Assembly: GCF_016892625.1 (NCBI RefSeq)
Contig: NZ_JAFEMW010000004.1
Location: 372,001 to 436,000 of the forward strand
DNA length: 64,000 nucleotides
Source: Brevibacterium sp. RIT 803
GTDB taxonomy: Bacteria; Actinomycetota; Actinomycetes; Actinomycetales; Brevibacteriaceae
Reading direction: 5' to 3'
This document shows, in pieces, positions 1 through 64,000 of this stretch. Each line of letters opens with the position of its first letter. The stretch's first letter is position 1. The position numbers were made by a program, and so were the translations under genes. A model generated the notes under the pieces. The model made no database searches and was not told the origin of the DNA. It was given only the letters and a program-made list of their open reading frames with translations.

Positions 1-312
1 ACGGTGTTGCCGTACCGCAACAGTTGCCGACTTTCGGTGGCCACTCAAGTTCGCTGCCATGTGGACGGGTCACCGTTATCGGCACCGCCTCGGCGAGGGA
101 TAACGGCCACAGAATCGTGCACTGCCTGCCCAATCTCAACGGCACCCATTGTGACCTGGAACGATGCCCCTCCGAGGTCTCGTTTTCCTGTCCACACCCC
201 TGCTGCGATCGCCGTCGACTCATGTTCGTTTTCCTGTGGACGGCGTCGGGTGAATTCACAGGCAGATTTTCTGCTCTGGTCAGGCTCGACTCATCCAGCG
301 TGGAATCGGGGT
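1..312. other. Non-coding leader upstream of the LPXTG surface gene
   Basis: I recognise no conserved coding sequence here. The frame of the downstream gene stays open across it, but that extension has no signal-peptide logic and no known domain, so I treat it as non-coding. The stretch holds the nested inverted repeat at 73-106. It must also carry the promoter of the surface-protein gene, but I cannot place clear -35 and -10 boxes. Confidence 0.5.
73..106. repeat. Nested inverted repeat around a CCTCGGCGAGG dyad
   Basis: Outer arms CCGTTATC (73-80) and GATAACGG (99-106) are perfect reverse complements. Between them lies CCTCGGCGAGG (88-98), itself a dyad with a single central base. In RNA this would form an 8-bp stem carrying an inner hairpin. 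No T-run follows, so it does not look like an ordinary intrinsic terminator. The inner dyad belongs to the recurrent octamer family described in the findings. Confidence 0.6.
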
Positions 313-2259
313 ATGACTACTCGCAGACGCTTCACTCTCCGCTCCGCTCTCTTCATCGTGGTCCTGACTCTGGCATCTCTCATCGGGCTCGGTCCGGCCA
401 TGGCCCAAGGGCCGCCCTCCTCGCTTGGGGAGCTGCCGATGCTCAAGGCCAGTGACACCTATGGTCCGGGCATCTGGCATCACGCAGCGCAGGGCAAGAC
501 CTGGTACGGCTCCTACAGAACCTTCGATGATACGCAGGCGTACTGCATCGATGCCGGCAAGCAGTCGCCTCTGCCCAAGTACTTCACGAACTCGAAAGCG
601 CAGAAGATCACGACCGCGCAGACCGCGTGGGCGCTGCACGAGTACTCCGGATCCGAATCGGCGGACGTGCAGGCGGCCTTGAGCGCATTGGCACGTCTGG
701 ATGAGGCGATCCCGCACGACCACAAGGTTCCACCGCGGGAGCCGGGCGACCTGGGAAAGAAATTCACAGGTGCTGCCAAGCAGTTCTCAAAGATCAGCGC
801 CGAGGCGAAGAAGCTCGCGGGCCCCTATACCCTCGATGTCAGCTTGACCCCCGTCGTGGCCATGCCGGTGCTCGAGCCGTACGGCAAACAGGGACCCGAG
901 GGCGGTGACTTCGAACGAGTCGATGACGATCAGGACGACGATGCGGGACCCCAGTTCCCCACGACGGATACAGTCACGCTCTCGGTGTCCTTGACCAGCT
1001 CCTCCGGCACTGCCGTGCCAGGAATTCCCATCACTCTCGACATCGACGGAACCGAGGACGCACCGAAGTCCCTGACCAGCGAGGTGAAACCCGTAGTCAC
1101 CACCCTCAGACTCAAGGCTCCAGCCGCAGTCACGGCCAAGGCCTCAGCGAGTCTCGCTCCCGAGTCTGTCCTGCTCTACGAACCGCAGAAGACCAAACGT
1201 GTCCAACGCGTCATCACCCCTGATAAACCCGTCAAGATCTCTGCTCAGGCGAAGATCGACGTGACCTCGCAGCCTCGTGTGTCCACCGACATCTCTGACC
1301 AGAGTCCACAGCCCGGCGATTCGATCACCGACAAGTTCACTGTCTCCGGCCTGGTCGGCGACCATACGGTGACCGTCGAACATCAACTGTGGAAGACGGA
1401 ATCGGCACCCGAAGCTGGGAAGAAGAACGACGACGCCGAGGTGATTGCAGAGGTGACGTCGGAGGACGTCGGCAACGGCACGCACCGTTCCGACGCGATC
1501 ACAGTCCCGAAGAACTTCCACGGATGGCTGTACTTCACCGAGACCATCACCGGCGACGAGTCCACCAAGGAATGGAAGGGCGCCCACGGTCAGCCACGAG
1601 AGACAGGCTTTGTTCCCTGGACCCCTAATGCCGAGACGTCGGCGGTTCTTGAGGTCAACGCCGTCCACGACGAAGTCACGGTCAGCGGATTGCGCCCGGG
1701 CGGTGAAGCTGTGATCACGATGACGGCCTATCACTCAGAGTCAGAGCCGCGACAGTCGAAGGAAGCCAGCGGCACGAAGCTCCATTCTCAGGACATCACC
1801 CTTGTCGGAGACCACGATGGAAAGGCAACCGTGAGCTCAGAGCCTGTTGACATGCCCGTCGGCTGGGTCACCTATGTGACCACGATCCAGGGCAATGACG
1901 AGCACCAGAAGTGGACGAGCGACTGGGGCATCCCCGCTGAAACAGTGCACAGGCCGCCCGAAGAGACTCCGACGCTGCCACCCGAGGAGCCCACGACGCC
2001 ACCTGCTCCACCAGAGGCGCCTGAAGTACCTGAGGCGCCAGCAGAACCACCGGTCGAACCTGTCGCTGACAAGCCTGCGCCGCCGGCAGGACCACCGGCC
2101 GAGCCCGTCGCTGACAAACCTGCGGCGCCGGCCCCACCGGCACAGCTGCCGCGGACGGGAACCTCTGGCAACGGAATGCTCATCGGTGCCGGGATCTGCC
2201 TCATCGGACTCGGAGCCACGGCGCTGCTCATCACCGGCAGCCGACGAAGCAAGGAGTAA
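313..2259 (+). CDS. LPXTG cell-wall-anchored surface protein with putative thioester domain
   Basis: A 648-residue secreted protein, probably an adhesin. The ATG at 313 is chosen because it begins a classic signal peptide: basic residues 3-6 and a hydrophobic core at about 11-29, with cleavage near AMA-Q at 31-32. Residues about 45-125 resemble actinobacterial and firmicute thioester domains: AYCID puts Cys78, and AQTAW puts Gln103, in the two positions that form the internal Cys-Gln bond in that family. About 200-540 contain repeats with TVSL/VSGL-type beta motifs like VaFE-type stalk domains. A Pro-rich wall-spanning segment precedes the LPRTG sorting signal, a hydrophobic helix and a basic tail (RRSKE). 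No sortase gene lies in the window. The thioester assignment is inference from motif and spacing; wall anchoring is firm. Confidence 0.85.
   Translation: MTTRRRFTLRSALFIVVLTLASLIGLGPAMAQGPPSSLGELPMLKASDTYGPGIWHHAAQGKTWYGSYRTFDDTQAYCIDAGKQSPLPKYFTNSKAQKITTAQTAWALHEYSGSESADVQAALSALARLDEAIPHDHKVPPREPGDLGKKFTGAAKQFSKISAEAKKLAGPYTLDVSLTPVVAMPVLEPYGKQGPEGGDFERVDDDQDDDAGPQFPTTDTVTLSVSLTSSSGTAVPGIPITLDIDGTEDAPKSLTSEVKPVVTTLRLKAPAAVTAKASASLAPESVLLYEPQKTKRVQRVITPDKPVKISAQAKIDVTSQPRVSTDISDQSPQPGDSITDKFTVSGLVGDHTVTVEHQLWKTESAPEAGKKNDDAEVIAEVTSEDVGNGTHRSDAITVPKNFHGWLYFTETITGDESTKEWKGAHGQPRETGFVPWTPNAETSAVLEVNAVHDEVTVSGLRPGGEAVITMTAYHSESEPRQSKEASGTKLHSQDITLVGDHDGKATVSSEPVDMPVGWVTYVTTIQGNDEHQKWTSDWGIPAETVHRPPEETPTLPPEEPTTPPAPPEAPEVPEAPAEPPVEPVADKPAPPAGPPAEPVADKPAAPAPPAQLPRTGTSGNGMLIGAGICLIGLGATALLITGSRRSKE
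2047..2133 (+). repeat. Two tandem 42-nt Pro-rich repeats in the LPXTG protein
   Basis: The units at 2047-2088 and 2092-2133 (45-nt period) encode near-identical EPVADKPA-type peptides just before the LPRTG motif. They form the wall-spanning stalk. Copy number of such repeats commonly varies between strains. Confidence 0.7.
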
Positions 2260-2274
2260 GAAGAAGGGAGAAGA

Positions 2275-2312
2275 GCGGTGGCCCGGAGGACACACGTCCT
2301 TCGGGCCACCGC
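2275..2312. terminator. Bidirectional terminator hairpin
   Basis: A perfect 11-bp GC-rich stem, GCGGTGGCCCG (2275-2285) with CGGGCCACCGC (2302-2312), extended by weaker pairs around a short loop. It sits between the convergent surface-protein gene (ends 2259) and the hpaI-like gene (ends 2337), so it probably stops both transcripts. There is no T-run on either strand, which is usual for high-GC actinobacteria. Confidence 0.75.
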
Positions 2313-2336
2313 CACGCTGTTCAGCCGTTCAGCTGT

Positions 2337-3125
2337 TCAGTCGCGCACCCAGGTCTCCGCCCAGGCACGAGCGCCGTTCATCATCAGTCCGACGTCGGCA
2401 CCGACGAGGACGAATGAGGCACCGGCGTCGAGGTATTTCCGTGCCTGTTCGGGATCGAAGGCATTGACGCCGACGAGTTTGCCGGCCGCCTTGACCGCAT
2501 CGAAGGTCCGCAGCACCGCATCAGTGACATCGGGATGCGTCTGCTGCCCGAGCAGACCCATCGAAGCAGCAAGGTCAGAAGGCCCGACGAATACTGCATC
2601 GATTCCGTCGACTGCAGCGATCTGCGCCGCGTTGTCCACCGCCGTTGCCGATTCGATCTGCACGGTCAGGGACACGAGTTCCTCGGCCCGCGCGAGGTAG
2701 TTCGGCACCGCGTTCCAGCGGGAGGCCCGCGCCAGTGCCGATCCCACCCCACGCGCGCCGCGAGGTGGGTAGTACACGGAACGCACAGCCGCCTCGGCGT
2801 CGGCAGGGGTATCGATCATCGGCACGAGCAGATTCTGCGCACCGAGGTCGAGGTACTGCTTGATGAGAACCTGGTCGTTCACGGGCACCCGCACGACGGG
2901 CGTCGCGGGGTATCCGTTCATGGCCCGCAGCAGACTGGTCGTGGTTTCCAAGCCGATCGGCGAATGCTCGGCGTCGATGAGCACCCACTGCATCCCTGAG
3001 GCCGCGGCGATCTCTGCAGCTGCGGGCGAGCCGGAGCAGACCCACATTCCGGCAAGATACTCTCCGTCATCCAGCTCGGTCACGCGCTGGGTGAAGGTCT
3101 GCGGCAGCTCTACTCGAAACGACAT
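2337..3125 (-). CDS. hpaI: 4-hydroxy-2-oxoheptanedioate aldolase (HpaI/HpcH family)
   Basis: Last enzyme of the homoprotocatechuate meta-cleavage route: it splits 4-hydroxy-2-oxo-heptane-1,7-dioate into pyruvate and succinic semialdehyde. The 262-residue protein is the usual family length. Visible class II aldolase features are the catalytic His in DAEHSP, the Arg in VVRVPV, and the metal ligands Glu in VQIESA and Asp in VGPSDLA. The ATG at 3125 starts the conserved N-terminus and lies 16 nt inside the end of the upstream hydratase gene, which suggests translational coupling. It is the promoter-distal gene of the minus-strand hpa operon and is followed by a strong hairpin at 2275-2312. Confidence 0.93.
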   Translation of the reverse strand: MSFRVELPQTFTQRVTELDDGEYLAGMWVCSGSPAAAEIAAASGMQWVLIDAEHSPIGLETTTSLLRAMNGYPATPVVRVPVNDQVLIKQYLDLGAQNLLVPMIDTPADAEAAVRSVYYPPRGARGVGSALARASRWNAVPNYLARAEELVSLTVQIESATAVDNAAQIAAVDGIDAVFVGPSDLAASMGLLGQQTHPDVTDAVLRTFDAVKAAGKLVGVNAFDPEQARKYLDAGASFVLVGADVGLMMNGARAWAETWVRD

Positions 3126-3895
3126 GTGATGACTCCCAGATCTCCGTAGTCTGCGTGGACGGTGTCGCCCGGGCTGACCCACATAGGGCGGGTGAAGGAC
3201 CCAGCCAGGACTGTCTCGCCGGCCTGAAGGACATCGCCGTGTTCGGCTAGTTTGTTCGCCAGCCACACGATTCCGCGGGCCGGGTGGTCGAGGACGGCGG
3301 CTGCGAGGCCGGAGTCCTCAACCGACTCATTGCGGTACAGCAGCGCACCGACCCGGCGCAGATCAATAGCGTCGACGGCCACCGGATTGCCGCCGAGGAC
3401 CATGGCCCCCAACGCAGCGTTGTCGGAGATCGTGTCGACGATGGTGCGGCCTTCCATCTCGATCCGCGAGGACAGCACCTCAAGCGCCGGCACCACGTAT
3501 TCGGTGGCGCGCAGCACATCGATGAGACTGATGCCTGGTCCGCGCAGCTCGTCCTTCAGCACGAAGGCGAGTTCGACCTCGACACGCACGCCCGAATACT
3601 GCGAGTGGTCGATGACCGAACCTGTGTCATAGACCTGGTCGGCGAAGATCGCACCGTAGTCGGGTTCGCTGATCCCCGTCGCCTGCTGCATCGGCTTCGA
3701 GGTCAGTCCGATCTTGTGTCCGATCAGTCTGCGCCCGGATGCTTCACCGCGGCGACGCCATTCATTCTGCACGGCGTAGGAGTCCTCGACGGTCATGTCG
3801 GGGTACGTGGTCGTGAGCAGACCGATCTTCGTCCGGTCCTTCTCCGCTTGCGCCAGATCGTCGGCGATTGCCGCGATCGTTGATTCATCGAGCAT
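3110..3895 (-). CDS. hpaH: 2-oxo-hept-4-ene-1,7-dioate hydratase (HpaH/HpcG)
   Basis: Hydrates 2-oxo-hept-4-ene-1,7-dioate to the substrate of the HpaI aldolase. It is a 261-residue member of the FAH-fold 2-keto-4-pentenoate hydratase family, with the metal-binding acidic cluster in RVEVELAFVL and PALEVLSSR and a conserved GHKIGLTS segment. I prefer the ATG at 3895 over the GTG at 3901 because the GAGGAG ribosome-binding site is then 8 nt away. The gene follows hpaD by 12 nt and overlaps hpaI by 16 nt in the same operon. Confidence 0.92.
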   Translation of the reverse strand: MLDESTIAAIADDLAQAEKDRTKIGLLTTTYPDMTVEDSYAVQNEWRRRGEASGRRLIGHKIGLTSKPMQQATGISEPDYGAIFADQVYDTGSVIDHSQYSGVRVEVELAFVLKDELRGPGISLIDVLRATEYVVPALEVLSSRIEMEGRTIVDTISDNAALGAMVLGGNPVAVDAIDLRRVGALLYRNESVEDSGLAAAVLDHPARGIVWLANKLAEHGDVLQAGETVLAGSFTRPMWVSPGDTVHADYGDLGVITCRFE

Positions 3896-3907
3896 GTGCA
3901 CGTCTCC

Positions 3908-5020
3908 TCAGAGCTGGTGGCCCAATTTGAACTCGTCTTCTCCGTCGTCAGCACCGGAATGCTCACCGAAGTTCGTCGTCGCGTCCTCACGGCGAGTGTA
4001 GGAGAACCCGTCGGCGCCGATCGTGACGTCCATTTCGGAGTCGTCGGTGCGCTGCGTCAGCGACACCGGGTTGCCCTCGAGGTCGAGGACCGTGGAGGCG
4101 TCGGTGTACCAGGAGGGCACGACCGGGTTGCCCCACCAGTCACGACGCTGGTTGTCGTGGACGTCCCAAGTCACTCGGGGGTTGTCGGGGTCGCCGGTGT
4201 AATAGTCCTGCGTGTAGATCTCGATCCGGTGACCGTCCGGGTCGCGCAGATAGAGGTAGAAGGCGTTCGAGACGCCGTGGCGACCCGGCCCGCGCTCGAT
4301 TGCGTCGGACAGGCGCAGCGCACCGAGCTTGTCGCAGATGGCGAGGATGTTGTGCTTCTCGTGCGTGGCGAACGCGACGTGATGCATGCGCGGTCCGTCA
4401 CCGCCGGTCATCGCGGTGTCGTGCACGGTGGGCTTGCGCCGCATCCACGCAGCGAAGACAGTGCCCTCGGAGTCCTGGATGTCCTCGGTGACGCGGAATC
4501 CCAGGTTCTCCATGTAGTCCACTGCCTTCGGCACGTCCGGGGTGACCTGGTTGAAGTGGTCGATACGCACGAGTGCACCCGGAGAGTAGAGGTCGTAGCG
4601 CCAGGCCAGACGTTCGACGTGGTCGACCTCATAGAAGAACTCGTAGGGGAAGCCGAGAGGATCCTGGACGCGCACCGAATCACCGATGCCGGCGACGAAT
4701 CCCTCCTTCTTCCGCACAACCGGGCAGCCGAGTTCGCGGTAGTACGCCTCGGCGGCGTCGACGTCTTCGGGGCTGCGCACTCGGTAGGAGAATGCGGCCA
4801 CAGCGGCAACCGGACCCTGGCGGAGGATCAGGTTGTGGTGGATGAACTCTTCCATGGATCGCAGGTAGACGGTGTTCTCGTCTTCCTCGGTGACCTGCAG
4901 GTCGAGCACATCGACGTAGAAGTCGCGCGACTTCTTCAGATCGGTGACGACGAGCTCCATGTAGGCGCACCGCAGAATGTCCGGGGCCGGAACTGTTGGG
5001 ACTGGAATTGTTTGGGACAT
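3908..5020 (-). CDS. hpaD: Homoprotocatechuate (3,4-dihydroxyphenylacetate) 2,3-dioxygenase
   Basis: Extradiol ring-cleavage enzyme that opens 3,4-dihydroxyphenylacetate to 5-carboxymethyl-2-hydroxymuconate semialdehyde. It is a 370-residue type I two-domain VOC-fold dioxygenase. Counting from the ATG at 5020, the residues known from the Brevibacterium fuscum HPCD structure fall at the same numbers: metal ligands His155, His214 and Glu267, and second-sphere Asn157, Trp192, His200, His213, Arg243, His248 and Tyr257. This supports both the start codon and the function. Whether the metal is Fe (as in HPCD) or Mn (as in the Arthrobacter MndD) cannot be read from sequence. An AGAGGA ribosome-binding site precedes the start. 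It lies 11 nt downstream of hpaE. Confidence 0.97.
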   Translation of the reverse strand: MSQTIPVPTVPAPDILRCAYMELVVTDLKKSRDFYVDVLDLQVTEEDENTVYLRSMEEFIHHNLILRQGPVAAVAAFSYRVRSPEDVDAAEAYYRELGCPVVRKKEGFVAGIGDSVRVQDPLGFPYEFFYEVDHVERLAWRYDLYSPGALVRIDHFNQVTPDVPKAVDYMENLGFRVTEDIQDSEGTVFAAWMRRKPTVHDTAMTGGDGPRMHHVAFATHEKHNILAICDKLGALRLSDAIERGPGRHGVSNAFYLYLRDPDGHRIEIYTQDYYTGDPDNPRVTWDVHDNQRRDWWGNPVVPSWYTDASTVLDLEGNPVSLTQRTDDSEMDVTIGADGFSYTRREDATTNFGEHSGADDGEDEFKLGHQL

Positions 5021-5031
5021 GTGGTTTCCTC

Positions 5032-6537
5032 TCACTGCTTCCCGAAGACTGGATTGTGGACCTCGCCGAGGTTGATGTGCACGGACTGCTGCTCCGTGTA
5101 GAAGTCAATCGACCGGTAGCCGCCCTCGTGGCCGAGGCCCGAAGCCTTGACACCGCCGAAGGGGGTGCGGAGGTCGCGGACGTTGTTCGAGTTCAGCCAC
5201 ACCATTCCGGATTCGACGGCCTGTGAGAAGTTGTGCGCCCGTTTGAGGTCGGAGGTCCAGATGTAGGCGGCCAGACCGTACCTGGTGTTGTTGGCCAGCT
5301 GCAGCGCCTCCTCATCAGACTTGAAGGGTGTGATCGCGACGACGGGCCCGAAGATCTCCTCCTGGAAGATCCGAGCGTCCGGGGTGACATCGGCGAACAC
5401 GGTCGGCTCGACGAAGTTGCCGGTATCGAACCCTTCGGGGCGGCCGCCGCCGGCGACGAGGCGAGCTTCCTGCTTGCCGATTTCGACGTAGGACATGACC
5501 TTGTCGTAGTGCTCGGGGTGGACCAGTGCGGCCACCTCGGTGCTGGGATCCGACGGCAGGCCCACCTTCACTCGCTTGGCCTGGGCGGCGTAGCGCTCGA
5601 CGAACTCGTCATAGACGGATTCTTCGACGAGGATGCGCGAGCCGGCGGTGCAGCGTTCGCCGTTGAGGGAGAAGACGCCGAAGACAGTGGCGTTGATCGC
5701 AGCGTCGAGGTCAGCATCGGCAAAGACGACGGCTGGTGACTTTCCGCCGAGCTCCATCGACAGGCCCTTGAGCCAAGGAGCAGCGTTGGCGAAGATCGTC
5801 TGCCCGGTAGTCGACTCACCGGTGAAGGAGATGAGCGGAACGTCAGGGTGCTTGACGAGGGAGTCTCCGGCGAAGCCCTCTTCGCCGAAGCCGTTGACCA
5901 TGTTGAACACGCCCTTGGGCAGTCCGGCCTCTTCGAAGATGCCCGGCCACAGCGAGGCCGACAGCGGAGTGAATTCTGCAGGCTTGAGCACGACGGCGTT
6001 GCCGGTCGCGATGGCTGGAGCCAATTTCCAGGACTCGAGCATGAACGGCGTGTTCCACGGGGTGATGAGCCCGGCGACGCCGATGGGTTTGCGGTTGACG
6101 TAATTGGCCTGGCGTCCGGGAACCTTGAAGGCGTCATCGACCTGGGCGACGATGAGATCGGCGAAGAAGCGGAAGTTCTCCGCGGCTCGATTGGCCTGAC
6201 CCTTGGCCTGTGTGATCGGCAGACCGGAGTCGAAGGACTCCATCTCGGCGAGTTCCTGGCTGCGGGTCTCGGCGATATCGGCGATCTTGTTGAGCACGCG
6301 GGCACGCTCACGTGGGAGCATCGAGGGCCACGGGCCTTCCTCGAAGGCCTGCTTGGCCGAGGCGACGGCTGCGTCGATGTCGGCCTTCTTGCCTGAAGCG
6401 GCCTTGATGTAGGGCTCGTTGGTCACCGGGTTGATGACGTCGAATTCCTCGCCGTCGATCGAATCGACGAACTCGCCGTTGATGTAGTGACGGATCTTCT
6501 CCGGCAGGTTCGCGGGAGTTGCAGTGGACTCGGTCAT
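5032..6537 (-). CDS. hpaE: 5-carboxymethyl-2-hydroxymuconate semialdehyde dehydrogenase
   Basis: NAD-dependent aldehyde dehydrogenase that oxidises the ring-cleavage product of HpaD to 5-carboxymethyl-2-hydroxymuconate. It is 501 residues, a typical ALDH length, with the catalytic Glu in MELGGKSP, the catalytic Cys in NGERCTAGS, the TPWNTPF cofactor loop and the EEIFGPV motif. The ATG at 6537 overlaps the stop of the GntR gene as ATGA, a sign of coupled translation. The specific substrate is inferred from the operon partners hpaD, hpaH and hpaI; sequence alone gives only the family. Confidence 0.92.
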   Translation of the reverse strand: MTESTATPANLPEKIRHYINGEFVDSIDGEEFDVINPVTNEPYIKAASGKKADIDAAVASAKQAFEEGPWPSMLPRERARVLNKIADIAETRSQELAEMESFDSGLPITQAKGQANRAAENFRFFADLIVAQVDDAFKVPGRQANYVNRKPIGVAGLITPWNTPFMLESWKLAPAIATGNAVVLKPAEFTPLSASLWPGIFEEAGLPKGVFNMVNGFGEEGFAGDSLVKHPDVPLISFTGESTTGQTIFANAAPWLKGLSMELGGKSPAVVFADADLDAAINATVFGVFSLNGERCTAGSRILVEESVYDEFVERYAAQAKRVKVGLPSDPSTEVAALVHPEHYDKVMSYVEIGKQEARLVAGGGRPEGFDTGNFVEPTVFADVTPDARIFQEEIFGPVVAITPFKSDEEALQLANNTRYGLAAYIWTSDLKRAHNFSQAVESGMVWLNSNNVRDLRTPFGGVKASGLGHEGGYRSIDFYTEQQSVHINLGEVHNPVFGKQ

Positions 6538-7271
6538 GACTTGTCCTCTTCTCTGTCGATGGTTCCTGTGCTTGCAGGGATATCTGGGGTTTTGGCTTGG
6601 GCTTCCTGGTAGCTGGCGAGGGTCGTTGAGCGGTGATTCCTCACGACTCGCTCGATCTCCTCCGCCGAGGCGCGGGCCCGGATGAGTGCGACGATCCTGG
6701 CGTGCTCGTCGACCGAACCCCGTGCCCGTTCGGGCACGAAGGAGAAGGTCGAGTTCCGCAGGTGCGCAAGACGGTCCCATTCGACGGCGACCAGGGTGTG
6801 CAGCCGTTCGTTCGGGCACCGTCGAAACAGTGCCGCATGGAATTCGTGATTGAGGCGGGTGAACTCGGTGGGATCGAAGTCGGCGAGCAGGTCACGCATG
6901 CGCTCATTGATCGCATCCGCCTCGGCGAGATCGTGCTCGTCCAGGAACTCAAGAGCCTGCGCGGTCGCGGCTCCCTCGAGGATCGCCACGGCCTCCATCG
7001 ACTGGGCGTAGGAGCTCTGGTCGACCATGGCGACCCGAGCCCCGACATTGCGTTCGAAGGTCACGAGCCCATCGGCCTCGAGTCGGCGGATGGCCTCCCT
7101 GACCGGAACGACGGAGGTATCGAGCTCGAGAGCGATCTGAGCCAGCACCAGTTTGTGCCCGGGCTCGAAGGTCTGGTCCGCGATGCACTTGCGGATCCAA
7201 CGGTAGGCCGTCTCCGCTTTGCTCAGTGAGCTGGGCTCCGCCGTTGCGTCGACGGCGTCAGCGGTGGTCAT
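6534..7271 (-). CDS. GntR/FCD-family transcriptional regulator inside the hpa operon
   Basis: A 245-residue FadR-subfamily regulator. An N-terminal winged helix at about residues 18-85 (YRWIRKCI, TSVVPVREAIRRLEADG) is followed by an all-helical FCD ligand domain with the metal-binding pattern NHEFHAAL, DEHARIV and NHRSTT. It is co-transcribed with the pathway genes, with ATGA overlaps at both ends, so it probably autoregulates the operon. The GTATA-centred 12-mers at 8785-8796 and 10279-10290 resemble operators of this subfamily and are its likely targets. The effector would plausibly be a pathway intermediate, which is inference. Confidence 0.88.
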   Translation of the reverse strand: MTTADAVDATAEPSSLSKAETAYRWIRKCIADQTFEPGHKLVLAQIALELDTSVVPVREAIRRLEADGLVTFERNVGARVAMVDQSSYAQSMEAVAILEGAATAQALEFLDEHDLAEADAINERMRDLLADFDPTEFTRLNHEFHAALFRRCPNERLHTLVAVEWDRLAHLRNSTFSFVPERARGSVDEHARIVALIRARASAEEIERVVRNHRSTTLASYQEAQAKTPDIPASTGTIDREEDKS

Positions 7272-8749
7272 CGTGAGGCTTTCCAGGCTTCGAACTTCTC
7301 TTTCCATTCGCCCTTGGGCGGGAACAGCGACTCGATCGGGTTGCCGGCGGCCACCTGCTCGGCCACCCATCCGTCTTCGATCTCCTTCGTCAGCGCCGCC
7401 TCGGCGACTTCCTCAACGAGATCGCGTGGGATGACGATGACTCCGTCGTCGTCTCCGACGATCACGTCACCGGGCAGCACTGTGGCGTTTCCGCAGGCCA
7501 CGGCCACGTCGGATTCCCACGGGACGTGCTTGCGCCCGAGTACGGCGGGATTCCTCGACGTTGAGAACACGGGGAGGATCCCGGCCACCTCGGCGGAGTC
7601 GCGGACTCCCCCGTCGGTGATGACGCCTGTCGCGCCCTGAGCCTTGGCCCGCAGCGCGAGCACGTCGCCGAGGGTTCCCGAGCCGGACTCACCGCGTGCT
7701 TCGATGACGACGACCTCACCGGACTGCAGAGAGTCGAAAGCCCGCTTCTGGGCGTTGTATCCGCCGCCGTGTGATGTGAACAGGTCCTCGCGGTTGGGCA
7801 CGAAGCGCAGCGTCTTCGCGGTGCCCACGACCTTGCTTCCGGGCACGAGCGGGGAGACGCCTTCGATGACGACGTTGTTGAGTCCTCGTCCGCGCAGCTG
7901 CGCGGAGAGACCAGCGGTCGGAGCCTCAGTGAGCTTGGCGCGCAGGTCCTCACTCAGCGGACCGGTGGACGATTCCTCCGCTGCCAGACCAGCCTCCTCA
8001 CGTGATCCCCAGGCGTCGGCCTGCAGCGCTTCGGTCACGGCTGGGATGCTGCCGAGGTTCGAGTCGAAGGCGCCCGGTCCCTCGACGACATTCGTGACGA
8101 GGCGACTCGAGCTGAGCTGTGATCCGGTGCTCGCCGAGGTGGTCGTGACTTCGACCTCGACGGTGTCCCCAGGTACCACAACGGTTGATCCTGCGGGAGT
8201 TCCGGTGAGGATGACGTCACCGGGCTCCAGGGTCATGTGCTGGCTGAGATCGGCGATGATCTGGGTCAGGGGGAAGATCAGCTGTGCGGCACTCGTGCCG
8301 TCGTCCTGCTTGACCTCGCCGTTGACCCAGGTGCGGATGCGCAGCGACTGAGGGTCAGCCTCGGCGGCGGGGATGATGTCGGGACCCAGCGGCGTGTAGC
8401 CGTCACGGCTCTTCGACCGCAGGTTCGACCCCTTGTCGGGGGATTTGATGTCGTAGAGGCCGAAGTCGTTGGACGCCGTCACTCCCTCGACGAAGGTCCA
8501 GGCCTCGTCGGGACTGACGGATCGGGCCGTGGTGCCGATGATGACCGCGATCTCGCCTTCGAAGGCAAGCAGCGATGTTCCGGCGGGACGCTCGATCGCC
8601 TCACCAGATGCGGCCAGGGAGCTGGTGGCCTTGAGGAAGTAGGACGGCTGGGACGGCCGTTTTCCGCGCTGGGCGGAGCGTGACTCGTACGCCACATGGA
8701 CGGCAATGATCTTGCCCGGTCGGACTGGGACACCAGCTGGAGTCGACAT
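7268..8749 (-). CDS. FAH-domain decarboxylase/isomerase fused to RraA-like aldolase
   Basis: A 493-residue two-domain enzyme. Residues about 10-225 are a fumarylacetoacetate-hydrolase-type domain like HpaG/HpcE (FEGEIAVIIG, ASNDFGLYDI, EPGDVILTGTPAGS), which in this pathway decarboxylates and isomerises the C8 acid. Residues about 265-480 are an RraA-like domain (GDVLALRAKAQGATGV, DGGVRDSAEVAG), the fold of 4-hydroxy-4-methyl-2-oxoglutarate aldolase and oxaloacetate decarboxylases. A linker joins them in one unbroken frame. It is the first gene of the hpa operon and starts at the ATG at 8749 facing the divergent transporter. The FAH half very likely fills the hpaG role; the job of the RraA half is unknown and could be a second decarboxylation. 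Confidence 0.85.
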   Translation of the reverse strand: MSTPAGVPVRPGKIIAVHVAYESRSAQRGKRPSQPSYFLKATSSLAASGEAIERPAGTSLLAFEGEIAVIIGTTARSVSPDEAWTFVEGVTASNDFGLYDIKSPDKGSNLRSKSRDGYTPLGPDIIPAAEADPQSLRIRTWVNGEVKQDDGTSAAQLIFPLTQIIADLSQHMTLEPGDVILTGTPAGSTVVVPGDTVEVEVTTTSASTGSQLSSSRLVTNVVEGPGAFDSNLGSIPAVTEALQADAWGSREEAGLAAEESSTGPLSEDLRAKLTEAPTAGLSAQLRGRGLNNVVIEGVSPLVPGSKVVGTAKTLRFVPNREDLFTSHGGGYNAQKRAFDSLQSGEVVVIEARGESGSGTLGDVLALRAKAQGATGVITDGGVRDSAEVAGILPVFSTSRNPAVLGRKHVPWESDVAVACGNATVLPGDVIVGDDDGVIVIPRDLVEEVAEAALTKEIEDGWVAEQVAAGNPIESLFPPKGEWKEKFEAWKASR

Positions 8750-8770
8750 CGATCTCGCACCTCATTTCGA

Positions 8771-8797
8771 TTGGCTTTCACCCAGATCGTATATGAT
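8771..8797 (+). promoter_or_regulatory. Candidate promoter for the MFS gene, overlapped by operator
   Basis: TTGGCT (8771-8776) and TATGAT (8792-8797) are separated by 15 nt, shorter than ideal. The -10-like box lies inside the GATCGTATATGA motif, so a bound repressor would block it. This is a tentative call made by eye. Confidence 0.35.
8785..8796. promoter_or_regulatory. Putative GntR operator, site 1 (GATCGTATATGA)
   Basis: This 12-mer sits between the divergent hpa operon and the MFS gene. The embedded ATCGTATATGAT is an imperfect palindrome centred on TATA, in keeping with FadR-subfamily operators that contain GTATA. An identical 12-mer occurs at 10279-10290 upstream of the flavin hydroxylase, which links both transcripts to one regulator, presumably the GntR protein encoded at 6534-7271. 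Confidence 0.65.
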
Positions 8798-8920
8798 ACG
8801 GTTCCGGAGGACAAGTAGTCCGCGTCACATGATTGAGGTCACGTCAGCGTTCCGATACCTGCGTCCTCCTCCCATGGGACAGCGGCACTAACGCAGGAGT
8901 CTCAATGCGACACAGGAGTC

Positions 8921-10264
8921 ATGGTGGGTAAAAAGCACACCCAAGGTCGGGTGGCATTCGCGACCGTCGTCGGTACCAGCATCGAGTGGTACGACTACTT
9001 CCTCTACGCGGCTGCCTCTGGGCTGATCTTCAACGAGCTGTTCTTCGGCCCGCTGGGTTCGACTCTGTCGACCATGGTCGCCTTCGCCACCGTCGGCATC
9101 AGCTTCCTGTTCCGACCCCTGGGCGCCTTCCTGGCCGGACACTACGGCGACAAGCTGGGGCGACGGGTCGTCCTCATCATCACACTCATCGCTATGGGGG
9201 CCGCCACCGCTCTGATCGGCTTCCTGCCGACCTACGATTCGATCGGCATCGCCGCTCCCATCCTCCTCATCGTCCTGCGCATCATCCAGGGCGTCTCGGC
9301 CGGCGGCGAGTGGGGTGGAGCGGTTCTTCTCGCCGTCGAGCACGCGGAGCCCAAGCATCGCGGACTGCGCGGATCCTTCCCGCAGATCGGCGTCTCCATC
9401 GGACTCATCCTCTCCTCGGGCGTGCTCGCGCTCATGACCACGATCGCACCTGGAGAGGCCTTCCTCGAGTGGGGCTGGCGGGTGCCGTTCTTCCTCTCGA
9501 TCCTGCTCGTCGCCGTGGGCTACTGGATCCGCCGCGGGGTCGAAGAGTCCCCGGTCTTCCACGAGATCGCCGAGCGCAAGGAGCAGGTGACCAACCCTCT
9601 GGGTAAACTGCTCAAGAGCCACTGGCTGCTCGTCATCCTGGCCTCGCTGCTCTTCGTCGGCAATAATGCCGCCGGCTACATGACCACCGGCGGCTACATC
9701 CAGAACTACGCCACGGACCCAACCGGACCGGTCGGGCTCGATCGCGGTCCCGTACTCTGGGCGGTCTCCGCCTCGGCGGTGTCATGGCTGATCTTCACGA
9801 TCATCGCCGGCTCCGTCTCGGACAAGATCGGTCGCAGGAACACCTATCTGCTGGGCTGGATGCTGCTGCTGATCGGCATCTTCTCACTCTTCCCACTGGT
9901 CAACACCGGCAGCATCTGGATGCTCTTCCTGGGACTGATCATCCTCACCGTCGGGCTCGGATTCACCTACGGGCAGCAACCGGCGATGTATGCCGAGATC
10001 TTCCCCTCCAGCGTGCGATTCTCCGGTGTCTCGGTCTCCTATGCGATCGGGTCGATCCTGGGCGGAGCCTTTGCTCCCACGATCGCAAAAGCACTGGTGG
10101 CCTCCACCGGCACAACCACCTCGGTGGCCATCTACCTGGCCATCATCACGCTCATATCTCTGGCCGCAACCTTGGCCCTGCGTGACCGTTCGCGCATCCC
10201 GCTGGGTCCCGACCACGAGGAGGAGCAGTCAGTGAGCCCGATCATAGGCATTGGCTCAAGATGA
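8921..10264 (+). CDS. MFS transporter, metabolite:H+ symporter family
   Basis: A 447-residue, 12-helix integral membrane carrier of the MHS (ProP/KgtP/ShiA-like) family, with the typical start TSIEWYDYFLY, the loop GHYGDKLGRR after helix 2 and GSVSDKIGRR between helices 8 and 9. The ATG at 8921 follows CAGGAGTC. Its position divergent from the hpa operon and just before the hydroxylase gene suggests uptake of the aromatic acid degraded by this cluster. The exact substrate is not shown by the sequence. Confidence 0.85.
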   Translation: MVGKKHTQGRVAFATVVGTSIEWYDYFLYAAASGLIFNELFFGPLGSTLSTMVAFATVGISFLFRPLGAFLAGHYGDKLGRRVVLIITLIAMGAATALIGFLPTYDSIGIAAPILLIVLRIIQGVSAGGEWGGAVLLAVEHAEPKHRGLRGSFPQIGVSIGLILSSGVLALMTTIAPGEAFLEWGWRVPFFLSILLVAVGYWIRRGVEESPVFHEIAERKEQVTNPLGKLLKSHWLLVILASLLFVGNNAAGYMTTGGYIQNYATDPTGPVGLDRGPVLWAVSASAVSWLIFTIIAGSVSDKIGRRNTYLLGWMLLLIGIFSLFPLVNTGSIWMLFLGLIILTVGLGFTYGQQPAMYAEIFPSSVRFSGVSVSYAIGSILGGAFAPTIAKALVASTGTTTSVAIYLAIITLISLAATLALRDRSRIPLGPDHEEEQSVSPIIGIGSR

Positions 10265-10278
10265 CCTGAGTAACACAA

Positions 10279-10290
10279 GATCGTATATGA
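10279..10290. promoter_or_regulatory. Putative GntR operator, site 2 (GATCGTATATGA)
   Basis: An exact copy of the 12-mer at 8785-8796. It lies 50 nt before the start codon of the flavin monooxygenase gene, in the short gap after the transporter. An exact 12-base match in the only two relevant promoter regions makes a shared regulator likely. Confidence 0.65.
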
Positions 10291-10340
10291 ACTGCTAATA
10301 TTGGAAAGTCACGAAGACGTGTGATGAACCGGAGGTTGAC

Positions 10341-12242
10341 ATGCATTTTCACCAGCACGGCTATGTGTCCGCAGACCCGCGGATCGAAGCTGCAGCAGGT
10401 TACGGAATCGATCGCCCACAGGACCTGCCCGATGAGGTCGATGTCCTCATCGTCGGCAGCGGCCCGGCGGGCATGGTCGCGGCGGCACAGCTGTCTCAGT
10501 ATCCCGAGGTCAACACCCGGATGATCGAGAAGCGGGACTCACGACTGGTCATCGGTCAGGCCGATGGCATCCAGGCCCGATCGGTCGAGACCTTCCAGGC
10601 GTTCGGATTCGCCGAGGAGATCATCCGCGAGGGCTATCACATCATCGACATGTCCTTCTGGAACCCGGACCCGGAGAACCCCGAGCACATCATCCGCACG
10701 GGACGGCCGAAGGACGATGAGACCGGAATCAGCGAGTTCCCCCACCTCATCGTCAACCAGGCTCGCGTCCTCGACTACTTCGCTCAGTTCGCCAAGCAGT
10801 CCCCTGGACGCGTCGAGCCCGACTACGGCATCGAATTCGTCGATCTGGCGGTCGACGGCGACACCGGTTCCGATCACCCGGTGACGGTGACAGTTCGCTA
10901 TACCGCGGGAGCGCGCGCAGGCGAAGAGCGCACGATCCGCGCCGGTTATGTCGTGGGCTGCGACGGAGCCCGCTCGGGCGTACGCAGGTCGATCGGTCGC
11001 ACGATGACCGGAGACCAGGCGAATCACGCCTGGGGCGTCATGGATGTGCTCGCCAACTCCGACTTCCCCGATATCCGCAATAAATGCGCCATCTCCTCCA
11101 AGCATGGCAACATCCTTCACATCCCCCGCGAGGGCGGGCACCTGTTCCGCATGTACGTCGACCTCGGCGAGGTCCCAGAGGACGATGCACGCAAGGTGCG
11201 GCAGACGAGCGTCGACGAGATCATCGATCGCGCGAACGCCATCATCAAGCCCTACAGCATCGACGTGAAGAACGTCGCCTGGCACAGTGTCTACGAGGTC
11301 GGACACCGGCTCACCGATGCCTTCGACGACACCGACGACACGACTCCCGGATCACCATGTCCGCGCGTGTTCATCACCGGCGATGCCTGCCACACACACT
11401 CGGCGAAGGCCGGTCAGGGCATGAACGTATCGATGCAGGACGGGTTCAACATCTCGTGGAAGCTCGGCCAGGTGCTGTCCGGACGATCCTCACAGGAGCT
11501 GCTGCGGACCTATTCCGCCGAGCGTCAGGTCACGGCGAAGAACCTCATCGACTTCGACAAAGAATGGTCGACGCTGATGGCCACTCCGCAGGAGGAGCTG
11601 CCGGATGAGACCTACCTGCAGGACTTCTATGTCAAGACCGCTGAGTTCCCGGCAGGGTTCATGACCGAATACACCGAGTCGATGATCACCGCGTCCACCG
11701 CGCACCAGGAGCTGGCCACCGGCTTCCCTGTGGGCAAGAGGTTCAAGTCTGCTCGGGTCCAGCGCAACTGCGACGCCAACTACATCCACCTCGGCCACAG
11801 GGCACGGGCCGACGGCCGCTGGCGCGTCTATGTCTTCGCCGATGCTCCGGCACCGGGTAGCAGCGCTTCGTCCAAGGTCACCCAGTTGGCCGACTGGCTC
11901 AACGCGGATCCGGCCTCGCCGTTGGTCAAGTACCGTCGTGCAGGTGAGGACCTCGACAGCCTCCTCGAGCTCAGCGTCATCTACCAGCAGGGACACACCG
12001 AGTTCTCCTTCCCCGATGTGCCGACGGTCTTCCGTCCGCATGTGGGCGAGTTCGACCTTGAGTATGTGGAGAAGATCTACGCGACGCTGGCCGATGAGGA
12101 CATCTTCGACGTGCGCGGCATCAGCCGTGACGGTGCCGTGGTCGTGGTCCGTCCTGATCAGTACGTATCGGGCATCTTCCCGTTGGATGCCCATGATGAG
12201 ATCGGCAGCTTCTTCGACGGAGTGTTCGTCTCCGAACAGTGA
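10341..12242 (+). CDS. FAD-dependent aromatic hydroxylase (3-hydroxybenzoate 4-monooxygenase/phenol hydroxylase type)
   Basis: A 633-residue group A flavoprotein monooxygenase. It shows the FAD Rossmann motif GSGPAGMVAA (about 36-45), the GCDGARSGVRR motif, the FITGDACHTHSAKAGQGMN motif near 340, and a long C-terminal thioredoxin-like dimerisation domain as in MobA and phenol hydroxylase. The start ATG follows GGAGGTTGAC. The closest recognised functional type hydroxylates 3-hydroxybenzoate to protocatechuate. Here, however, it shares an operator with a homoprotocatechuate pathway, so 3- or 4-hydroxyphenylacetate to homoprotocatechuate is a reasonable alternative. No HpaBC-type 4-hydroxyphenylacetate hydroxylase occurs in the window. 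Confidence 0.8.
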   Translation: MHFHQHGYVSADPRIEAAAGYGIDRPQDLPDEVDVLIVGSGPAGMVAAAQLSQYPEVNTRMIEKRDSRLVIGQADGIQARSVETFQAFGFAEEIIREGYHIIDMSFWNPDPENPEHIIRTGRPKDDETGISEFPHLIVNQARVLDYFAQFAKQSPGRVEPDYGIEFVDLAVDGDTGSDHPVTVTVRYTAGARAGEERTIRAGYVVGCDGARSGVRRSIGRTMTGDQANHAWGVMDVLANSDFPDIRNKCAISSKHGNILHIPREGGHLFRMYVDLGEVPEDDARKVRQTSVDEIIDRANAIIKPYSIDVKNVAWHSVYEVGHRLTDAFDDTDDTTPGSPCPRVFITGDACHTHSAKAGQGMNVSMQDGFNISWKLGQVLSGRSSQELLRTYSAERQVTAKNLIDFDKEWSTLMATPQEELPDETYLQDFYVKTAEFPAGFMTEYTESMITASTAHQELATGFPVGKRFKSARVQRNCDANYIHLGHRARADGRWRVYVFADAPAPGSSASSKVTQLADWLNADPASPLVKYRRAGEDLDSLLELSVIYQQGHTEFSFPDVPTVFRPHVGEFDLEYVEKIYATLADEDIFDVRGISRDGAVVVVRPDQYVSGIFPLDAHDEIGSFFDGVFVSEQ

Positions 12243-12258
12243 CGTCTCGGCTCCACCG

Positions 12259-12310
12259 ACGCCGACGTCCCTCCAGTGTGGGCATACCTCACTTGGAGAG
12301 GCGTCGGCGT
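12259..12310. terminator. Terminator-like long stem-loop
   Basis: ACGCCGACG (12259-12267) pairs with CGTCGGCGT (12302-12310), and inside it CTCCA (12271-12275) pairs with TGGAG (12294-12298). It lies just after the hydroxylase stop codon and before the convergent membrane-protein gene, so it can serve both. No T-run is present. Confidence 0.6.
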
Positions 12311-12312
12311 TG

Positions 12313-12825
12313 TCATGACTGTCGCCTCGGACGAGATCTGACAGCAGACCATCCGGTGATCCCCGCTGCGCCAAGCGCAGAAGCTCCCACCAAACCTACG
12401 ACGAAGCCGAAGTCAGGGAGTGCGACTTCCATGCCACCCGTCGGCATTCCCTCAGCAGTCTGACCGTCCCATATCAGAGATGGCGGGTTGAGAGCGGTGA
12501 AGACGAGAACGATGATGAGGATCGCGGCGATGATCATCGCTGCGCCAGACCACCAGCGCGAGATCCCGAAGAGCAGCGGGAGAATCGAGAAGACGACCAC
12601 CAACAGCCAGACTGCGAAGAATCCTGGAACAGCAGTCGTCGGATCAAATGGGATCTCCCCCATCGACGTGATCCTGATCCTCGGCCCGACATCGTTTCCG
12701 CTGTCGAGGACGGGCACGAAGATCGTGATCACCCACGCGGCGACAGTGACCAGCGGCAAGAGTGTCGCAATCCGGCGCAAGCGCGTCGTTCGGGGTCCGT
12801 GCGAGTTGCCATCGTCAACATTCAT
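12313..12825 (-). CDS. Hypothetical four-helix membrane protein
   Basis: A 170-residue protein of unknown function. Four hydrophobic segments are visible at about residues 20-40, 67-85, 92-112 and 138-160, with a basic N-terminal region (RTTRLRRI) and a basic C-terminus (RSRPRRQ), so both ends are predicted in the cytoplasm. The start is the ATG at 12825; the ribosome-binding site is weak. It is followed at 12310 by the shared hairpin. I recognise no family. Confidence 0.65.
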   Translation of the reverse strand: MNVDDGNSHGPRTTRLRRIATLLPLVTVAAWVITIFVPVLDSGNDVGPRIRITSMGEIPFDPTTAVPGFFAVWLLVVVFSILPLLFGISRWWSGAAMIIAAILIIVLVFTALNPPSLIWDGQTAEGMPTGGMEVALPDFGFVVGLVGASALGAAGITGWSAVRSRPRRQS

Positions 12826-12887
12826 ACTCTGAATCCTGCGTCGAAACGTGATGTCAGCCGTGTCGGATTTGTTGCAGTCTCAGCACG

Positions 12888-14558
12888 TCATCCGACGTCG
12901 AGCGTCCTTGAGCGCAGCGCCTCCTCAATTGTGCTTCCCGGCGAAGTCTCCGGCACACGCCGCCGGCCAGTCGGCCGAGATCGCCCAGGTCCAAGGGACC
13001 GGGGGCGGTATCTCAGACTCAACTTCGGCGGAAGGCGCAGAGGATCGACTACCTTCGCAATCTCGGCGGTCTCGCAATCGATGCTCTCCCCTGCTGGCGC
13101 CGCTGCCACGAACTTCCTGGCTTCCGAGGCCGAGATCGGGAGGAACGGCAGCTCCACCTCGCGTTCGTCGACGTCGCCCGGCTCCGAATCGGTATCAGGC
13201 GGGTCTCTCTGCGGTTCGAGCAGCCCAGCGAGTTGCAGCCGCCAATCGTCGGCGGCGTTCGCATCCGGTGGTGCCGTACCGGGGCGTGGGTATCTCATTC
13301 GTCTGACGAACGGAGGTGTTGCCGCTTCGTAGTCGAGGCCGCTCGGTGTGGTGACCTTCAAACCCTGAGCCGTGGCCTCGTGCATCCACCCCGGGTGTTC
13401 CTTGGCATAGTTGCAGGCTGCGCACAGTCCCGAGCCGTTCTCCCACGAGGTCACTCCCCCGGATGCATATCCTTCGGCGTGATCGGCGTGCTTGATCCTG
13501 GCATCGCACCACGGCGTCCGGCACACGTCATCGCGGTAGACGACCATCTGCCTGAGCAATCCGGTGAAGGAACGCGAGCGTGATTCCATGCCCACCAGCT
13601 GGCCATCGGTGACCTGAGTGAACATGCGGCGGATGAAGACCTCCGCCTCATTTGCGGCGATGAAGCTGCGAGCCGTCTTGGCAGGCAGGGGGCCGAATCC
13701 GGGCAGCCACGCGGGAACCATACCGTCGGAGAACAGGGATTCCGCCTCGACGACCAGGTGGACTTCGGTGGGAACTGCCTCGGCACCTGCCTGACCGGTG
13801 AGCCGCTCGACGAAGGTATCGGCCATGAGCTGATTGTGCCTGCGCCCCTGTGCCGTCCCGGCCGCCAGAGCTGAATCTGTCGCCTCTCGCAGTCCTTCAT
13901 GGACCGCGACTGCCTGTTGGATGGGCAGAATCGCAGAGACACGTCCCATCCCGTCGTCGAGCGGAGTCATCGTCACACGCCGATTGGCTGTTGCCCTCTT
14001 CACTCGTTCGGCAGCGGCTTCGTCATTCATCTCTTCTGCCAGGGCTCGCGCTTCGGTCCGCAGACTCCGCAGTCCCGATGGCCCCATACTCGATTTCATC
14101 CGAGTGTCGACCTTGCGTCGGTCGGCGGAAGGCAGGCATGCTGTCTCGTCGACCATGATGCGTGCCTTGTCCTCGGAGATCTCACCCGAGGACAGTGCCT
14201 TGAATGTGTTGGGCAATTCGCCGACGATGGTACGCGAGACTGAGAGGAACTTCCGACCGCTGCCTGGGGAGACTCTCTTCGCCAAGGCGATCTCCTCGGC
14301 AGCGTGGATACCGCAGTCGCGGTCCGGGACCTGGTTGAGCACATCTCGACGCCGACGCAGCACCTCGAAGGCCACGGCTTCGGTCGACTGCACGGAAGCA
14401 ATCGTCGCTTTGAGGGACTCAAGTGCGCCGATCCGAGCGAGCGCTGCGGACTCGGTCACCGCAGACGCGCCACCACGCAGCATGGAGGCGAAGCGGTCGA
14501 TCTCAGCGAGCAGATCATGATCCGCCGGTGGCGTCTCCGGAACGATGGTCGCGTCCAT
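12888..14558 (-). CDS. DUF222/HNH endonuclease domain protein
   Basis: A 556-residue protein of the actinobacterial DUF222-HNH family, which is usually present in many divergent copies per genome. The helical DUF222 part covers about residues 15-330. The HNH nuclease motif covers about 360-410: CRTPWCDA, the HADH pair, and GLCAACNYAKEHPGW, which give the two CxxC zinc pairs and the catalytic His. The C-terminal 150 residues are low in recognised structure. The biological role is not established for the family. An 8-bp inverted repeat overlaps the start codon (see 14558-14586). Confidence 0.85.
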   Translation of the reverse strand: MDATIVPETPPADHDLLAEIDRFASMLRGGASAVTESAALARIGALESLKATIASVQSTEAVAFEVLRRRRDVLNQVPDRDCGIHAAEEIALAKRVSPGSGRKFLSVSRTIVGELPNTFKALSSGEISEDKARIMVDETACLPSADRRKVDTRMKSSMGPSGLRSLRTEARALAEEMNDEAAAERVKRATANRRVTMTPLDDGMGRVSAILPIQQAVAVHEGLREATDSALAAGTAQGRRHNQLMADTFVERLTGQAGAEAVPTEVHLVVEAESLFSDGMVPAWLPGFGPLPAKTARSFIAANEAEVFIRRMFTQVTDGQLVGMESRSRSFTGLLRQMVVYRDDVCRTPWCDARIKHADHAEGYASGGVTSWENGSGLCAACNYAKEHPGWMHEATAQGLKVTTPSGLDYEAATPPFVRRMRYPRPGTAPPDANAADDWRLQLAGLLEPQRDPPDTDSEPGDVDEREVELPFLPISASEARKFVAAAPAGESIDCETAEIAKVVDPLRLPPKLSLRYRPRSLGPGRSRPTGRRRVPETSPGSTIEEALRSRTLDVG

Positions 14559-14586
14559 GTCAGTACACTACGAGTCGCTACTGACA
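14558..14586. promoter_or_regulatory. Inverted repeat overlapping the DUF222/HNH start codon
   Basis: Perfect 8-bp arms TGTCAGTA (14558-14565) and TACTGACA (14579-14586), with 13 nt between them. The arm at 14558 begins inside the ATG of the minus-strand DUF222 gene. It could be a protein-binding operator, or an mRNA hairpin that hides the start codon. Both readings are inference from position and symmetry. Confidence 0.5.
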
Positions 14587-14611
14587 CGAGATCTCTCAAT
14601 CAATCAGGAAA

Positions 14612-15223
14612 CTAACCGACGTCCCTCTGAATTCGGTTGAGCACCATGTCCATGGCCACGATGTTGTGCCCACCATCAGGGATGATGATGTCTGCATTGC
14701 GCTTCGAAGGCTCGACGTAGAGTTCATGCATCGGCTTGACAGTTCCCAGATACTGGTCCTCGACCGACTGCAGGGTGCGGCCTCGTTCGACGACATCCCG
14801 CTTGATCCGTCGCAGCAGACGAACATCGGCGTCCGTGTCGACGAAGAGTTTGATGTCCAGCAGTTCGCAGATCCGGGGCTCTGCGAAGATGAGGATTCCC
14901 TCGACGATGATCACCGGCGATGGTTGGACCAGCGTCGTGCGATCGCTGCGATTGTGGATCGAGAAGTCATAGACCGGGCTCTCGACCGATCGCGAGGACC
15001 GCAGTGCGCGCAGGTGCTCGACGAAGAGGTCGTTGTCGAAGGCGTCGAGATCGTCGTAGTTGACCTTCTCCCGTTCTTCGTAGGTCAGTTCGTCTCGCCG
15101 CCGATAGTAGTTGTCGTGAAACAGCACCGAGGGTGGGCCCGCGCACTTGTCCAGCAGCGCCTGGGTCAAGGTCGTCTTTCCGCTGCCGGTGCCACCGGCC
15201 ACGCCTACAATCAAGGTCTCCAC
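14612..15223 (-). CDS. udk: Uridine kinase (NMPK/P-loop family)
   Basis: A 203-residue cytosolic kinase that phosphorylates uridine (and usually cytidine) in pyrimidine salvage. The Walker A motif GGTGSGKTT is at residues 10-18, followed by the HDNYYRRRDEL substrate loop, VIIVEGILIF (Walker B region) and RRIKRDVVERGR in the lid. The length fits bacterial Udk. The start is a GTG at 15223 (METLIVG). It stands alone between the DUF222 gene and the three-HTH regulator; nothing in the context changes the assignment. Confidence 0.88.
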   Translation of the reverse strand: METLIVGVAGGTGSGKTTLTQALLDKCAGPPSVLFHDNYYRRRDELTYEEREKVNYDDLDAFDNDLFVEHLRALRSSRSVESPVYDFSIHNRSDRTTLVQPSPVIIVEGILIFAEPRICELLDIKLFVDTDADVRLLRRIKRDVVERGRTLQSVEDQYLGTVKPMHELYVEPSKRNADIIIPDGGHNIVAMDMVLNRIQRDVG

Positions 15224-15289
15224 GTTTCAACTATCCCTCTCGGCTGTGCGGACTCAAGCACTGACTTTCCCCAAATTTATACCAGTCAC

Positions 15290-15300
15290 CCTCGCCGAGG
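15290..15300. repeat. Intergenic CCTCGCCGAGG dyad
   Basis: An intergenic copy of the recurrent octamer (CGCCGAGG orientation) as a complete dyad, between the end of the GntR-type gene and the start of udk. Listed because intergenic copies cannot be explained by codon choice. Confidence 0.5.
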
Positions 15301-15317
15301 TTGTCCGGCGGGGCCGT

Positions 15318-16841
15318 TCAACGCCGCCGGGTGAGCTGTGCCCAGAGGTCCTGGTCGAACCTGCGGCGAGCAAAAAGCCCAGCCATGTGCCTGACCGCGT
15401 TGTCGACCTTGCCCCGCCAGGCGCTCACAGCGGTGTCGGCATCCCCCAGCGACAGCGCCTTGAAGATGGCACGGTCGTCGATGAGGATGCGATCGCTGGC
15501 CGGTGAGTAGTCAAGCTGCAGCACAGAGATGAACAGACGCAGACGCAGCGTCAGGGCTTCGAAGGCGCGTGTGCTCTGCCGCAGCCCGGAGGCACGAGCC
15601 AGTTCCTGCTGGAAGTGGAGGTCGGCGTCCTCGACGTCGATGCCGCTCTTCGTCGCCGCCGATGCCTCCACCTGCCGCAGCGCCAGCTGCACCGGCACGA
15701 AGTAGCGTTTCGGCCGGAGCGCCAGAGACCGCAGCAGAACCTCCCCCACCGCCATACGCCCGGCATAGAGGTCGAGCACGTCGAGGGTGGTGATCAGCGG
15801 AATTCTCGAACCACCACGTGAGCCGTCAAGCAGCTTGTCATCGACCATGCGCCGGAGCGCGGCATCCACCGACGATCGGGGCACCTGCATACGGCGTGAC
15901 AGGAGACGCGGGTTGATTCTGTCCCCGGGCTCATAGCCGGAGTCGATGATCTCCTCTCGCAGCGCGATCGCCAGATGCTCGGTGATGGATCGAGTCTCCT
16001 TCGGCAGCCACGAAGAGATCTCCATTGAGTCAGAAATCATGGAACTTCTCCGAGGGTCTGCTTGACTCGACTGCCGCCACATCACGCCTTCGAAACCATG
16101 CCGCACGCGAGCTGCGAGCATGTCGAGCAGAGACCCGGGAATATCGCGGCAGGCTGCGAGGGCAGATTTCGCGTCATCGAGAAACTCGGCGAACTCACGG
16201 TGGACGGCGATGTTCGCGCTCTCGGACGTACCGCTCGTCTCTCCGAAGGGATCGAAGACGACGAAGCGCTCGCGGTCGCCGCCTGCCTGCAGCAGCTCGA
16301 GCATCGCCGCCGCATCGGTCTGGCGGTGCTCACTGTCGAATCGCTGCGGCCAATGTCGGACCCCTGCCGAACGCAGACCGGCCACGATGCCGGCGATGCG
16401 GCGCTGAACCCGCCGCGCCGAGACTGCGCTCGCACCTCCACCTCGTTGATCGGCAACGCGAATGCCGATGATGACCAAGGGGAATCCTCCCGCGACGACG
16501 GTGATCTCATCGCCGCCGTGCACCTGATCCCGCGGCACGGTCATCCCCCTCATCGCACGGGAGACGATGCTCTGGCTCAGGCCAGTGGCATCGGCCAGCG
16601 CCCGGGTCGAATAGTCCTTCCCCGAGATCCTCGCCCCTGCCGTGCTCACCAGCGCTTCCACCACCTGATCGGCCGTGCTCTGGATCTGCGGACGGCCGCT
16701 TCGGGGACGATCCTCGAGATCGGATCTCACCAACCACCGACGCAGACTCGACGGTGAGACGTCCAGCTCAGCTGCCACCTCGGCGATGGAGGATGAGGCC
16801 GTCCTGGCCACGGCATCACGACGCATCTCTGAGGAATACAT
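15318..16841 (-). CDS. Unusual GntR/FCD regulator with two extra N-terminal HTH modules
   Basis: A protein of about 507 residues, twice the size of a normal GntR regulator. Residues 1-40 look like a transposase-type HTH (IAEVAAELDVSPSSLRRWL) and about 75-105 form a second HTH (TRALADATGLSQSIVSRAM). About 110-265 have no recognised domain. About 283-350 are a GntR winged helix (ALREEIIDSGYEPGDRI, PRSSVDAALRRMV), and 355-495 form an FCD-like helical domain (DADLHFQQELARAS). It starts at ATG 16841 (or the adjacent GTG 16844) and faces putA, so control of proline use is the natural guess. An internal Met near residue 268 could allow a short form. The frame is unbroken throughout. Confidence 0.7.
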   Translation of the reverse strand: MYSSEMRRDAVARTASSSIAEVAAELDVSPSSLRRWLVRSDLEDRPRSGRPQIQSTADQVVEALVSTAGARISGKDYSTRALADATGLSQSIVSRAMRGMTVPRDQVHGGDEITVVAGGFPLVIIGIRVADQRGGGASAVSARRVQRRIAGIVAGLRSAGVRHWPQRFDSEHRQTDAAAMLELLQAGGDRERFVVFDPFGETSGTSESANIAVHREFAEFLDDAKSALAACRDIPGSLLDMLAARVRHGFEGVMWRQSSQADPRRSSMISDSMEISSWLPKETRSITEHLAIALREEIIDSGYEPGDRINPRLLSRRMQVPRSSVDAALRRMVDDKLLDGSRGGSRIPLITTLDVLDLYAGRMAVGEVLLRSLALRPKRYFVPVQLALRQVEASAATKSGIDVEDADLHFQQELARASGLRQSTRAFEALTLRLRLFISVLQLDYSPASDRILIDDRAIFKALSLGDADTAVSAWRGKVDNAVRHMAGLFARRRFDQDLWAQLTRRR

Positions 16842-16894
16842 CACGCCATTCTAGTACTTCTGACTCAACTATGTCTGCGATTGGTCACGAGCCC

Positions 16895-16952
16895 TTCACC
16901 CCGTATTCTCTCCGGCGCATACTGTTCTCAACGATCCCGTCAACGGTCAACG
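16895..16952 (+). promoter_or_regulatory. Candidate putA promoter and direct-repeat operator
   Basis: TTCACC (16895-16900) and CATACT (16918-16923) are spaced by 17 nt. Just downstream, GTCAACG is repeated head-to-tail at 16939-16945 and 16946-16952. The site lies in the gap between the divergent three-HTH regulator and putA and would suit regulator binding over the initially transcribed region. Tentative. Confidence 0.4.
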
Positions 16953-17026
16953 GCGACGCGGGAACTGCTGGTACAGACCCCAGCCAGACTCATCCAGAGT
17001 TCGTCCAACAGAAAAGGAACGAGCAG

Positions 17027-20000
17027 TTGTTGCACACAGACTCCGATCTTGATCAGCTCACCAGTCGCTCAATCGACACCGTTCGCAAATGGCTGCGCGT
17101 GGCAACGAGCAAGACCACGGCGAAGAACCCTGCCGCCGAACGCCTCTCGGCAGTGCTCTCCGACCCCAACGGACTCGACTTCACCGTCGGATTCGTCGAT
17201 AGGGTCGTGCGCACCGATGATGTGCACGCCGCCGCCGATGCCCTGACCGAGGTCGGCAAACTCGCGCCCGAGACGATGTCTGCCCTCGACCGCGCCCAGA
17301 TCACGACCGGTGCCGCTCTGGCTCGGGTTCTGCCGCAGGTCGTCGTTCCGGCAGCCCGCACCCGCCTGCGTCAGATGGTCGGGCACATGGTCGTCGATGC
17401 CCGCGACAAGCAGTTCGGCAAGACAGTGGCCGCACTGACCGCAGACGGTCACCGACTCAACATCAACCTCCTCGGCGAAGCCGTCCTCGGTGATGGCGAA
17501 GCCGATCACCACCTCGAGGAGACCCACCGACTCCTGGCCCGTGAAGACGTCGACTACGTCTCCGTCAAGGTCTCCTCTGTCGCTTCTCAGATCTCCATGT
17601 GGGCCTTCGACGAGACCGTCGACTACGTAGTCGAACGCCTCCGACCGCTCTACCAGCAGGCGGCGAAGGCACCGACCGGATCCAAGTTCGTCAACCTGGA
17701 CATGGAGGAGTACCGGGATCTCGAACTCACGATCGCGGTCTTCACCCGCCTGCTCTCCGAACCCGAGTTCAAGAACCTCGAGGCCGGAATCGTCATCCAG
17801 GGCTACCAGCCCGATGCACTGGGTGCCGTGCAGCGCCTGAGCGAATTCGCCAACGAGCGTGTCGCCGACGGCGGGGTCGGAATCAAGGTACGCCTCGTCA
17901 AGGGCGCGAACCTGGCGATGGAGACCGTTCACGCGGAGATCGCCGGCTGGCCGGCGACAACATGCGATTCGAAGCAGTCCACCGACGCGAACTACAAGCG
18001 CGTCCTCCATTGGCTCTTCACTCCCGAACGGATGAAGGGGCTGCGCATCGGCGTGGCAGGTCACAACCTCTTCGATATCGCCTTCGCCCACCACCTCTCG
18101 CTCGACCGCGAGGTCACCGACCGTGTGGAATTCGAGATGCTGCAGGGCATGGCCTCGGAACAGGCCGCCGCGGTGACCGAGGACGTCGGAGACCTCCTCC
18201 TCTATGTCCCGGCTGTGCATCCGAAGGAATTCGACGTCGCAATCTCCTACCTTGTGCGCAGACTCGAGGAGAACTCTTCTCACGAGAACTTCATGTCAGG
18301 CATCTTCGACCTGGCCAACGGCAACGAGGTCTTCGTCCGGGAGGCCGACCGCTTCCAGGACTCCGTCAAACAGCTCGAGGAGATCCTCGCTGCCGATGGC
18401 GAGACTGCGCCCAGGCCGAACCGAATCCAGGATCGCTCGACCGAACGCGACGTTTCCGGGGGTGTCCCGACTGAGTTCGTCAATGAACCGGATACCGATC
18501 CCTCGCTGCCGGCGAACCAGAAGTGGGCCAAGGAGATCATCGCCGAGGCGACCGCCCCCGGATATCTCGACGACCGTCCGAAGACGCCGAAGGTCGACTC
18601 GGCCGCGAAGCTCGATGAGATGATCGCCGATGGCCGCGAGGCTGCCAAGGCCTGGCGTGCGCTGGGTGCCGCCGGTCGTGGAGAGATCCTCCACCGGGCC
18701 GCCGAAGTGGTCGCCGCCCGCCGTGGTGAGTTCATCGCCGTCGAGGCCGCCGAGGTCGGGAAGATGCCGTCTCAGTCCGACCCGGAGATCTCCGAAGCCA
18801 TCGACTTCATCCGCTACTACGCACTCAATGCCGCAGAGCTGGGCAGCCTCGAAGGAGCGAACTTCGTCCCTGATGAGATGGTCGTCGTGACTCCGCCGTG
18901 GAACTTCCCCATCGCCATTCCCACCGGCGGCACCGTGGCTGCGTTGGCGGCCGGTTCGGCCGTCATCCACAAACCGTCGAAGCCCACACCTCAGTGTTCG
19001 GCCCTCATCATCGATTGCCTGTGGGAAGCCGGCGTCCCGAAGGACGTGCTGCAGCTGTGCACACCGTCCGACCGGGATCTCAGCCGTCATCTCGTCGCCC
19101 ACCCGGATGTCGACCGTGTCATCCTCACCGGTGCCTCCGAAACGGCGGCCCTGTTCAAGTCCTTCCGTCCTGACCTGCACGTCAACGCGGAGACTTCGGG
19201 CAAGAACGCACTGCTCATCACTCCGGCGGCCGACCGCGATCTGGCCGTGGCCGATCTCGTGTATTCCGCCTTCGGCCATGCCGGTCAGAAGTGCTCGGCC
19301 GCCTCGTTGGGCATCATGGTCGGCTCGACCTACGACTCCGAGCGCTACCGCAAGCAGCTCATCGATGCTGCTTCCTCGATGGTCGTCGACTGGCCGGCGA
19401 ACATGTCAGCGACGATGGGACCGCTGACCGAGGATCCCTCCGACAAGCTCGAACGAGCTCTGACCTCCCTCGAACCGGGTGAGTCCTGGCTGCTCGAGCC
19501 CAAGCAGCTCGATGACACCGGTCGGCTGTGGAGCCCGGGAATCAAGGACGGCGTCAAGCCTGGATCCTTCTTCCACCTCACCGAGGTGTTCGGTCCGGTG
19601 CTCGGTCTCATGCACGCCCGCGACCTCGACGAGGCCATCGAGTTCCAGAATGATGTGGACTTCGGCCTCACCGGCGGCATCCACTCCCTCGACCCCGAGG
19701 AGGTGCGCACCTGGCTCGACCGTGTGCAGGTCGGCAACGCCTACGTCAACCGCGGCATCACCGGAGCGATCGTGCGGCGCCAGTCCTTCGGCGGCTGGAA
19801 GCAGTCCTCCGTCGGGCTCGGTTCGAAGGCCGGTGGCCCGAACTACCTCATGCTCTTCGGCCACTACACCGACGATCCCTCCACTCTGCCGGGCGCCACT
19901 GACGCAAGTCAGAGCCTCGAGCTGGCCAAGGCTGACGATGAGCGTTGGCTGGCACGCGAATTCGGAGCGGCAAAGGATCACACGGGCCTGAAGTCAGAAG

Positions 20001-20461
20001 CCAACATCTTCCGCTACCGGCCCCGCCCTGTCACACTGCGAGTGACCTCGACGTCGTCGCTGTTCGACCTGGAGAGGTCTTTGCACGCAGCGAAGTGCGT
20101 CGGGTCGACCGTGCAGCTGTCCGTCGCCGAGGAGGTGGCCTCCGAGGTGAAGATCGCCGCCACGAACGCGGGTGTCGCAGCTCGGACCGAGTCCGCAGCG
20201 ACGTTCGCGAATATGGTCGGCGAAGGACGCTACGACGACTCCGTCGGTGCCCGCATCCGCGTGCTCGGACCGCAGGAACCTGAGCTGCTGGCTGCCACAG
20301 CACCACGTCCGGAGGTTGCGGTCATCGATGAGCCTGTGACCTCCTCGGCGCGGGTGGAGATGCGGTACTACGTGCAGGAGCAGGCAGTGTCGATGACCCT
20401 GCACCGTTTCGGCAATCCCAGCCGTGACTTCCACGAGCTGGCGGCCGAGCTCAAGGCCTGA
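17027..20461 (+). CDS. putA: Bifunctional proline dehydrogenase / P5C dehydrogenase
   Basis: Oxidises proline to glutamate in two steps. It is about 1144 residues. The FAD-binding PRODH barrel covers about 60-470 (VSVKVSSVASQ, IVIQGYQPDAL, RLVKGANLAMET, AGHNLFDIAFAHHL, EMLQGMASEQ). The ALDH-type P5C dehydrogenase covers about 520-980, with PPWNFPIAIP, ETSGKNAL and the catalytic Cys near 756 in GHAGQKCSA. A C-terminal domain of about 150 residues follows. The Escherichia coli-type DNA-binding N-terminus is absent, so regulation must be external, probably by the divergent regulator. I choose the TTG at 17027 because AAAAGGA lies 8 nt upstream; an ATG at 16871 lacks a ribosome-binding site and would add a low-complexity stretch. 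Confidence 0.93.
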   Translation: MLHTDSDLDQLTSRSIDTVRKWLRVATSKTTAKNPAAERLSAVLSDPNGLDFTVGFVDRVVRTDDVHAAADALTEVGKLAPETMSALDRAQITTGAALARVLPQVVVPAARTRLRQMVGHMVVDARDKQFGKTVAALTADGHRLNINLLGEAVLGDGEADHHLEETHRLLAREDVDYVSVKVSSVASQISMWAFDETVDYVVERLRPLYQQAAKAPTGSKFVNLDMEEYRDLELTIAVFTRLLSEPEFKNLEAGIVIQGYQPDALGAVQRLSEFANERVADGGVGIKVRLVKGANLAMETVHAEIAGWPATTCDSKQSTDANYKRVLHWLFTPERMKGLRIGVAGHNLFDIAFAHHLSLDREVTDRVEFEMLQGMASEQAAAVTEDVGDLLLYVPAVHPKEFDVAISYLVRRLEENSSHENFMSGIFDLANGNEVFVREADRFQDSVKQLEEILAADGETAPRPNRIQDRSTERDVSGGVPTEFVNEPDTDPSLPANQKWAKEIIAEATAPGYLDDRPKTPKVDSAAKLDEMIADGREAAKAWRALGAAGRGEILHRAAEVVAARRGEFIAVEAAEVGKMPSQSDPEISEAIDFIRYYALNAAELGSLEGANFVPDEMVVVTPPWNFPIAIPTGGTVAALAAGSAVIHKPSKPTPQCSALIIDCLWEAGVPKDVLQLCTPSDRDLSRHLVAHPDVDRVILTGASETAALFKSFRPDLHVNAETSGKNALLITPAADRDLAVADLVYSAFGHAGQKCSAASLGIMVGSTYDSERYRKQLIDAASSMVVDWPANMSATMGPLTEDPSDKLERALTSLEPGESWLLEPKQLDDTGRLWSPGIKDGVKPGSFFHLTEVFGPVLGLMHARDLDEAIEFQNDVDFGLTGGIHSLDPEEVRTWLDRVQVGNAYVNRGITGAIVRRQSFGGWKQSSVGLGSKAGGPNYLMLFGHYTDDPSTLPGATDASQSLELAKADDERWLAREFGAAKDHTGLKSEANIFRYRPRPVTLRVTSTSSLFDLERSLHAAKCVGSTVQLSVAEEVASEVKIAATNAGVAARTESAATFANMVGEGRYDDSVGARIRVLGPQEPELLAATAPRPEVAVIDEPVTSSARVEMRYYVQEQAVSMTLHRFGNPSRDFHELAAELKA

Positions 20462-20479
20462 GCCCCTCGGGTGCGTGAT

Positions 20480-20513
20480 CTGGTCGGGTGCCTGAGCTCA
20501 GGTGCCCGACCAG
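20480..20513. terminator. Bidirectional terminator overlapping the convergent stop codon
   Basis: CTGGTCGGG (20480-20488) and CCCGACCAG (20505-20513) form a perfect 9-bp stem, and the inside CCTGAGCTCAGG is itself a perfect palindrome. The stop codon of the minus-strand monooxygenase (20498-20500) lies within the hairpin, so the signal serves putA and its convergent neighbour. Confidence 0.75.
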
Positions 20514-21679
20514 GCGGGAAGCTCGATCGGGTCCCGCAGGCTGCGCCCCATGGCGAGGTTCGCAACGGGCGGCAGACCCATGAGCCTCATCAGTGTGTTT
20601 CGCAGCATGAGGCGTAGGCGATTCGGCGGGGCGAACGCCGTGCCGAGGCCCTTGGCCGCGTCCTGTTTGCTGCGCAGCATCGGCATCAGCCGGCGTTCAT
20701 AAGCAGCGAAGGCTCGGCGATGGTCCTCAGGTGTGGCAGCCAGTTCGGCAGCCAGAACATAGGCCTCGACCATCGCCAGCGCCGATCCCTGACCGGCGAG
20801 CAATGACGGGCTCGCCGCCGCATCACCGATCAGTGCGACCCTGCCGCTGGTCCACGAGGGCATCCGGATCTGGTTCGCCCGGTCAAGGTAGAGTGTCCGT
20901 GCTCGCGGCAGCTCGTCGAGGATCGTTGGGATCTCCCACCCTGCATCGGCCAGGCTCGTGCGCAGCAGCTCCTGCTGGGCCCCGACGTCATCGGTGGGGA
21001 CAGGACCATGGTGGCCGAAGGTGAGCATGAACATCGTCAGGTCCTCGCGCAGAGCGACACGGATCGCTTGGAACCCGACTTCGGCATGCATGAGCGCGAC
21101 GTGTTCATCGCGTGGGCGGTAGCCGACGACATCGAACGCAGCGACGGCGATCCCCAGATCGCGCTCGAACAGGGACTCGTGTCCGAAGGCCAGCTCACGG
21201 ACGCGAGAGTGCAGCCCGTCGGCACCCACGACGAGGTCGAATTCGCGCGGGGCGCCATGGTCGAATTCGACGCCGATGCTCTGTTCCCCATCGGTGAGTC
21301 GGGCGACGGTATCACCGAAGATCGTCTCGACTCCGTCGTCGAGGCTGTCGTATATCGCGGCGGCGAGGTCTGCTCGAAGGATGCTGACATATCGGCCGCC
21401 TGCTCCCGCGACGAGGCTTTGGGGATCAAGAGACGCGATCCGGTGTCCGTCTCCTGCGACGTCGCGGGCCTCTATGAGCTCGTATCCGTCTCGGCGCAGC
21501 CTGGGGACGAGGCCCATCCGCTCCGCCACGTCGAATCCGGTGCCCCAGAAGTCGATCAGGTATCCACCGCGGCGCAGTCCATGTGAGCGCTCGAGGAGAG
21601 TGGGCTCATGCCCCGCTCGCTGCAGCCAATGGGCCAGCGTGGAGCCAGCGATTCCGGCACCGACGATCAGCACACGCAT
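20498..21679 (-). CDS. FAD-dependent monooxygenase, TetX/UbiH-like
   Basis: A 393-residue group A flavoprotein. It has the N-terminal dinucleotide motif VGAGIAGSTLAHWLQRAG, the VVGADGLHSRVRE motif (DG box) near 160-170, and GRVALIGDAAASPSLLAGQG near 285-305. Substrate and product are unknown; relatives hydroxylate polyketides, tetracyclines or small aromatics. The ATG at 21679 is preferred because GGGAGG lies 6 nt upstream, in contrast to the ATG 33 nt further out. It is convergent with putA and shares its terminator. There is no pathway context. Confidence 0.75.
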   Translation of the reverse strand: MRVLIVGAGIAGSTLAHWLQRAGHEPTLLERSHGLRRGGYLIDFWGTGFDVAERMGLVPRLRRDGYELIEARDVAGDGHRIASLDPQSLVAGAGGRYVSILRADLAAAIYDSLDDGVETIFGDTVARLTDGEQSIGVEFDHGAPREFDLVVGADGLHSRVRELAFGHESLFERDLGIAVAAFDVVGYRPRDEHVALMHAEVGFQAIRVALREDLTMFMLTFGHHGPVPTDDVGAQQELLRTSLADAGWEIPTILDELPRARTLYLDRANQIRMPSWTSGRVALIGDAAASPSLLAGQGSALAMVEAYVLAAELAATPEDHRRAFAAYERRLMPMLRSKQDAAKGLGTAFAPPNRLRLMLRNTLMRLMGLPPVANLAMGRSLRDPIELPAWSGT

Positions 21680-21867
21680 CTTCTGCCTCCCTGCAGATCG
21701 ATGGTTTGCCATCAGTCTAGATCTTTCAGCGTCAGTGCCAGTGAGACATAGTACAGTCAGTTCACACCGTATTCACAAGATCGTCACCGATGACGCCTCG
21801 TCAACGGATAGTGTGCATGCGTCTGCGCCGTCGTCGACTCCGGTGCACAAAACTCCGAAAGGCTCCC

Positions 21868-24522
21868 ATGACAGTCTCCAAGACGGCCTCATCGTGCGCG
21901 GCGCTCAGCCTCGTCGCGGCGATCGGCCTCACCTTACCGGCGACGCCGGCAACCGCCGCCGAGGATCCGCACATCAGCGAGATCGGGTACGTGCTCGACA
22001 CCGACTTCATTGAGATCGCAGCCGAGCCGGGCACCGACGTCTCCGGATGGACGTTCGGGTCCGTGACTCGCGGCGGAAGCGTTCAGGCCGAGGAGAATCT
22101 CGCCACCGTTCCCGCTGGCACCACCGTCGGCGACAGCGGAGCGCTGGCCGTCGAAGTGTCGATCACGAACTCCGTGAACTCCGGGACCGCCGCCGACGGC
22201 AGCTATGGCTCCTCGGCCTTCATCATCGATGATGAAGGCATGCTCGTGGACTTCGATCAGGTCGGCGGAGTCGTCGACGGCAAGGGAGTCACGGGCAAGG
22301 CGAATACGAACACTCCCGAGGCTGTTGTCGGCAAGGATGCCGAACCCACGGGTGCCACCGCCACGGGCGGACAGTCGATCCAACTCATCGACGGCATTTG
22401 GAACTCTGCGGCCCCGACCCCCGACGCACTTCCCGGCGACGATGGCGGCGGAGATGATCCGGCCCCTGAGGACGTCACGCCCATCGCCGACATTCAGGGC
22501 ACCGGCGAGGAGAGTCCCCTGGCAGGCACAACTGTCAAGACTCAGGGAGTCGTCACAGCGTCGTACCCCACCGGTGGGCTGAACGGCTACTACGTGCAGA
22601 CGCCGGGCACCGGCGGAGCCGAGGACGAGACTCCCGGAGCCTCGGACGGTGTCTTCGTGTACTCCCCCGACTCGGTTGACGATGTCAGCATCGGTGATCA
22701 CCTCGAACTCACCGGCGCAGTCTCCGAACGCTACGGTCAGACCCAGATCTCCGTCAGCAGCGATGGAGTCGCGGCCCTGGATGAACCCGCCGAGGTGGTC
22801 AAGCCCGTCGAAGACGCGTTCCCCACCGTCGCTGCCGCACGTGAGGCGCTCGAGGGAATGCTCCTGCAGCCCAGCGGTAAGATGACCGTGGCCGACAACT
22901 ACAACACCAACACCTACGGCGAGGTCGTATTGGCCACCGGTGAGGGCACGCTCCCTCAGCCCACCGACGTCGCCCGCCCGGGCAGCGATGAGGCCAGGGC
23001 CATCGAGGCCGACAACCTCGAGCGTGAGGTCGTCCTCGACGACGGCGCGACCGTCAACTACCTGCAGAACGACAAAGACGTTCCTCTGCCCTACGTCTCA
23101 AACGACGCCCCTGTGCGTGTCGGTGCGAGCGCCACGATGACCTCTCCGGTGGTGCTGGGCTTCGACCATGAGAAGTGGCGCTTCCAGCCCACGACGCGTC
23201 TGACCGGGGACAACGCCGAAGCAATTCAGCCAGCGAGTTTCTCGGACACGCGTACAGAGGCTCCGGAAGCTGTCGGCGGACAGATCAGTATGGCCAGCTT
23301 CAACGTTCTCAACTACTTCACGACGACTGGCGATCAGCTCTCCGGCTGTGACTACTATTCCGATCGCGAGGGCAACCCGATCACGGTTCGCGGCGGTTGC
23401 GATGCTCGCGGTGCTGCCAACGCGCAGAGCCTCAAGCGGCAGGAGACGAAGATCGTCTCGGCCATCAACAAGCTCGACACCTCGGTGGTCTCTCTCATGG
23501 AGATCGAGAACTCCGCCGCGTTCGACAAGGACCGCGATGATGCTCTCGCGACGCTGGTCGAACGCCTCAACGAGGCCGCCGGCACCGAGAAGTGGGATTT
23601 CGTTCCCTCCCCCGACGACGTTCCCGCAGATGAGGATGTCATCCGCACGGCCCTGATCTATCAGCCCGCCGAGGTGGCCCCGCAGAACGATTCGACGATC
23701 CTTGACGATGAGGCCGCGTTCTCGAACGCGCGCGAACCCCTCTCGCAGGCATTCGCGCCGAAGGACGAGTCAGGCGAAACTGACACGGACAAGACCTTCG
23801 TGACGATCTCGAACCACTTCAAGTCCAAAGGTTCGGGCTCAGGTCCGGGCAATGAGGACAGCGGCGACGGTCAGGGTGCCTCGAATGCTGACCGTGTGAA
23901 GCAGGCGACGTCGCTCGTGGACTTCGCCGGTCAGCAGCAGGAGGCAGCGGATTCCGACCTCGTCTACCTGCTCGGCGACTTCAACGCCTACACGCAGGAA
24001 GACCCGATGCAGGTCTTCTACGAAGCAGGGTTCAAGGATGTCGCGTCCGAGATGACGGCCAAGTCGACCTACGTGTTCAAGTCCCGCACCGGCAGCCTCG
24101 ACCATGTGCTGGCACTGGACTCTTCGGGCTCAACGGGCACTGACGCCGCCGACCAGGCGGCGGCTCCCGGCGCACAGGCGGATCTGCCCTCGAGTGCCTT
24201 CGATGCGATCACCGGTGCCGATGTCTGGAACATCAACTCCGTCGAGGCCCTTGCACTCGAATACAGCCGCTTCAATTACAACATCAGCGATTTCTACGCC
24301 CCGGATCCGTTCCGTGCCTCGGACCACGATCCTGTGGTCGTCGGGCTCTTCGGGCCCGACGATGAGGACGGCGATGAGGACGGCAACCACAACGCCGGAA
24401 AGAACGGCGCCGCCAACGGCAACCACAATGCCGGGAAGAACGGCGGCAAGAATGCTGGCAAGAACGGCACTGCCAAAGGCAACCACAATGCCGGGAAGAA
24501 CGGCATAGACAAGGGCTTCTGA
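21868..24522 (+). CDS. Secreted ExeM/NucH-family extracellular endonuclease
   Basis: An 884-residue exported nuclease. The signal peptide is at residues 1-29 (cleavage near ATPATAA-ED). A lamin-tail-like beta domain follows (HISEIGYVLDTDFIEI), then a nuclease-associated OB-like domain (TPIADIQGTGEESPLAG). The endonuclease/exonuclease/phosphatase domain has QISMASFNVLNYF, SLMEIENSAAF, FVTISNHFKSKGSG, YLLGDFNAYTQEDP, SRTGSLDHVLAL and the final RASDHDPVVVG, which is the full set of metal and catalytic motifs. It would degrade external DNA for nutrients or loosen biofilm. The ATG at 21868 has GAAAGG upstream. The C-terminus is an Asn/Gly/Lys repeat tail rather than an LPXTG or GlyGly-CTERM anchor. 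Confidence 0.88.
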   Translation: MTVSKTASSCAALSLVAAIGLTLPATPATAAEDPHISEIGYVLDTDFIEIAAEPGTDVSGWTFGSVTRGGSVQAEENLATVPAGTTVGDSGALAVEVSITNSVNSGTAADGSYGSSAFIIDDEGMLVDFDQVGGVVDGKGVTGKANTNTPEAVVGKDAEPTGATATGGQSIQLIDGIWNSAAPTPDALPGDDGGGDDPAPEDVTPIADIQGTGEESPLAGTTVKTQGVVTASYPTGGLNGYYVQTPGTGGAEDETPGASDGVFVYSPDSVDDVSIGDHLELTGAVSERYGQTQISVSSDGVAALDEPAEVVKPVEDAFPTVAAAREALEGMLLQPSGKMTVADNYNTNTYGEVVLATGEGTLPQPTDVARPGSDEARAIEADNLEREVVLDDGATVNYLQNDKDVPLPYVSNDAPVRVGASATMTSPVVLGFDHEKWRFQPTTRLTGDNAEAIQPASFSDTRTEAPEAVGGQISMASFNVLNYFTTTGDQLSGCDYYSDREGNPITVRGGCDARGAANAQSLKRQETKIVSAINKLDTSVVSLMEIENSAAFDKDRDDALATLVERLNEAAGTEKWDFVPSPDDVPADEDVIRTALIYQPAEVAPQNDSTILDDEAAFSNAREPLSQAFAPKDESGETDTDKTFVTISNHFKSKGSGSGPGNEDSGDGQGASNADRVKQATSLVDFAGQQQEAADSDLVYLLGDFNAYTQEDPMQVFYEAGFKDVASEMTAKSTYVFKSRTGSLDHVLALDSSGSTGTDAADQAAAPGAQADLPSSAFDAITGADVWNINSVEALALEYSRFNYNISDFYAPDPFRASDHDPVVVGLFGPDDEDGDEDGNHNAGKNGAANGNHNAGKNGGKNAGKNGTAKGNHNAGKNGIDKGF
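24382..24504 (+). repeat. NHNAGKNG repeat tail in the nuclease gene
   Basis: Three near-identical 27-nt units (24382-24408, 24418-24444, 24478-24504) encode GNHNAGKNG, separated by shorter degenerate Asn/Gly/Lys units. The basic, flexible tail may bind DNA or wall polymers; this is inference. Confidence 0.7.
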
Positions 24523-24542
24523 GCGCCCAGGCCCGCACGGAT

Positions 24543-25709
24543 TCAGACCGTGACGGCGACCTTCCCGACCATGAGCACCCGGGCGGTGCGGAACAGGGAG
24601 GTCGCAGTCACGGTCTTCTGCTTGTCATCCCAGACGGCGGAGGCGGTGACAACACCCGAAGGTGTGCCGAGGCGGACCTCGGGGCCGGGCACCGAACACT
24701 CAGAACGGGTGATGATGGAGTCGACGATGGTGCCGGGGATCTGCGCGGCCGCGGCCAGACACATTGCTCCGGTACCCGGTACAGCCTTGTGGGTCTGCCC
24801 CATCGAGATCATACGGACGACGACATCGGAATCTCTCGCATCCAAGGTGGTGCCGTCGAGAAGGGTCGTCGGCTTCTGTGAGCTCACGACCGCGATCTTG
24901 GGTACAACCTGCGGAGCTGTCTCCGGAGTCTCGCACAAGCCCATTCGCACGGCCGCTTTGCGTCTCAGTTCCTCGATCATCAACCTCGTGGGAGCTTCGG
25001 CGTCGATGGACTCCGGAGACTCATCGCCGTTGAGACCGATCGCTTCTGCGGGCACGATGACGACGGGCAGCGCCGCATCGACCATGGAGACGTCGACCAA
25101 GCGACCGTCGATGTCGATCGATTCCGACGGCGCTCCCGTGGGCAGAATCCCCGAGGTGCGGCTGCCTGCGGGATCGGGGTAGATGAGTTCGATCGGTGCT
25201 CCGGTGCCGCTGACACCGGTGAGTTCGAAGTCTCCCGCGACCGCAGCCTGTCCATCGACGACGGTGAGGCCGACGTCGACGAGCTTGCCCGTGTTCGTGT
25301 TGTGGAGACGAAAGACGTGCCACCCGTCGGCCGCGGAGATGATCTCGGCCAGCAGGGCGAAGGGCACGACACCGGAGGACAGATTTCCGCAGTTGCCGGA
25401 ATAGTCCACGACCGCCTCGGCGACATCGACCTGACCGAAGGTGTAGTCGAGGTCGACACCTGTCCGCATCGACGCGGACACCACCATCACCTTCGACAAT
25501 GACGATATTCCACCACCCATGCCATCAAGCTGACGGCCGAAGGCGTCCGGGGAGCCGAGTGCGGAACAGAAGATCGCATCCCATGCCGAGGTGTCGCCGG
25601 CGGCTCCCGGGGCTGGCACCGTGTCCAGCTCGGGCAGGGAATCGGCACGGAAGTAGAGTCCTTTGCTCGTGCCTCCACGGACGAACGCGGCATCGATCCA
25701 GTCGGTCAT
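24543..25709 (-). CDS. PrpF-family isomerase (methylaconitate / oxalomesaconate type)
   Basis: A 388-residue protein of the PrpF family, which has the diaminopimelate-epimerase fold in two similar halves. Conserved parts are FVRGGTSKGLYF at the start, GGGISSLSKV, DYSGNCGNLSSGV (catalytic Cys region) and PGTGAMCLAAAA. Family members move C=C bonds in tricarboxylates: 2-methylaconitate (propionate use) or 4-oxalomesaconate (gallate/protocatechuate routes). No prpC or acnD lies nearby. The 26-nt gap behind an aromatic-acid transporter favours a role in aromatic degradation. The ATG at 25709 is preferred; a GTG at 25739 would overlap the transporter stop as GTGA. Confidence 0.8.
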   Translation of the reverse strand: MTDWIDAAFVRGGTSKGLYFRADSLPELDTVPAPGAAGDTSAWDAIFCSALGSPDAFGRQLDGMGGGISSLSKVMVVSASMRTGVDLDYTFGQVDVAEAVVDYSGNCGNLSSGVVPFALLAEIISAADGWHVFRLHNTNTGKLVDVGLTVVDGQAAVAGDFELTGVSGTGAPIELIYPDPAGSRTSGILPTGAPSESIDIDGRLVDVSMVDAALPVVIVPAEAIGLNGDESPESIDAEAPTRLMIEELRRKAAVRMGLCETPETAPQVVPKIAVVSSQKPTTLLDGTTLDARDSDVVVRMISMGQTHKAVPGTGAMCLAAAAQIPGTIVDSIITRSECSVPGPEVRLGTPSGVVTASAVWDDKQKTVTATSLFRTARVLMVGKVAVTV

Positions 25710-25735
25710 AGACCTAAGATTACGACACCTGCGAA

Positions 25736-26995
25736 TCACCGTCCGGCTGCATCAACAGCCTTCGGAACGATGACCATCGCGGCGAAACCGAGTACGGCGA
25801 CGACAGCGAAGAGATAGAAGCCCCACGGATAGGCAATGCCTGCCGTGACGAGGGTGCCGGTGATGAACGGTCCGACGATGGCTCCGATGCGGCCGACTGC
25901 CGAGGCCATGCCCAGCGCCGTTCCGCGTGCGGTGGGTGGGTAGATCGCTGAGACGAAGGCGTAGACGAGGACCTGGGCGGAGAAGACGAAGACACCGGTG
26001 ATGAAGACGGCGATGTTGAGCAGGATCTGACTCGTCATCGGGATGCTCAGTGCCGCGAGGAACACGGCTGCCAGGAGGAACCACATGAGCACGATCGGTT
26101 TGGTGCCGTGCTTGTCCGCCAGCCAGCCGGCGATGACGAGTCCGACGACGGCACCGAGGTTGAGCACGAAGAGCATGACGAGGGAGTCGGAGACCTCGTA
26201 GCCCGCATCGGCCATGATCTTCGGCAGCCAGGTGTTGAGTCCGTAGACGAGCAGCAGACCCATGAAGCTGGCGGCCCAGACGCCGATCGTGACCAGTTTG
26301 AACCTGCCGACGAACAAACCGGCCATGCCGGTCTTCGGGGCCACGCCGGTGGATTGCGCAGGTGCCTGCTTCGCCGCCTGAGCCTCGACGAACTCCTGAG
26401 ATTCCGGCAGCTTCCACCACAGCAGCGGGACGAGGACGAGTCCGGCGACGCCGCCGGCGATGAAGAGCAGGTGCCAGTTGTGCGAGTAGAAGACGGCGAG
26501 CAGCGAGATCGCCACGGCACCGGCGTGGTAGCCGGTCATCGTCAGGGTCGTCGCTTTGCCGGTCTTGCCAGATTTGTTGTGCTCGCTGATGTAGGCGAGG
26601 CAGCCGGGCATCACTGCACCCAGGGCAAGTCCGGCGATGAACCGGAAGGTGGTGAACAGGGCGACGTTCGGGGAGAACGCGACGAGAATCGTAAAGACGG
26701 AGAAGACGAGCACGCAGAAGATGATCGTGTAGCGGCGTCCGAAGCGGTCGGCGATCGGTCCCACCGCCGCAGCACCGAGGCCCACTCCCACCAGGCTCAA
26801 GGTCGCGACGAGGGTCGCGGCCTCGGCGGTGAAGCCGATGGCGTTGGTCGCCAGAAGTTCGGGGATCACGGCTCCCAGCACCACGAGGTCGAAGCCTTCG
26901 AGTGCGACGGCCAGCCAGCACAGGATCGCCGGCCAGCGGGTATCGCCGGCGCGGGCGGTGTTGGCAGTGCCAGGGGCTGCGGCAGGTGTGGACAT
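25736..26995 (-). CDS. Aromatic acid:H+ symporter (AAHS family MFS, PcaK-like)
   Basis: A 419-residue, 12-helix carrier. The signature of the aromatic acid:H+ symporter family is clear: EGFDLVVLGAVIPEL in helix 1 with its acidic residue, GPIADRFGRR after helix 2 and GWLADKHGTK after helix 8. PcaK, BenK and related proteins of this family import 4-hydroxybenzoate, protocatechuate, benzoate or gentisate. It is transcribed with the PrpF-family gene and lies next to the benzaldehyde-type dehydrogenase gene at 27045-28508, also on the minus strand. Confidence 0.86.
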   Translation of the reverse strand: MSTPAAAPGTANTARAGDTRWPAILCWLAVALEGFDLVVLGAVIPELLATNAIGFTAEAATLVATLSLVGVGLGAAAVGPIADRFGRRYTIIFCVLVFSVFTILVAFSPNVALFTTFRFIAGLALGAVMPGCLAYISEHNKSGKTGKATTLTMTGYHAGAVAISLLAVFYSHNWHLLFIAGGVAGLVLVPLLWWKLPESQEFVEAQAAKQAPAQSTGVAPKTGMAGLFVGRFKLVTIGVWAASFMGLLLVYGLNTWLPKIMADAGYEVSDSLVMLFVLNLGAVVGLVIAGWLADKHGTKPIVLMWFLLAAVFLAALSIPMTSQILLNIAVFITGVFVFSAQVLVYAFVSAIYPPTARGTALGMASAVGRIGAIVGPFITGTLVTAGIAYPWGFYLFAVVAVLGFAAMVIVPKAVDAAGR

Positions 26996-27044
26996 CAGTG
27001 TCTCCGGTCGTTCAGTAGGTCAGTGTGGTTGGACGGTCAGCGAA

Positions 27045-28508
27045 TCAGAAGGGATACGGCGCGATCTGCGAGCGCATCGTGACCCACTGGGTTTCGGTGA
27101 AGGCCTCGATATTGGCTTCGGCCCCACCGAAGCGGGACCCGTTGCCGGAATCCTTGGTGCCGCCGAAGGGCACATTCGCCTCATCGGAGACGGTCTGCTC
27201 ATTGATGTGGACCTTGCCGGAGTCGACGAGGTCGGCCAAATCTATGGCCATGCCCACATCACCGAGGATGCCCACCGACAGCCCGTATTCGCTGGCATTG
27301 ATCAGTTCCGCGGCCTCCTCAAGAGTCGAGAAACGACTCACGGGCGCTACTGGTCCGAAGATCTCCTGCGTCCAGGCTGGGTTCGAGGGGCTGAGGTCTG
27401 CCAATACCGTCGGCGGCACGAATGCTCCTTCACCGGTTCCGCCGGCGACGAGTCGTGCGCCGTCGGCCTGAGCCTTGTCGATGATGTCGCGGACGTTCGT
27501 CCGCTGCTTCTCGTCGATGATCGGCCCCAGCGCGACCTCCTCGGTGGCGGGATTGCCTACCGGCAAGTTCCTGGCGCGCTCGGCCAGCTGCTCGACGTAT
27601 TCGTCGTAGACGCTGTCGTGGACGAGGTGGCGCCCGGTGGTCATGCAGATCTGTCCCTGATGCATCCATGAGCCGAATGCCCCCGCCGAGGTGGCCGGAC
27701 CGACGTCTGCCCCGGGGAGGACGACGAGTGCGTTGTTGCCACCCAGTTCCAGGTGGCAGCGCTTGAGGAGACGTCCGGCGGATTCACCGACCGTGCGTCC
27801 GGCTGCGGTCGATCCGGTGAAGGAGATGACCGATACCTCGGGTGCCGACACCACTGCTTCGCCGGCTTCCCGACCTCCGGGCAGCACCTGCAGGAGTCCC
27901 TCGGGAAGCCCCGCCTCGGCGAAGATCCGGGCCAGGCTCACGCCGCCGCAGACCGCGGTGCGCGGGTCCGGCTTGAGCAGGACCGCATTCCCCAGGGCCA
28001 GCGCCGGGGCGACCGAGCGGATGGAGAGGATGAGTGGGAAGTTGAACGGTGCGATGACCGAGACGACCCCGGCGGGCACCCGGCGGGAGAACGACCAGCG
28101 GGGTTCGTTCGAGGTCAGGACCTGCCCCTTGGGGTGACTGGGAAGGGCGGAGGATTCGTAGCAGATCTGCTCGGCGGAGCTGACTTCCAGCCCGGCCTTG
28201 GCTGGGATCCCACCTGATTCGCGGATGATCCAGCCGGAGATCTCCTCCGCGTGCTCAGCCCACAGTGCGCCAGCCCGGCGAAGGACAGCGGCACGCTCGG
28301 CAGGTGGCGTCTTCGCCCACTCCTTCTGTGCCGCGGCCGCGCGGGTGGCGGCCGCGTTCACGTCATCGGCGTTCGCAGCGCCCACGCGCCCCAAGGTCTG
28401 GCCTGTGGCGGGTTCGATGACGTCATAGGATGCGTCTGCGCCGTTCGTCCACGCGCCGGTGAAGATCTTGCCGTGCCACTGGGTACCTAGGAAACTGTTC
28501 TCGCTCAT
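27045..28508 (-). CDS. NAD(P)-dependent benzaldehyde-type dehydrogenase
   Basis: A 487-residue aldehyde dehydrogenase of the XylC/benzaldehyde dehydrogenase branch. The NAD-binding loop is APFNFPLILS, the catalytic Glu is in HLELGGNNAL, the catalytic Cys is in HQGQICMTTGR, and EIFGPVAPV follows. It probably oxidises an aromatic aldehyde (benzaldehyde or vanillin type) to the acid. The start ATG at 28508 has GGGGAG upstream. The gene is divergent from an IclR regulator, with a 7-bp inverted repeat in the intergenic region. Confidence 0.85.
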   Translation of the reverse strand: MSENSFLGTQWHGKIFTGAWTNGADASYDVIEPATGQTLGRVGAANADDVNAAATRAAAAQKEWAKTPPAERAAVLRRAGALWAEHAEEISGWIIRESGGIPAKAGLEVSSAEQICYESSALPSHPKGQVLTSNEPRWSFSRRVPAGVVSVIAPFNFPLILSIRSVAPALALGNAVLLKPDPRTAVCGGVSLARIFAEAGLPEGLLQVLPGGREAGEAVVSAPEVSVISFTGSTAAGRTVGESAGRLLKRCHLELGGNNALVVLPGADVGPATSAGAFGSWMHQGQICMTTGRHLVHDSVYDEYVEQLAERARNLPVGNPATEEVALGPIIDEKQRTNVRDIIDKAQADGARLVAGGTGEGAFVPPTVLADLSPSNPAWTQEIFGPVAPVSRFSTLEEAAELINASEYGLSVGILGDVGMAIDLADLVDSGKVHINEQTVSDEANVPFGGTKDSGNGSRFGGAEANIEAFTETQWVTMRSQIAPYPF

Positions 28509-28626
28509 GTCGTTCTCCCCTATTCCTGCTCTGGTCGGGTTGTGACTGTGTTGACGTTCGAGGTCGGCCATTTCGGGCACAGGTGATCCACGTGACAGCC
28601 ACGCTTATCGGCCACAATAGTGATGC

Positions 28627-28652
28627 GGACCACGGGGAGCCATCGGTGGTCC
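28627..28652. promoter_or_regulatory. Putative IclR operator
   Basis: Perfect 7-bp arms GGACCAC (28627-28633) and GTGGTCC (28646-28652), spaced by 12 nt, lie between the divergent dehydrogenase and IclR genes, 43 nt before the iclR start codon. The position suits autoregulation plus control of the dehydrogenase. Confidence 0.55.
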
Positions 28653-28694
28653 ATTGATTGAGAATACAGGTGATCTGGGGATACGATTGCGGAC

Positions 28695-29468
28695 ATGGCG
28701 AACTCTCAATCGGGCGATTCCATGATCGATCGGCTGGTTCGAGTCCTCGGCTCGTTCGACCCCGATCATCAGAGTCTAAGCACCGACGAGCTCTCCGCAC
28801 GAGCGGAATTGCCGAAGTCCACGGCCTATCGGCTGATCAACGACATGATGCGGCACAATCTGCTGCAGCGCGACCCCGGCGGGCGGCTGCGAATCGGAGT
28901 GGGAATGTGGGAGCTGTCGAACCGCGCCTCCGACGCCGTCGATCTGGCGACCGTGGCCAGACCGCACATGATGGCCGTCCACGATTTCGTCGGCGAGAAC
29001 ACCCAGCTGGGGATCCTGCGCGAACGCGAGGTCCTCATCATCGAGCGGATGTCCAAGCCGACCGCGGTCATCCACCGCTCGAAGACAGCGGGGAGACTCC
29101 CTGCGCATGCGTCCTCGTGTGGGCTGGTGCTGCTCGCCCACGCCCCCAAGCACGTGCGGGAGGCCTACCTGCGCGGACCGCTGGCCGCAATCACCGCGAA
29201 GACGACGACCGATCCGGCTGTGCTGCGGAAGATGCTGGCCACGATCCGGACCTATCACTTCGCAGAGCTTGCCGGACATATCGATGACGGCACCACCGGT
29301 ATAGCGGTGCCCGTCTTCGACAGCCATGGGCTGACGATCGCCGGCATCGGCGTCGTCGTCGACTCCGAGCACCATGTGGGTGGACCGGCGATCATGCAGG
29401 CCCTGCGCACCGCCTCGGCGGGGATCACGAAGGATCTCGAGGCTCAGGGCAAATCAGTGGTGGACTGA
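28695..29468 (+). CDS. IclR-family transcriptional regulator
   Basis: A 257-residue regulator. The N-terminal winged helix at about residues 10-70 (LSTDELSARAELPKSTAYRL) is followed by the IclR effector domain at about 80-250 with the characteristic RLPAHASSCGLVLLAHAP loop and GIAVPVFD segment. IclR proteins commonly govern aromatic catabolism. Divergence from the benzaldehyde-type dehydrogenase, with an inverted repeat between, points to that gene and probably the transporter-PrpF pair as targets. The effector is unknown. Confidence 0.88.
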   Translation: MANSQSGDSMIDRLVRVLGSFDPDHQSLSTDELSARAELPKSTAYRLINDMMRHNLLQRDPGGRLRIGVGMWELSNRASDAVDLATVARPHMMAVHDFVGENTQLGILREREVLIIERMSKPTAVIHRSKTAGRLPAHASSCGLVLLAHAPKHVREAYLRGPLAAITAKTTTDPAVLRKMLATIRTYHFAELAGHIDDGTTGIAVPVFDSHGLTIAGIGVVVDSEHHVGGPAIMQALRTASAGITKDLEAQGKSVVD

Positions 29469-29493
29469 TCAGGGCCAGCTCCTGAGCACCGGC

Positions 29494-29880
29494 TCAGACT
29501 GCGATGCCGATGGCGAGGCTCGCCACCGCCAACAGAGGCAGGAGCCCCTGCTTGATCGCCGAAGCAGCGAGGCTCGGTGACGAGGACACGAGCACCAATG
29601 CCGCCGCCAGCATCGAGGCGACGCCGGTGAACACGAGAGTCAGGCCGATGACCGGTGCGCCAGCGAGGCAGACGATGATGCCGATGAATACTGCAAGGGC
29701 GAGGAAGAGATTGTAGAAGCCCTGGTTGAAGGCCATCGACTTCGTGGCCCCGGCTTCCTCCACGCTGGTGCCGAACGTCGCGCGAGCACGCGGACTCATC
29801 CAGGCAATCGATTCCAGATAGAAGATGAAGACGTGCAGAGCCGCAGCAAGACCGGCGAGGATGAGCCCGAGCGCCGTCAT
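29494..29880 (-). CDS. DUF1304 family membrane protein
   Basis: A 128-residue protein with four hydrophobic helices. The conserved DUF1304 pattern HVFIFYLESIAW near the N-terminus and NQGFYNLFLA in the middle are present. The function of the family is unknown. Its start overlaps the stop of the DUF2277 gene as ATGA, so the two form an operon. Confidence 0.85.
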   Translation of the reverse strand: MTALGLILAGLAAALHVFIFYLESIAWMSPRARATFGTSVEEAGATKSMAFNQGFYNLFLALAVFIGIIVCLAGAPVIGLTLVFTGVASMLAAALVLVSSSPSLAASAIKQGLLPLLAVASLAIGIAV

Positions 29881-30140
29881 GTGCGCGCCTCAAATCTGGC
29901 TCGTCGCTTCTCGGCCTCGACCTCACGGTTCTTCGGCGGAGCAGTGGTCACCAATGCGTCGAGGAGATGCTGAGTCGTGTGAGCGATCTCGTCGACGGCC
30001 GCTTCGAAGGCCTCCGCATTGGCGTGGGAGGGCTTCGTCGTGCCCGCGATCTTGCGCACGTACTGCAGCGCTGCGGCGTGCACTTCGTCCGAGGTCGCAT
30101 GGGGTTCGAAGTTATGAAGGGTTCTGATGTTCCTGCACAT
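29877..30140 (-). CDS. DUF2277 family small protein
   Basis: An 87-residue soluble protein beginning MCRNIRTLHNFEPHAT, the hallmark of DUF2277, followed by a helical body with YVRKIAGTTKP. The function is not known. It is the first gene of a two-gene operon with the DUF1304 membrane protein and is divergent from the alarmone synthetase gene. Confidence 0.88.
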   Translation of the reverse strand: MCRNIRTLHNFEPHATSDEVHAAALQYVRKIAGTTKPSHANAEAFEAAVDEIAHTTQHLLDALVTTAPPKNREVEAEKRRARFEART

Positions 30141-30206
30141 GTTCCAAAGGTACGCCGCGGGACTGACACAGGATAGGGGTCTGCCCCCGATAGACTGATC
30201 GGGCGC

Positions 30207-30239
30207 CCCTCAACAGCCCAGCTCCCTCAACAGCCCAGC
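30207..30239 (+). repeat. Tandem 17-nt repeat before the alarmone synthetase gene
   Basis: CCCTCAACAGCCCAGC occurs at 30207-30222 and again at 30224-30239 with one base between. It ends 11 nt before the start codon of the next gene, so it lies in the leader or promoter. A change in copy number would alter the 5' region. Confidence 0.6.
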
Positions 30240-30250
30240 CATGGAGAACG

Positions 30251-30994
30251 ATGACTGATCGAATCCCACCCTCGAGCATGGCGCTGACTCCTGGCCAAGT
30301 CTCGAGCGTGCGAGCCCTGCGGCGCGACTTCTCCAGACTGCTCATGGAACACCGCTTCGTCATCGACGAGCTGCTGACCAAGATCTCAATCCTCAGCGAA
30401 GAGTCCTCCCACACGCACAGCTACAACCCGATCGAACACATCACCTCGAGAGTGAAATCACCTCGGAGTCTGCTCGAGAAGGTCAATCGCCGTGAGCTTC
30501 CCCTCGACCTCGATGTCATCCGCACGAAGATCACCGACATCGCGGGCATCCGTATCACCTGCACCTTCATCGCCGACACCTATCATGTGCTCGACATGCT
30601 GACCTCGCAGAATGATGTTCGGGTCGTGGAGATCAAGGACTACATCGCCCACCCCAAGCCCAACGGCTATAAGAGCCTGCATGCGATCCTCGAGGTGCCC
30701 GTGTTCCTCAGCGGCGGCCCGACCCCGGTGATCTGCGAGGTCCAGATCCGCACCATCGCCATGGACTTCTGGGCCAGTCTGGAACACAAGATCCACTACA
30801 AGTTCGCAGGCGAAGTTCCCGATCGGCTCGTCGAGGAACTCACTCGGGCCGCCGAGGTGGCCGGCCAGCTTGATCGCAAGATGGAACAGCTGCACACCGA
30901 GGTCCACGACTCTGAACCCGACGGCTCGTCCAGCGAGGACTTCGATGACGAGGCGATGCGCACTCTGTGGGAGCTGAGCAGGCGCGAGGCCTGA
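30251..30994 (+). CDS. Small alarmone synthetase (RelQ/YjbM-type GTP pyrophosphokinase)
   Basis: A 247-residue protein with only the RelA/SpoT synthetase domain, about residues 40-190. Visible motifs are SRVKSPRSLLEKV (ATP side), DIAGIRITC, KPNGYKSLH (GTP/G-loop), and EVQIRTIAMDFWASLEHKIHYK. There is no hydrolase, TGS or ACT domain, so it makes but does not destroy (p)ppGpp-type nucleotides. The C-terminal tail is acidic and helical, which in RelQ supports tetramer formation. It stands alone, with a tandem 17-nt repeat in its leader. Confidence 0.9.
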   Translation: MTDRIPPSSMALTPGQVSSVRALRRDFSRLLMEHRFVIDELLTKISILSEESSHTHSYNPIEHITSRVKSPRSLLEKVNRRELPLDLDVIRTKITDIAGIRITCTFIADTYHVLDMLTSQNDVRVVEIKDYIAHPKPNGYKSLHAILEVPVFLSGGPTPVICEVQIRTIAMDFWASLEHKIHYKFAGEVPDRLVEELTRAAEVAGQLDRKMEQLHTEVHDSEPDGSSSEDFDDEAMRTLWELSRREA

Positions 30995-31012
30995 GGCCTG
31001 ACGCCCCGAGGC

Positions 31013-31576
31013 CTACGGCTGCTTCGGGCGAAATCTGCGAAACCACGCGTCCTTGTTGGATTCGTCCTCTGCGATGAGTTCCCAATAGACGCGCCTGCCG
31101 CCTGGGACGTCGAAGATACGTGTGCCGTCGCCGAGGAAGATGGGCGCAACGAAGACCTGCATCTCGTCGATGAGGTCGACCTCGAGCGCCTGCCGACCGA
31201 TGTCGGCGCTGATGATCTGGATGTCACGATCTCCGGCGATGGCCCGGGCCCGATCGACCACCTCGGCGATTGAGCAATTCACGGCTGTGATCGTCGAGTC
31301 CTCGGCGAGCTCCTCGGGGCGATGGGTGAGGATGAACTCGGTGCCTTCCCACGCTCCGCCATAGGCTTCGGAAGTCAGTTCGTCGCGCTCGGCCGCTTGT
31401 GCCTTGGCCGCGTCGTAGCCGCGACGACCGGAGATGATGACGGCGACCTGTGATGCGAGGTCCTCGACGGTGCCGTCTGAGAGCGACCCGAGTCCGGCCA
31501 TCCAGGACATGTCATGATTCGGGCCGGTGATGAACCCGTCGAGTGAACTCGTGAAACCCCACGTGACTCTTGCCAT
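31013..31576 (-). CDS. RibD C-terminal/dihydrofolate reductase-like protein
   Basis: A 187-residue protein of the RibD-C/DHFR-fold family: FTSSLDGFITGPNHDMSWM at the N-terminus, ISGRRGYD, FILTHRP, and a C-terminal DEMQVFVAPIFLGDGTRIFD. Members bind NADPH, but most of these stand-alone forms have no proven substrate. The ATG at 31576 has a strong AAGGAGGA site. It is divergent from the SDR gene, and the inverted repeat at 31594-31618 covers its promoter. Confidence 0.85.
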   Translation of the reverse strand: MARVTWGFTSSLDGFITGPNHDMSWMAGLGSLSDGTVEDLASQVAVIISGRRGYDAAKAQAAERDELTSEAYGGAWEGTEFILTHRPEELAEDSTITAVNCSIAEVVDRARAIAGDRDIQIISADIGRQALEVDLIDEMQVFVAPIFLGDGTRIFDVPGGRRVYWELIAEDESNKDAWFRRFRPKQP

Positions 31577-31593
31577 CGCTCCTCCTTGAGCAG

Positions 31594-31618
31594 AAGTGAT
31601 TGCGTTTGACAATCACTT
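31594..31618. promoter_or_regulatory. Strong inverted-repeat operator
   Basis: Perfect 9-bp arms AAGTGATTG (31594-31602) and CAATCACTT (31610-31618), separated by 7 nt, lie 18 nt upstream of the RibD-C gene start. The centre contains TTGAC on the plus strand. The spacing suits a dimeric ArsR-, TetR- or MarR-type repressor, but no such gene is adjacent. Confidence 0.65.
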
Positions 31619-31768
31619 TCTCACCATTGAACCACTGGCGATCGGCAGTGGCAAGGGAAGGCGCAGACGACGTGACCGAGCAGACGGAATTTCGGCACCT
31701 TGAGCTTCGTTGGACCAGGTGAGAGCCACAGAGCATGGTTCATCGAAGAATGGAAGAAGGTCATCGCA

Positions 31769-32527
31769 ATGGCAGATTTCACGAACAAGGTCGCGCTCGT
31801 CACCGGCGGAGGATCCGGACTCGGCGAGGCCATCAGCAAAGAACTCGCAGCCAAGGGCGCGAAGGTCGTCGTCACCGACATCGATCTCGAGGCAGCCCGG
31901 CGAGTCGTCGATGAGATCACCGAGAGCGGTGGAACCGCCTCGGCGATCAAGCAGGACACGGCTGCGAAGGAAGACTCTGAGAAGGTCGTCAGATTCGCCG
32001 TCGACACATACGGCGGCCTCAACTATGCCGTGAATAATGCCGGCATCGGCGGAGCGCCCGCGCCCGCAGGGGAGACTGACCTCGATGACTGGGACAAGGT
32101 CATCGGCATCAACCTCAACGGCGTGCTCTACGGCATGCGCTACCAGATCCCCGCGATGCTCAAGGCCGGCGCCAAGGACAGTGCCATCGTCAACATGGCC
32201 TCGATCCACGGTTCGGTCGCGGCGATCAACAGCGGCGCCTACACCGCCGCGAAGCACGGCGTCGTCGGGATCACGAAGAACGCCGCTGCAGAATATGGCG
32301 CACAGGGTCTGCGGATCAACTCCGTCGGACCCGGCTACATCACCACGCCGCTGGTCGAGAGCAGTCTCGACTCGGAGAGTCTCGAAGGACTGAAGGCCAA
32401 GCACCCCCTCGGCCGCTTGGGCACCGCCGAGGAGGTCGCCAAGGTCGTGAACTTCCTGCTCTCCGATGACGCGTCGTTCGTCACCGGCGCCTACTACCTC
32501 ATCGACGGCGGCTATACGGCTGTGTGA
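31769..32527 (+). CDS. Short-chain dehydrogenase/reductase (SDR)
   Basis: A 252-residue classical SDR. The NAD(P) site is TGGGSGLGEA (residues 12-21), NNAGIGG follows, then the serine region NMASIHGSV and the catalytic YTAAK. Asp at the end of beta-strand 2 (VVVTDIDLE) suggests NAD(H) preference. The substrate is unknown. The ATG at 31769 begins the conserved fold. Its stop overlaps the 3' end of the convergent TPP-decarboxylase gene by 16 nt. Confidence 0.87.
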   Translation: MADFTNKVALVTGGGSGLGEAISKELAAKGAKVVVTDIDLEAARRVVDEITESGGTASAIKQDTAAKEDSEKVVRFAVDTYGGLNYAVNNAGIGGAPAPAGETDLDDWDKVIGINLNGVLYGMRYQIPAMLKAGAKDSAIVNMASIHGSVAAINSGAYTAAKHGVVGITKNAAAEYGAQGLRINSVGPGYITTPLVESSLDSESLEGLKAKHPLGRLGTAEEVAKVVNFLLSDDASFVTGAYYLIDGGYTAV

Positions 32528-33120
32528 GGTCCCATTCTCACTGTCAGCCATGTCTGGAAACGGTGGGCGAGGACCACCGGGTCGACAAGGAGCTTGGGAA
32601 TGTCGGCGGCATTGCCTGCTTCGATGCTCGCATGCAGCAGCGTCGGCCCTGTCGTCGTCAGCAGACGAGCGAATTCGCCGCGCAGCTGAGATTCGTCCGC
32701 GGCTCGGCCGACCGTCCAGCCCGCGGCTTGGGCGAGTGCGCCGAGGTCGACGCGTGAGGAGTAGGTCGGCAGCCCTGCGGTCGATCCGTACACCTGGTTA
32801 TCGAGGAGGATGAGGAACAGCTTTTCGGCACCGAGGAATCCGCCGGTGGGCAGCACGTTCGGGTTCATCAGCAAGGATCCGTCGCCTTCGAGACCGATGA
32901 CTTTGGGCAGGTCCGAGTCCTTGGCCGCCAGGGCGAGGCCGGTGGTGATGGAGCCGACGAGGCCCATCGAGTCGAGGACGTAGAAATGGTTGTCCCGGTT
33001 CTCCACGGACGCCAGCTCACGGCTGGTCGCGGCACAGGTCACGACGACGGGCAGTTCTGCGGTCAGTTCGTTGAGGACGTCGAGTGCTTCGATGCGTTTC
33101 GTCTCAGGCCACCTTCCCAT
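32512..33120 (-). CDS. TPP-dependent 2-oxoacid decarboxylase, beta (ComE-like) subunit
   Basis: A 202-residue TPP-binding half enzyme of the sulfopyruvate/phosphonopyruvate decarboxylase family. The Mg-TPP motif begins at GLEGDGSLLMN and continues to LILLDNQVYGSTAG, about 26 residues from GDG to the Asn. The partner subunit is the next gene upstream, and the two overlap by 17 nt. The split-subunit form occurs in ComDE (coenzyme M/sulfonate metabolism). The true substrate here is unknown. Confidence 0.82.
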   Translation of the reverse strand: MGRWPETKRIEALDVLNELTAELPVVVTCAATSRELASVENRDNHFYVLDSMGLVGSITTGLALAAKDSDLPKVIGLEGDGSLLMNPNVLPTGGFLGAEKLFLILLDNQVYGSTAGLPTYSSRVDLGALAQAAGWTVGRAADESQLRGEFARLLTTTGPTLLHASIEAGNAADIPKLLVDPVVLAHRFQTWLTVRMGPHTAV

Positions 33121-33658
33121 CGGTGCTCCAGAATGAGCCGAGGACGACGACCGGTCGGTAGGTCATACGGGCGTGAACACCCGCCTCGGCGACGGTCTGC
33201 TCCCAGTCATCAGCCGAAGATCGCCGGTCGAGCTCGAGAACCTGGAGTCCTGCCGTGCGCAGAATCCTCGGCATGGGCTGGCTGATCGAGTGGATCATCG
33301 AGTTGTACTCACCCGGGCCGCCACGGGTATTGGCGAAGATGAGCAGCGGCAGGTGATAGGACATCGAGAATGTCGTCAGCGCCGTGAGGCTGTTGCCGAA
33401 GCCGTTGTCCTGCATGATGACGGCCCCGAACTTCCCTGCCAGCGGCAGCGCACCGAGGACTCCGATTGCCTCCTCTTCACGGGAGAGCGGCTTCACTCGC
33501 TCCGCGCGTCCAGCGGTCCCGCCGTCAGCGGTGACCAGATGCTCGATGACAGGAGCGATGGTGACGGAGGGAATGTAGCCGATGAGGTCGGCACCTGCGC
33601 CCCAGATCCCGTCGGCGACGGCCTGCGTATATGACTTCGTTGTCACGGTTTTCCTCAT
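33104..33658 (-). CDS. TPP-dependent 2-oxoacid decarboxylase, alpha (ComD-like) subunit
   Basis: A 184-residue PYR-domain half enzyme that pairs with the beta subunit encoded at 32512-33120. The catalytic Glu that activates the TPP aminopyrimidine is in SREEEAIGVLGAL, followed by MQDNGFGNSLTAL and FANTRGGPGEYN, typical of ComD and phosphonopyruvate decarboxylases. It overlaps the VOC gene as ATGA upstream and the beta gene by 17 nt downstream, so the three are translationally coupled. I see no phosphoenolpyruvate mutase or sulfolactate genes, so neither phosphonate nor coenzyme M use can be asserted. Confidence 0.82.
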   Translation of the reverse strand: MRKTVTTKSYTQAVADGIWGAGADLIGYIPSVTIAPVIEHLVTADGGTAGRAERVKPLSREEEAIGVLGALPLAGKFGAVIMQDNGFGNSLTALTTFSMSYHLPLLIFANTRGGPGEYNSMIHSISQPMPRILRTAGLQVLELDRRSSADDWEQTVAEAGVHARMTYRPVVVLGSFWSTDGKVA

Positions 33659-34023
33659 TCCCTGTCTTCGGTGACTCGGTGTTGGGTGATGTTGATGACG
33701 TTGCCGTCAGGATCGCGCACGAAGAAGCGTGTCACGCCCCATTCCTCGGTGGTGAGCGGATGGACGATGTCGAGGCCACGATCAACCGCCTCGGCGAAGG
33801 CGGCTTCGATGTCATCGACCTTGAGCGAAAGCACCGGGGTGATGGGAGCGGTGGCGTCCTTCGTGACGAGCTGGACGTGAGCTCCGGTCTCCGCCGAGGT
33901 GAACCGGGCCACCCAGCCGAGGTTGAACTCTTCGGTGCCCAGACCGAGGAAGTCCTCGTAGAACCCTCGGGCGGCGTCGATGTCGGATACCGGAATGTCG
34001 GGGATGACGTCGTGGACCTTCAT
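33655..34023 (-). CDS. VOC (glyoxalase/bleomycin-resistance) family protein
   Basis: A 122-residue single VOC module: beta-alpha-beta start DVIPDIPVSDIDAARGFYEDFLG and end FFVRDPDGNVINITQH, with a Glu/His ligand pattern compatible with a metal site. It is co-transcribed with and overlaps the ComD-like gene, which suggests it acts on a substrate or product of that decarboxylase, perhaps as an isomerase or lyase. No specific reaction can be assigned. Confidence 0.8.
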   Translation of the reverse strand: MKVHDVIPDIPVSDIDAARGFYEDFLGLGTEEFNLGWVARFTSAETGAHVQLVTKDATAPITPVLSLKVDDIEAAFAEAVDRGLDIVHPLTTEEWGVTRFFVRDPDGNVINITQHRVTEDRE

Positions 34024-34033
34024 TGGATCTTCC

Positions 34034-34567
34034 TCACCATTGGTCGTGGTCGAATACCTGGCAGAACACGCTCGTCATCGAGTCGCTGAAGAGGACGAAG
34101 ACCACCTCGGCGATGGACTCCCAGCGCCCGCGTTCGCGGCCGTCGACGATGACGGCGTGGGCCGCCTCGGCAACGCCCCTGGCAGACCAGCCGTAGACTC
34201 CCCCACCAATGGCGGGGAACGCCACCGAGGTGGCGCCGAGGTCCTCGGCTGCGTTGAGGCTGGATTCGAAACAGGACTCAAGCACCTCGGGGTCGGCCTC
34301 GCCCTGGTTCCGGTTGGGACCGACTGTGTGGATGACCCACTTGGCCTTGAGCGCACCAGCGGTCGTGGCGACGGCCTGACCTGCGGGAAGTCCGCGCGGG
34401 TGGCTGGTTCGGCGTACCTCCCGGCAGGCCTCGAGCAGTTCGGGTCCGGCGGCACTGTGGATGGCGCCGTCGACGCCGCCTCCGCCGAGCAGACTTGAGT
34501 TGGCGGCATTGACGATCGCGTCCACGGACGCCTCGGTGATGTCTCCCTCGAGTACCGTGATCTTCAT
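34034..34567 (-). CDS. Macrodomain ADP-ribose / O-acetyl-ADP-ribose hydrolase
   Basis: A 177-residue MacroD-type protein, with VLEGDITEASVDAIVNAANSSL and LGGGGVDGAIHSAAG (ADP-ribose loop and catalytic Asn/Asp region), WVIHTVGP, and AFPAIGGGVYGWS (phosphate loop). YmdB and MacroD relatives remove ADP-ribose from acidic residues or deacetylate O-acetyl-ADP-ribose. It is upstream of and 10 nt from the VOC gene, and immediately downstream of the Fic gene on the same strand. A functional link to the Fic enzyme (nucleotide-type protein modification) is possible but unproven. Confidence 0.9.
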   Translation of the reverse strand: MKITVLEGDITEASVDAIVNAANSSLLGGGGVDGAIHSAAGPELLEACREVRRTSHPRGLPAGQAVATTAGALKAKWVIHTVGPNRNQGEADPEVLESCFESSLNAAEDLGATSVAFPAIGGGVYGWSARGVAEAAHAVIVDGRERGRWESIAEVVFVLFSDSMTSVFCQVFDHDQW

Positions 34568-34580
34568 GGTTCGAGTCTAG

Positions 34581-35804
34581 TCATAGCCCTCCTCTTCGTG
34601 CGCCGTCAGCGAATGCGTCGAGAACGCTCAGTACGCCGGGCTGCTGCCAGATGCGATTCCTTCTACGTCCGGTCGCCTCGCGCAGAATGCCACGATCGAC
34701 CAACGTGTCGACCGCACGCATCGCCGTCATCTGATTGGTGCCGAGGGCAACGGCGACGAAACTGAGATTCACTGCTGGTTGCGCAATCAGCATGGGCAGC
34801 AAAGTCCATGCTGACGAGTCGCGCCTCACCCCTGCCAGCGCGTGCTCCATCTCATTGAGCACGGTGAGCAACTCGTCCATGAGCTGCCTGCCCGAATGGC
34901 TGGCGAAACGAGCGGCACGAGTGAACTGAACAATGATGGGTCCGGCATCACCCGAGCGAAATGCACCGAGGGCGGCGAAGTACGCTCCGATGTCGGTGAG
35001 CAACCCTGCCGAAATCGGTATTACCGAGGTGGTGACAAGGCCCTTCTCCTTGAGAATTGCGTGGATCAGAGCGCGACCAGTCCTGCCGTTCCCGTCGGCG
35101 AACGGGTGTATGGTCTCGAACTGCGCGTGTGCGACGGCGGCTTGAACCAACACGGGAAGATCCTCCCGCGCGATGAATGCGACGAGATCGTCCATCGCTG
35201 GAGGAACTCGGTGGTGCGCCGGCGGTACAAAATCAGCGAGCAACGGCCCACTTCCTCCCGGCCCGATCCATACCTGCTGCTCGCGGAGTGCTCCGGCCTC
35301 GGAAGCCATCATTCGATCGCCTTCCAGCAGAGCACGGTGCATGTCGAGAATCGACTCGAGGGACATCTGACCCGACATCCCGATCGCGGTCTCCATGGCA
35401 TGCACGTTGCCCAGAACTGTTGTGGCATTGGCCTTCGCCGTCTCATCTATGGACGCCAGCGCCAACTGCAGAGCAGATGTTGTCAGCTGTTCAATCTGTG
35501 AGCTTGATGCACTCTCGGTCCGCAGCAGTATGGTCGGCATCGGACCGCCCATACGAGCGTTCGGGCCGAGTCGTCCGGACGCGAACCCGTCGACCCGAGC
35601 CAAAGCGCCGGTGGCATCGTCGACGTCAGCATGTACTTCAGCCGGCAGACGTCCCTCCCACTGCGCGATCTCCGGCACCAGGGCAGCACGATAGGCCCCA
35701 GTCTGGCGCTGAACCTCCCGACGGCTGAGCATGTCCGGATTGACCGGTGACCAGTTCAGTTCCTCACTGCCCATCGACGATATCGGTACCTTGAGATCCG
35801 TCAT
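34581..35804 (-). CDS. Fic-domain protein with N-terminal inhibitory-like helix and C-terminal wHTH
   Basis: A 407-residue stand-alone Fic protein, probably an AMP transferase. The core motif HPFADGNGRTGR is complete, including the catalytic His and the ATP-phosphate Arg. Upstream, SSSQIEQL occupies the place of the class II inhibitory motif S/T-xxx-E-G/N, with Gln in place of the usual Gly/Asn. Residues about 330-400 form a winged helix (VAVALGTNQMTAMRAVDTLVDRG). No separate antitoxin is next to it. The start ATG has AAGGAG 8 nt upstream. The upstream DNA is AT-rich compared with its surroundings. Confidence 0.88.
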   Translation of the reverse strand: MTDLKVPISSMGSEELNWSPVNPDMLSRREVQRQTGAYRAALVPEIAQWEGRLPAEVHADVDDATGALARVDGFASGRLGPNARMGGPMPTILLRTESASSSQIEQLTTSALQLALASIDETAKANATTVLGNVHAMETAIGMSGQMSLESILDMHRALLEGDRMMASEAGALREQQVWIGPGGSGPLLADFVPPAHHRVPPAMDDLVAFIAREDLPVLVQAAVAHAQFETIHPFADGNGRTGRALIHAILKEKGLVTTSVIPISAGLLTDIGAYFAALGAFRSGDAGPIIVQFTRAARFASHSGRQLMDELLTVLNEMEHALAGVRRDSSAWTLLPMLIAQPAVNLSFVAVALGTNQMTAMRAVDTLVDRGILREATGRRRNRIWQQPGVLSVLDAFADGARRGGL

Positions 35805-35821
35805 GACGCGAACTCCTTATT

Positions 35822-35850
35822 AACACTTAAACGTGTATCCGTTAATTAGA
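35822..35850. promoter_or_regulatory. AT-rich promoter/operator region of fic
   Basis: An AT-rich island in high-GC surroundings just upstream of the Fic start. ACACTTAAACGTGT is an imperfect palindrome. The Fic C-terminal winged helix could bind here for autoregulation; this is inference from position. Confidence 0.4.
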
Positions 35851-35913
35851 GTCTAACTCATTCACACTTGTCAGTCGATAGATCCACCGGCGTAGGCGGA
35901 CACGACACAGCCG

Positions 35914-35924
35914 CCTCGGCGAGG
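35914..35924. repeat. Intergenic CCTCGGCGAGG dyad
   Basis: A complete dyad of the recurrent octamer in the gap between the divergent fic and amidotransferase genes, 31 nt before the latter's start codon. Confidence 0.5.
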
Positions 35925-35954
35925 CAGACGGCCTGCGGAAGGAAACGACGAACC

Positions 35955-36833
35955 ATGTGCAGACTTCTCGGCTACATCTCCCCCACTCCGGCGAGCGCAG
36001 CGGATCTCATCGGTGCCGAGGAATGTCGTCAGTGGCAGAACTTGGGCCGACTCCATGTCGATGGCTGGGGCACCGCGTGGATCTGACCGGAATCTGATTC
36101 AGCCGAATCGGCCCGTCCGCAGGGAACCACCTCGGGCACCTTCGACCCCGGCTCCGACGTGCAGGACACCGTGTCTCGGGGAGGACGTCCTGAAAGGTAT
36201 CGCACCCCGCACGAGGGAGCAGACGACCCTCATCTCACGGAAGTCCTCACCGTCCGTCCGACGGTCGCGCGGATCACTCACTTGCGCATGGCCACGCACG
36301 GGACTGTCGACCTCACCGAGAATTCGCACCCGTTCCTCGCCGACAATATCGCCCTGGCGCACAACGGGTCCATCCATCCGATCGAACGCCTACGCGAATA
36401 CGTCACGACTGCCGAGGCCGAGCGCATCGACGGAACTACGGACACTGCAATCATGTTCGCCCTCATTTTGCGACGCGTGGGCCAGGGCGACACCCTGTTC
36501 GACGCCACCATCGCGACCGTCCGGATGCTGCGGGCAGACTTCGACCATCCGGGGATCAATCTGCTCGTCCTCAATGCCGAGGAGATGATCGTCGTCCATG
36601 CGACTTCGGGAACACCGATTCCATATAAGAACTTCGACACTTCCGGCACCGGTGGTGAACTGTCGCTCGATCACAAGGATCACTACTACCGGATGAGCTG
36701 GCTGCGCTTCGACCACGGAGCGATGATCGTGTCGTCCTCGGGCCTTGACCATAGGGGCTGGAGTCTCGTTGAGCAGAACACGGCGATGCGGCTGACCGTG
36801 GCGGATGGTTCGGAGACTGTGGTGGGGGTTTAG
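35955..36833 (+). pseudogene. Class II glutamine amidotransferase broken by an in-frame TGA
   Basis: The reading frame begins MCRLLGYISPTPAS, with the N-terminal nucleophile Cys2 typical of class II (YafJ/EgtC-like) amidotransferases, and runs through DGWGTAWI to a TGA at 36084-36086. The same frame then continues with no further stop to 36833 and contains the family's HLRMATHG, ENSHPFLADNIALAHNGSI and GTTDTAIMF segments. So a single nonsense codon splits an otherwise intact gene of about 292 codons. A good GGAAGGAA site precedes the ATG. It may be a recent pseudogene or a base-call error. The 3' end overlaps the convergent gene by 4 nt. Confidence 0.8.
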
Positions 36834-37378
36834 GCCGTAAGGTTGCGGCAGGTGCCGCCCAGACCTGCGAGGAGTCCCGCGTTGCTGGCAACCGCAGCAG
36901 GTTGAGAACGCCAACCACTTGCGTGCTTGGCGAAGAACGCGATCTCCAGTTCGCTCCCGAGGCCCAGCAGTCCGCCGAGGAGATTGACGGGGACGTCTGT
37001 CGTATACGTCCCGCCGCCGGTGGAAGTGGTATTCCCGGTGAGACTGAACCCTGTAATCGGAGCCAGAACTGATCCCAAGCCGCTAGTGGAGGCTTCGACG
37101 ACGACGTCACTAAGTTGGTAGCCCGCTGGCAGCTTCCAATAGACTTCGATCTTGGCCCCGAGACCCAGAACACCGGGGCTGTACTCGCAGGACTTCGTTA
37201 AGGTCGGAGCAGGAACCTTCGCGGCCGTAAACGACCCGTTGGCCCTCTCCGAATCGGTCCAAGCGGCCATCGTCGAACGCACACCAGACAAGCCGAGGAC
37301 GAGCATGACCAAGGCAAGGGCGGCGATGAGAGCTTGGACTCGGCGGTTCCGGAATAGCGATTGCCTGCGGTTGCTCAC
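36830..37378 (-). CDS. SipW-dependent-type exported protein 3
   Basis: A 182-residue exported protein. The N-terminus has the alternate (SipW-type) signal: a basic stretch, a hydrophobic core (ALIAALALVMLVLGLSG) and the motif MAAWTDSERANGSFTA in place of the normal AxA region. The mature part has exactly two Cys (KSCEYSP and GTCRNL), as do the two other exported proteins of this operon. The GTG start at 37378 has a strong AGGAGGA site and overlaps the SipW gene stop as GTGA. It is probably a fibre or surface component processed by the SipW-like peptidase. Confidence 0.8.
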   Translation of the reverse strand: MSNRRQSLFRNRRVQALIAALALVMLVLGLSGVRSTMAAWTDSERANGSFTAAKVPAPTLTKSCEYSPGVLGLGAKIEVYWKLPAGYQLSDVVVEASTSGLGSVLAPITGFSLTGNTTSTGGGTYTTDVPVNLLGGLLGLGSELEIAFFAKHASGWRSQPAAVASNAGLLAGLGGTCRNLTA

Positions 37379-38769
37379 AGTCTCCTCCTGCTGCGTGTTC
37401 TGTGCACAACTGCTGAACCTGTTGCGATGAGCACCCCGGCAGCAAGGAGGATCCAGAGCCATCCTTCGATGCCGGTGCGCGGGAGGTCGCCGGGGTTGAC
37501 TGGGTTGTCGGAGTCGCCGGGGTCAGGCTTGCCTGGTGGCCCGGGTTCACCCGGGTCTCCGGGGCCGAGCGAGACTTCTTCTCCTTGGCCGATGGCGGTC
37601 AGGCGCACTCCACTGCGGTGACCTGCCACCGCCTCGGCGTCGGCGTTCTTGTTCATGGTGACTGTCACCTGAACTCGGCGCTTCTCATCACTGGGCATTT
37701 CGAGCAGTCGCCGGTCATAGTCGGGCGCGGCACCGAGGTCGGTCAGTGCCACGCCGCTGACCGGCTCTGCCGCGCCGCCGGGGCACTCATCCATCGGCAC
37801 GATCTGGGAACATGTGCGAACGTCAACGAGTAGTTGTGACGCGAGGGCCTCCGACAACTGGCCGGAGCCGATCTCCAGTTCCACTTTTCCAGGGTCGGGA
37901 GCATCGGCCCACACGTCGACCGTCCAATCAGCCGAATCACCGGGACTGAGGCTGAGCATTGTCGATTCGTCTCCGGTTGCCCGAATTCGCAGGTACTGTC
38001 CGTGCACCTCGGCGGGGGTAGTGGTCTCCGCACCGGAAGCAGCCGATGCCGGCTCAGGGGCTGGGATTGCGGCGAGTTCCTGCGGTAAGGGCCCGAACAT
38101 TCCTGTTCCGGCGGCGACGATGGCCGCGACGGCGGGAAGCGCCACTGCGTGCTTGGGTGATCGGGTTACGGCTGACTGCGGTTCGGAGTGCGTGGCCGAC
38201 CTTGCGGGTGCCTCGACGACGTCAACGCGGTCGGCAGCGTCGTCCTCGTCCTCGCGTCGAGGCCAGAACGCCCAGACGACGAGCAGGGACGCTGCGATCG
38301 TGATGCCGCCAAGAGCATAGGGATTGCGCAGCTTCTGGATCGCCGGTGCGATCCCCGGGATCGAGAACATGACCTTGCGGACGGTGTCCGCAGTGTACGG
38401 CTCGGGGTCCTTCGCCTCGTTGGCGTCGCCCTTCATCTCGAACGTGACGGTGCCGGATGTGGATTCCGTCTCTAGGATCGACGTCACGCGGTGGGTCACG
38501 GGCAGGACCTTCTCACCACGGTCGGCGGTGACGATGTCTCCAACTTCCATCTCCTCGGCGGGGATCTCGTGGACGAACGCGATAGATCCAGCGGTGATCG
38601 TTGGACTCATCGACCCGGTCTTGAACATCATGATCGACACGTTGAAGACGAAGCTGAGAATGACGAGGACGATGCACACGACACCCAGTGCGGCGAGGAC
38701 GTTGAGCAGTGCTCCGCCGAGCCACGATGACGAGCTCCTTCTCCGGGAACGGTCGTGAGAATGTGTCAC
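37375..38769 (-). CDS. SipW-type signal peptidase fused to an LPXTG wall-anchored domain
   Basis: A 464-residue two-part protein. Residues 1-175 are an S26B (archaeal/ER-like, SipW) signal peptidase: TM helix at about 18-48, catalytic Ser53 in KTGSMSPT, His93 in PVTHRV in place of the bacterial Lys, the GDANEAKDPEP box at 114-124, and a second TM at about 152-170. Residues about 207-226 form a third hydrophobic segment, and 250-395 a secreted beta-rich domain with Cys320 and Cys329. A collagen-like Gly/Pro stretch then leads to LPRTG (429-433), a TM helix and a basic tail. The GTG start at 38769 overlaps the preceding gene as GTGA. It presumably processes the three alternate-signal proteins of the operon. 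Confidence 0.85.
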   Translation of the reverse strand: MTHSHDRSRRRSSSSWLGGALLNVLAALGVVCIVLVILSFVFNVSIMMFKTGSMSPTITAGSIAFVHEIPAEEMEVGDIVTADRGEKVLPVTHRVTSILETESTSGTVTFEMKGDANEAKDPEPYTADTVRKVMFSIPGIAPAIQKLRNPYALGGITIAASLLVVWAFWPRREDEDDAADRVDVVEAPARSATHSEPQSAVTRSPKHAVALPAVAAIVAAGTGMFGPLPQELAAIPAPEPASAASGAETTTPAEVHGQYLRIRATGDESTMLSLSPGDSADWTVDVWADAPDPGKVELEIGSGQLSEALASQLLVDVRTCSQIVPMDECPGGAAEPVSGVALTDLGAAPDYDRRLLEMPSDEKRRVQVTVTMNKNADAEAVAGHRSGVRLTAIGQGEEVSLGPGDPGEPGPPGKPDPGDSDNPVNPGDLPRTGIEGWLWILLAAGVLIATGSAVVHRTRSRRRL

Positions 38770-39485
38770 GACGGAGTCTTCGAATTGGCAGTAAATGTCC
38801 AAGTATTCGACGCGCTCGTGCCCTGGGCAACGCTCGGAGTGTCCGTCGGAAGGGTGACCTCGAAGCAGTAGGCTCGCACCGAACTGCTGGCTTTTCCGAC
38901 CAACTGCGAGCCTGCACCTTGGCGGTCTTTCTCTGACAGATTCGTCGTAGCTGAAGTGCCGCCGTAGACATAGTCCGCCGATGCTGTGAATGTCGAGGCA
39001 CTGCACGTGTACCCACCTGTTGAATAGGAGGACGTCACTGCACGATAGACCAGTGCCCCGGCGATGCCGCTGGTGCTGCCAGTTCCTCCGCTCAAGATCT
39101 TCAGCTCACCGTCAATAGTCGTGTCCGGTGTAGTGCGGATGAACACCGGGGCGTAGACCTTCGATCCGGGGTACATCCCGGTGGCGTTGAAGGTCATCGT
39201 CGACGTGTTGTTCCAGTTCGAGGCGTCGACCGACAAATCAATGCTGAACGTGCCCGCTTTGAACGACCCGGTCGCTTCCTCGGTGTCGGTCCACGCCGCC
39301 AATGTCGCTGCCGCACCGATGCCGAAGACCAATCCTCCGGCGAGGACCGCCTTGATCCGGCGGTTGTACAGTCGGCGTCGGATCTGCTCACGCTCCCGTT
39401 TCCGGCGTCGACTCTCTGAGCGGGTCTCGTTCGAGACCCGCTCAGACGGGGTCGGATCGCCAGAGGCATCCGTCGGAAACTGCAC
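38766..39485 (-). CDS. SipW-dependent-type exported protein 2 (TasA/camelysin-like)
   Basis: A 239-residue exported protein. An unusually long, charged N-terminal extension (about 40 residues rich in Arg/Glu) precedes the alternate signal RRIKAVLAGGLVFGIGAAAT with LAAWTDTEEATGSFKAGTF. The mature part is Ser/Thr-rich and beta-predicted, with two Cys (YTCSAS, RAYCFEV). It starts at a GTG at 39485, only 14 nt after the previous gene, and no other start codon precedes the signal. A 32-bp palindrome (39415-39446) lies inside the N-terminal extension. It is probably a structural subunit of a surface fibre. Confidence 0.8.
   Translation of the reverse strand: MQFPTDASGDPTPSERVSNETRSESRRRKREREQIRRRLYNRRIKAVLAGGLVFGIGAAATLAAWTDTEEATGSFKAGTFSIDLSVDASNWNNTSTMTFNATGMYPGSKVYAPVFIRTTPDTTIDGELKILSGGTGSTSGIAGALVYRAVTSSYSTGGYTCSASTFTASADYVYGGTSATTNLSEKDRQGAGSQLVGKASSSVRAYCFEVTLPTDTPSVAQGTSASNTWTFTANSKTPS
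39415..39446. repeat. Perfect 15-bp inverted repeat with 2-nt centre inside a coding region
   Basis: TCTGAGCGGGTCTCG (39415-39429) and CGAGACCCGCTCAGA (39432-39446) are exact reverse complements around TT. It is the strongest palindrome in the window and is located within the first 25 codons of the second exported-protein gene. As RNA it would be a very stable hairpin between the first gene of the operon and the rest; as DNA it could be a protein-binding or recombination site. Confidence 0.9.
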
Positions 39486-39499
39486 GAATTCCGCTGGAG

Positions 39500-40105
39500 T
39501 TATTCAGCAGAAGTTGCGGTGAACTGCCACTGGGCGCTGGCAGCGTCACCCTCGGTCAGGTCGTCGCCGGCAGTGACCTGGAAGCACAGAGCGACGGGGG
39601 CGCCTGCCGTGCTGCCTGCACCTGCCGTCAAGTCAAACCCTTGGGCGCCAATGGTCGCATCCAAGGCTGTACCGGCCGGAACGACCGTGGTGCCCGTTGC
39701 ACCTTCAGTACACGACGCGGCATCGTCGACCGCGACGATCCCGTAGCTCAGGTTCGCTTCGTTAGCACCGCTGCCCGCAGCGGACTCGAGGACAACGCTA
39801 GCGTTGTATGTCGTCGCATCATCGAGACGGAGAACGAACGGAGCTGCCACGGTGTCCCCGGGAGTGAGATTATCGCCGCCGTCGAGGTCGAAGGTGAGAT
39901 CCGCGGCGCCCGCTGAGCTCTCGTGATCGGTGAAGTCGGTTCCATTGGTACTTCCCTGCACGTTGAACGAACCGGCACCGAAGGTCCCTTCGGCCCATTC
40001 GTTGTCCGTCCAGGCGGCCAGCGTCACCGCAGCTCCGACACCCAGAACGATGCCACCCGCGAGGATGGCCTTGAACTTGCGAGAACGCGTCGTGGACTGC
40101 GTCAT
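39500..40105 (-). CDS. SipW-dependent-type exported protein 1 (TasA/camelysin-like)
   Basis: A 201-residue exported protein and first gene of the operon. The alternate signal is compact: RSRKFKAILAGGIVLGVGAA then TLAAWTDNEWAEGTFGAGSF. The mature protein is Gly/Ala/Thr/Asp-rich and acidic, with two Cys (ASCTEGATG, ALCFQV). The same AAWTD-E-G-F-A pattern occurs in the other two exported proteins, so one peptidase can serve all three. The ATG at 40105 has AAGGAG 6 nt upstream, the best ribosome-binding site of the first two genes, so this protein may be the most abundant. Confidence 0.82.
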   Translation of the reverse strand: MTQSTTRSRKFKAILAGGIVLGVGAAVTLAAWTDNEWAEGTFGAGSFNVQGSTNGTDFTDHESSAGAADLTFDLDGGDNLTPGDTVAAPFVLRLDDATTYNASVVLESAAGSGANEANLSYGIVAVDDAASCTEGATGTTVVPAGTALDATIGAQGFDLTAGAGSTAGAPVALCFQVTAGDDLTEGDAASAQWQFTATSAE

Positions 40106-40122
40106 TCTGACTCCTTGAAAAA

Positions 40123-40190
40123 GCACATATGTGCACAAAACACCAGAAGTGGTGACTTGACTATTATCGTATAGTTACTTTCCAATTATA
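40123..40190 (-). promoter_or_regulatory. AT-rich promoter region of the SipW operon
   Basis: It contains the perfect 12-bp palindrome GCACATATGTGC (40123-40134), just upstream of the ribosome-binding site, and a consensus TATAAT on the minus strand (40185-40190). No convincing -35 is visible. The gap of 252 nt to the tusA gene is markedly AT-rich for this genome, in keeping with a regulated promoter. Confidence 0.5.
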
Positions 40191-40357
40191 GCCATTTATC
40201 ACATCTGTGCTTTCCAGCACAGAAGGCAGAGACGCTGCGGCATCTGTAGGGTTAAGAGAAATCCAAACTACGCAGAAGCAGAGGCGGCCCTGCGAATTTC
40301 GCAGAGCCGCCTCGACAATGGGGATGGTCGTGTGACTGAGAAGAGATCTGTGGCCGG

Positions 40358-40582
40358 TCAGGCCTTCTGCACGGTGATCGTCCAACTGGCGTCGCCGGTG
40401 CGATCGAAGTGGGTCACGGGGTAGCCGTTCTCGGCCGCCCACTGAGGAATCGCCTCGGTGGCCTGAGTGCAGTCGAAGTTGATGACGAGCTCATCTCCGT
40501 TGTCCATTCCACCGATTGCATCCTTGGCCTCAACCAAGGGGAAGGGGCAGACAAGACCGTTTGTCTCCAATACCTGTTTCAT
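40358..40582 (-). CDS. TusA-family sulfurtransferase (TsuB-like)
   Basis: A 74-residue TusA-fold protein with the sulfur-accepting Cys in NGLVCPFPLVEAK and the usual GDELVINFDC strand. Paired with the YeeE-type permease (ATGA overlap), it corresponds to TsuB, which takes sulfur from thiosulfate brought in by TsuA. It is followed by the AT-rich promoter region of the SipW operon. Confidence 0.9.
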   Translation of the reverse strand: MKQVLETNGLVCPFPLVEAKDAIGGMDNGDELVINFDCTQATEAIPQWAAENGYPVTHFDRTGDASWTITVQKA

Positions 40583-41634
40583 ACGCTCCTGCTCTCTACG
40601 GGCTGCGCGGCACCTGTCCGCGCTCCTGATCTGATGGTGAATTTCGCGGCGACTCCAGCGCCGACGATCATGAAGAAGGTCGCGACCCAGCCCTGATATT
40701 CGAACTGTGCGGTCGAGACCATGGCGTTGCCGACGGTGCAGCCGCCGGCGATCGCGGCACCGACGCCCATACCGATTCCACCGAGGATGGACTTGACCAC
40801 GGTCGACTGATCGGGAACGCGAATCCGGAACTCGCCTGAGGCCTTCGCCGCGATGAACGATCCGAGGAGGATGCCGATGACGAGCATGACGCCCCAGTCG
40901 ACGAGCGAGGAGTCGCCCGTGCCCAGGAACGTCGTGAGATTCGCCGAGGGGGTCGTGATTCCCAGTCCCGAGTTGCGTCCGGTCGCAGCCGAGAGCGGCC
41001 AGGCGACCGTGGCGATGATGCCGATGACGACGGCCGTGACGAACGGGTTCCAGCGCTTCTCCGTGAGGATATGAGCCAGGCCCTTCTTCAGCGGCGGCAG
41101 GGTCGCAACGGGTGCGGCGGTCTTCTTGTTGTGGTGGACGGTGATGGCAATGGCCACGGCGGAGATGATCGCAACGAAGACCCACGGGCTCAGCCCCGTC
41201 GATGCCTGGAGCGTGCCGCTCTCGATCGTGATCGAGCGCAGCCCCTCCGTCACCGAGGCGAGCGGACCGTTCTTCATCACCGCGGAGACGAGCGCGTAGA
41301 AGATCAGTGCGAACCAGCTGCCGACCAAACCTTCACCGGCACGGTAATAGGTGCCGGTGGCACATCCGCCGGCCAGCACCATGGCGAAGCCGAAGATGAG
41401 GCCTCCGATGATCGACGCCAACCAGGGGAACGGCGAGGCCTCCAAGGTGATGACGCCAAGTGCGTTGAGCAGGAACAACCCGATCGAGTGCACGGCGATG
41501 AGGAGGATGAGCGCCGAGAACCATCGCGTGTTTCCCGTCAGCGTGAGATCGCGGAAGGCTCCGGTCACACAGAAACGTCCCCGCTGGAGGACGAACCCGA
41601 GTGCCAAGCCGACGATCAGTCCGGTGATGATCAT
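40579..41634 (-). CDS. YeeE/YedE-family thiosulfate transporter (TsuA-like)
   Basis: A 351-residue integral membrane protein with about nine to ten helices in two similar halves. The conserved Cys motifs that relay thiosulfate are all present: RGRFCVTGAFRD near the N-terminus, GGCATGTYYRAGEG near residue 90, and GGCTVGNAM near 305. Coupling to a TusA-like protein matches the characterised TsuA-TsuB thiosulfate uptake pair. The ATG at 41634 faces the pob/pca cluster across 281 nt. Confidence 0.88.
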   Translation of the reverse strand: MIITGLIVGLALGFVLQRGRFCVTGAFRDLTLTGNTRWFSALILLIAVHSIGLFLLNALGVITLEASPFPWLASIIGGLIFGFAMVLAGGCATGTYYRAGEGLVGSWFALIFYALVSAVMKNGPLASVTEGLRSITIESGTLQASTGLSPWVFVAIISAVAIAITVHHNKKTAAPVATLPPLKKGLAHILTEKRWNPFVTAVVIGIIATVAWPLSAATGRNSGLGITTPSANLTTFLGTGDSSLVDWGVMLVIGILLGSFIAAKASGEFRIRVPDQSTVVKSILGGIGMGVGAAIAGGCTVGNAMVSTAQFEYQGWVATFFMIVGAGVAAKFTIRSGARTGAAQPVESRSV

Positions 41635-41915
41635 TCATGAGCTTTCTGCTTGTCGGCAGCTGGCTGCCGTGACGATACATGCATGTGTTGAGCTATCTGC
41701 CGACGAGTCTGGTTGAGAAAAACGCTCAGACCTCACCTCGCGAACACAACGCCCTCAATTCTGCTCAACAATCTGACCATTCGTCAACATCACAGCCCGA
41801 ATCCCCGCCGATACTGGAGTCGGCACAGGTATTCTTCTCATTCATTGAAAACTTCCTCGCCTTGTGTCAGTGACTGGGCGCACACTGAGAGGACAAATAC
41901 GGCAAGGAGGCCCAG
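41635..41915. other. Divergent promoter region of tsuA and pobA
   Basis: 281 nt without a gene. Its GC content is lower than the neighbours', and GTTGAG/CTCAAC-like words occur several times, but no long symmetrical operator stands out. An AAGGAGG site for pobA lies at the end. Regulatory sites for the pca genes are expected here; no regulator gene is adjacent. Confidence 0.5.
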
Positions 41916-43100
41916 GTGCCAGAATTTCAGACCGACGTCGCCATCGTCGGAGCAGGTCCGGCCGGGCTGCTGCTCGCCCACACGCTGCACAATGCAGGAA
42001 TCGACTCGGTCGTCATCGACAACCGCAGCCGCGACGACATCGCCCACACTCACCGGGCAGGCATCCTCGAGGCCGGGTCCGTGCGGATGCTCGAGGCCCA
42101 AGGCATCGAGTCCCGCGTGCACACCTCCGGCCACCGCCACGACGGCATCGACATCCGCGTCGACGGCGTCAGCCACTCCTTCGACTTCCCGAGCCTCGTC
42201 GGCGAATCCGTGTGGCTCTACCCGCAGAACGAGATCTTCGTCGATCTCTCCGCCGCCCGCGAACGCACCGGACGCCCCATCTTCTACTCGGTCACCGACA
42301 CCGCGATCGGCGATATCGAGACCGAGCAGCCGTGGGTGAGTGCGCGGACCGAGGATGGCGAGGAACTGACGATCAATGCGCGTTACGTCATCGGCACCGA
42401 CGGCTCCCGCGGGCCCTGCCGGGCGATGATCCCAGCAGACACCAAGCAGCGCTTCTTCCACGAATACCCGTTCGCCTGGTTCGGGATCCTCTGCGAGGCA
42501 CCGGCCAGCCACGAGGTCCTCATCTACTCCCGTTCCGAACGCGGCTTCGCCCTGATCTCCCAGCGCAGCGAGTCCGTACAGCGCATGTACTTCCAAACCT
42601 CCCCCGACACCGAGGTGGCCGATTGGTCCGATGACCGCATCTGGTCAGAGCTGCAGTCCCGAGTCGAGGGACCCGACGGCTTCCAGCTCAAAACGGGTGC
42701 GATCATCGACAAGAACATCCTGCCCTTCCGATCGGCCGTGACCGAGCCGATGCAGCATGGTTCCCTGTTCCTCGCCGGCGACAGCGCCCACACCGTTCCT
42801 CCCACCGGGGCCAAGGGCCTCAACCTCGCCTTCGCCGATGTGTCCGTGCTTGCCCCGGCGCTGATCTCAGCGCTCAAGAACTCCGACGCCGAGGCTCTGG
42901 CCGGGTATTCGCAGACCGCAACGAAACGTGTGTGGAAGGCTCAGAACTTCTCCTACCAGATGACCCGGATGCTCCACTCCGACCCCAGCCAGGATGCGTT
43001 CGAAACGAAGCGCAGCCTCGGCGAACTCAATTCGATCCTCGAATCCGAGCATGGCCGGCGCTACCTCGCCGAGTGCTACACGGGCTGGCCCAAGGGCTGA
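41916..43100 (+). CDS. pobA: 4-hydroxybenzoate 3-monooxygenase
   Basis: A 394-residue FAD enzyme that converts 4-hydroxybenzoate to protocatechuate. It has the GAGPAGLLLAHTL motif, HRAGILEAGSVRML, the substrate-pocket segment LIYSRSERGFAL (Ser and Arg that bind the carboxylate), TDGSRGPCR, and FLAGDSAHTVPPTGAKGLNLA. The C-terminal YTGWP matches the conserved active-site Tyr region of PobA. The GTG start at 41916 follows AAGGAGG. It heads the plus-strand protocatechuate cluster and supplies its substrate. Confidence 0.95.
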   Translation: MPEFQTDVAIVGAGPAGLLLAHTLHNAGIDSVVIDNRSRDDIAHTHRAGILEAGSVRMLEAQGIESRVHTSGHRHDGIDIRVDGVSHSFDFPSLVGESVWLYPQNEIFVDLSAARERTGRPIFYSVTDTAIGDIETEQPWVSARTEDGEELTINARYVIGTDGSRGPCRAMIPADTKQRFFHEYPFAWFGILCEAPASHEVLIYSRSERGFALISQRSESVQRMYFQTSPDTEVADWSDDRIWSELQSRVEGPDGFQLKTGAIIDKNILPFRSAVTEPMQHGSLFLAGDSAHTVPPTGAKGLNLAFADVSVLAPALISALKNSDAEALAGYSQTATKRVWKAQNFSYQMTRMLHSDPSQDAFETKRSLGELNSILESEHGRRYLAECYTGWPKG

Positions 43101-43146
43101 GCAGGCTCAGCACAAAGAACCCCCACACCGAGAAGAAAGGTTCGAC

Positions 43147-43947
43147 ATGGGAGCACAGAAACTCTCCGGCCCGGACGACGCGGCCGAGTCACAGCAGACG
43201 CTGTCTGCCGAGATCGAAGCCATCGAGACCGAGCATAGGAACGCAGTCGCCGCCGGCACACCGGCCCAGACACAGCCGCGCCTGGACTACCCGCCGTACC
43301 GGTCCTCGCTTCTGCGGCACCCGACGAAGGACCCTCGGCACACGGATCCGGAGACCATCGAGCTCTTCTCCCCCGCATTCGGCCACCGCGACTTAGCGAA
43401 CCTCGAATCCGACCTCACAATTCAGGCCGGCGGGGAGCCGATCGGCGAACGCATCAAGGTCACCGGTCGCATCCTCGACGGCAACGGCCGCCCCGTCCGA
43501 AACCAGCTCGTTGAGATCTGGCAGGCCAACTCCGCCGGACGTTACATCCACAAGCGCGACCAGCACCCGGCCCCGATCGACCCGAACTTCACCGGCGTCG
43601 GCCGCACCCTGACCGGTGACGACGGCTCCTACTCGTTCACGACGATCAAGCCGGGACCCTACCCGTGGAAGAACCACCACAATGCGTGGCGGCCGGCCCA
43701 CATCCATTTCTCGCTCTTCGGCTCCGAGTTCACTCAGCGCATGATCACTCAGATGTACTTCCCCAGCGATCCGCTGTTCGCCCTCGACCCGATCTACCAG
43801 TCGATCACCGACCAGAAGGCCCGCGACCGCCTCGTCGCCACCTACGATCACACCATCACCGAGCACGAATTCCTCATGGGCTACAACTGGGACATCGTGC
43901 TCACCGGAGGCAACCGCACCTGGATGGAAGAAGAGGACGATGACTGA
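43147..43947 (+). CDS. pcaH: Protocatechuate 3,4-dioxygenase beta subunit
   Basis: The 266-residue catalytic subunit of the intradiol dioxygenase that opens protocatechuate to 3-carboxy-cis,cis-muconate. The non-haem iron ligands are visible: Tyr in NSAGRYIHKRDQ, Tyr in GPYPWKNHHN, and the two His in RPAHIHFSLFG. The ATG at 43147 with AAAGG upstream begins the subunit; residues further upstream would run into pobA. It overlaps pcaG by 8 nt, so the subunits are made in equal amounts. Confidence 0.95.
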   Translation: MGAQKLSGPDDAAESQQTLSAEIEAIETEHRNAVAAGTPAQTQPRLDYPPYRSSLLRHPTKDPRHTDPETIELFSPAFGHRDLANLESDLTIQAGGEPIGERIKVTGRILDGNGRPVRNQLVEIWQANSAGRYIHKRDQHPAPIDPNFTGVGRTLTGDDGSYSFTTIKPGPYPWKNHHNAWRPAHIHFSLFGSEFTQRMITQMYFPSDPLFALDPIYQSITDQKARDRLVATYDHTITEHEFLMGYNWDIVLTGGNRTWMEEEDDD

Positions 43948-44512
43948 CCAGAAGCTCACCGCGACACCCGGCCAGACGGTCGGCCCGTTCTACGGCTACG
44001 CCATGCCGTGGCCCGGCGACAATGAACTCGTTCCCCCAGCCAAAGCCGGAGCAGTCCAGCTCCACGGCTATGTCTACGACGGGGCGGGAGCTCCCGTCCC
44101 CGATGCGATCCTCGAGATCTGGCAGCCCGATGAGGACGGCAAGGTCTCCCGCAATTCGGGATCGCTGCGCCGTGACGGATTCACCTTCACCGGCTTCGGC
44201 CGCAACGAGGTCGACCCGGAGGGCCGATACGTCTTCTCCACCCTCAATCCAGGGCCGACCGAGGCAGGCAAGGCACCATTCATCAGCGTCGTCATCTTCG
44301 CCCGCGGGCTGCTGAACAGGCTGTTCACCCGGATCTACCTCCCCGAGGACACCGAGGCTCTGGCGGCCGACCCGCTGCTGTCCTCCCTCGAGGCGACAGA
44401 GCGAGACCGTCTCATCGCAACTCGCGGGGCTGACGGATCACTGCGTTTCGACATACGGTTGCAGGGTGAGAGCGAGACCCCATTCCTGCGGTTCCCCAGT
44501 CACGAAGACTGA
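43940..44512 (+). CDS. pcaG: Protocatechuate 3,4-dioxygenase alpha subunit
   Basis: The 190-residue partner of PcaH with the same fold (TPGQTVGPFYGYAMPW, ILEIWQPDEDGK, GFGRNEVDPEGRY, PFISVVIFARGLLNRLFTRIY), but without the iron ligands, as usual for the alpha chain. It overlaps pcaH by 8 nt. Confidence 0.94.
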   Translation: MTDQKLTATPGQTVGPFYGYAMPWPGDNELVPPAKAGAVQLHGYVYDGAGAPVPDAILEIWQPDEDGKVSRNSGSLRRDGFTFTGFGRNEVDPEGRYVFSTLNPGPTEAGKAPFISVVIFARGLLNRLFTRIYLPEDTEALAADPLLSSLEATERDRLIATRGADGSLRFDIRLQGESETPFLRFPSHED

Positions 44513-44563
44513 CAGGACTCACGAAGACCGAGTCACCGCTGCCGCCACCGGAGAGGACACACA

Positions 44564-45949
44564 ATGACTGACACCGCTGCCCATACGCGCCTCCTGTTCG
44601 CCCCGGGCGACCTGCGAGGCGCCGAGGCCATCGACGATGTCGCCCTCGTGTCTGCACTCGGCGATGTGGAGTCGGCTTGGATCAATGCTCAGGCACATGC
44701 CGGGCTGATCTCCTCCGATGACCGTGCCGAAGCGGTGGCGGGCATCGAAGCCACCACACGGTCGCTGCTCTCCGACTCCGCCGAGCTCGAGACACTGGCC
44801 GCTGACGCCGAATCCGGCGGCAACCCGGTCATTCCGTTCCTCAAGACCGTGCGCTCACGACTCGGTCCGGATGCGTCCCGTGCCCTGCATAAGGGCCTGA
44901 CCAGTCAGGACGTCATGGATTCGGCGCTAGGACTGCTCATGGCCCGAGTCGCTCGCCAGACTCATGCACGCCTCGACGTCATCGCCGAGGTGCTCGTCGG
45001 GCTCTCCGAGGATCACGCCTCGACCGTGTGCTTGGCTCGCACCCTGACCCAACCGGCGCTGCCGACGACCTTCGGGCTCAAGATCGCCTCCTGGGCCGCC
45101 GAGGTCCACGAGGTTCAGAGCCTGACTCCGCGCATCGACTATGTGCAGGTCGGAGGTGCTGCGGGCACACGAGCCGCGATCCGCGAGTTCGCGGGAACCC
45201 AGACCGAGGCGCTGCTGCGCGAATTCCATGTGCAGCTGCGCGGACCCGACGCCGCGCTCACCAGCATTCCCGTGCCCTGGCACACCGACCGAGTCCGGGT
45301 CCTCAACTGGGCCTCTCACCTCACCCAATGTGTGACGGTCGGGGCCTCAATCGCCCGAGACGTGCTCATCGGCACCCGCCCGGAGGTCGGCGAACTGAGC
45401 TTGGCTGCGACCGGTGGGTCCTCGGCGATGCCGCAGAAGCTCAACCCCACCTCGGCGGTCCTCCTGCACCGCAACGGCATGCGCGCTCCCGGGCTCATGG
45501 CCACACTGACCTCGACCGCGGCCGAGGCGATCGAGGAGCGCTCCGACGGAGCCTGGCACGCCGAATGGCCTGCCCTGTCCGAGCTCATGGGCCTGGCCGT
45601 GTCCTCTCTCTTCATGCTCCAGACGATGGTCGAAGGACTGAGCGTCAGGCCTGATGCGATGCGGAAGAACGTGGACGCCGCCAGCCCCGGCATCTATGCC
45701 GAACGCCTCAACATCGCCTTCGGCGACCGGCTGACGAAGGCTCAGGTTCAGGACGTCATCGCCCCTGGTGGTGATCCTGTGGCCGCGCTCAAAGAAGCCC
45801 TGGGTCAGGCCGACGACGATCTGGAGAGCTACTTCTCTCCGGACAACTACCTCGGCGACGCCGAAGACATCCGACAGTCCATCATTGCCACCATCAACGG
45901 ACCCGAGCCCGTATCGCCGGGGCTCCTCCCCTTCGCCTCAAGAAAGTGA
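44564..45949 (+). CDS. pcaB: 3-carboxy-cis,cis-muconate cycloisomerase
   Basis: A 461-residue member of the fumarase/aspartase superfamily that lactonises 3-carboxymuconate to 4-carboxymuconolactone. The superfamily signature GGSSAMPQKLNPTSA is intact and contains the catalytic Ser loop; the HKGLTSQDVMDSALG segment is also conserved. It lies 51 nt after pcaG and 6 nt before pcaL, all on the plus strand. Confidence 0.94.
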   Translation: MTDTAAHTRLLFAPGDLRGAEAIDDVALVSALGDVESAWINAQAHAGLISSDDRAEAVAGIEATTRSLLSDSAELETLAADAESGGNPVIPFLKTVRSRLGPDASRALHKGLTSQDVMDSALGLLMARVARQTHARLDVIAEVLVGLSEDHASTVCLARTLTQPALPTTFGLKIASWAAEVHEVQSLTPRIDYVQVGGAAGTRAAIREFAGTQTEALLREFHVQLRGPDAALTSIPVPWHTDRVRVLNWASHLTQCVTVGASIARDVLIGTRPEVGELSLAATGGSSAMPQKLNPTSAVLLHRNGMRAPGLMATLTSTAAEAIEERSDGAWHAEWPALSELMGLAVSSLFMLQTMVEGLSVRPDAMRKNVDAASPGIYAERLNIAFGDRLTKAQVQDVIAPGGDPVAALKEALGQADDDLESYFSPDNYLGDAEDIRQSIIATINGPEPVSPGLLPFASRK

Positions 45950-45955
45950 CCTGAC

Positions 45956-47257
45956 GTGGAACTCACCGCAACTGTCCTTGCCGCACCGACCGCCCCTGCC
46001 ACAGCGAACCCGCGCGTCCTCGTCGTCCTGCCCTCACTGGGCACCTCGGTGAGCGCGCTGTGGCAGTCAGCTGCCACCCACCTCGGCGGCGCGGATCCTG
46101 CGACGACGGTCATCGGCATCGACCTGCCCGGCCACGGCCGCTCGACGCCGGTCGACGTCCCCGCGGGCACGTCCGAGGTGCCCAGACTGACGATGAGCGC
46201 CCTCGCCGAGGCGGTCCTGACCACCATCGACCGTGTCCTTCCCGACGTGGCCGGTTCTGCTGCGCCCCGCATCAGCCTGGCCGGTGATTCGATCGGCGGC
46301 GCGATCACCCTGCAGCTGGCCCTCGACCACGGTGATCGCTTCGATCGTGCCGCCGTGTTCTGCACCGGAGCCAAGATCGGAGAGGCCAGCGGTTGGGAGG
46401 AACGCGCGGAGGTCGTCGCCACCTCGGGCACACCCACACAGGTCATCGGTTCGGCCCAGCGCTGGTTCGGTGAGGGCTTCATGGATCGCGAGCCCGATGC
46501 TTCGGCTGCCCTGCTGCACTCGCTGCAGGACGCGGACCGCTTCTCCTATGCCGCGCTCTGCCACGCACTGGCCTCCTTCGACGTCCGCTCACGCCTATCG
46601 GAGATCACCCTGCCGGTTCTCGCCGTCGCCGGGTCCGAGGATCAGCCGACCCCACCGACCAAACTCGCCGAGATCGCCAATGGCATCTCCGGTGCCCTCC
46701 TCGAGGTCATCGAGGGTGCCGCCCACCTCGTGCCTGCCGAAGCTCCGGCGGTCGTCGCGGGTCTGCTCCACGACTTCCTGGGTGGAAACAGCACGGGCGG
46801 GAACACTGCGAGCCCACAGAGCTCAGACGCCGCCTCGGCGGACCTGCCCACTGCCTCCGGTCCACGTGAAGCCAGCCGGGACGAGGTGCGCGAGGCCGGA
46901 ATGACCGTGCGCCGCCAGGTCCTCTCCGACACTCACGTCGACCGCGCGAATGCGAAGGTCGATGATTTCACCGCCGACTTCCAGGACCTCATCACCCGCT
47001 ACGCTTGGGGCGAGATCTGGACCCGCCCGGGCCTCGAGAAGCGCATGCGATCAGCGATCACGCTGACCGCGATGATCGCCGGCGGCCACGAGGCTGAGCT
47101 CGCGATGCACGTCAAGGCCGCCGTGCGCAATGGGCTCAGCCGCGACGAGATCAAGGAAGTCCTCCTCCAATCCGCCATCTACTGCTCCGTGCCCAGCGCG
47201 AACACCGCATTCTCCGTGGCTTCGCAGGCACTGGCAGAGATGGACGAAGAAGGCTGA
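45956..47257 (+). CDS. pcaL: 3-oxoadipate enol-lactonase / 4-carboxymuconolactone decarboxylase fusion
   Basis: A 433-residue bifunctional enzyme. Residues about 15-275 are an alpha/beta hydrolase (PcaD) with the nucleophile in LAGDSIGGAI and the His near AAHLVP. Residues about 305-430 are a PcaC decarboxylase (GMTVRRQVLSDTHVDRA, TRYAWGEIWTRPGL, SAITLTAMIAGGHEAEL). An Ala/Ser-rich linker joins them. This order and fusion are known as PcaL in Streptomyces and Rhodococcus. The GTG start is 6 nt after pcaB. The final genes of the route (pcaIJ, pcaF) and a pca regulator are not in the window. Confidence 0.94.
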   Translation: MELTATVLAAPTAPATANPRVLVVLPSLGTSVSALWQSAATHLGGADPATTVIGIDLPGHGRSTPVDVPAGTSEVPRLTMSALAEAVLTTIDRVLPDVAGSAAPRISLAGDSIGGAITLQLALDHGDRFDRAAVFCTGAKIGEASGWEERAEVVATSGTPTQVIGSAQRWFGEGFMDREPDASAALLHSLQDADRFSYAALCHALASFDVRSRLSEITLPVLAVAGSEDQPTPPTKLAEIANGISGALLEVIEGAAHLVPAEAPAVVAGLLHDFLGGNSTGGNTASPQSSDAASADLPTASGPREASRDEVREAGMTVRRQVLSDTHVDRANAKVDDFTADFQDLITRYAWGEIWTRPGLEKRMRSAITLTAMIAGGHEAELAMHVKAAVRNGLSRDEIKEVLLQSAIYCSVPSANTAFSVASQALAEMDEEG

Positions 47258-47407
47258 CGCTGTTCGAATCGTCACATTGCGTCCGCGGGGCTGTCGGTGG
47301 CCGTCGATGGGCAATAGGCTTGTTCGGTTGCAGTGAATCGCCCGATTGAGTCTCCGACCTCGGGCGTCACCGCGGTCCCAATCATTCACTTCGCCCGAAG
47401 GAACTCC

Positions 47408-48610
47408 ATGAGCGACGCGCCGTACCCACGCCGGGTCTACAAGTTCGCCGTCTTCGCCTTAGCGATCGGCGCGTTTGCCATCGGTGTGACCGAGTTCGCC
47501 ACGATGGGCCTGTTGCCCCATATCGCTCGCGAACTCGGCATCACCGTGCCCCAGGCCGGCCACGCCGTGTCGTTCTACGCCATCGGCGTCGTCGTCGGGG
47601 CGCCCCTGATCACCACGATCGCTGCGCACATGGACCGCAAGAACCTGCTGCTGGGCCTCATGGGCCTCTTCGCCCTCGGCAATGTCGCCTCCATGCTCGC
47701 CCCCGACGCGACCCTGTTCAACATTGCGCGCTTCGCCAGCGGACTGCCCCACGGCGCCTATCTGGGCATCGGCGCCATCGTCGCCTCCTCGCTCGTCGCC
47801 CCGAACCGCCGCGGGCGAGCGATGGCACGCGTGATGTTGGGTCTGACGATCGCGAACATCGTCGGCGTCCCCATCGCCACGGCCCTGGGCAACATGCTCG
47901 GCTGGCGCAGTGCCTACGCCCTCGTCGCCGCTCTCGGCATCCTCACAGTCATCATGGTCGCCGTCGGCGTCCCCCGCGTGAAGCTTCGCGGCGTGCCCTC
48001 GGCCCGCGGTGAGATGAAGGCCCTGGCCCGACCGCAGATCATCCTCACCCTCGTGGCCGGCTCCGTCGGCTTCGGCGGCATGTTCGCCGTCTACACCTAC
48101 ATCGCCCCGACCATGACCGACGTCGCCGGCGTCCCCGAGGTCGCGATCCCCTGGGTTCTCGCCGTCTACGGACTCGGTATGACCGCCGGCTCCCTCATCG
48201 CCGGGCCCCTCGTCGACAAGTCCATCGAACGCTCTGGCATCGGCGGCATGATCCTCTCCGCCATCGTGCTCTCCGCGTTCGGCGCCTTCACCCAGATCCC
48301 GGCCGTCGCGATCATTGCTCTCTTCCTCATCGGCATCGCCGGCTCGATGATCACGACCGCGCTGCAGATGCGCCTGCTGCGCGACTCCCACGACGCCCCG
48401 AGCCTGTCGGCTGCCATGAACCATGCCGCGTTCAACCTCGCCAACGCCCTCGGTGCCTGGCTCGGCGGCATCGTCATCACCGCCGGCCTGGGCTACCGCG
48501 CCCCGGCCTGGGTGGGTGTGGGCCTGTGCCTGCTCGGGCTCATCGTCCTCATCATCGCAATCTCCCTCCGCCGAGGCGGCACGACGAACCGCTCGACTCT
48601 CGAGCTCTGA
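47408..48610 (+). CDS. MFS transporter, DHA1/AraJ-type
   Basis: A 400-residue, 12-helix MFS carrier beginning YKFAVFALAIGAFAIGVTEF, the start pattern of AraJ/YdhP/chloramphenicol-efflux (DHA1) proteins. It has HMDRKNLLLGLMGLFALGN after helix 2 and the antiporter motif region GLPHGAYLGIGA. Export of sugars, arabinose-like compounds or drugs is typical, so it is more likely an efflux pump than the uptake carrier for the pca pathway upstream. The ATG at 47408 has GAAGGA in place. Confidence 0.82.
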   Translation: MSDAPYPRRVYKFAVFALAIGAFAIGVTEFATMGLLPHIARELGITVPQAGHAVSFYAIGVVVGAPLITTIAAHMDRKNLLLGLMGLFALGNVASMLAPDATLFNIARFASGLPHGAYLGIGAIVASSLVAPNRRGRAMARVMLGLTIANIVGVPIATALGNMLGWRSAYALVAALGILTVIMVAVGVPRVKLRGVPSARGEMKALARPQIILTLVAGSVGFGGMFAVYTYIAPTMTDVAGVPEVAIPWVLAVYGLGMTAGSLIAGPLVDKSIERSGIGGMILSAIVLSAFGAFTQIPAVAIIALFLIGIAGSMITTALQMRLLRDSHDAPSLSAAMNHAAFNLANALGAWLGGIVITAGLGYRAPAWVGVGLCLLGLIVLIIAISLRRGGTTNRSTLEL

Positions 48611-48833
48611 GGCTCATGGGGCTCGGCGTCCTGGCGTGACGTGGCGTCTGAGTCGTGCAGATCACTCGGACGTACAAGTAATCTCAACTCCTGATACCTC
48701 CCGGTCGCACTGTGTGAGACAGGAGTAGTGTCGAGCAGTCGCCTTTCACACCCGTGTCCGGCGACTTTCATCTGACACGAGCACCAGCCCGCCCGTGCCT
48801 TCGTCTCTCGACAACAGCGGAGCACAACAGAAC

Positions 48834-50276
48834 ATGTCCACCGATACACAGCCGGGAAACCCGAGCGCTCAGCCGGGCCCGGAGTCCGAATCCGACGTCA
48901 TCGCAGCGACGCGGAAGAACAACACCCGGGGCAAGGTTCTCACCGCCTCGATGGTCGGCACCACGATCGAATTCTTCGACTTCTATGCCTATGCGACCGC
49001 CTCGTCGCTGGTGTTCCCGGCCCTCTTCTTCCCCAACCAGACGTCGACGACCCAGCTGCTGAGCTCCTTCGCGATCTTCGGCGTCGCCTTCGTCGCCCGA
49101 CCACTGGGTTCGATCATCTTCGGCCATTTCGGCGATCGCATCGGCCGCAAGAAGACACTCATCGCGTCCCTGCTCATCATGGGCATCGGCACCTTCCTCA
49201 TCGGCCTCCTCCCGACCGCGAGCACTCCGGGCTGGATCGTCCTGGCCCCGCTGCTCCTCGTCCTCCTGCGTTTCTGCCAGGGAGTCGGACTCGGCGGCGA
49301 ATGGTCGGGTGCGGCACTGCTGGCCACCGAGAACGCTCCGAAGGGCAAACGTGCCATCTGGGGAACCTTCCCGCAGCTGGGCGCCCCTGTCGGCTTCATC
49401 ATCGCCAACCTTCTCTTCGTCGGCCTCAACAAATGGACCTCCCCCGAGGCGTTCCTCGCCTGGGGCTGGCGCATCCCCTTTCTGCTCTCGGCGCTCCTCG
49501 TGGCCGTCGGCCTCTACGTTCGCATGTCCCTCATGGAGACTCCCGCCTTCCAGTTGGTCGCCCAGAAGCAGCAGATCTCCAAGGCCCCGCTCGCTGCCGT
49601 CTTCAAGACCAGCTGGAAGCCGCTGATCCTCGGCACCTTCATCATGTTCGCGACCTACGTGATCTTCTACTTCATGACCGCGTTCACCCTCACCTACGGC
49701 ACCTCACCTGCCACCACCGGTCAGGCAAAGACCGCCGCCGAGGCTGCCGGTACGAGCTTCGATCCCGCCGGATTCGTCGCTGGGCTGGGATACACGAAGA
49801 GTGAGTTCCTCACCTACCTCATCATCGGAGTCGTGTTCTTCGGCATCTTCACCGTGGTCTCCGGACCGCTGGCCGAAAAGCTGGGACGACGCACGATGCT
49901 CATGGGGGTCACGGTTCTCATCGCCGCCTATGGCCTCGTCGTCAACGTCCTCTTCAATGCAGGAACCCCGGGCGTCATCATCGCCCTGATCGTCGGCTTC
50001 ATCCTCATGGGACTGACATTCGGTCCGATGGCCGCGTACTTGCCGGAGCTGTTCCCTGCCAATGTGCGCTACACGGGCTCAGCGATCTCCTACAACATGT
50101 CCAGCGTCATCGGTGCGGGTCCGGCGCCGTTCGTCATGGTGGCCCTGTGGCAGGCCGAAGGTGGAACGATCTTCTACTGTGGCCTCTACATCATCGGGGC
50201 GGCGATCCTCACGCTCATCGCCCTGTTCCTGGCCAAGGACACTTCTGACCTCGACATGGAAGCTCAACTGAGCTGA
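48834..50276 (+). CDS. MFS transporter, metabolite:H+ symporter family
   Basis: A 480-residue MHS-family carrier: VGTTIEFFDFYAYATAS in helix 1, GHFGDRIGRKKT after helix 2, GVGLGGEWSGAALL in helix 4 and GPLAEKLGRRT after helix 8. An extra loop of about 45 residues rich in Ala/Thr/Gly lies between helices 7 and 8. The ATG at 48834 is the most likely start but has only a distant GGAG. Substrates of the family include dicarboxylates, proline/betaine and aromatic acids. It is monocistronic, so the substrate is open. Confidence 0.82.
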   Translation: MSTDTQPGNPSAQPGPESESDVIAATRKNNTRGKVLTASMVGTTIEFFDFYAYATASSLVFPALFFPNQTSTTQLLSSFAIFGVAFVARPLGSIIFGHFGDRIGRKKTLIASLLIMGIGTFLIGLLPTASTPGWIVLAPLLLVLLRFCQGVGLGGEWSGAALLATENAPKGKRAIWGTFPQLGAPVGFIIANLLFVGLNKWTSPEAFLAWGWRIPFLLSALLVAVGLYVRMSLMETPAFQLVAQKQQISKAPLAAVFKTSWKPLILGTFIMFATYVIFYFMTAFTLTYGTSPATTGQAKTAAEAAGTSFDPAGFVAGLGYTKSEFLTYLIIGVVFFGIFTVVSGPLAEKLGRRTMLMGVTVLIAAYGLVVNVLFNAGTPGVIIALIVGFILMGLTFGPMAAYLPELFPANVRYTGSAISYNMSSVIGAGPAPFVMVALWQAEGGTIFYCGLYIIGAAILTLIALFLAKDTSDLDMEAQLS

Positions 50277-50602
50277 GCACTCATGCCCCAAGATCGCGAC
50301 GACGGCAACCGACCCTGGGGAAGACGACCATGGCACGATCGACCGGACTTCGCCGAACTGGCCTCGTGGCCGCCTCGGCGAAGCTCGTGAAGCAACCGCT
50401 CGAACCTACCGACTGACGAAGAATCAGAGGCTGATACGGAACTTCAACACTACGATTTGGCAACGACCGCCTCGGCGAGGCTCCGTTCGTCATGCGTGTG
50501 ATGCAGGACACGGTACGATTCCTTTCAGACGTTGCTCAGGCCATTCCCGCGCGAGCGACACCTTTCTATGACATCGATGTCACTGACTCTCCTGGAGGAA
50601 CT
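50277..50602. other. 326-nt intergenic region with two octamer dyads
   Basis: No convincing gene. Two copies of the recurrent octamer, CCGCCTCGGCGAAGCTC (from 50371) and a complete dyad CCTCGGCGAGG at 50470-50480, lie about 97 nt apart. A GGAGGAA ribosome-binding site for the lipoprotein ends the region. The remaining sequence shows no terminator with a clear stem and no recognisable RNA. Confidence 0.5.
50373..50480. repeat. Pair of intergenic CCTCGGCG elements
   Basis: The element at 50373-50380 is followed by AAGCTC, and the one at 50470-50480 (full dyad CCTCGGCGAGG) by CTCC. Both are preceded by CG. Their presence in non-coding DNA argues against codon bias as the sole cause of the motif's abundance. 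Confidence 0.5.
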
Positions 50603-51400
50603 ATGAAACGACGCTTGACTCTGGCCACGGTGGCCGTCGGCGCCATGCTCGCTCTGTCCGCGTGCGGCGGCGGAGGCGAATCAGAGCCGGCAGCGACCGG
50701 TGAAGGTGGAGTCCCTCTGGTCAAAGAGGGCAAGCTGACGACCTGCACCCACCTGTCCTACCAGCCCTTCCAGTTCGAGAAGGACAGCGAGGTGGTCGGA
50801 TTCGACGTCGACATCGTCGATGCCGTAGCGAAGAAGCTCGGCGTGGAGCAGGAGATCATCAACACCTCGTTCGAGACGATCACTTCGGGCGCGGAATTCA
50901 ACCAGCAGAAGTGCGATGTCGCGGCAGCGGCGACGACGATCACGCCCGAGCGTCAGGAGGCCACCGACTTCTCCGAGGGGTACTTCGCGGCCAACCAGGC
51001 GATTCTGACCAAGGGCGACAAGACGGCCAAGGACGAGGCAGCGCTCAAGGGCTTCAAGATCGCAGCTCAGGCCGGCACCACGGGACTCGAGTACGCAACT
51101 GAGAACTTCAAGGACTCGGAAGTCATCACCTACGAGGACCTGCCACTGTCCCTCGAAGCGCTCAAAACCGGACAAGTCGACGCCGTGATCAACGACAACG
51201 GCGTGCTCTACAACTACAACACCGAGAACAAGGGCTTCGCGATCGGCTTCGATATCAAGACCGATGAGCACTACGGCATCAGCATGAAAAAGGGCAACAC
51301 CCAGATGAAGAAGGCCGTCGACGACACTCTCAAGGAGATCAAGGACAACGGCGAGTACGACAAGATCTACAAGAAGTGGTTCGGCGAAGCTCCCAAATAG
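50603..51400 (+). CDS. Amino-acid ABC transporter substrate-binding lipoprotein
   Basis: A 265-residue solute-binding protein of family 3. The lipoprotein signal ends in LALSACGGG (Cys20), then a Gly/Glu linker and the bilobal domain with the typical PFQFEKDSEVVGFDVDI start, AAAATTITPERQEATDFSEGY and IAAQAGTTGLEY. Such proteins bind polar or basic amino acids. The ATG at 50603 follows GGAGGAACT. It is the first gene of a three-gene importer operon. Confidence 0.92.
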   Translation: MKRRLTLATVAVGAMLALSACGGGGESEPAATGEGGVPLVKEGKLTTCTHLSYQPFQFEKDSEVVGFDVDIVDAVAKKLGVEQEIINTSFETITSGAEFNQQKCDVAAAATTITPERQEATDFSEGYFAANQAILTKGDKTAKDEAALKGFKIAAQAGTTGLEYATENFKDSEVITYEDLPLSLEALKTGQVDAVINDNGVLYNYNTENKGFAIGFDIKTDEHYGISMKKGNTQMKKAVDDTLKEIKDNGEYDKIYKKWFGEAPK

Positions 51401-51505
51401 AGATCGCTGATCGGGCGGTCGGCCTCGACTCTCATGTCTGGGCCGGCCGCCCGTTGACCTGAGCAGACTCGGCACACCACGCCACCATCGTTGAAGGACT
51501 CACCC

Positions 51506-52381
51506 ATGTCACCAACATCCGAGACCGGACGCGGCGGTCAGACCGGCCCCGCAATCCCTCTCGCCACTGCCACCCCCAAGGCCAAGATGAGCAAACGCCA
51601 GAAGGCCAAGCTCTCCCGTGGCATCCAGTACGCGATCCTCATCCTCATCGCCGTCGTCATCGCGCTCGTAGCCGACTGGCCGACGCTCATCGATTCCTTC
51701 GGCCGGGTCGACATCGCAGTCGACATGTTTCCTGAAGTCATCACCGGTGCTCTGAAGAACACCGTCATATTCACCGCCCTCGGGTTCGTCCTCGGGCTGG
51801 CCATCGCTCTCGTCGTCGCCCTCATGCGACTGTCCTCGGTCGGCGTCTATCGCTGGCTCGCGACGATCTACATCGAATTCTTCCGCGGGCTGCCGGCTCT
51901 CGTCGTCTTCCTCGTCATGGGCTTCGGGCTTCCCGTCGCTTTCCCAGGTTTCCGACTCCCCCAGCTGGTCATCATCATGATCGCCCTCGGTCTCGTGTCC
52001 TCGGCCTACATGGCGGAGACCATCCGCGCCGGCATTCAAGCTGTGCCCAAGGGACAGGTCGAGGCAGCACGCTCACTGGGCATGTCATCCTCGCGAGCGA
52101 TGATCACAATCGTGCTGCCCCAGGCGATGCGCATCATCCTCCCGCCGCTGACCAATGAACTCATCCTGCTCACAAAGGACTCCTCACTGGCCTACATCCT
52201 CGGGTCCTCGGTCGACGGGCGCGAACTTGCGGCACTCGGCAGGGCAGAGATCGTCAACTCAGCCAACCTCACCCCGTTCATCGTCATCGCGGTCTGCTAT
52301 CTCATCATCACGATCCCGCTGTCCTATCTCTCACGCGTCCTCGAACGCAAATACGGTTCCGCCGAGCCAGGAGCGAAGTAA
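51506..52381 (+). CDS. Amino-acid ABC transporter permease (HisM/GlnP type)
   Basis: A 291-residue membrane subunit. A Lys-rich cytoplasmic N-terminus (about 40 residues) is followed by TM helices, with the EAA loop [21 protein letters not shown] that docks on the ATPase, and the [12 protein letters not shown] segment typical of polar amino-acid permeases. The ATG at 51506 has GAAGGA 8 nt before it. The stop codon overlaps the ATPase start (TAATG). With one permease gene, it presumably works as a homodimer. Confidence 0.92.
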
Positions 52382-53166
52382 TGTCCTCAACAGCCACCAC
52401 CTCGGCGCGGGAGACCGCGTCTCCGATCATCGCGATTCGGAACCTCAAGAAGAGCTTCGGGTCCAATCAGGTCCTCACGGACATCAACCTCGACGTCGAC
52501 AAGGGCGAAGTCGTCTGCGTCATCGGCCCCTCGGGATCCGGCAAGTCGACGATGCTGCGCTGCATCAACACGCTCGAGACCCCGACTGGCGGCTCGATCG
52601 TCGTCGACGGCATGGACATGATGGACCTCGATCTCGACATCGATGCCGCACGCACCCGCATCGGCATGGTCTTCCAGTCCTTCAATCTCTTCGCCCATCT
52701 CACCGTGCGCGAGAACCTCACCATCGCGCAGACGAAGGTTCTGGGGCGCTCGAAGGCTGAGGCGAACACCGTCGCCGAGGCGAACCTGGCGAAGGTGGGG
52801 CTGTCTGAGAAGATCAATGCCAAGCCCTCGTCCCTGTCCGGTGGCCAGCAGCAGCGAGTGGCAATTGCCAGGGCCCTGAGCATGGACCCTGATGTCATGC
52901 TCTTCGACGAGCCCACCTCGGCACTCGATCCAGAGACCGTAGGCGATGTCCTCCAGGTCATGCGCAACCTCGCCGAGGCGGGAATGACGATGGTCGTCGT
53001 CACGCATGAGATGGAGTTCGCCCGGCAGGTCGCCGACCGTGTCCTGTTCATGGACGGTGGGTACGTCGTCGAGTCCGGACCCGCCAGGGAGGTCATCGGC
53101 AACCCGCAGGAGCAGCGGACGAAGGACTTCCTCTCCCGCGTGCTCAATCCCGGGCAGCTGGGGTAG
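52381..53166 (+). CDS. Amino-acid ABC transporter ATPase (GlnQ/HisP type)
   Basis: A 261-residue ATPase: Walker [11 protein letters not shown]-loop region [13 protein letters not shown], signature [15 protein letters not shown], Walker [15 protein letters not shown], and H-loop VVTHEMEFA. All motifs are intact. It is translated directly from the permease stop (TAATG) and drives the importer formed with the lipoprotein and permease. Confidence 0.95.
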
Positions 53167-53173
53167 CCCTGCC

Positions 53174-53695
53174 TCACCAGTCCTGCGCGTTGACTGCGGA
53201 CTCGTCTCGACGCTTGATGAGGAAGCCGCATCGTCCCTGTTGGGCGATCTCGCCATGCTGGTTGTACAGGGTGAACTGCCGGTCGAGGAATCCCTTGTCC
53301 TCGGCCGAGACCAGCCTCTTGCCGAGGATCTCCATCTCCATGGTCACCGTGTCGCCGATGTAGAGCGGGCGCTTGAACGTCCAGTCGTCGATGCCGGTCA
53401 TCGCGATCGCGGAACTGGTGAACCAGCCGGCTCTGTCCATCAGTCCGGTGATCACCGCGATCCCCAGTACTCCGTGAAGCAGCCGACCACCGCCTGCCTC
53501 CATGTACTCGGCGTCGGAATGCACCTGGTTCCAGTCGCCGGAGACCATGGAGAACAGTGTGAGGTCGGTCTCCGAGAGAGTCCGTGACGAGGATCGATAG
53601 ATCTGACCGACGTCCATGTCCTCGAAGTAGAGGCTGTGATCGGTGGAGATGAACCTGCCCGTGGAAGCTCCGAACTGCGCGGGATCTTGCGTCAT
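53174..53695 (-). CDS. MaoC-like hotdog hydratase
   Basis: A 173-residue MaoC/R-hydratase-type hotdog protein. The hydratase motif FSMVSGDWNQVHSDAEYME supplies the catalytic Asp and His; GGGRLLHGVLG follows the central helix. Such enzymes hydrate 2-enoyl-CoA esters or related thioesters. It is divergent from the MFS gene at 53821 across a region with a clear promoter and operator, so it should belong to the same regulon as the CoA-ester cluster downstream. Confidence 0.85.
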   Translation of the reverse strand: MTQDPAQFGASTGRFISTDHSLYFEDMDVGQIYRSSSRTLSETDLTLFSMVSGDWNQVHSDAEYMEAGGGRLLHGVLGIAVITGLMDRAGWFTSSAIAMTGIDDWTFKRPLYIGDTVTMEMEILGKRLVSAEDKGFLDRQFTLYNQHGEIAQQGRCGFLIKRRDESAVNAQDW

Positions 53696-53746
53696 TGCCG
53701 ACTCCTTCGTTCTGCTGGGCCGGAACGGTCCCTTGCGGATCCCCTA

Positions 53747-53775
53747 TTGCCAGCCCTCATGTGATCTGCCATACT
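53747..53775 (+). promoter_or_regulatory. Promoter of the MFS-NTF2 transcript
   Basis: TTGCCA (53747-53752) and CATACT (53770-53775) with an exact 17-nt spacer, 46 nt before the ATG at 53821. It is the best sigma-A-type promoter seen in the window. Confidence 0.6.
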
Positions 53776-53783
53776 CATCATAC

Positions 53784-53799
53784 AAGAACGAACGTTCTT
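53784..53799. promoter_or_regulatory. Putative TetR operator AAGAACG-AA-CGTTCTT
   Basis: Perfect 7-bp arms around a 2-nt centre, directly downstream of the -10 box, where a repressor would block transcription. It resembles AGAAC-GTTCT type operators of actinobacterial TetR regulators of lipid and CoA-ester degradation. The TetR protein at 55743-56402 is the natural candidate to bind it. Confidence 0.7.
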
Positions 53800-53820
53800 C
53801 CCTGCTCAAAGGAGAGTGCA

Positions 53821-55212
53821 ATGGCCTCAACAATTGAACCGCCCGTCGACTTTGATCTCCCGGAGGAGAGCAAGATGACGAAGCTGGCGAGCGCCTCGGT
53901 TCTCGCCACAGCCCTCGAATGGTTCGACTTCCTCATCTACTCCACCGCCTCGGCGCTGGTGTTCGGGCACATCTTCTTCCCCTCCCTCGACGGCGCACTG
54001 GGCACCATCGCCTCGTTCGGCACCCTCGCCGTGGGCTTCATCGCACGCCCAGTCGGCGGCATCATCGCCGGCGCCCTCGGCGATCGCTTCGGACGCAAGG
54101 GACCCCTTGTCGCTTCGATGGTCATCATGGGCCTTGCGACGGCTTCCATCGGCATGCTGCCCGGGTACGACACCATCGGCATCTGGGCACCCATCCTGCT
54201 CATCACCGCACGCCTGGTCCAGGGACTTGGAGTCGGTGCCCAGTGGGGCGGCGCGACACTGCTGCTGACCGAGCACTCCCCCATCAGGCGTCGCGGCTTC
54301 TACGGCTCCCTCGTTCAGCTCGGCACCGTCGCGGGCATCATCATCGGCAATGCCTTCTTCCTCTGCATCCTGCTCTTCGTCGATGAAGACGCCTTCATCG
54401 CATGGGGCTGGCGTGTGCCGTTCCTCTCCGGACTCCTCCTCGTCGCGGTCGGCATCTTCGTCCAGATGAAGATCGAAGAGACTCCTGTCTTCAAATCGAT
54501 GCAGGCCAAGGCCCAGGCCGAGACTGCAGGCAAGGAGATGCCCAAGGTGTCTCTGCTGGGTGCCGTGCGCAGGTACTGGCGTCAGATCCTCCAGGCAGCT
54601 GGAGCATTCTTCGTCGTCAACGGCACCTTCTACGTCATGATCTCCGGCATGCTCTCCTACGGAACGGCCAACGTCGGTCTGTCCCAGACGACGATGATCA
54701 TGATCGTCTGCCTGGCCGTTGCCACTCAGATCTTCACGATCCCCTACTTCGGGGCCTGGTCGGACCGCCACGGCCGGCGAAAGATCTTCCTTGTGGGCAC
54801 CGTGCTCATGGCAGTCTGGGCATTCCCGTTCTTCTGGCTCGTCGACACCGGCAATCCTGTCCTCGTCGGCCTGTCTCTCATCGTCGGCCTCACACTGCAT
54901 GCAATGATGTTCGGCCCGCAGGCGGCACTGTTCGCGGAGATGTTCCCCGCAGACATCCGCTACTTCGGAGCCTCTCTCGGGTTCCAGCTTGCCAGTGTCT
55001 TCGCCGGTGGGCTCGCACCCATGATCATGGTCTCCCTCATCGAGTTCACAGGCACCTCGGCGAGCGTATCGGCCTACATCATCGCCATGGCCATCATCAC
55101 CTTCATCGCCGTCTACACGATCAAGGAGCGCTTCCAGGCCAACCTGCACGAGACGACTCGTGACATCGAGGAGCGCGAAGCTTCGGAAGCAGCAGGTGTC
55201 GAACATGTCTGA
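53821..55212 (+). CDS. MFS transporter, metabolite:H+ symporter family
   Basis: A 463-residue MHS carrier: VLATALEWFDFLIYSTAS in helix 1, GALGDRFGRKGPL after helix 2, GLGVGAQWGGATLLL in helix 4 and GAWSDRHGRRK between helices 8 and 9. A strong AAAGGAGA site precedes the ATG. Its stop overlaps the start of the NTF2-like gene by 8 nt. It probably imports the organic acid that the following acyl-CoA synthetase activates. Confidence 0.86.
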   Translation: MASTIEPPVDFDLPEESKMTKLASASVLATALEWFDFLIYSTASALVFGHIFFPSLDGALGTIASFGTLAVGFIARPVGGIIAGALGDRFGRKGPLVASMVIMGLATASIGMLPGYDTIGIWAPILLITARLVQGLGVGAQWGGATLLLTEHSPIRRRGFYGSLVQLGTVAGIIIGNAFFLCILLFVDEDAFIAWGWRVPFLSGLLLVAVGIFVQMKIEETPVFKSMQAKAQAETAGKEMPKVSLLGAVRRYWRQILQAAGAFFVVNGTFYVMISGMLSYGTANVGLSQTTMIMIVCLAVATQIFTIPYFGAWSDRHGRRKIFLVGTVLMAVWAFPFFWLVDTGNPVLVGLSLIVGLTLHAMMFGPQAALFAEMFPADIRYFGASLGFQLASVFAGGLAPMIMVSLIEFTGTSASVSAYIIAMAIITFIAVYTIKERFQANLHETTRDIEEREASEAAGVEHV

Positions 55213-55729
55213 GCACAGAACATCACTCGAGGGGCGCATCGCCCGCCTCGAGGACATCCAGGCGATCGGACAGCTGCGCGCCCGCTACTGCCAGGCTCTC
55301 GATGACGGTCACTGGAATGCTCTGGCCGACACATTCACCGAAGACGGGGCATTCGTCGGACTCTCGACCGCCCGCGGTCGTGAGGAGATGCTCGAGTTCT
55401 TCCCGAAGCTCAATTCGACGACCGTGACCTCGTGGTGGCACTTCAGCTCGAACGAAACCGTCGACCTCGACGGCGACTTCGCCACCGGCACGACCTGGCT
55501 GCTCCAGCCCTGCGTCGTCGAGGGCGAATCGCAGCTGGCCGCGGGGCGCTACGACGACACGATGGTCCGCACCACCGCGGGGTGGCGCTTCACCGAACGC
55601 AGAGTGTCGTTCTTCTTCTGGTCCTCGCTCGAAGCCGGATGGGACGCAGCACGGTTCTCATTTCCTCCCGCCAGCGGGGCCGCCGACCTGCGCACCATGG
55701 AACGAGTCGATCGTGGTCAGTCAGTCTGA
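55205..55729 (+). CDS. SnoaL/NTF2-like protein
   Basis: A 174-residue cone-fold protein (SnoaL_4 type). It starts IARLEDIQAIGQLRARYCQALDDGHW, the usual N-terminal helix pair, with a later GRYDDTMVRTTAGWRFTERRV beta sheet. Relatives include bile-acid 7-alpha-dehydratase BaiE, aromatic-ring dehydratases, isomerases and dioxygenase beta subunits. It overlaps the transporter gene, so it is in the same regulon. A dehydratase or isomerase on the imported compound or its CoA ester is a fair guess; no reaction can be named. Confidence 0.78.
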   Translation: MSEHRTSLEGRIARLEDIQAIGQLRARYCQALDDGHWNALADTFTEDGAFVGLSTARGREEMLEFFPKLNSTTVTSWWHFSSNETVDLDGDFATGTTWLLQPCVVEGESQLAAGRYDDTMVRTTAGWRFTERRVSFFFWSSLEAGWDAARFSFPPASGAADLRTMERVDRGQSV

Positions 55730-55742
55730 GGCCTGCGTCGGA

Positions 55743-56402
55743 CTACCGACCGGCGCTGTCCGGTCGGTTCGCGGCACGCACGAGGCCGAACACCAGGTCG
55801 ACCTGGAGATCGGCGAGTTCGCCGGGCGAAAGTCTGCCGTCTGGCCGGTACCACGTGGACATCGAGTTGCACAGGGTCACAACACCACGCGTGGCCGAGC
55901 CGATGTTGCGCACATCACAGACCCCGGCATCGAGCCCCTCGGCGATGGCGGTACGGAAGACCTTCTCCGTCCGATCACGCTGAGTAACCACCTCGGCGCG
56001 GTTCTCGCCTTCGAGGTAACGGAACTCGGTGATTCCCACCACCGAGGCGCGCGGCTTCTCCACGATGAAATCGACGTAGGCCCGCACCGCCGCATCAAGC
56101 CTGGCCAACGGCGCTTCACCGGCCGCAGTCACTGCCGCCTCGAGGGAGTCGGCGAGCGTGCGGGCCGTGTCCTCGAGGACGACCTCAAGGATCTCGCTCT
56201 TCGAACCGAAGTAGTTGTAGAGGTTCGACAGCGAGGTCCCGGCTGCCTTCGCAATCTCACGCGTCGACGCCCCGTGGAAGCCCTTCGCTGCGAGCACTTC
56301 GAGCGCCGCATCGACGACCGTTTCACGGTCGATGAAACGTGGCGCGGCCCGCCGCCTGCCTGACTTGTCCACATGCTCGTCCATTGCCACCAATCTTCTC
56401 AT
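55743..56402 (-). CDS. TetR-family regulator of the CoA-ester cluster
   Basis: A 219-residue TetR repressor. The N-terminal HTH ALEVLAAKGFHGASTREIAKAAG followed by SLSNLYNYFGSKSEIL is clear, and the C-terminal domain is helical. The ATG at 56402 has GAAGG in front; an internal ATG at 56384 is an alternative. Only 23 nt separate it from the divergent gene at 56426. It lies amid the CoA-ester genes and is the probable ligand of the operator at 53784-53799. Confidence 0.85.
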   Translation of the reverse strand: MRRLVAMDEHVDKSGRRRAAPRFIDRETVVDAALEVLAAKGFHGASTREIAKAAGTSLSNLYNYFGSKSEILEVVLEDTARTLADSLEAAVTAAGEAPLARLDAAVRAYVDFIVEKPRASVVGITEFRYLEGENRAEVVTQRDRTEKVFRTAIAEGLDAGVCDVRNIGSATRGVVTLCNSMSTWYRPDGRLSPGELADLQVDLVFGLVRAANRPDSAGR

Positions 56403-56425
56403 AAGCCCCTTCGGAAGGAATCTCC

Positions 56426-57211
56426 ATGACACCGCCTCTCGCCCCCGGACAGCGATTGCTCGCTGCCGCCCCCGCGCTCGCACCGGGTTCGACATTGGCC
56501 TCGGCTGACGCTGTGGCGACTGCGCTTCGCACCGAGATCATCGACTCCTCAGACCTGGTCTCAGCGGACGTGGTGTCGGCACACCTCGAGCTGAAGAGGC
56601 CTATCGCCGAGCCCCTGACTCCGACTGCGGTCGTCACTGCCATCCTGCCCGATCGGGACGCAGGTGTGCGCGCCGAGGTGACTGCCTACCTCGACGATGA
56701 CACCGGGGTCGCTGCCGTCCTGCGGTTGGCCTTCACCGGCGCGGTGCCCGACGCCGGGGCCCTCGACCGTCCCGATCCCTACTCCGGCCTGCTGTGCCCC
56801 GGCAGCAGGGAGTGGAACGCCGAGCTCCACCGTCTGCTGAGCGAAGACGAGTCATTCGCCGGTCTCATCGAGTCCTACGACGGAACGTTAGGGATCTCGA
56901 TCGGCGGTCGTCCCGTACACATCCGCTGCTACCGCGGCCAGGTCCTCGAGGTCGTGGCCCGCGCGATCAAGGGTGCCGATTTCGTTCTCGACATTCCTGG
57001 CGAGGTCTTCGTCGATCTCATGACCTCGGGCGACAACAGCTTCATGGAGACCGCCATGGTGGGGAAGATGCGATCGGCAGGATCCGGTTACGAATACCTG
57101 CGTATGACAAGCGCACTCATCCGCATCATCGACAACGCCCGTGCCCTCGCCGGCACCGCCGGATACGTCGGCGCACACACGACTTCCATCGAGACCCAGC
57201 AGGTGGCCTGA
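56426..57211 (+). CDS. Probable hotdog / SCP2-type two-domain protein
   Basis: A 261-residue protein of uncertain function. Residues about 25-105 resemble a hotdog thioesterase/carrier half (SAHLELKRPIAEPL, AEVTAYLDDDTGVAAVLRLAF). Residues about 135-250 resemble an SCP2 sterol-carrier domain (TLGISIGGRPVHIRCYRGQV, ADFVLDIPGEVFVDLM, GKMRSAGSGYEYLRM). SCP2 proteins bind lipids or acyl-CoA. Both domain calls are by pattern only. It is the first gene of the plus-strand operon that continues with the hydrolase (1-nt gap). The SD GGAAGGA overlaps the opposite gene's SD. Confidence 0.6.
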   Translation: MTPPLAPGQRLLAAAPALAPGSTLASADAVATALRTEIIDSSDLVSADVVSAHLELKRPIAEPLTPTAVVTAILPDRDAGVRAEVTAYLDDDTGVAAVLRLAFTGAVPDAGALDRPDPYSGLLCPGSREWNAELHRLLSEDESFAGLIESYDGTLGISIGGRPVHIRCYRGQVLEVVARAIKGADFVLDIPGEVFVDLMTSGDNSFMETAMVGKMRSAGSGYEYLRMTSALIRIIDNARALAGTAGYVGAHTTSIETQQVA

Positions 57212-57212
57212 T

Positions 57213-58103
57213 ATGACGACACTGACCGAAACCACACAGTCAACCGGCCCCACCGCCTCAGCAGTGACCACGCTGCGTGCGCACCAGCTCGTCATCGACG
57301 GCCGCTTCGCCTTCGTCGAAGACTGGGGCGACATCCACGCGACCCCGCTGCTGGCTCTGCATACCGCAGGCCAGAGCGGCGTCCAGTACGCCCACGTCGC
57401 CGCCGATCTCGCGGCCCTGGGTTATCGCGTCATCGTCCCCGACTTCCCCGGCCACGGACGCAGCGAACCCGCCGCTCATGGACCGGTGACCGACCTCGGC
57501 GAATATGCCCGATTCGCACTCACCGTCCTCGATCAGCTGGACATCGACCGCTTCGTCGCCGTCGGATGTTCCATCGGCGGGAAGATCACGATCGACCTCG
57601 CTGTGCGGGCAGGGTCCCGCATCCGGGCCGCGGTCGCGATGGCCGCCGGGGCCAGCGGCGGTCACGTCTCCATCCGGGGGCTGACCCGCGAACTCAACGA
57701 CATCTCGACGCCCTCGCGCAGCGACCGCACCTACTGGGGCACACGCGCCGTCATCGGCTCCGCTGTGAGCGAGGAACGTCGTTCGCTCATCGCCCGCATG
57801 CACTGCCGCGAAGATCCCATCATCTCGAACTCGGACCTCATCGGCTGGGGCCGTCACGATATCACCGCAGGATTGCCCGACATCGCCTGCCCCACGATCC
57901 TCGTCGCCGGTGAGGATGATCTCTGGATCGACGCCGAGGCGGTCCGCCGTGACGCTGCGTCCATCCCTCGAGGATCGTTCACGTTCCTCCCCGGGATCGG
58001 GCATTATCCGATGGAGGAGATGACTGATTTCGCCAGCCAGGTCGACGCATGGGTGCGCACCCTGGAAGCCAGTGACGAAGGAACGGAGACCACCCGATCA
58101 TGA
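57213..58103 (+). CDS. Alpha/beta hydrolase
   Basis: A 296-residue alpha/beta hydrolase: oxyanion region HTAGQSGVQYAHV, nucleophile Ser in AVGCSIGGKITID, acid in LVAGEDDLWIDAE and catalytic His in LPGIGHYPMEE. The family includes enol-lactonases, C-C bond hydrolases (meta-cleavage product or beta-diketone) and thioesterases. It sits 1 nt after the SCP2-type gene and overlaps the synthetase gene as ATGA. In a cluster with no 3-hydroxyacyl-CoA dehydrogenase, a hydrolytic ring or C-C cleavage is an attractive role. Confidence 0.85.
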   Translation: MTTLTETTQSTGPTASAVTTLRAHQLVIDGRFAFVEDWGDIHATPLLALHTAGQSGVQYAHVAADLAALGYRVIVPDFPGHGRSEPAAHGPVTDLGEYARFALTVLDQLDIDRFVAVGCSIGGKITIDLAVRAGSRIRAAVAMAAGASGGHVSIRGLTRELNDISTPSRSDRTYWGTRAVIGSAVSEERRSLIARMHCREDPIISNSDLIGWGRHDITAGLPDIACPTILVAGEDDLWIDAEAVRRDAASIPRGSFTFLPGIGHYPMEEMTDFASQVDAWVRTLEASDEGTETTRS

Positions 58104-59767
58104 CCGCACAGCCGAGCACTCTCCATGGCCACCTGAAATCGTGGGTCGAGACCGACCCGCAGCGACTGGCCCTCATCGACCCGGTACCTGCCAGCGCTCA
58201 GACCGGCGACCTCGACCACGGACACATCCGTGTCAGCGTTGCCGACCTTCTGGCCCGCGCGAACCAGTTCGTCACTCTCCTCACCGAGCAGGAAGTCAGC
58301 GAAGGCGACTGCGTGGCCGTCTGGCTGCCCAGTTGGGCGGACACCTACGCCTGGCAGTTCGCGGCTTCGGCCCGCGGAGCCCACGTCATCGGCGTCAACA
58401 CCCGCTACAACGTCGCCGAGGTCGGCCACGTGCTGTCGAAGGCACAGCCCAAACTCCTCGTGATGGCTCACGGATTCCGCGGCATCGACTTCCTCGCCAC
58501 CGCGACGAAGGCCGTCGCCGAATCGCGGGACGACGCACCCACCGTTGCCGTCTGGGCCGTGCCGGGGGCATCGGAGGAACCTGTTGCCGCCGACTATGAC
58601 CTCGGTTCAGGGGCAGTGGTCGTACCTGCGGTCGGTGCCACCACCTCGGCGCCGGACTTGTCGGCTCTCGAACCCAGCGCGGACCGGCTGTCGGTCGCGT
58701 TCACGACCTCGGGGTCGACGGGCATGCCGAAGCTGGCCGCCCACAAAGAGACCGCTGTCATCTCCCATTCGCAGCACGTGGCCTCGCGCGTAGGATTCGA
58801 ACCCGGCGACGTCCTCGTCGAGCCGCTGCCCTACTCCGGTGTCTTCGGATACTCGGCGGGCATGGGTGCACTCTTCGGCGGTGCCGCAGTCCTCCTCCAC
58901 CCCGTCTTCGACGAGCAGGAACTCGTGTCGGCCTGGGACCACTTCAACGGCTCGCACTTCGTCGGCGCCGACGACATGCTCTCGCGGGTACGCCGTGTAT
59001 GCGAAAAGACCGGCACGACCATCGGCTCGTGGAAGTGGGCAGGCGTGGCCGACTTCCAGGGTATGTCCGCAGACATCGCGAAATGGGCCGCCGAAGAATT
59101 CGGAACACGGACCGTCGGCGTCTACGGATCCTCCGAAGTCTTCGCCCTCACCTCGTTCTGGCCCGTCGACACAGCCGAGGAACTTCGCTACTCCGGTGGT
59201 GGACGACTGACCGATCCCGCATACGAGTACCGCATCGTCGATCCGCTCTCAAACCTCGACGTCTCCGAAGGATCAGAGGGCGAAGTACAGCTGCGCGGAG
59301 CGAACATCGTCGACAGATACCTCGGCGACACGGGCGAAGGCGCCAAGAACTTCACACCCGACGACTGGTTCGCCACCGGCGACCTCGGCCGCGCTCAGGG
59401 ACCCGATTCCTTCGAATACGTGTGTCGCATGGGCGACGTCATCCGTCTGCGCGGATTCCTCGTCGACCCGGCCGAGATCGAACTCCACCTCATCACCCAC
59501 CCCGAGGTCGAGATCGTCAAGGTCGTCGGGCGCAACAGTGAAGCGGGAGCGCCTGAGGTGGTCGCCTTTGTCCAGCCCGTGCCGGGCACGAATCCGGATC
59601 CGGCGGAGATCAGGGCGTACTGCAAGGAGCGCTTGGCCAGCTTCAAGATTCCCACCGAGGTTCGCCTCGTCGAGACCATGCCCGTGACCGCCGGAACGAA
59701 CGGGTCGAAGATCAAAGCAGCTGTCCTGCGCGAATGGGCGGCCAAGCCGCTCGAGACGCAGAAGTGA
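58100..59767 (+). CDS. AMP-forming acyl-CoA synthetase
   Basis: A 555-residue ANL-superfamily ligase that activates a carboxylic acid with ATP and CoA. Motifs: P-loop-like FTTSGSTGMPKLAAHKE, VGVYGSSEVFAL (A5), ATGDLGR (A7), RMGDVIRLRGFLVDPAEIE (A8 hinge) and NGSKIKAAVL with the C-terminal catalytic Lys. The A5 motif has SSE where many fatty-acid ligases have TE, and the pocket is not close to known benzoate or cyclohexane ligases, so the substrate is unknown. It is translationally coupled to the hydrolase (ATGA). Confidence 0.88.
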   Translation: MTAQPSTLHGHLKSWVETDPQRLALIDPVPASAQTGDLDHGHIRVSVADLLARANQFVTLLTEQEVSEGDCVAVWLPSWADTYAWQFAASARGAHVIGVNTRYNVAEVGHVLSKAQPKLLVMAHGFRGIDFLATATKAVAESRDDAPTVAVWAVPGASEEPVAADYDLGSGAVVVPAVGATTSAPDLSALEPSADRLSVAFTTSGSTGMPKLAAHKETAVISHSQHVASRVGFEPGDVLVEPLPYSGVFGYSAGMGALFGGAAVLLHPVFDEQELVSAWDHFNGSHFVGADDMLSRVRRVCEKTGTTIGSWKWAGVADFQGMSADIAKWAAEEFGTRTVGVYGSSEVFALTSFWPVDTAEELRYSGGGRLTDPAYEYRIVDPLSNLDVSEGSEGEVQLRGANIVDRYLGDTGEGAKNFTPDDWFATGDLGRAQGPDSFEYVCRMGDVIRLRGFLVDPAEIELHLITHPEVEIVKVVGRNSEAGAPEVVAFVQPVPGTNPDPAEIRAYCKERLASFKIPTEVRLVETMPVTAGTNGSKIKAAVLREWAAKPLETQK

Positions 59768-59789
59768 CTTCAAAGCTAGGAGATACTCC

Positions 59790-60968
59790 ATGACGCATAA
59801 GCCCAGGCCCAGGCCGAACACCCCGCACTTCATGACCGAGGAACGCCTCGAGATCCAGGCGCTCGCCCGCGAGTTCGCCCACGATGTCGTCCTTCCGCTG
59901 GCCAATGAGCTCGACCCCATCGAAGGCCAGTTCCCCGATTGGTTCGTGTCTCAGATGGCCGACATGGGATTCTTCGGCATCCTCATCCCCGAGGAATACG
60001 GGGGCCTGGGACTCGGTGTCTTCGAGTACTGCCTCGTCGCCGAAGAACTCTCCAGAGCATGGATGTCCGTCGGTGGTCTGCTGGCTCGGGGCAACGGGAT
60101 GGGCGGTGGCTTCTCACCCGAACAGGAAGCCCGATTGTTGCCGAAGGTCGCCACCGGTGAATACCTCGGTGCCTTCGCCCTGTCCGAGGCAGAAGCCGGA
60201 TCCGATGTCGCCAACATCCGGTGCAAGGCCACCCGCGCCGAGGACGGTGGGTGGGTCATCAACGGCACGAAGATGTGGTGCACGTTCGCCGATCAAGCCG
60301 ATTACATCATTCTCTTCGCGCGCACCTCGACCGATGAGGCCAAGCGCCACCGCGGAATCTCAGCATTCCTCGTGGAGAAGGACCGCGGTTCCTTCCCTGA
60401 AGGGATGAGCGGGACTGCTGTGAAGAAGATCGGCTACTTCGGATGGAAGACCTGGGACCTGGCCTTCGACGACTTCCACCTGCCAGCCGAAGCACTGCTG
60501 GGGGAGGAAGATCGGGGCTTCTACCAAGCCGTCTCAGGTCTTGAAGTCGGTCGTGCTCACACAGCGGCTCGCTCGATCGGTTTGGCGCAGGCGGCGCTGG
60601 AAGACTCGATCGCGTATCTCAAGCAGCGGGTCCAGTTCGGCCACCCCTTGGCCGATTTCCAGCATCTGCGGTTCAAGGTCGCTGACATGGCCGCCCAGAT
60701 TGAGGCATCGAGGGCGCTCATGTATCACGTGTGTACGCAGATCGATTCCGGTGCACGCTGTGACAAGGAGGCTGCCATGGTGAAGTACCTCGCGGCTGAG
60801 ATGGCGGAGAAGGTCACCTCGGAGGCGGTGCAGATCCATGGTGGTGCCGGGTACACGAAGGACTTCGCGGTCGAGCGCCACTGGCGAGATGCAAGGTTGA
60901 CGAAGATCTTCGAGGGCTCGTCTGAGATCCAGATGCGCATCATCTCCGATGAACTGCTCGGTCGCTGA
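59790..60968 (+). CDS. Acyl-CoA dehydrogenase
   Basis: A 392-residue FAD acyl-CoA dehydrogenase. Features are LIPEEYGGLGLG, ALSEAEAGSDVANI (FAD/substrate loop), GRAHTAARSIGLAQAALEDS and IHGGAGYTKDFAVERHWRDAR. The motif KIFEGSSEIQMR carries the C-terminal catalytic-Glu region. It would introduce the alpha-beta double bond into the CoA ester formed by the upstream synthetase. It is 22 nt downstream of the synthetase gene and 49 nt before the thiolase. Confidence 0.9.
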   Translation: MTHKPRPRPNTPHFMTEERLEIQALAREFAHDVVLPLANELDPIEGQFPDWFVSQMADMGFFGILIPEEYGGLGLGVFEYCLVAEELSRAWMSVGGLLARGNGMGGGFSPEQEARLLPKVATGEYLGAFALSEAEAGSDVANIRCKATRAEDGGWVINGTKMWCTFADQADYIILFARTSTDEAKRHRGISAFLVEKDRGSFPEGMSGTAVKKIGYFGWKTWDLAFDDFHLPAEALLGEEDRGFYQAVSGLEVGRAHTAARSIGLAQAALEDSIAYLKQRVQFGHPLADFQHLRFKVADMAAQIEASRALMYHVCTQIDSGARCDKEAAMVKYLAAEMAEKVTSEAVQIHGGAGYTKDFAVERHWRDARLTKIFEGSSEIQMRIISDELLGR

Positions 60969-61017
60969 GCCACCCTTCCACGACGCTGAGACCCACCAAC
61001 CCTTCCAAGGAGGAAGA

Positions 61018-62244
61018 ATGTCGAAGAACATCGTCATCTGTGAGCCCGTGAGATCTGCCGTCGGCGGATTCGGCGGCCAGTTCAAGAATCTGCCACCAGA
61101 GGAGCTTGGCCGTCAGGTCCTCGAGGCTCTCATCACGAAGTCCGGGCTGAACGTCGACATCGTCGACGATGTCATCCTCGGCAACTGCTATCCCACGATG
61201 GAGGCCCCGGCCATCGGCCGCGTTGTCGCTCTCAACGCCGGACTGCCGATCACCACACCCGGCCGTCAGATCGACCGTCGCTGCGGATCCGGCCTCCAGG
61301 CCATCGCCGACGGACATGCGATGATCAACGCCGGATTCGCCGATGTCGTCATCGCCGGCGGCGTCGAGACCATGAGCCGAGGTGCCTTCTTCAACGAAGA
61401 GATCCGCTGGGGAGTCAAGGGCTCCGGCATCGACCTCAAAGACAGCCTGGCCCGTGGCCGGGTCACCGCCGGCGGCACAAACTACCCGGTCCCCGGCGGG
61501 ATGATCGAGACCGCAGAGAACCTGCGCGCCGAATACAGCATCAGCCGCCAGGAGCAGGACGAATTCGCCGTCTCCTCGCACCAGAAGGCAGCCACGGCCC
61601 GAGACACCGGCCGCTTCGACGACGAGATCGCACCGATCACGATCCCGGCGACCCGGAAGACCCCGGAGCAGGTCATCACGAGCGATGAGCATATCCGCCC
61701 GAACGCGAACGTCGAATCGCTGGCCAAGCTGCGCCCGATCCTCGGGTCCTCAGACGCCGAGGCGACCGTGACGGCTGGCAACGCCTCCGGTCAGAACGAC
61801 GGAGCCGCATTGTGCATCATCGCCACCGAGGAGAAGGCTCGTGAACTCGGGCTGCGCATCTTCGCCCGGATGGTCGGCTGGGCCGTCGCAGGCGTTCCGC
61901 CGAAGACGATGGGAATCGGTCCCGTGCCGGCAGTGGCCAAGGCACTCGAACGCGCCGAGCTGAGTCTCGCCGACATGGACCTCATCGAACTCAATGAGGC
62001 TTTCGCAGCCCAGGCGCTGGCCTGCACCCGCGAGTGGAAGCTGAGTGAGTCCGACTTCGCTGAACGCCTCAACGTCAACGGCTCCGGAATCTCACTGGGA
62101 CACCCGGTCGGCGCAACCGGCGGTCGGATTCTGGCCACCATGCTCCACGAGCTGAAGCGCCGCGATTCGCACTATGGCATCGAGACCATGTGCATCGGCG
62201 GCGGCCAGGGCATGGCAGCAGTCTTCGAGAACCTCGCACGCTGA
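61018..62244 (+). CDS. Acetyl-CoA acetyltransferase-type thiolase
   Basis: A 408-residue thiolase with all catalytic parts: the acylated Cys in QIDRRCGSGLQA, His in GSGISLGHPVGATGG and the second Cys in ETMCIGGGQGMAAV. The ATG at 61018 follows AAGGAGG, one of the strongest ribosome-binding sites in the window. It ends the cluster, presumably releasing acetyl-CoA (or succinyl-CoA) from a 3-oxoacyl-CoA. Use in the 3-oxoadipate pathway is possible too, as pcaF is missing from the pca cluster. Confidence 0.9.
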   Translation: MSKNIVICEPVRSAVGGFGGQFKNLPPEELGRQVLEALITKSGLNVDIVDDVILGNCYPTMEAPAIGRVVALNAGLPITTPGRQIDRRCGSGLQAIADGHAMINAGFADVVIAGGVETMSRGAFFNEEIRWGVKGSGIDLKDSLARGRVTAGGTNYPVPGGMIETAENLRAEYSISRQEQDEFAVSSHQKAATARDTGRFDDEIAPITIPATRKTPEQVITSDEHIRPNANVESLAKLRPILGSSDAEATVTAGNASGQNDGAALCIIATEEKARELGLRIFARMVGWAVAGVPPKTMGIGPVPAVAKALERAELSLADMDLIELNEAFAAQALACTREWKLSESDFAERLNVNGSGISLGHPVGATGGRILATMLHELKRRDSHYGIETMCIGGGQGMAAVFENLAR

Positions 62245-62267
62245 GAGCCTGTCGGCGCGGGGACGCC

Positions 62268-63212
62268 TCAGATCGTGAAGCCGGCGGGGAACGGGTCGGT
62301 GGGATCGAGCGTGTACTGCGCTGTGCCGGTCAGCCAGGAGCGACCCGTGATGGTGGGGACCACGCCCGAGTGTTCGCCCACGCCCGTCTCCTCGACGAGG
62401 CGGCCGGTGAACGAGGTGCCGATGAAGGAATCGTTGACGAATTCCTCATTCAGCCCCAACTCACCGCGGGCATGATGGACGGCCATGAGTGCGCTCGTCC
62501 CGGTTCCGCCGGGCGAGCGATCCACCCAGCCTGGATGATTGATGAGGATGTGGCGGGTGTGCGCGGCGGTCGACCCTGGGGCCAGGAATACAACGTGCTC
62601 GCAGCCGCGGAACCCTGAGACCGGGTGGATAGGTTCGATCTGTTCGTTGACCGCGGCCATGATCGCTCGGCCGGCTCCGGTGAATTCCTCGGCGCGGGTG
62701 CGTTCGAAGGGGATGCCGATCTCCTCGGCCTCTACGAACGCATAGTAGTTCCCACCAAAAGCGATGTCGCAGCCTACTGAGCCGTATCCGGGGACATCGA
62801 CGCTCTGGTCCAACGCATGGGCGTAGGAGGGAACGTTGACGATGGTCACCGATTCAGCTCGACCATCACGGACGGCCGCCTCGGCGATGATGAGCCCGAT
62901 GGGCGTGTCCAAACGGATGCGCGTCACCGGTTCCTCCACGATCACCATTCCGGTCTCCACGAGGACGGTGGCCACGGCGATGGTGCCGGCACCGCACATC
63001 GGGAGCACACCGGTGACCTCGATGAACAGCACGCCCCAATCGGCATCGGACCGTGTCGGAGGCTGCAGGATCGCCCCGGAGAGCCAGCCGTTGCCGCGGG
63101 GTTCGCACATGAGGAAGGTACGCAGGTCATCGGAATGGGCGATGAACCAGCCCCGGCGCTCGGCCATCGTGGCGCCGGGTAAGGCCCCGACTCCCCCGGT
63201 GACGACCCGCAC
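62268..63212 (-). CDS. Proline racemase-family protein with altered catalytic residues
   Basis: At least 314 residues of the proline racemase / hydroxyproline epimerase-dehydratase family: RVVTGGVGALPGATM, the first catalytic Cys in LPMCGAGTIA, and DRSPGGTGTSA where the second catalytic Cys (SPCGTGT) is replaced by Gly (codon at 62508-62510). The usual His after the first CG is Ala. Homology extends 18 codons upstream, to 63266 (IHTNRLIQTVEAHTEGLP), but there is no ATG, GTG or TTG there; the frame opens at an ATC just after the decarboxylase stop. So the real start is unclear. A dehydratase or inactive role is more likely than a racemase. It follows the Orn/Lys/Arg decarboxylase gene. Confidence 0.75.
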   Translation of the reverse strand: MRVVTGGVGALPGATMAERRGWFIAHSDDLRTFLMCEPRGNGWLSGAILQPPTRSDADWGVLFIEVTGVLPMCGAGTIAVATVLVETGMVIVEEPVTRIRLDTPIGLIIAEAAVRDGRAESVTIVNVPSYAHALDQSVDVPGYGSVGCDIAFGGNYYAFVEAEEIGIPFERTRAEEFTGAGRAIMAAVNEQIEPIHPVSGFRGCEHVVFLAPGSTAAHTRHILINHPGWVDRSPGGTGTSALMAVHHARGELGLNEEFVNDSFIGTSFTGRLVEETGVGEHSGVVPTITGRSWLTGTAQYTLDPTDPFPAGFTI

Positions 63213-63272
63213 CGGCAGTCCCTCGGTGTGAGCCTCAACGGTCTGGATGAGCCGATTCGTGTGGATCGTTCT

Positions 63273-64000
63273 TCAGCCCTTCGAGCTCTGTGACTGCTTG
63301 GCCTCGAGCGCATCCTTCGGCAGGATGACACGGTAGCCCAGACGGGCGTCGTAGCCGTGGATCTCCCTGGTGTCGAGAGCGGACATGAAGTCGAGCACCT
63401 CGGCGGTGATGATCTGACCGGGCACGAGCACCGGGAATCCCGGCGGGTAGGGTGTGACGAACCCGGCAGAGACCGGCTGATCTCCTGACTCGATCCTACG
63501 GCTCAACTCCTCCGGGAGGACGTGTTCGATGTTCCACCGGCGCAGCCCGGCGTAGTAAGCGGTGCGCAGGTCACCATCGGGCAGCTGCTTCGACGAATCC
63601 TCAGCCGGTACCTCGGCGGCGTATTCCGGGGCGAAGGCGCTGAAGTCCGGCAGCGGCGGCATGATCTCAGCCGGCTCCTCGAAGGAGTATTCGGCCTGGA
63701 GTTCGTGCGGGTCGTTGAACTTCTCGGCCATCTTGACGAGGACCTCGATGAGGTAGGCCACGGCCGACCGAGACGTGCCGATGTTCGTCATAAACAGCAC
63801 CGTGTTGCGGCTCGTCTTGTTGACCTGGATGCCGTAGCGGTCCATGAGGAAGTCGTGTTTGAAGGTGTCCCCGTCGACTCCGGTGCCGCTGATCTCGATG
63901 GTGATACGGCTGGGATCGACGACGAACTCGTCGGTCGACCACGCATGCCAGAACGTCGCCAGACCATCGCGCAGAGGCATCGTGCGTTCGGTCTGCCGGT
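63273..64000 (-). CDS. Orn/Lys/Arg decarboxylase, C-terminal part (runs off window)
   Basis: A partial gene; the 5' end lies beyond position 64000. The 242 visible residues are the C-terminal part of a fold-type I PLP amino-acid decarboxylase: RITIEISGTGVDGDTFKHDFLMDRYGIQ, VLFMTNIGTSRSAV, and the C-terminal domain with RRIESGDQPVSAGFVTPYPPGFPVLVPG. It would make a polyamine or its precursor from arginine, lysine or ornithine; the substrate-specific pocket is not visible. The stop at 63273 is 6 nt from the first homologous codon of the proline-racemase-like gene. Confidence 0.9.
   Translation of the reverse strand, partial: RQTERTMPLRDGLATFWHAWSTDEFVVDPSRITIEISGTGVDGDTFKHDFLMDRYGIQVNKTSRNTVLFMTNIGTSRSAVAYLIEVLVKMAEKFNDPHELQAEYSFEEPAEIMPPLPDFSAFAPEYAAEVPAEDSSKQLPDGDLRTAYYAGLRRWNIEHVLPEELSRRIESGDQPVSAGFVTPYPPGFPVLVPGQIITAEVLDFMSALDTREIHGYDARLGYRVILPKDALEAKQSQSSKG

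Follow-up and report, generated by a model that had tools for sequence, protein, structure and literature searches.

The locus described here probably represents an actinobacterial fibre system of the TasA type with a sortase-anchored base, in which a SipW-type signal peptidase and this base are made as one chain that is probably cut internally. It is contained in a window of 64,000 nucleotides from Brevibacterium sp. RIT 803. The proposal builds on gene structure, protein families, conservation, linkage and the recurrence of fused and separate gene forms, and on protein folds taken from predicted models.

Gene organization and exported proteins

Four tightly packed genes on the minus strand are transcribed in the order A, B, fusion gene, D. 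Genes A (40105, ATG, to 39500) and B (39485, GTG, to 38766) encode exported proteins of 201 and 239 amino acids with an alternate signal, the mature part of A beginning at about 40015. The product of the fusion gene (38769, GTG, to 37375, TGA) has 464 amino acids and consists of a peptidase, an internal signal, an anchor domain and an LPRTG motif, and gene D (37378, GTG, to 36830) encodes a protein with an AAWTD motif, a putative Ig/FN3-like domain and two cysteines. GTGA overlaps link B to the fusion gene and the fusion gene to D. The start codons given for A, B and D are the likely ones and amend those of the sequence-only reading. When the region was searched for a sigma-70-like promoter or a terminator, none was found beyond chance. 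The closest named relatives of the host are B. antiquum and Brevibacterium sp. 239c.

All three exported proteins exceed the cut-off (19 bits) of the 34-position signal profile TIGR04088: A with 38 bits (AAWTDNEWAEGTF), B with 36.4 bits (AAWTDTEEATGSF) and D with 21.6 bits (AAWTDSERANGSF). They are the only matches to this profile in the 4.48-Mb genome. The alternate signals ascribed to these three neighbours of the peptidase from the sequence alone are borne out by the scores, and so are the two cysteines noted in each mature part. Exactly two are present in 64 of 68 A/B proteins and in all 24 D proteins, and the anchor domain of the fusion shares this pattern (36 of 37 domains).

A and B are paralogues (B is 27% identical to mature A in A5). 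A TasA-like jelly-roll fold is predicted for mature A. With its AF2 model (pLDDT 87) the TasA fibre (8aur) was the best Foldseek match in the PDB (E 1.5e-5, prob 1.00, TM 0.50/0.39) and the sole one below 1e-3, the archaeal 0406 filament and type 1 pilus subunits being among the next. The likeness to TasA comes from this one predicted model, and a second aligner (VIA) placed FimH/FimG-type and TasA chains together at Z 7-8, so that the fold class of A is firmer than its exact nearest relative. At the sequence level, none of the 68 members scanned passed the camelysin/TasA profile PF12389 and one of them fell below E 0.1; B itself scored 15.4 bits (E 0.017; cut-off 22.5). A sequence-profile search of solved structures with A/B returned no convincing match, and none to TasA.

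In mature A, residues 1-11 come out as disordered in the prediction yet rank second in conservation among 161 eleven-residue windows, a rank that is somewhat favoured because the sequence set was partly gathered with the signal profile, which extends into the mature N-terminus. A segment that is disordered yet conserved fits a strand that folds only inside a neighbouring subunit, as in TasA, whose mature chain begins with the donor strand (residues 28-38; PMC9674648). Alternatively, the exported proteins may build no fibre and be adhesins or enzymes for which the SipW-type signal is just a route of secretion. The resemblance of the anchor domain to staphylococcal MSCRAMM domains as well and the Pfam naming of camelysin-like proteins as metallo-endopeptidases would be compatible with such functions, but we regard them as quite unlikely because the matches of the A model are mainly the TasA fibre and donor-strand pilins, because the disordered N-terminus of A is conserved, and because the invariant residues show no evident catalytic motif.

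Judged by its sequence, D carries an Ig/FN3-like domain behind the shared N-terminal motif. The fn3 family matches three D homologues (E 1.7e-5), a sequence-profile search of the PDB with D yielded weak FN3 matches of which none was convincing, and the AWTD motif is kept in the D family. An Ig/FN3-like domain together with this motif likens D to TapA, which has a complete Ig fold and whose N-terminus is donated to start TasA fibres (PMC10151520).

Peptidase and anchor domain

The peptidase part of the fusion (38250..38769, minus strand) comprises TM1, residues Ser53, His93, Asp115 and Asp121, and TM2, at whose end the sequence WAFWPRR is found. It scores 63.4 bits against TIGR02228 (SipW/archaeal/ER type; cut-off 51.85), and the four residues are unchanged across 16 aligned homologues. 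Family and residues assign the domain to the SipW type (S26B), with Ser-His rather than Ser-Lys and with an Asp behind the GD motif. It is related to Bacillus SipW but falls outside the corresponding equivalog family NF046067, against which it reaches 48.2 bits where more than 190 are needed. The previous observation that an S26B peptidase (Ser53/His93) shares one frame with an LPRTG-anchored domain holds in both respects.

The anchor domain proper (residues 246-402; 37564..38034, minus strand) contains two invariant cysteines and is predicted to form a beta sandwich of the TasA/MSCRAMM type. Pfam and NCBIfam hold no family that covers it, the sorting signal aside, and a sequence-profile search of solved structures gave nothing convincing. 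Its AF2 model matched the TasA fibre 8aur in Foldseek (E 4.8e-4) and superimposed on it in VIA over 132 residues (Z 8.7, rmsd 3.0); staphylococcal LPXTG adhesin (MSCRAMM) domains are similar too, and EbpB and FnBPA domains are among the fold matches. The N-terminus of the domain is poorly conserved (window rank 185 of 209). A Gly/Pro-rich spacer of no conservation follows (residues 403-428; 37486..37563, minus strand). It had been read as a collagen-like linker, an interpretation that we rejected since it has only about four G-x-y triplets, which vary or are missing in homologues.

The sorting signal (37378..37485, minus strand) consists of LPRTG (residues 429-433), a hydrophobic stretch and the basic tail RSRRRL. 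With TIGR01167 (cut-off 15.9) the whole protein stays narrowly below the threshold (13.5), and both the C-terminal part (17.0) and the genome scan (19.2) are above it. The motif L[PA]xTG occurs in 44 of 47 anchor-domain loci, as LPxTG in 28 and as LAxTG in 16. The host genome encodes about 16 LPXTG signals over cut-off and one sortase match, which lies away from the locus. With an L[PA]xTG motif, a hydrophobic stretch, a basic tail and a sortase in the genome, the anchor half has the sequence features of a sortase-anchored surface protein. On inspection of its sequence the host sortase looks like class E, whose known targets are LAxTG signals (PMC5148588), and since the motif of the locus is LPRTG this assignment counts against the anchoring model.

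Distribution of fused and separate forms

A search for further proteins with both a peptidase and LPXTG, suggested together with the sequence-only reading, was successful: a whole-fusion profile found the full-length frame, with no internal stops, in 24 of 57 Brevibacterium genomes, named carriers being B. aurantiacum, B. antiquum, B. sandarakinum, B. sediminis, B. permense and B. oceani. All 24 Brevibacterium genomes with this peptidase-anchor type keep the fusion, with in-frame linkers of variable length. It is also present in Microbacterium oxydans, other Microbacterium and other families. An order-wide survey of 396 genomes detected the anchor domain in 42 and a peptidase of the fusion's type in 186, and forty regions from it were fetched and annotated.

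In the loci read, peptidase and anchor are encoded in one frame in 30 cases and by separate genes in 17. The separate anchors begin with a conventional Sec signal that includes an AxA site; in Microbacterium resistens, for example, a peptidase of 227 amino acids is followed by an ATGA-overlapping anchor gene whose own signal ends in APALA-AT. Separate halves in homologues had been named beforehand as a sign that the fusion arose by a sequencing error. Such homologues do exist in these 17 loci, but an artefact of sequencing or assembly that joined two genes, which the relatives with separate genes might bring to mind, was rejected as so improbable as to be negligible, given a conserved stop-free frame in 24 Brevibacterium genomes and its recurrence in other genera.

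Fusions were found where the anchor gene lies directly 3' of the peptidase gene. Most loci of the family with the code f13 are arranged as A, B, anchor, D, peptidase, which leaves peptidase and anchor apart. On a peptidase tree of 58 rows, no fewer than 7 changes are required to explain the fused/separate label, a number that points to a recurrent switch whose direction the tree does not give; on starred branches alone, 6 changes are needed for the fused label versus all others.

Linkage to the alternate-signal genes is tight. They adjoin the anchor domain in 45 of 47 loci, and synteny across relatives, the second comparison suggested beforehand, extends to at least two such genes plus the peptidase in 40 of the 47. 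Among the 57 Brevibacterium genomes, 33 have both the peptidase and TIGR04088 proteins, 3 and 2 have one only and 19 have neither (Fisher 4e-10, kinship ignored). The notion of a surface-fibre system with dedicated SipW-type export is thus strengthened by the predicted TasA-like fold, the strict operon and phylogenetic co-occurrence.

Fate of the fused chain

The third hydrophobic segment of the fusion (residues 206-226; 38092..38154, minus strand) aligns with the N-terminal AxA signals of separate homologues, which identifies it, by homology, as the anchor half's own Sec signal peptide in an internal position. In fusions beyond Brevibacterium it mostly ends in a clear AxA (e.g. PAPASA-AT, PPPAHA-AG, PAEPAQA-AP). 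A mechanical count placed AxA at most 26 residues past the hydrophobic core in 20 of 30 fusions and 16 of 17 separate anchors, and the mean hydropathy of internal segments is slightly lower than that of separate anchor signals. Among the Brevibacterium species read, only about half have a strict AxA, and the site lies far from the hydrophobic core, so that the segment might remain uncut in this genus. The candidate sites in the window's fusion, LAA-IP or ASA-AS, are less clear than elsewhere.

In an uncut fusion, the C-terminal domain, once sorted, would tether the peptidase in the space from membrane to wall and so fix processing at the assembly site. Retention of the fused form in 24 of 24 Brevibacterium genomes with variable in-frame linkers and the missing AxA motifs are in line with such an arrangement. 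We nevertheless consider it unlikely, because the anchor is ordinarily secreted from a separate gene in 17 loci, because the internal segment is still signal-peptide-like with a clear AxA in most non-Brevibacterium fusions, and because repeated switching suggests that the link itself is dispensable. Rather, the fused chain is probably divided at the internal signal, after export, into two working proteins. The weakest part of the sequence-only reading concerns sorting of the processing enzyme to the wall. This probably does not happen, as the separate anchors are exported by a Sec signal of their own and the fusions keep that signal internally.

Segment 207-226 had further been viewed as a signal at which the protein might cut itself. 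An internal signal able to split the protein stands, whereas self-cutting seems less likely than cleavage by the housekeeping signal peptidase I. A, B and D have tryptophan at P2', and TasA, with an aromatic P2', is a poor substrate for E. coli signal peptidase I (PMC10269814). The internal signal of the window's fusion and of the other anchor fusions has neither an AAW motif nor an aromatic P2'. Because the aromatic that marks SipW-type substrates is absent, we infer that signal peptidase I is the likelier enzyme in anchor fusions. Cleavage of the internal signal by the SipW-type domain itself, in cis or in trans, is distinctly improbable in view of this signal and of the plain Sec signals of separate anchors, even though enzyme and site share one chain and though the peptidase of locus L143 (genome G235) is fused with a D homologue bearing TEASW, a motif of the SipW type, and only a self-type cut would free this part. 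With its peptidase joined to a SipW-type substrate, L143 is an exception to the argument for a housekeeping cut.

For the TasA-type system that we favour, fibre assembly, anchoring and internal cleavage can be inferred to proceed as follows. A and B would be exported by Sec as TasA-like jelly-roll subunits, and the SipW-type peptidase would cut between both alanines of AAWTD, thereby freeing the conserved N-terminal strand, which would then enter the next subunit by donor-strand exchange. D probably acts as a TapA-like fibre starter. The beta domain behind the peptidase, which is without a donor-type strand and bears LPRTG, is for these reasons the probable wall-linked base and may be attached by the class E-like sortase. 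Peptidase and base would be made as one chain in which the third hydrophobic segment serves as an internal type I signal; its cleavage, probably by housekeeping signal peptidase I, would let the base go on to sorting while the peptidase stays in the membrane.

Relation to known systems

TasA-type donor-strand fibres are found in Bacillaceae, and related filaments occur in archaea. The locus suggests that a widespread form of this fibre exists in actinobacteria, here in a genus whose habitats include cheese rinds and other surfaces. In Bacillus, an anchoring role has been proposed for TapA. A TasA-like domain bearing a sortase signal suggests an answer to the question of how such a fibre is fixed on the Gram-positive wall.

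Like tapA-sipW-tasA of B. subtilis, the locus combines overlapping genes, a dedicated SipW-type peptidase adjoining its alternate-signal substrates, a TasA-like fold (predicted here), a conserved mature N-terminus, an aromatic P2' and one substrate whose domain is of another, Ig-like type. It differs by belonging to Actinomycetota, by a sortase-anchored domain that is fused to the peptidase, and by substrates with two conserved cysteines and no TasA profile match. The sipW-bsaABC genes of C. perfringens likewise combine SipW with several secreted proteins; these form SDS-stable polymers and are required for pellicles, but BsaA has no LPXTG motif and a nearby sortase is dispensable (PMC7395162). 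Two paralogues encoded with one SipW, as in the present locus, also make up sipW-calY1-calY2 of B. cereus, where they are camelysins and where a wall anchor or fusion is not described in that account (PMC10151520). With basal pilins and MSCRAMM adhesins the anchor half shares an LPXTG-anchored beta-sandwich domain; unlike these, it is tied to a SipW-type peptidase and has no adjacent pilus-specific sortase. The locus is best filed under the TasA/SipW kind, which it seems to resemble in function on the evidence so far, although A and B fall short of the curated camelysin family and its peptidase lies outside the Bacillus SipW equivalog. The literature searched, limited to papers free of subscription, contained no account of alternate-signal exported proteins in Actinobacteria or of such fimbriae in Brevibacterium, which is weak evidence of novelty.

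The recurrent fusion of a processing enzyme to the presumed base makes the idea of an exported polyprotein open to testing. It is tempting to speculate, though we hold this with less than even confidence, that signal peptidases repeatedly acquire, by way of an internal signal, the operon's next exported protein as a fusion partner, and that cleavage of this signal separates a protease in the membrane from a portion at the surface, providing one peptidase per fibre base at each assembly site. The fusion partner is a wall-anchor domain in several lineages and, in L143, the peptidase's own FN3-type substrate.

At one homologous locus (L143, genome G235), a single reading frame (about 3120-4352, + strand) encodes both a SipW-type peptidase and a D homologue, D being the exported protein with an Ig/FN3-like domain that is encoded downstream of the peptidase-anchor fusion. 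The D homologue within it carries a SipW-type signal with the motif TEASW, and the L143 protein unites on one chain an enzyme and the protein presumed to be its own substrate. In loci L045/L046, D is replaced downstream of the Microbacterium fusion by a long open frame (about 7050-9224) that contains RCC1-like repeats (YSGQGQTGSDNL...NLWGRGYNASGIIGDGT). In the window, a frame resembling a glutamine amidotransferase-type protein (36159-36833, + strand) runs towards D, with which it is convergent, and shares 4 bases with the end of that gene.

Two Brevibacterium genomes (G012 and G160) possess, besides the fusion, a divergent second peptidase locus (L150 and L151) with two alternate-signal genes, from which the anchor domain is absent.

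A further LPXTG sorting signal above the TIGR01167 cut-off is located at 2143-2238 of the window (+ strand), within an 813-codon frame. At 274801-283372 of contig C6 in G000, a genome with only one sortase, which is class E-like, LPXTG signals occur in a cluster of three large frames of 645-827 codons.
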